Part shown: positions 1 through 11,081 of the stretch, piece by piece
How positions within the stretch are numbered: position 1 is the stretch's first letter
Layout: every line of letters starts with the position of its first letter
NCBI GenBank assembly: GCA_934526125.1
Contig: CAKSZU010000070.1
Location: forward strand, 1 to 11,081
Direction: 5' to 3'
Length of the DNA stretch: 11,081 bases
Origin: an uncultured Faecalibacterium sp.
GTDB lineage: Bacteria; Bacillota; Clostridia; Oscillospirales; Ruminococcaceae
Made by a program: the position numbers and the translations under genes
Notes under the pieces: generated by a model
What the model saw: only the letters and a program-made list of their open reading frames with translations
Database searches by the model: none
What the model was told of the DNA's origin: nothing

Positions 1-872
1 GGGGCGTAGTAGAAGCCCAGATACATATCCCGGGGCGTTTCCAGCGTACAGCCCAGCTCCTTGCCAAGGCCCGGGGCGTTCAGGCGGTAGGCGCAAAGCT
101 CCACCAGATCCTTCCGGCCTGCGATGTAGCCGCCGGTGGGGGCAATGCCGCCGCCGGGGTTCTTGATGAGGCTGCCCACCACAAGATCAGCCCCAACCTG
201 GCAGGGTTCCCGGGTCTGGGTGAACTCGCCGTAGCAGTTGTCCACGAAGATGATGATCTCCGGGTTGGCGGCCCGGGCCGTGTCCGCGATCTTCCGGATG
301 GTCTCCAGATCAAAGGCGTTGCGCTGCAAATAGCCCCGGCTGCGCTGGATGTGGCAGACCTTGGCCCCGGGGGCCTTCTTCGCAATGAGGTCGTAGTCCG
401 GGGTGAAATCCGGTTTCAGGGGCGCTTCGTCGTACTTCACGCCGTAGTCCATCAGGGTGCCGGTGCCCTTGCCCTTGCCGTCCAGACCAATAACGCCTTC
501 CAGCGTGTCGTAGGGGCGGCCGGTGGCAGCCAGCAGGGTATCCCCTGCCCGCAGCAGGCCGAACAGGGCCACGGCCAGCGTATGGGTGCCGCTTTGGAAC
601 TGGCTGCGCACAAGGGCATCCTCTGCCCCCATCACCTCGGCAAAGATCTGCTCGAGCTTGGCGCGGCCGGTGTCCCACAGGCCATAGCCGGTGGTGCCCA
701 GCATATCGGTGGAGGACATCTGGGTATCCGCAAAGGCTTTCAGCATCTTGAGCTGGTTGAAATCACGGATCTCCTCCATGTGCCGGAAATAGGGCTGGCA
801 GAGTTCCATGGCCTTTTCATCCAGCGCCAGCACGTCGGGTTTGTAATCAAAAAAGTGGTTCAGAATCGACAT
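1..872 (-). CDS. PLP-dependent methionine gamma-lyase family protein (aluminum resistance family), C-terminus outside window
   Basis: This is a fold-type I pyridoxal-phosphate enzyme of the Met_gamma_lyase / 'aluminum resistance' family, the same family as Bacillus YnbB. The physiological reaction of the family is poorly defined; the name comes from similarity to methionine gamma-lyase and cystathionine enzymes. The first 290 residues are present, and about 130 more would be expected beyond the left edge. Visible motifs are SSTDMLGTTGYG (residues 53-64), a glycine-rich substrate and cofactor region, FVDNCYGEF with Asp211 as the likely PLP ring-nitrogen partner, and VVGSLIKNPGGG with Lys237 as the likely Schiff-base lysine. 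The ATG at 870-872 is chosen because AAAGGA lies 5 nt upstream. The start is 2 nt after the stop of the acetyltransferase gene, so it is almost certainly cotranscribed with that gene and murD. No frameshift is seen. The family call is firm; substrate and gene symbol are not. Confidence 0.88.
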   Translation of the reverse strand, partial: MSILNHFFDYKPDVLALDEKAMELCQPYFRHMEEIRDFNQLKMLKAFADTQMSSTDMLGTTGYGLWDTGRAKLEQIFAEVMGAEDALVRSQFQSGTHTLAVALFGLLRAGDTLLAATGRPYDTLEGVIGLDGKGKGTGTLMDYGVKYDEAPLKPDFTPDYDLIAKKAPGAKVCHIQRSRGYLQRNAFDLETIRKIADTARAANPEIIIFVDNCYGEFTQTREPCQVGADLVVGSLIKNPGGGIAPTGGYIAGRKDLVELCAYRLNAPGLGKELGCTLETPRDMYLGFYYA

Positions 873-874
873 AG

Positions 875-1648
875 TTATCCTTTATCTATTGCATTGTTTT
901 CATACCGGGCGCACTCCCCCAGCTTCTCAAAGCCGAGACGGGTATAGAAATGCACCCGCTCCGGGCTGCACAGGAAAACCGGCTTCCACCCCTCTGCTGA
1001 GAGGGCGTTGGCCATCTCCACGATGAGCCGACCGCCGATGCCCCGGCCCCGGAGGGGCTCCGCCGTCTCGCCGCAGGCCATGTAGGCCTGCCCGTTGGCC
1101 AGCGCATAGGCCCCCACGGTGCAGACGATCTTCCCTTCCTGTTCCAGCGTCCAGACCCGGGTAAGGCCCCGGCTGCGCTTGGTACACAGTTCAGAGTAAA
1201 AGTCATCCCGCCGGGCGGGCCTGTCGGGGAACAGCAGATCCGCCACCGGCCCGGCGGCAGGCTCGGTGTTCTTTGTCAGGCTCTGCCAAAGGGCTTCGTC
1301 CGCCTCTGACAGCGGCAGCTGCCGCCCCGGGGCAAGGCCGAAAATGCTGTGGGTCTTTGCCCGCTTCCAGCCGGTGGGCGGCGCTGCCTGACGCTCATCC
1401 AGAATGACCGCGCTGCACCCGCAGAAGGCCAGAAAGCTGGCCAGCTCCTCGGGGTTGGCGTGGCCCGCCATGGAAGCCGTACTGCCGCCGATGTCCAGCG
1501 CCAGCGTCGGCCCGGCAAAGAAGCGTCCGGGCTGGCTTTTGCCGAACAGTTCCAGCGCCAGCGGCATGGTGGCACCGAAGCAGAGCGTCCCCCGGCAGGC
1601 GTTCCGAAAGCGCCTTTTCTGCCGGGGCGTCGTCACCTGCGCGATCAT
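875..1648 (-). CDS. GNAT family N-acetyltransferase with extra N-terminal domain
   Basis: This is a 257-residue protein whose C-terminal half (about 125-257) is a Gcn5-related acetyltransferase that would transfer acetyl from acetyl-CoA to an unknown amine. The acetyl-CoA pyrophosphate loop is visible as LRGRGIGGRL (R200 to G205 give the R-x-x-G-x-G/A pattern), followed by the alpha-helix IVEMANAL and the late family motif FYTRLGF (224-230). The N-terminal 120 residues are not recognised; they may be a degenerate second GNAT-like lobe that sets substrate choice. The ATG is chosen because it overlaps the murD stop as ATGA. No Shine-Dalgarno is visible before it, so translation is probably reinitiated by ribosomes leaving murD. 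The stop is 2 nt before the next gene. Co-expression with a cell-wall ligase hints at a precursor or small-molecule substrate, but this is only inference. Confidence 0.85.
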   Translation of the reverse strand: MIAQVTTPRQKRRFRNACRGTLCFGATMPLALELFGKSQPGRFFAGPTLALDIGGSTASMAGHANPEELASFLAFCGCSAVILDERQAAPPTGWKRAKTHSIFGLAPGRQLPLSEADEALWQSLTKNTEPAAGPVADLLFPDRPARRDDFYSELCTKRSRGLTRVWTLEQEGKIVCTVGAYALANGQAYMACGETAEPLRGRGIGGRLIVEMANALSAEGWKPVFLCSPERVHFYTRLGFEKLGECARYENNAIDKG

Positions 1649-3048
1649 TTCAGCGCGTTGACGATGTTCTTGAACTCCCGGCCGCGGACCTCAAAGTTGG
1701 GGTAGAGGTCAAAGGAAGCGCTGGCCGGGGACAGGATGATGATGTCGCCGGGCTGTGCGCAGGCGCGGGCCAGCTCCACGGCATGCTGCATGTTGTCGGC
1801 ATGCTGGATGGGCAGCTCGGCTTCGTTGAAGGCCGGGTCCTCCCGGACAGCCTTCTCGATGCGGGGGCCGGTGGCACCCATCAGCACCAGATTCTTGACG
1901 TGGGCCGTGATCTCCGGAGCCAGGGGCTCGTAGGGGATGTGCTTGTCATAGCCGCCTGCGATCAGGATGACCTTCTGGTTGAAGCTGCGCAGGCCCGCAA
2001 TGGTGCGGGTGGGGCTGGTGCCGATGGAGTCATTGTAATAAGTAACGCCGTCCAGCACACGCACCGGCTCAATGCGGTGTTCCACACCGGTAAAGGTGCT
2101 GCCGACCTTCCGGATGGCCTCCACGGGCACCTCGCCCCAGACGGCTGCGGCGGCAGCCAGCAGGTTCTCGATGTTGTGCAGGCCCCGCAGCTTGATGTCC
2201 TTCTGGGCCAGGAAGGGGGTCACAACGCCGTCCTCGGCCATGCAGAGCATCCCGTCCTCCTTGCGGAGGAAGGCACCGTTGTCGGTGTCGTGCAGGCGGG
2301 TGAACCAGACCTGCCTGCCCTTGCAGTCCTTCTGCATCCCGCGGGTGATCTCGTTCTCATAGCCCAGCACGGCGCGGCAGGGCGGGTTCTGGTAGAGCAG
2401 GATGTTCCGTTTTGCATCGATGTACTCCTGCATATCCTTATGGTGATCCAGATGGTTGGGGGTGACGTTGGTCACCACGGCGATCTTCGGGCTGGAGTGC
2501 ATGCTGATGAGCTGGAAGCTGGACAGCTCCACCACGGCCACATCCTCGGGACGGACTTCCGGCAGCATGGGCAGCAGGGCCGCGCCGATGTTGCCGCCCA
2601 GATGCACCTTGCGTCCGGCGGCCTCGTAGAACTTGGAGATCAGGGTGGTGGTGGTGGTCTTGCCGTCCGAGCCGGTCACGGCCACGATCTCGCAGGGGCA
2701 GAAGTCAAAGAAGAGTTCCACCTCGCTGGTCACCATGGTCCCGGCGGCCATGGCATCCTGCAGGGGCTTTTCAAAATAGCCCACAAAGCCGGGGGTGCGC
2801 ATGATGATGTCCTGACCCTTGAATCCGTCCAGATAGTTCTCACCCAGGCTCAGGCCGATGCCCAGCTCCTTGATGGTGGCGGCGTAATCGCCGAACTCCT
2901 CCACGCTCTTCTTCTGGTCGCAGAGGGTCACATGGGCCCCCAGCTCCACAAACTCGCGGATCAGGGTCTTGTGGCTGACGCCGGCCCCGATGAAGGCGAC
3001 TTTCTTGCCCTTGATAAGCTCTGCAAGCTTCTGCTGATCTTTCTGCAT
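1645..3048 (-). CDS. murD: UDP-N-acetylmuramoyl-L-alanine--D-glutamate ligase MurD
   Basis: MurD is the cytoplasmic ATP-dependent ligase that adds D-glutamate to UDP-MurNAc-L-Ala in peptidoglycan synthesis. At 467 residues it is of normal length. The N-terminal Rossmann-like domain (about 15-110) has the UDP-binding loop FIGAGVSH (19-26) and MRTPGF (83-88). The central ATPase domain has the P-loop VTGSDGKTTTTT (124-135), SSFQL (176-180), TPNHLDHH (196-203) and DAKRN (211-215), whose Lys213 is the expected carbamylated lysine. HNIENLLAA (291-299) leads toward the C-terminal domain, which carries GVEHRIE (321-327), NDSIGTSP (339-346) and LSPASASFD (439-447). The ATG at 3048 follows a strong GAGGAGGT (complement of 3058-3065). 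The gene lies first in a three-gene unit rather than in a dcw cell-wall cluster, at least within this window. It overlaps the next gene by 4 nt. Confidence 0.96.
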   Translation of the reverse strand: MQKDQQKLAELIKGKKVAFIGAGVSHKTLIREFVELGAHVTLCDQKKSVEEFGDYAATIKELGIGLSLGENYLDGFKGQDIIMRTPGFVGYFEKPLQDAMAAGTMVTSEVELFFDFCPCEIVAVTGSDGKTTTTTLISKFYEAAGRKVHLGGNIGAALLPMLPEVRPEDVAVVELSSFQLISMHSSPKIAVVTNVTPNHLDHHKDMQEYIDAKRNILLYQNPPCRAVLGYENEITRGMQKDCKGRQVWFTRLHDTDNGAFLRKEDGMLCMAEDGVVTPFLAQKDIKLRGLHNIENLLAAAAAVWGEVPVEAIRKVGSTFTGVEHRIEPVRVLDGVTYYNDSIGTSPTRTIAGLRSFNQKVILIAGGYDKHIPYEPLAPEITAHVKNLVLMGATGPRIEKAVREDPAFNEAELPIQHADNMQHAVELARACAQPGDIIILSPASASFDLYPNFEVRGREFKNIVNALK

Positions 3049-3065
3049 AAAGACAGAACCTCCTC

Positions 3066-3081
3066 GATTCTAAGATTCTAA
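3066..3081. repeat. Tandem GATTCTAA x2 in the murD leader
   Basis: Two exact, adjacent copies of the octamer GATTCTAA occupy 3066-3073 and 3074-3081, between the murD promoter and its Shine-Dalgarno. On the transcribed strand this reads TTAGAATC twice. It could be a protein site near the start of transcription, or chance in an AT-rich leader. No family can be named. Confidence 0.45.
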
Positions 3082-3108
3082 ACTGAAACGGTTTGTTTTC
3101 GCTGCCCC

Positions 3109-3137
3109 ATTTTACACCATTTCCTCCCGATTGGCAA
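3109..3137 (-). promoter_or_regulatory. Sigma-A-type promoter of the murD operon
   Basis: Read on the minus strand, TTGCCA (3132-3137) and TAAAAT (3109-3114) are separated by exactly 17 bp. Each matches the housekeeping consensus at five of six positions. Transcription would start near 3102, giving a leader of about 54 nt before the murD ATG. It is the only good promoter seen for the three minus-strand genes. Confidence 0.7.
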
Positions 3138-3197
3138 CGCCAAACCCTTCTTTCTCCGAAATGCACCGAAATACCATCGGAATTCACAAAATGTTGA

Positions 3198-3226
3198 TTG
3201 TCTTTTCCGGCGCTTTCCGCTATACT
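3198..3226 (+). promoter_or_regulatory. Sigma-A-type promoter of the solute-binding protein gene
   Basis: TTGTCT (3198-3203) and TATACT (3221-3226) are separated by exactly 17 bp. The start of transcription would fall near 3233, about 30 nt before the TTG start codon. It is divergent from the murD promoter, with 60 bp between the two -35 elements, so one regulator could affect both. Confidence 0.65.
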
Positions 3227-3247
3227 TGTTTTGTTATATCTATCTGC

Positions 3248-3265
3248 AAGGAGCGCATTTTCTTG
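3248..3265 (+). promoter_or_regulatory. Ribosome binding site that fixes a TTG start
   Basis: AAGGAG at 3248-3253 lies 10 nt before TTG at 3263-3265. Starting there gives a textbook lipoprotein signal peptide, whereas the in-frame ATG at 3131 lies upstream of the promoter and would put 44 unrelated residues ahead of the signal. TTG is therefore the better start. Confidence 0.75.
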
Positions 3266-4828
3266 AAACATTCCTTTTTTCGTCTTACCGCAGCGGTCCT
3301 GACCACTGTGTTCCTCTTTACCCTGACCGGGTGCGGCAGTTCCGGTTCCAACAGCTTCACCTGGTTCGTGGATGCCATCCCTTCCAACCTGGACCCGCAG
3401 GTGGCCTCGGCCGCCTCGGACGTCATCGCCTGCGAGAACCTGTACAGCGGCCTTGTCCGCAAGAACCCGGACGGCGAGTACGAGCCCGCCCTCTGCGAGC
3501 GGTGGGAAAAGTCCTCCGACGGCCGGACCTATACCTTTTATCTGAAGGACGGCCTGACCTACACGGCCGCCAAGGGAACCGCCACCGAATACGCCATCAC
3601 GGCAGAGGATTTCGTGTTTGCCTTCCGGCGGATGTTCCGGGCCGAGACGGCTTCCCCCTATGCGGTGGAGTTCTCGGCGCTGGAAAACAGCGCCGCCGTG
3701 CTGGCCGGGCAGATGCCGGAAAACGCTTTGGGGGTCTCGGCCTCCGGCCCGCTGACGCTGGTGTTCCGGCTCAGCAGCCCCGATGACAATTTTCTGGAAA
3801 AGCTGACCCTGCCCGGTGCCACGCCCTGCGATGAAGAGTTCTTCAACTCCACCCGGGGCACCTACGGCCTGACGGCGGCCACCACCCTTTCCAGCGGAAA
3901 CTTCTACCTCTACAACTGGACTTCCAGCGGCCTGTTTCTCCGGCGGGCTTCGTCGGGCAGCCTGATCGACAACCTGCGTCTGGTGCAGAACACCAACAAC
4001 GCCGGCCAGTCCGCCGCCGAGCTGATCGCCAACGAAAAATGCTCCGCCGCGCCGGACGACACCGGGGCCGCGACCTCCCTGAACAGCCAGTCCTACTCCG
4101 ACACCACCTGGAGCCTGCTGTTCAACTGCAACAGCGTGTTTGCCTCCACCGGGCTCCGGCAGGCGCTGGCCTCCGTGGCCCGGACGGCTGCCGAGGTGCC
4201 GGATCCCAGCCTGTACACCGCTGCCAGCGGCCTTGTGCCCGAGGGGCTGACCGTGGACGGCATCGATTACCGGTCCGAAGCAGGGGATGTCTCCCCCGCC
4301 GCCGTGGATGCCCGGGCGCTGTATCTCTCAGTCCGGCAGAACATGTCCACCTCCGACTTCAACAAGGTCAGCCTGATGGTGCCCGCCGGGAGCGGGATGA
4401 CCCAGGCGGCGGAGACCATCAACGGCGTCTGGCAGAAGGAGTTCTCCCTTTTCTTCTCAGTGGAAGAGGTGGACGCCGACACCTTTGACCAGCGGCTGGC
4501 CGACGGGGATTATACCATCGCGCTGGCCCCCATCCGCGCCGAGGGCGGCAGCGTCTATCAGATGCTGGAGCAGTTCACGGCATCCGGCGGGAACCTGACC
4601 GGCTATTCGGATGCCCTGTTCTCCACCCAGCTGCAGGCCAGCGCCCAGGCCACCGGGACTTCCCGCTGCCGTCTGCTGGCCGACTGCGAACGTCAGCTGC
4701 TGAGCGACGCTGTGGTGGTCCCCCTGTTTGCCCAGCAGAAGCGTCTGCTCATCGCAAACGGCATCCACGACCTGATCTTTGACCCCTTCGGGCCGGTGCT
4801 GGACCTGACCTATACCACAAAAGAATAA
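3263..4828 (+). CDS. Lipoprotein, oligopeptide ABC transporter substrate-binding protein (SBP_bac_5 family)
   Basis: This is a 521-residue extracellular lipoprotein that would capture peptides (or, in some family members, nickel or sugars) and deliver them to an ABC importer. The signal peptide is MKHSFFRLTAAVLTTVFLF followed by the lipobox L21-T-G-C24, so Cys24 should be lipidated and the mature protein held on the outer face of the membrane. After it come the usual family features: PSNLDPQVASAASD near the mature N-terminus, ENLYSGLV, ALCERWEKSSDGRTYTFYLK, AITAEDFVFAFRRMF, and a C-terminal DAVVVPLFAQQKRLL segment. The length is normal and no frameshift is seen. No permease or ATPase gene is next to it: murD lies divergently upstream and hcp follows 66 nt downstream, so it probably works with a transporter encoded elsewhere. 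It has its own promoter. The substrate cannot be read from sequence. Confidence 0.88.
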   Translation: MKHSFFRLTAAVLTTVFLFTLTGCGSSGSNSFTWFVDAIPSNLDPQVASAASDVIACENLYSGLVRKNPDGEYEPALCERWEKSSDGRTYTFYLKDGLTYTAAKGTATEYAITAEDFVFAFRRMFRAETASPYAVEFSALENSAAVLAGQMPENALGVSASGPLTLVFRLSSPDDNFLEKLTLPGATPCDEEFFNSTRGTYGLTAATTLSSGNFYLYNWTSSGLFLRRASSGSLIDNLRLVQNTNNAGQSAAELIANEKCSAAPDDTGAATSLNSQSYSDTTWSLLFNCNSVFASTGLRQALASVARTAAEVPDPSLYTAASGLVPEGLTVDGIDYRSEAGDVSPAAVDARALYLSVRQNMSTSDFNKVSLMVPAGSGMTQAAETINGVWQKEFSLFFSVEEVDADTFDQRLADGDYTIALAPIRAEGGSVYQMLEQFTASGGNLTGYSDALFSTQLQASAQATGTSRCRLLADCERQLLSDAVVVPLFAQQKRLLIANGIHDLIFDPFGPVLDLTYTTKE

Positions 4829-4859
4829 GGGCTGCATATTCTGCCGCCCGTCTGCCGAT

Positions 4860-4893
4860 ACTCCCTTTGCGATCAAGCGAAGGGAGTTTTTTT
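4860..4893 (+). terminator. Hairpin plus U-tract overlapping the hcp ribosome binding site
   Basis: An 11-bp stem (4860-4870 with 4877-4887, one T-G wobble) with the loop GATCAA is followed by a run of T's ending at 4893, which has the form of an intrinsic terminator for the solute-binding protein gene. Its 3' arm holds AAGGGAG (4880-4886), the only good Shine-Dalgarno for hcp, 8 nt before the ATG at 4895. The same element may therefore end transcription, hide the hcp ribosome site, or both. I see no convincing separate hcp promoter in the 66-nt gap. Confidence 0.75.
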
Positions 4894-4894
4894 G

Positions 4895-6466
4895 ATGGGA
4901 GAAATGTTTTGTTTTCAATGTGAACAGGCGGCAGGCTGCACTGCCTGCACCGGAAAAGCGGGCGTCTGCGGAAAATCCGCAGAAACTGCCGCCGCGCAGG
5001 ACCGACTGACCGGTGCCCTGATCCGGTATGCGGAACAACTGACCGGCGAGGGCCGCGCTCCTGCCCCGGAACAGGCTCTGCTGCTGATGCAAGGGCTGTT
5101 CACCACCATCACGAATGTCAATTTCGATACCGCATCGGTGGACCGGCTGACGGACGCCGTCCACGCCGCCAGTCCCGGCATCGCCGAAAACTATGACATG
5201 CGGCGGCTCTGGCAGGAGCCGGATGAGGATGTGCGGAGCCTGAAGTGCTTTGTGCTGTTCAGCCTGCGGGGCATGGCCGCTTACAACTACCACGCCCGGG
5301 TGCTGGGCCGCATCGACCCGGAGCTGGACCGGTTCTATTGCGAGGCCCTGAAAGCCATTGCCGCAGACCTCTCCCGGGAGGATCTGTGGACTCTGGTGCA
5401 GAAGACCGGGGAGGCCAGTTTCCGCACCATGGAACTGCTGGACCACGCCAACACCGGTGCTTTCGGCGAGCCGGAACCGGCAGAGGTGCCCCTGACCATC
5501 GAAAAGGGACCGTTCATCGTGATCTCCGGCCACGATCTCTACGACTGCCAGCAGCTGCTGGCCCAGACCGAGGGAAAAGGCATCAACGTCTACACCCACT
5601 CCGAAATGCTGCCTGCCCACGGCTATCCGGAGCTGAAAAAGCGCTACCCCCACCTGAAGGGCAACTTCGGCACAGCATGGCAGAACCAGCAGCGGGAGTT
5701 CGAGGACATCCCTGCCCCGGTCCTCTTCACCACCAACTGCATCATGCCCCTGCGGGCCAGCTACGCCGACCGGGTGTTCACCACCTCGGTGGTCTCCTAC
5801 CCCGGGGTGCAGCACATCGGCCCGGAGCGGGATTTTTCCCCGGTCATCCGGCGCGCACTGGAACTGGGCGGATACCCGGAAGACACCCTGCTGCCCGGCA
5901 TGAACGGCGGTAAAACCGTGACCACCGGCTTTGCCCGCCATGCCGTGCTGGAACACGCCGATGAGATCGTGCAGGCCGTAAGGGACGGCAGGGTCCGGCA
6001 CTTCTTCCTGATCGGCGGCTGCGACGGGACCCGGCCTTCCCGCCGGTATTACACCGAGCTGGCCAAATGCACCCCGCCGGATACCATCCTTCTGACCCTG
6101 GCCTGCGGCAAATTCCGGCTCAATGACCTGCCCCTGGGCACCGTGCCCGGCACCGGCCTGCCCCGCATCCTGGACGTGGGCCAGTGCAACGACGCATACA
6201 GCGCCATCCGCATTGCGCTGGCGCTGGCCGATGCGTTTGGGTGCAGCGTGAACGAGCTGCCGCTCTCGCTGGTGCTGTGCTGGTTTGAGCAGAAAGCCGT
6301 CTGCATCCTGATCGCGCTGCTGGCACTGGGCATCCGGAACATCCGGCTGGGTCCCACCCTGCCCGCGTTCCTCTCGCCCGGGGTGGTGCAGGAATTGCAG
6401 CGCCGCTATGACCTGAAAGCCATTACGACCCCGGAAGAGGACCTGCAGGCCATTCTGGGACGCTGA
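4895..6466 (+). CDS. hcp: Hybrid cluster protein (hydroxylamine reductase / NO reductase-type)
   Basis: Hcp is a cytoplasmic iron-sulfur protein of anaerobes. It reduces hydroxylamine in vitro and in enteric bacteria acts as a nitric oxide reductase and S-nitrosylation factor. At 523 residues it is full length. The N-terminal cluster ligands are expected among C6, C9, C18 and C25 (CX2CX8CX6C), with one extra cysteine, C15, in between. All seven expected ligands of the hybrid 4Fe-2S-2O cluster are present: His213 (SGHD), Glu237 (HSEML), Cys282 (TTNC), Cys376 (GGCDG), Cys404 (ACGK), Cys431 (GQCND) and Glu465 (WFEQK). The ATG at 4895 is chosen for the AGGGAG 8 nt upstream; the ATG at 4904 is in frame but its GGGAG is only 2 nt away. 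No hcr reductase gene is adjacent, so electrons come from another donor. Expression may depend on the hairpin just before the start codon. Confidence 0.95.
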   Translation: MGEMFCFQCEQAAGCTACTGKAGVCGKSAETAAAQDRLTGALIRYAEQLTGEGRAPAPEQALLLMQGLFTTITNVNFDTASVDRLTDAVHAASPGIAENYDMRRLWQEPDEDVRSLKCFVLFSLRGMAAYNYHARVLGRIDPELDRFYCEALKAIAADLSREDLWTLVQKTGEASFRTMELLDHANTGAFGEPEPAEVPLTIEKGPFIVISGHDLYDCQQLLAQTEGKGINVYTHSEMLPAHGYPELKKRYPHLKGNFGTAWQNQQREFEDIPAPVLFTTNCIMPLRASYADRVFTTSVVSYPGVQHIGPERDFSPVIRRALELGGYPEDTLLPGMNGGKTVTTGFARHAVLEHADEIVQAVRDGRVRHFFLIGGCDGTRPSRRYYTELAKCTPPDTILLTLACGKFRLNDLPLGTVPGTGLPRILDVGQCNDAYSAIRIALALADAFGCSVNELPLSLVLCWFEQKAVCILIALLALGIRNIRLGPTLPAFLSPGVVQELQRRYDLKAITTPEEDLQAILGR

Positions 6467-6505
6467 CTGCCGCCGCAGGGAATTTCTTGCTTTGTTTCTG
6501 CTATG

Positions 6506-6530
6506 CTCCCGGGATTTCCCGGGAGTTTTT
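6506..6530 (+). terminator. Intrinsic terminator after hcp
   Basis: A perfect 8-bp stem, CTCCCGGG with CCCGGGAG (6506-6513 and 6518-6525), closes a 4-nt ATTT loop and is followed by TTTTT. It lies 40 nt after the hcp stop and separates hcp from the surface protein gene. Confidence 0.9.
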
Positions 6531-6683
6531 CTTGTGTCGAAACTTTTTCATAATTTCTGGGAATTTCCGGCGCAGGGACAAGCTTTCACTCCTGTGCAGG
6601 AATCATTTTCCGGAGAAACTCCGGCGCGGTTCCCCACCGTTTCAAAAATTTGGATCTTTCGGTTTCAAATTCGTTTGAACCTC
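6531..6683. other. Intergenic stretch with no recognisable gene
   Basis: This stretch lies between the hcp terminator and the surface-protein promoter. The surface-protein reading frame happens to stay open through it, but it has no good start with a ribosome site and gives no signal peptide. It contains a short hairpin, CCGGAG-AAA-CTCCGG (6610-6624), without a U-tract. I see no RNA gene or known riboswitch. Confidence 0.5.
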
Positions 6684-6712
6684 TTGTATTTCCGAACATC
6701 CGATGCTACTAT
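6684..6712 (+). promoter_or_regulatory. Candidate promoter of the surface protein gene
   Basis: TTGTAT (6684-6689) and TACTAT (6707-6712) are 17 bp apart, giving a start near 6719 and a leader of about 46 nt. The match to the housekeeping consensus is only moderate. The segment TACTATATT is repeated exactly at 6732-6740, so a second -10-like element lies 25 bp downstream. The Shine-Dalgarno AGGAGG (6749-6754) lies 10 nt before the ATG. Confidence 0.45.
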
Positions 6713-6718
6713 ATTAGC

Positions 6719-6735
6719 AGTACACAAGATGTACT
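6719..6735. promoter_or_regulatory. Inverted repeat at the predicted start of the surface-gene transcript
   Basis: AGTACA and TGTACT form a perfect 6-bp inverted repeat around a 5-nt CAAGA spacer. It begins at the transcription start predicted from the upstream promoter. As DNA it could be an operator that blocks RNA polymerase; as RNA it would be a 5'-terminal stem that could protect the message. Neither role is proven. Confidence 0.4.
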
Positions 6736-6764
6736 ATATTTTAGAAAGAGGAGGAGAAAAAATT

Positions 6765-9752
6765 ATGAAAAAGAGATGGTTCGTAGTGATACTTACCATC
6801 GGATTGCTGCTTCGTGTTCTGCCGCTGAGTGTACTTGCACTGAGCCCCGACCCCATCACGAATGCGGACGGCACCCTTCTGGACTGGAGTGACCTTTCCA
6901 CCGTTTCCGACTCCCTTGATGATTTGCAGGAACAGCGGCTCGCTGTCGTGGATGCAAAACCCGGCACGGCTGCTGCTCCCGGCCTTTCGGAGGCGGGCCC
7001 AGAGAACCCCCCCCCCCTTGCGGATGCGGACCGCGATAAAGCAGCAGCGGATGACCGGAATCTCACCCCCAAAACTCCTGACGAGGAAACGGATGACGAT
7101 GCCCCTGCGGACGACACCGGCAGCACCGGCAGCACCGGCAGCACCGGCAGCACCACACCCCCGGCTGTGTGCAAGATCGGCGATAGTTCCTACTCCACAC
7201 TGGACGAGGCGATCCAAATGGCAGTGAAAGGCGACCAGATCGACCTGCTGACGGACATTGAGTGGGATGCGGGTCTTCGCTTTGAGAACAAGAAGCTGAC
7301 CATTTCCGGCGGCAATACCTACACGCTGACGCTGGAGCAGTATGGCATGTATGCGTATAAGAGTGATATCACGTTCCAGGATCTCACCCTAACCATTAGC
7401 GCAATTACTCATACCTATGAAGGCGGCGCAGGCGGTACGGCCAACCTGATCAGCAATTCTGATCTGCATCTGAACAACGTTGACTTCACGTTGACTCCAG
7501 AAGGTTCCTGCGGAAGCGGTATGTACCTGTATCAGCAGAGCAATCTGTATCTGGATGGGTCTCGAGTCTTGATCAGTGGCAACATGGTTGACGGCATCTT
7601 CGCTGATGAATCAGAGTATGTGGGTATGCCCAATCGTGAGGTCAAGATCATGAACGGTTCCTATGTCGAAGCCCGCGGCTGCAGTCATGCTGGCATACTG
7701 CTTGACCCCATTGACATTACAATGTCTTCTTCCGAAGTCTTCGTGACTGGCAATGGCGTCGGCTACAGTTTTGGGTTTTCCTGCTATGACGGTAAGCTGA
7801 CCATGGAATCGTCCATCCTCAGGGCAGATGATAATGCTCACGCTTGGTCGGGTTCTGGTATTTATGTCGGTGCTCTTGATATGGATGCTGCTTCCACAAT
7901 ATATGCCACTGACAACGGTGGCTCTGGTCTTACCATCGGCGCTGCTGACGGCAAGGAGAAAAGCTATATTCGCGGACAGATTTACTGTGAGGGCAACGGC
8001 ACATCCGGTATTGGCGGCGGCGGCGGTTTTGTCGTACACGCACAGCACGACTATTATGAGGACGAAGACAAATGGTACATCTATGAAGGTGATGTGACCC
8101 TAGAACCCGGTGCGTATATCTACGCCTGCAACAACAAGGCCCTGGCTGGCGTTTTAAACAACTGGATTCTGAACATTGAAAGCGGTGCAACCGTCATTGC
8201 CGATAACAACGAGCAGTTTGGCTTTGGCAACACTTATGATGCCCGCACTACCATTGAAAGCGGCGCAGATGTCTCCATAAACAACAATCTGCACGGTCTA
8301 TACAACTACGCTGGCGATGGCAACACCGAATGGGCAAAGGGCTTTTTCCTCATCGAAGGTGGCGCACATGTCACTGTCAACAATAATAAGCTCTATGGCA
8401 TCTACACCAGCGGTGGTTCTGACACTCCCGATAACGACTACTTTACGATTCAGGGCGGTGCAGATGTTTCTGCTGACGGTAACGGAGCCCACGGTATTTA
8501 CAATGACGGCGGTATTTTCACCGTTGAAACCGGCGCAATCGTTTCTGCCTGCAATAATGGCTACTACGGTATTTTTAACAACAAGGGAACGTTTACTGTA
8601 GAAAACGGCGTCGACCTGCAGGTCGAGTACAACAAAGAGAGTGGCGTTGTCAATGTTGAGAATTCAAAGTTGACTCTGCTCTCCGGCTGTGTCCGTTATA
8701 ACACCACTAAAAATTTCTATGGCTACGGCGGCGGTCTCCGAAACTATGGCGAAGCTACTCTTTCGGATGATGTGCAGCTGTACAACAACCATGCAAGACT
8801 TGCCGGTGACGACATTGAGAACGGCAATGGTGCCACCATTACCTTTGGCCCCACCGGCAGCGGCTGGGAGCTGGACGGCGGACCGGACTGCTATGATTTC
8901 ATTGACGGCTGGTATGACGACTATGAAACCACCCGCTGGAATGCCCATGAGGAGGACGAAGCGAAGCTGCACATGGTTCTCGTCGCACCCGTCACTTCTT
9001 ACACCGGCCCCCTGTCCCTCAAGGCCGCACACGGCAGTCTCTCCACCGGCAGCCTGACCGTCCGCAAAGAGACGGTCGGTGAACTGCTGCCGAGCGACTA
9101 TGACACCGCGTTCACCTTTGAGCTCACGCTGGAGGATGATACCATCACCACGATCGACGACCAATGGTGCGGTGTCCCGTTCAAAAACGGCAAGGCATCT
9201 TTCACCCTGAAAAGCGGCGAGAGCATCACGCTCTCGAACCTGCCCGCAGGGATCGGCTATACCATCACCGAAGCCGCTCAGGACGACTGGACCCTGCTGA
9301 ATATCAACGATGCAGAGACCGGCGTTGTGCCCCGGAACGACACCGCCGAGGTCGTCTTTACCAACCTGAAGAACAACCTGGACATCCCCGATGTTCCGGT
9401 CGTTCCCATAGAACCGGAGGAGCCCGAGATCCCCGAGGAAACCGAGGAAACAGAGACCCCCGAGGAGCCTGAGGGGCCGGAGATCCCCCAGGAGCCTGAG
9501 GAGCCCGAGATCCCCGAGGAAACCGAGGAAACAGAGGCCCCCGGCGAACTGCCTGCGGAGGAACCGGCTCAGACTGACACGTCCGCGTCGTTGGCCCAGC
9601 CGGAGGAAACGCCCACGCAGAACACCACGACCGTGACCCTGATCCAGACCGGTACCACCGATTGGCTGGCTGCCGTGCTTCTGATCTTTGGCATCGGTCT
9701 GTTGGCATGCGGGTGGTTCTTCGACCGCAAACAGCGTGCCGCAAAGCACTAA
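6765..9752 (+). CDS. Cell-surface protein: beta-helix, isopeptide-type domain and sortase-like anchor
   Basis: This 995-residue exported protein starts at the ATG preceded by AGGAGG, which yields the signal peptide MKKRWFVVILTIGLLLRVLP with probable cleavage after Ala25. Residues 26-130 are an acidic, proline-rich linker with P82-84 and four T-G-S units (118-129). Residues about 136-695 form a right-handed parallel beta-helix. Its rungs recur at 471, 497, 530, 562, 587 and 612 with the pattern I/V-E-x-G-A-x-V, then an Asn pair, then GIY/GIF. Residues about 762-870 resemble a Spy0128/CnaB-type domain, with K768, E836 and N867 placed for an internal Lys-Asn isopeptide bond. A Pro/Glu stalk (about 872-950) leads to LIQTG (959-963), a membrane helix (968-986) and a basic tail, as in sortase substrates. 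The likely role is adhesion or glycan binding; I see no catalytic site. No sortase gene is in view. The middle is richer in A+T than its flanks. Confidence 0.85.
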   Translation: MKKRWFVVILTIGLLLRVLPLSVLALSPDPITNADGTLLDWSDLSTVSDSLDDLQEQRLAVVDAKPGTAAAPGLSEAGPENPPPLADADRDKAAADDRNLTPKTPDEETDDDAPADDTGSTGSTGSTGSTTPPAVCKIGDSSYSTLDEAIQMAVKGDQIDLLTDIEWDAGLRFENKKLTISGGNTYTLTLEQYGMYAYKSDITFQDLTLTISAITHTYEGGAGGTANLISNSDLHLNNVDFTLTPEGSCGSGMYLYQQSNLYLDGSRVLISGNMVDGIFADESEYVGMPNREVKIMNGSYVEARGCSHAGILLDPIDITMSSSEVFVTGNGVGYSFGFSCYDGKLTMESSILRADDNAHAWSGSGIYVGALDMDAASTIYATDNGGSGLTIGAADGKEKSYIRGQIYCEGNGTSGIGGGGGFVVHAQHDYYEDEDKWYIYEGDVTLEPGAYIYACNNKALAGVLNNWILNIESGATVIADNNEQFGFGNTYDARTTIESGADVSINNNLHGLYNYAGDGNTEWAKGFFLIEGGAHVTVNNNKLYGIYTSGGSDTPDNDYFTIQGGADVSADGNGAHGIYNDGGIFTVETGAIVSACNNGYYGIFNNKGTFTVENGVDLQVEYNKESGVVNVENSKLTLLSGCVRYNTTKNFYGYGGGLRNYGEATLSDDVQLYNNHARLAGDDIENGNGATITFGPTGSGWELDGGPDCYDFIDGWYDDYETTRWNAHEEDEAKLHMVLVAPVTSYTGPLSLKAAHGSLSTGSLTVRKETVGELLPSDYDTAFTFELTLEDDTITTIDDQWCGVPFKNGKASFTLKSGESITLSNLPAGIGYTITEAAQDDWTLLNINDAETGVVPRNDTAEVVFTNLKNNLDIPDVPVVPIEPEEPEIPEETEETETPEEPEGPEIPQEPEEPEIPEETEETEAPGELPAEEPAQTDTSASLAQPEETPTQNTTTVTLIQTGTTDWLAAVLLIFGIGLLACGWFFDRKQRAAKH
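7007..7017 (+). repeat. Homopolymer of 11 C's inside the surface protein gene
   Basis: Eleven consecutive C's span the last base of Asn81, three proline codons and the first base of Leu85. The gene is in frame with 11. Losing one C would move ribosomes to a frame that stops at 7225-7227 (TGA). Gaining one would give a stop at 7037-7039 (TAA). Either change removes the beta-helix and the anchor, so the tract can act as an on/off switch. Confidence 0.95.
7116..7151 (+). repeat. Four tandem 9-bp units ACCGGCAGC
   Basis: Four exact, in-frame copies encode Thr-Gly-Ser repeats at residues 118-129, just before the beta-helix. Gain or loss of a unit would change linker length without breaking the frame. 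Confidence 0.95.
9417..9536 (+). repeat. Exact 39-bp direct repeat in the Pro/Glu stalk
   Basis: The 39 bases at 9417-9455 recur without change at 9498-9536, offset by 81 bp (27 codons), with a related 42-bp segment between them. Each copy encodes a 13-residue Glu/Pro/Thr block ending EETEETE. Recombination between the copies would shorten or lengthen the stalk in frame by 27 residues. Confidence 0.95.
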
Positions 9753-9779
9753 GGACAGAAACGCCCCGCAATCATACGC

Positions 9780-9830
9780 AAACCGCCGCATCCCCTGCCC
9801 CAGACCGGCAGCCGGATGCGGCGGTTTTTT
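9780..9830 (+). terminator. Strong intrinsic terminator after the surface protein gene
   Basis: A 14-bp perfect stem (9780-9793 with 9814-9827) with an inner CTGCC/GGCAG stem (9795-9799 with 9807-9811) is followed by T's to 9830. It lies 27 nt after the stop codon. Confidence 0.93.
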
Positions 9831-9838
9831 CAAGGTTT

Positions 9839-9857
9839 TGATGAAATGCGTTCATCA
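9839..9857. repeat. Inverted repeat TGATGAA-N5-TTCATCA
   Basis: Perfect 7-bp arms flank ATGCG just beyond the terminator and about 60 bp upstream of the next promoter. It could be a distal regulator site or a leftover structure. A 26-codon open frame starts inside it (9841-9921), but it has no known relative and I do not call it a gene. Confidence 0.4.
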
Positions 9858-9917
9858 TTCCATCAAACCGCACAAGATGACCGGCCTTCAGGGCATCAAG
9901 TTTGGCGCAGCTGTCAC

Positions 9918-9945
9918 TTGAAGAATCTTCAGCATCCGTTATAAT
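9918..9945 (+). promoter_or_regulatory. Promoter upstream of the glutamate synthase gene
   Basis: TTGAAG (9918-9923) and a perfect TATAAT (9940-9945) are 16 bp apart. Transcription should start near 9952, giving a leader of about 108 nt before the first glutamate synthase ATG. Confidence 0.75.
9919..9931. promoter_or_regulatory. Palindrome over the -35 element, candidate operator
   Basis: TGAAGA-A-TCTTCA is a perfect 13-bp odd palindrome that covers most of the -35 hexamer and the start of the spacer. A dimeric regulator bound here would compete with RNA polymerase. The regulator cannot be named from the site. Confidence 0.45.
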
Positions 9946-9963
9946 AGAGTCATCGGAACAAAG

Positions 9964-10010
9964 GCGTTCCAGAGGGGCATCCTATGCCCTTCTGGGGCGT
10001 CTTTTTGTTT
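9964..10010 (+). terminator. Leader terminator or attenuator before glutamate synthase
   Basis: A 17-bp stem (9964-9980 with 9984-10000, including four G-U pairs) with a 3-nt loop is followed by CTTTTTGTTT. It begins about 12 nt after the predicted start of the TATAAT promoter and ends 50 nt before the gene. It belongs to no gene end: the surface gene already has its own terminator at 9780-9830. It therefore fits a leader attenuator, or the end of a short RNA of about 55 nt. Confidence 0.75.
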
Positions 10011-10059
10011 TGCAGGGCTGCGGACTGTGCCGCGCCCGGAGGATATTTGAGAGATAAGG

Positions 10060-11081
10060 ATGGGAAAGGCAATGGATCAATTTACGGAAAACTCCACGCC
10101 CCTCGGCCTGTATGACCCGCAGTTCGAGCACGATGCCTGCGGCATCGGTGCCGTGGTGGACATCAAGGGCCGCAAAAGCCACCAGACGGTGAGCGACGCG
10201 CTCTCCATCGTAGAGCGTCTGGAACACCGTGCCGGCAAGGATGCCGAGGGCAAGACCGGCGACGGCGTGGGCATCATGCTGCAGATCAGCCACAAATTCT
10301 TCTCCAAGGTCGCAGACGAGCTGAACATCCGTCTGGGCAACGAGCGGGAATACGGCGTCGGCATGTTCTTCTTCCCCCAGAACGAGCATCTGCGGGCACA
10401 GGCTATGAAGCTGTTTGAGCTGGTCACCCGCAAGGAAGGGCTGGAGTTCCTGGCCTGGCGCGAAGTCCCCGTGAACCCGGACGCCGTGGGCCAGAAGGCC
10501 CGGGACTGCATGCCCTCCATCTGGCAGTGCTTCATCAAGAAGCCTGCCCGTGTGAGCAAGGGCATCGACTTTGACCGCAAGCTGTACATCGTCCGCCGGG
10601 TGTTCGAGCAGGCCAGCAACGGCACCTATGTGCCCAGCCTGTCCAGCCGCACCATCGTGTACAAGGGCATGTTCCTGGTCCACGATCTGCGCCTGTTCTA
10701 CCTCGACCTGCAGGACGAGGACTACGAATCCGCCATCGGCATGGTACACAGCCGGTTCTCCACCAACACCAACCCCAGCTGGATGCGGGCACACCCCAAC
10801 CGATTCATCCTGCACAACGGCGAGATCAACACCATCAAGGGCAACACCGATGCCATGCTGGCCCGGGAGGAGAGCATCTCCTCCCCCATCATGCAGGATG
10901 ATATGAACAAGATCCTGCCCATCATCAACACTTCCGGCTCTGATTCCGCCATGCTGGACAACGCCCTGGAGTTCATGGTGATGAACGGCATGGACCTGCC
11001 CCTGGCTGTCATGATCACCATCCCGGAGCCCTGGGAGAACAACAAGAACATCAGCCAGAAAAAGCGGGACTTCTACCAGTA
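10060..11081 (+). CDS. gltB: Glutamate synthase large subunit, N-terminal glutaminase part (runs off window)
   Basis: The large subunit of glutamate synthase takes ammonia from glutamine and passes it to 2-oxoglutarate to make two glutamates, in the cytoplasm. The first 340 of about 1,500 residues are present, covering most of the class II glutamine amidotransferase domain. The nucleophile is Cys27 in FEHDACGIG, expected to become the N-terminus after removal of a 26-residue propeptide. Other family motifs are EHRAGKDAEGKTGDGVG, HSRFSTNT (230-237), HNGEINT (252-258, with the Asn253-Gly254 oxyanion pair) and SGSDSAMLDNALEF (292-305). The first ATG (10060) is used; the ATG at 10072 is in frame and has AAGGA 11 nt upstream, so the start is uncertain by four residues. 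GGAGG at 10038-10042 is rather distant from both. The FMN and central domains lie beyond the edge. Expression is likely controlled by the leader hairpin and the palindrome over the promoter. Confidence 0.95.
   Translation, partial: MGKAMDQFTENSTPLGLYDPQFEHDACGIGAVVDIKGRKSHQTVSDALSIVERLEHRAGKDAEGKTGDGVGIMLQISHKFFSKVADELNIRLGNEREYGVGMFFFPQNEHLRAQAMKLFELVTRKEGLEFLAWREVPVNPDAVGQKARDCMPSIWQCFIKKPARVSKGIDFDRKLYIVRRVFEQASNGTYVPSLSSRTIVYKGMFLVHDLRLFYLDLQDEDYESAIGMVHSRFSTNTNPSWMRAHPNRFILHNGEINTIKGNTDAMLAREESISSPIMQDDMNKILPIINTSGSDSAMLDNALEFMVMNGMDLPLAVMITIPEPWENNKNISQKKRDFYQ

Follow-up and report, generated by a model that had tools for sequence, protein, structure and literature searches.

In a Faecalibacterium gene for a surface protein anchored to the cell wall, a run of eleven cytosines (C11; 7007..7017, + strand) in the linker region very probably acts as a reading-frame switch that works by slippage. 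The window, that is, the whole stretch of DNA that was analysed (11,081 nt), carries this gene with its frame open at 11 C. Among the relatives, near-identical natural alleles are found in the open frame and in shifted ones, the latter ending where the window predicts; for this reason slippage-type switching across natural populations, which an earlier note on this DNA had proposed, is strongly supported. According to the mechanism considered here, DNA polymerase would add or drop C's at the run by slipped-strand replication, and the downstream frame would change with them. With 11 C (or 8) the whole protein would be made, exported and anchored; at lengths in the other two frames translation would stop after roughly 90 to 153 residues, giving a short N-terminal peptide devoid of the beta-helix and of the anchor. 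Some cells of a population would then carry the protein and others would not. We infer slippage as the cause, and in the same way the reversibility and the rate of the change, the loss of the surface protein and its role as an adhesin.

Few beneficial gut bacteria have been studied as much as Faecalibacterium, and strain-to-strain surface differences within it are hard to explain. Since the C's can be counted, existing metagenomes could be used to read off the state of the surface protein and to look for selection on it by host, diet or phage. In addition, OFF alleles may hide among genes of this kind that are annotated as short hypothetical proteins.

Results

The gene that holds the tract encodes a sortase-type exported surface protein of 995 residues (6765..9752, + strand), which runs from an ATG at 6765 to a stop at 9750-9752; its homologs start with MKKRW. 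A GGAGGAG resembling a ribosome-binding site was read by eye at 6750..6756 (+), as was a possible promoter, TTGTAT and TACTAT separated by 17 nt, at 6684..6712 (+). The promoter scan of the window did not list the latter, and the ortholog L001 has a similar candidate (TTGTTT-17-TAATAT). Two terminator-like hairpins were found by the terminator scan, one behind the upstream gene (6505..6526, +) and another behind the surface gene (9960..10004, +). Given the first of them, the surface gene probably has a transcript of its own.

The protein begins with a signal-peptide-like helix (residues 1-25; 6765..6839, +), seen in the sequence and as helix 2-25 in the model. It is followed by a probably disordered, hypervariable and acidic linker (residues 26-130; 6840..7154, +; pLDDT below 50 at residues 18-129), which holds the tract and whose length and modules vary among the homologs (first 59 of the 120 listed). 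The linker also contains a short C5A4 run (7066..7074, +), a type of run that is shifted in some relatives (those with a ..NLTPQNS end), and a 9-bp tandem repeat coding for Thr-Gly-Ser in 4.4 copies (7115..7154, +), a place of in-frame length variation where the relative P0001 (992 residues) lacks three residues. Because the linker is disordered, changes of the tract by three C's would alter the number of prolines only; the difference of P0001 in the 9-bp repeat and the variability of the linker likewise suggest that the open state tolerates in-frame changes.

Downstream of the linker, the AlphaFold2 model and its structure matches predict a right-handed beta-helix body (about residues 134-695; 7164..8849, +). 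Then come a DUF7601 domain (residues 762-867; 9048..9365, +; Pfam PF24547, E 3.2e-16), related to streptococcal pilin / Spy0125 domains, a Pro/Glu-rich spacer with a 27-bp tandem repeat (9412..9543, +; repeat scan, low model confidence) and a LIQTG sorting-type motif (9639..9653, +), after which a hydrophobic helix (966-994) and a basic tail complete the protein. The motif is of the LPXTG type with a variant second residue, it reads LPQTG in the ortholog L001, and LxxTG was present within the last 60 residues in 120 of the 120 long homologs read (the best 120 of 1851). In model and sequence, the N-terminal helix, the sorting-type motif, the C-terminal helix and the basic tail are those of sortase-anchored proteins, and the beta-helix region predicted by AlphaFold2 and the structure search resembles that of a beta-helix adhesin of the SRRP kind. 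The earlier description of the product as a surface protein is thus upheld by its signal helix, its anchor region and a predicted beta-helix like that of a known adhesin, and that of the host as a gut anaerobe agrees with the ortholog of the gene and the neighbouring murD, which indicate Faecalibacterium. Two PF04203 (sortase) matches over the cut-off were found in the genome of the relative G001, which is not the window's own.

The C11 tract is a pure homopolymer within the 5' part of the reading frame; it starts on the last base of codon 81, takes in codons 82-84 (PPP) and ends on the first base of codon 85, out of 995. When the shifted frames of the window were read, changes in the number of C's not divisible by three led to a truncated protein: one C more or two fewer bring a stop at 7037..7039 (+) into frame, and one C fewer a stop at 7225..7227 (+). 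Both are properties of phase-variable genes. Apart from C11, the homopolymer scan of the 11,081-nt window showed no stretch of 7 or more C/G or of 8 or more A/T. The earlier note had placed the eleven C's at residues 81-85 of a 995-residue exported protein, with early stops in both other frames and no comparable coding homopolymer elsewhere in the window; its position for the run was exact, and the rest was recovered on reading. By itself, however, the tract is modest evidence, unusual but not decisive. When the window was shuffled 200 times with its dinucleotides preserved, one or more C11 runs turned up, counting both strands, in 3 of the shuffles (mean 0.03), a frequency that is rare by chance but not negligible; independent evidence is therefore needed, and the case rests on the relatives.

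The N-terminal 150 residues of the window's protein were used as a query against 5.8 billion predicted proteins. The candidates had about 82-262 residues, which is the range of truncations visible to such short-protein searches, and 461 short proteins matched, the best 120 of which were examined. Long homologs numbered 1851 at E <= 0.001, and the best 120 of these, with 960-1122 residues, were examined as well. The tract-bearing relatives are known as proteins alone, so that their tract lengths were deduced from the protein, assuming CCC codons. On this basis, three of the short proteins listed carry the same tract in a shifted state. P0121 ends with ENPPPCGCGPR, in the frame and at the stop (7037..7039) predicted for 9 C, and P0123 and P0125 continue with ENPPPLRMRTA, in the frame predicted for 10 C, which leads to the stop at 7225..7227. 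The open state was found with a deduced 11 C in P0001-4, P0024, P0028 and P0041 (7 of the 120 long homologs, the best of 1851) and with a deduced 8 C in P0027 and P0057 (2 of the same 120 of 1851). P0001, the closest relative among the matches listed, has the tract length of the window.

The backgrounds in which the two states occur are very close. Upstream of the tract, 80 of 81 residues of P0121 are equal to those of the window, and P0123 is identical to the open 11-C form P0028 over all 81; P0125 agrees with P0028 at 74 of 81, a looser match. The earlier note had also asked that the tract be compared in other isolates, and among relatives at the protein level this comparison gave deduced lengths of 8, 9, 10 and 11 C in 12 relatives, in open and shifted states, as expected of a phase-variable gene.

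The genome collection yielded a single ortholog, L001, whose linker is free of C runs of 7 or longer and lacks the prolines too. The same short-protein search with the N-terminus of L001 gave 369 matches, of which the best 120 were examined; among the matches listed, 13 short forms were assigned to the L001 type by eye, and in this small control the tract pattern was present in 0 of 13. These 13 forms include, as judged by eye, shifts elsewhere: three near one site (..TISG..), and one, in P0249, that may fall within a short run, CCCC. Among the 31 genomes of the genus, 9 match at E <= 0.001 and only G001 does so over the whole length, with a gene that has no such tract. A set of 396 genomes drawn from the family, with two candidates scored per genome, revealed no further close ortholog; 11 of the 396 match at 1e-15 and are, besides G001, partial. 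No relative was found in viral contigs, either by alignment or by the N-terminal DNA pattern.

Many relatives contain further linker modules in which a run of C's passes into a run of A's, and the number of bases in these sister tracts can be deduced from the three possible tails. The count took only the tails set in the pattern, leaving out IPDE, AS and SLLTR tails and rows that lacked MKKRW among their first 60 residues, and the tracts caught in this way came from 325 proteins. Open lengths were 13 (198), 19 (2), 22 (6) and 25 (5); shifted lengths were 12 (1), 14 (15), 18 (5), 20 (3), 21 (9), 23 (14), 24 (26), 26 (5), 27 (17) and 30 (2). Of 196 prefix groups, 36 had two or more members and 10 of them included both states, and a single 78-residue background presented seven deduced lengths, two open and five shifted.

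By the tail pattern, 144 of the 205 short forms examined were tract-shifted; this figure drops no rows, and another count, without the 5 of 205 rows that have no MKKRW near the start, gives 143. The other 61 of 205 were unmatched as tract shifts and comprise contig ends, chimeras and other shifts. In the first 120 short forms, 77 were tract-shifted and 43 belonged to the other classes, including contig ends, chimeras and shifts elsewhere. When the longest contig exceeded 10 kb (55 short forms), 47 of 55 were tract-shifted. Shifted forms are present on contigs as long as 802,418 bases (P0289) and on an NCBI contig of 681,869 bases of Faecalibacterium duncaniae (P0313). It should be noted that the collection groups its proteins into clusters at 90% identity, and the counts of forms do not equal ON:OFF frequencies.

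Exact C runs on either strand were counted in the eight genomes of the genus whose first contig is approximately the whole genome. There were 1865 runs of C6, 76 of C7, 19 of C8 and 61 of nine or more, the latter with lengths of 9 (28), 10 (18), 11 (11), 12 (2), 14 (1) and 23 (1). Counts that first fall and then climb with length suggest that the long C runs form a class that is maintained or self-expanding. A conserved site, GTTA-C(n)-GAAAATAAATAG, was found nine times in 8 of the 31 genomes, with identical flanks and n of 10, 9, 9, 11, 9, 11, 6, 10 and 9. Here the evidence is from DNA: the length of the C run differs between species of the genus. Further long C runs are located within acyltransferase and hexapeptide-transferase genes or in the leaders of exported proteins, and some of the 61 lie in neither.

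A -10 box before the long C runs was also looked for. With 5 or more of 6 matches it preceded 3 of the 61, against 0.8% (C4) and 0% (C5) at the same loci, and with 4 or more of 6 it preceded 13 of the 61, against 8.7% (C4) and 7.1% (C5). The excess is weak, and we do not claim that long C runs trail a -10 box.

Discussion

Homopolymers are a common place for reading errors, and such errors could be the source of some shifted forms. Taken further, the shifted relatives would be artefacts of reading or assembly where C's, or C's and A's, are repeated, and the tract would be open in most real cells; the Bifidobacterium paper does report Illumina trouble at G tracts (PMC9187656). We consider this quite improbable, as shifted forms recur across contigs and sources: P0276 alone has 87 members on 22 contigs, the longest of 178,273 bases, from the sources ncbi, lgn, ena and uniref. 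Moreover, runs as short as C5A4 are shifted too, lengths of 14 (15) and 12 (1) compare with 198 open at 13, and the deduced lengths span 12 to 30 nt, with seven in one identical 78-residue background. A one-way decay, in which the gene would be lost by frameshifts that chance on C runs and no reversible switch would exist, seems to us just as doubtful. The abundance of long homologs (1851 at E <= 0.001) argues against it, as do the in-frame expanded tracts (13 open ones of 19-25 nt), the open and shifted forms on identical backgrounds (10 prefix groups) and the concentration of defects at the tracts within the range of about 82-262 residues (144 of 205). Decay would nevertheless fit the 61 of 205 short forms that have no shift at a C run, some of them with defects of another sort, and a whole-length ortholog in only 1 of the 31 genus genomes.

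The run could also act during expression, since long homopolymers are known substrates of RNA polymerase slippage and of ribosomal frameshifting; some full-length protein would then be made by leakage between frames at any DNA length, and the run would set its amount instead of switching it on and off. We regard this as unlikely, and the DNA-length variants deduced in all three frames would still modulate output. A very unlikely alternative is that the tract is a neutral by-product, a functionless C run arisen by chance in a proline stretch of a GC-rich gene. The 3 of 200 window shuffles that reach C11 are in line with it, but length changes break the protein in the relatives, and run counts in the genus rise past C8 (61 of nine or more against 19 of exactly eight).

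A broader proposal, which we put forward tentatively and at somewhat below even chances, is that Faecalibacterium has a genus-wide set of poly-C switches comprising leaders of exported proteins, glycan acyltransferases and surface proteins. In this surface protein family the linker would consist of shuffling modules, several with their own tract, so that recombination would renew the switch and slippage would flip it. If true, a bacterium that is among the most common in the human gut would have a phase-variable surface. No report of homopolymer phase variation in Faecalibacterium was met in the literature searched, in which subscription journals are thinly covered, and the matches listed for Faecalibacterium adhesins and sortases contributed nothing further. 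In PMC11792537, the one mention of phase variation concerns Bordetella.

Parts of the protein resemble known surface proteins. The predicted beta-helix is close to the binding region of the Lactobacillus reuteri SRRP (PDB 5ny0, 5nxk) at 14% identity; however, the serine-rich repeats are absent from the window protein, and a common fold is no proof of common binding. The DUF7601 region matches Streptococcus pyogenes Spy0125 / Cpa (2xic, 2xi9), with a profile E of 7.6e-8 at positions 781-866 and a Spy0125 / Cpa domain at rank 1 in Foldseek (E 2.0e-6), but only about 85-155 residues match and there are no pilus genes beside the window gene.

The proposed switch very likely belongs to a type described before in other bacteria. 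The poly-C and poly-G genes of Neisseria and Campylobacter share with it an in-frame homopolymer, slippage and an on/off outcome, whereas their hosts are Gram-negative, the proteins are others and part of the switching is experimentally confirmed there (PMC5084427, PMC4965091). The closest precedent is that of the sortase-dependent pili of Bifidobacterium breve UCC2003, bbr_0113 and bbr_1889, which have an intragenic G tract (PMC9187656). There, a pilin heads a pilus operon and the tract is of G; the Faecalibacterium gene, likened to the pili by its layout, would encode a single-gene beta-helix protein with C on the coding strand. The likeness lies in a gut commensal in which homopolymer length joins or parts the Sec signal and the LPXTG motif, with mixed lengths in the population (PMC9187656).

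The census of C/G runs, which covered eight genomes of the genus set (G003, G004, G015, G018 and G028-G031; loci L060-L116), showed a sharp drop in number from C6 (1865) to C7 (76). In these genomes, runs of at least nine C/G (n = 61) were commoner than those of exactly eight (n = 19), and the former include a 23-base run in G003 (L060:2449-2471).

One conserved C run, between the identical flanks GTTA...GAAAATAAATAG, is present in 8 of the 31 genus genomes with a length that varies from C6 to C11 (for example, at loci L070, L095, L110 and L112). It is located at the extreme end of a gene that, by eye, looks like a putative hybrid sensor kinase/receiver.

The gene of the window that carries the C11 tract also contains two tandem repeats: one of 9 bp, encoding Thr-Gly-Ser (window 7115-7154), in which the protein differs by three residues from its otherwise identical relative P0001, and one of 27 bp, encoding Pro/Glu (window 9412-9543). 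An extra in-frame ATG was observed ahead of the likely start (window 6729-6764, MYYILERGGEKI); it is the predicted start in some relatives, even though the ribosome-binding-site-like GGAGGAG lies downstream of it. Among the short relatives, P0134, P0136, P0141, P0157 and P0172 share the end point ...ITAATDGD, ahead of the predicted beta-helix and without a C run.

Other runs were found 29-34 bases upstream of start codons. These C9-C10 runs (L079:2333-2341, L080:2432-2441, L081:2503-2512 and L090:2420-2429), three of which have similar flanks with ..GTAATRCATA preceding the run, lie ahead of genes for exported proteins with signal-peptide-like N-termini, and may be expression switches. Poly-G runs, in turn, were observed within genes encoding acyltransferases (PF01757) and hexapeptide transferases (L064:2500-2508 and 3170-3178, where the gene is in frame at the runs; L093:2456-2466; L097:2497-2507), which makes these genes candidates for phase-variable glycan modification.
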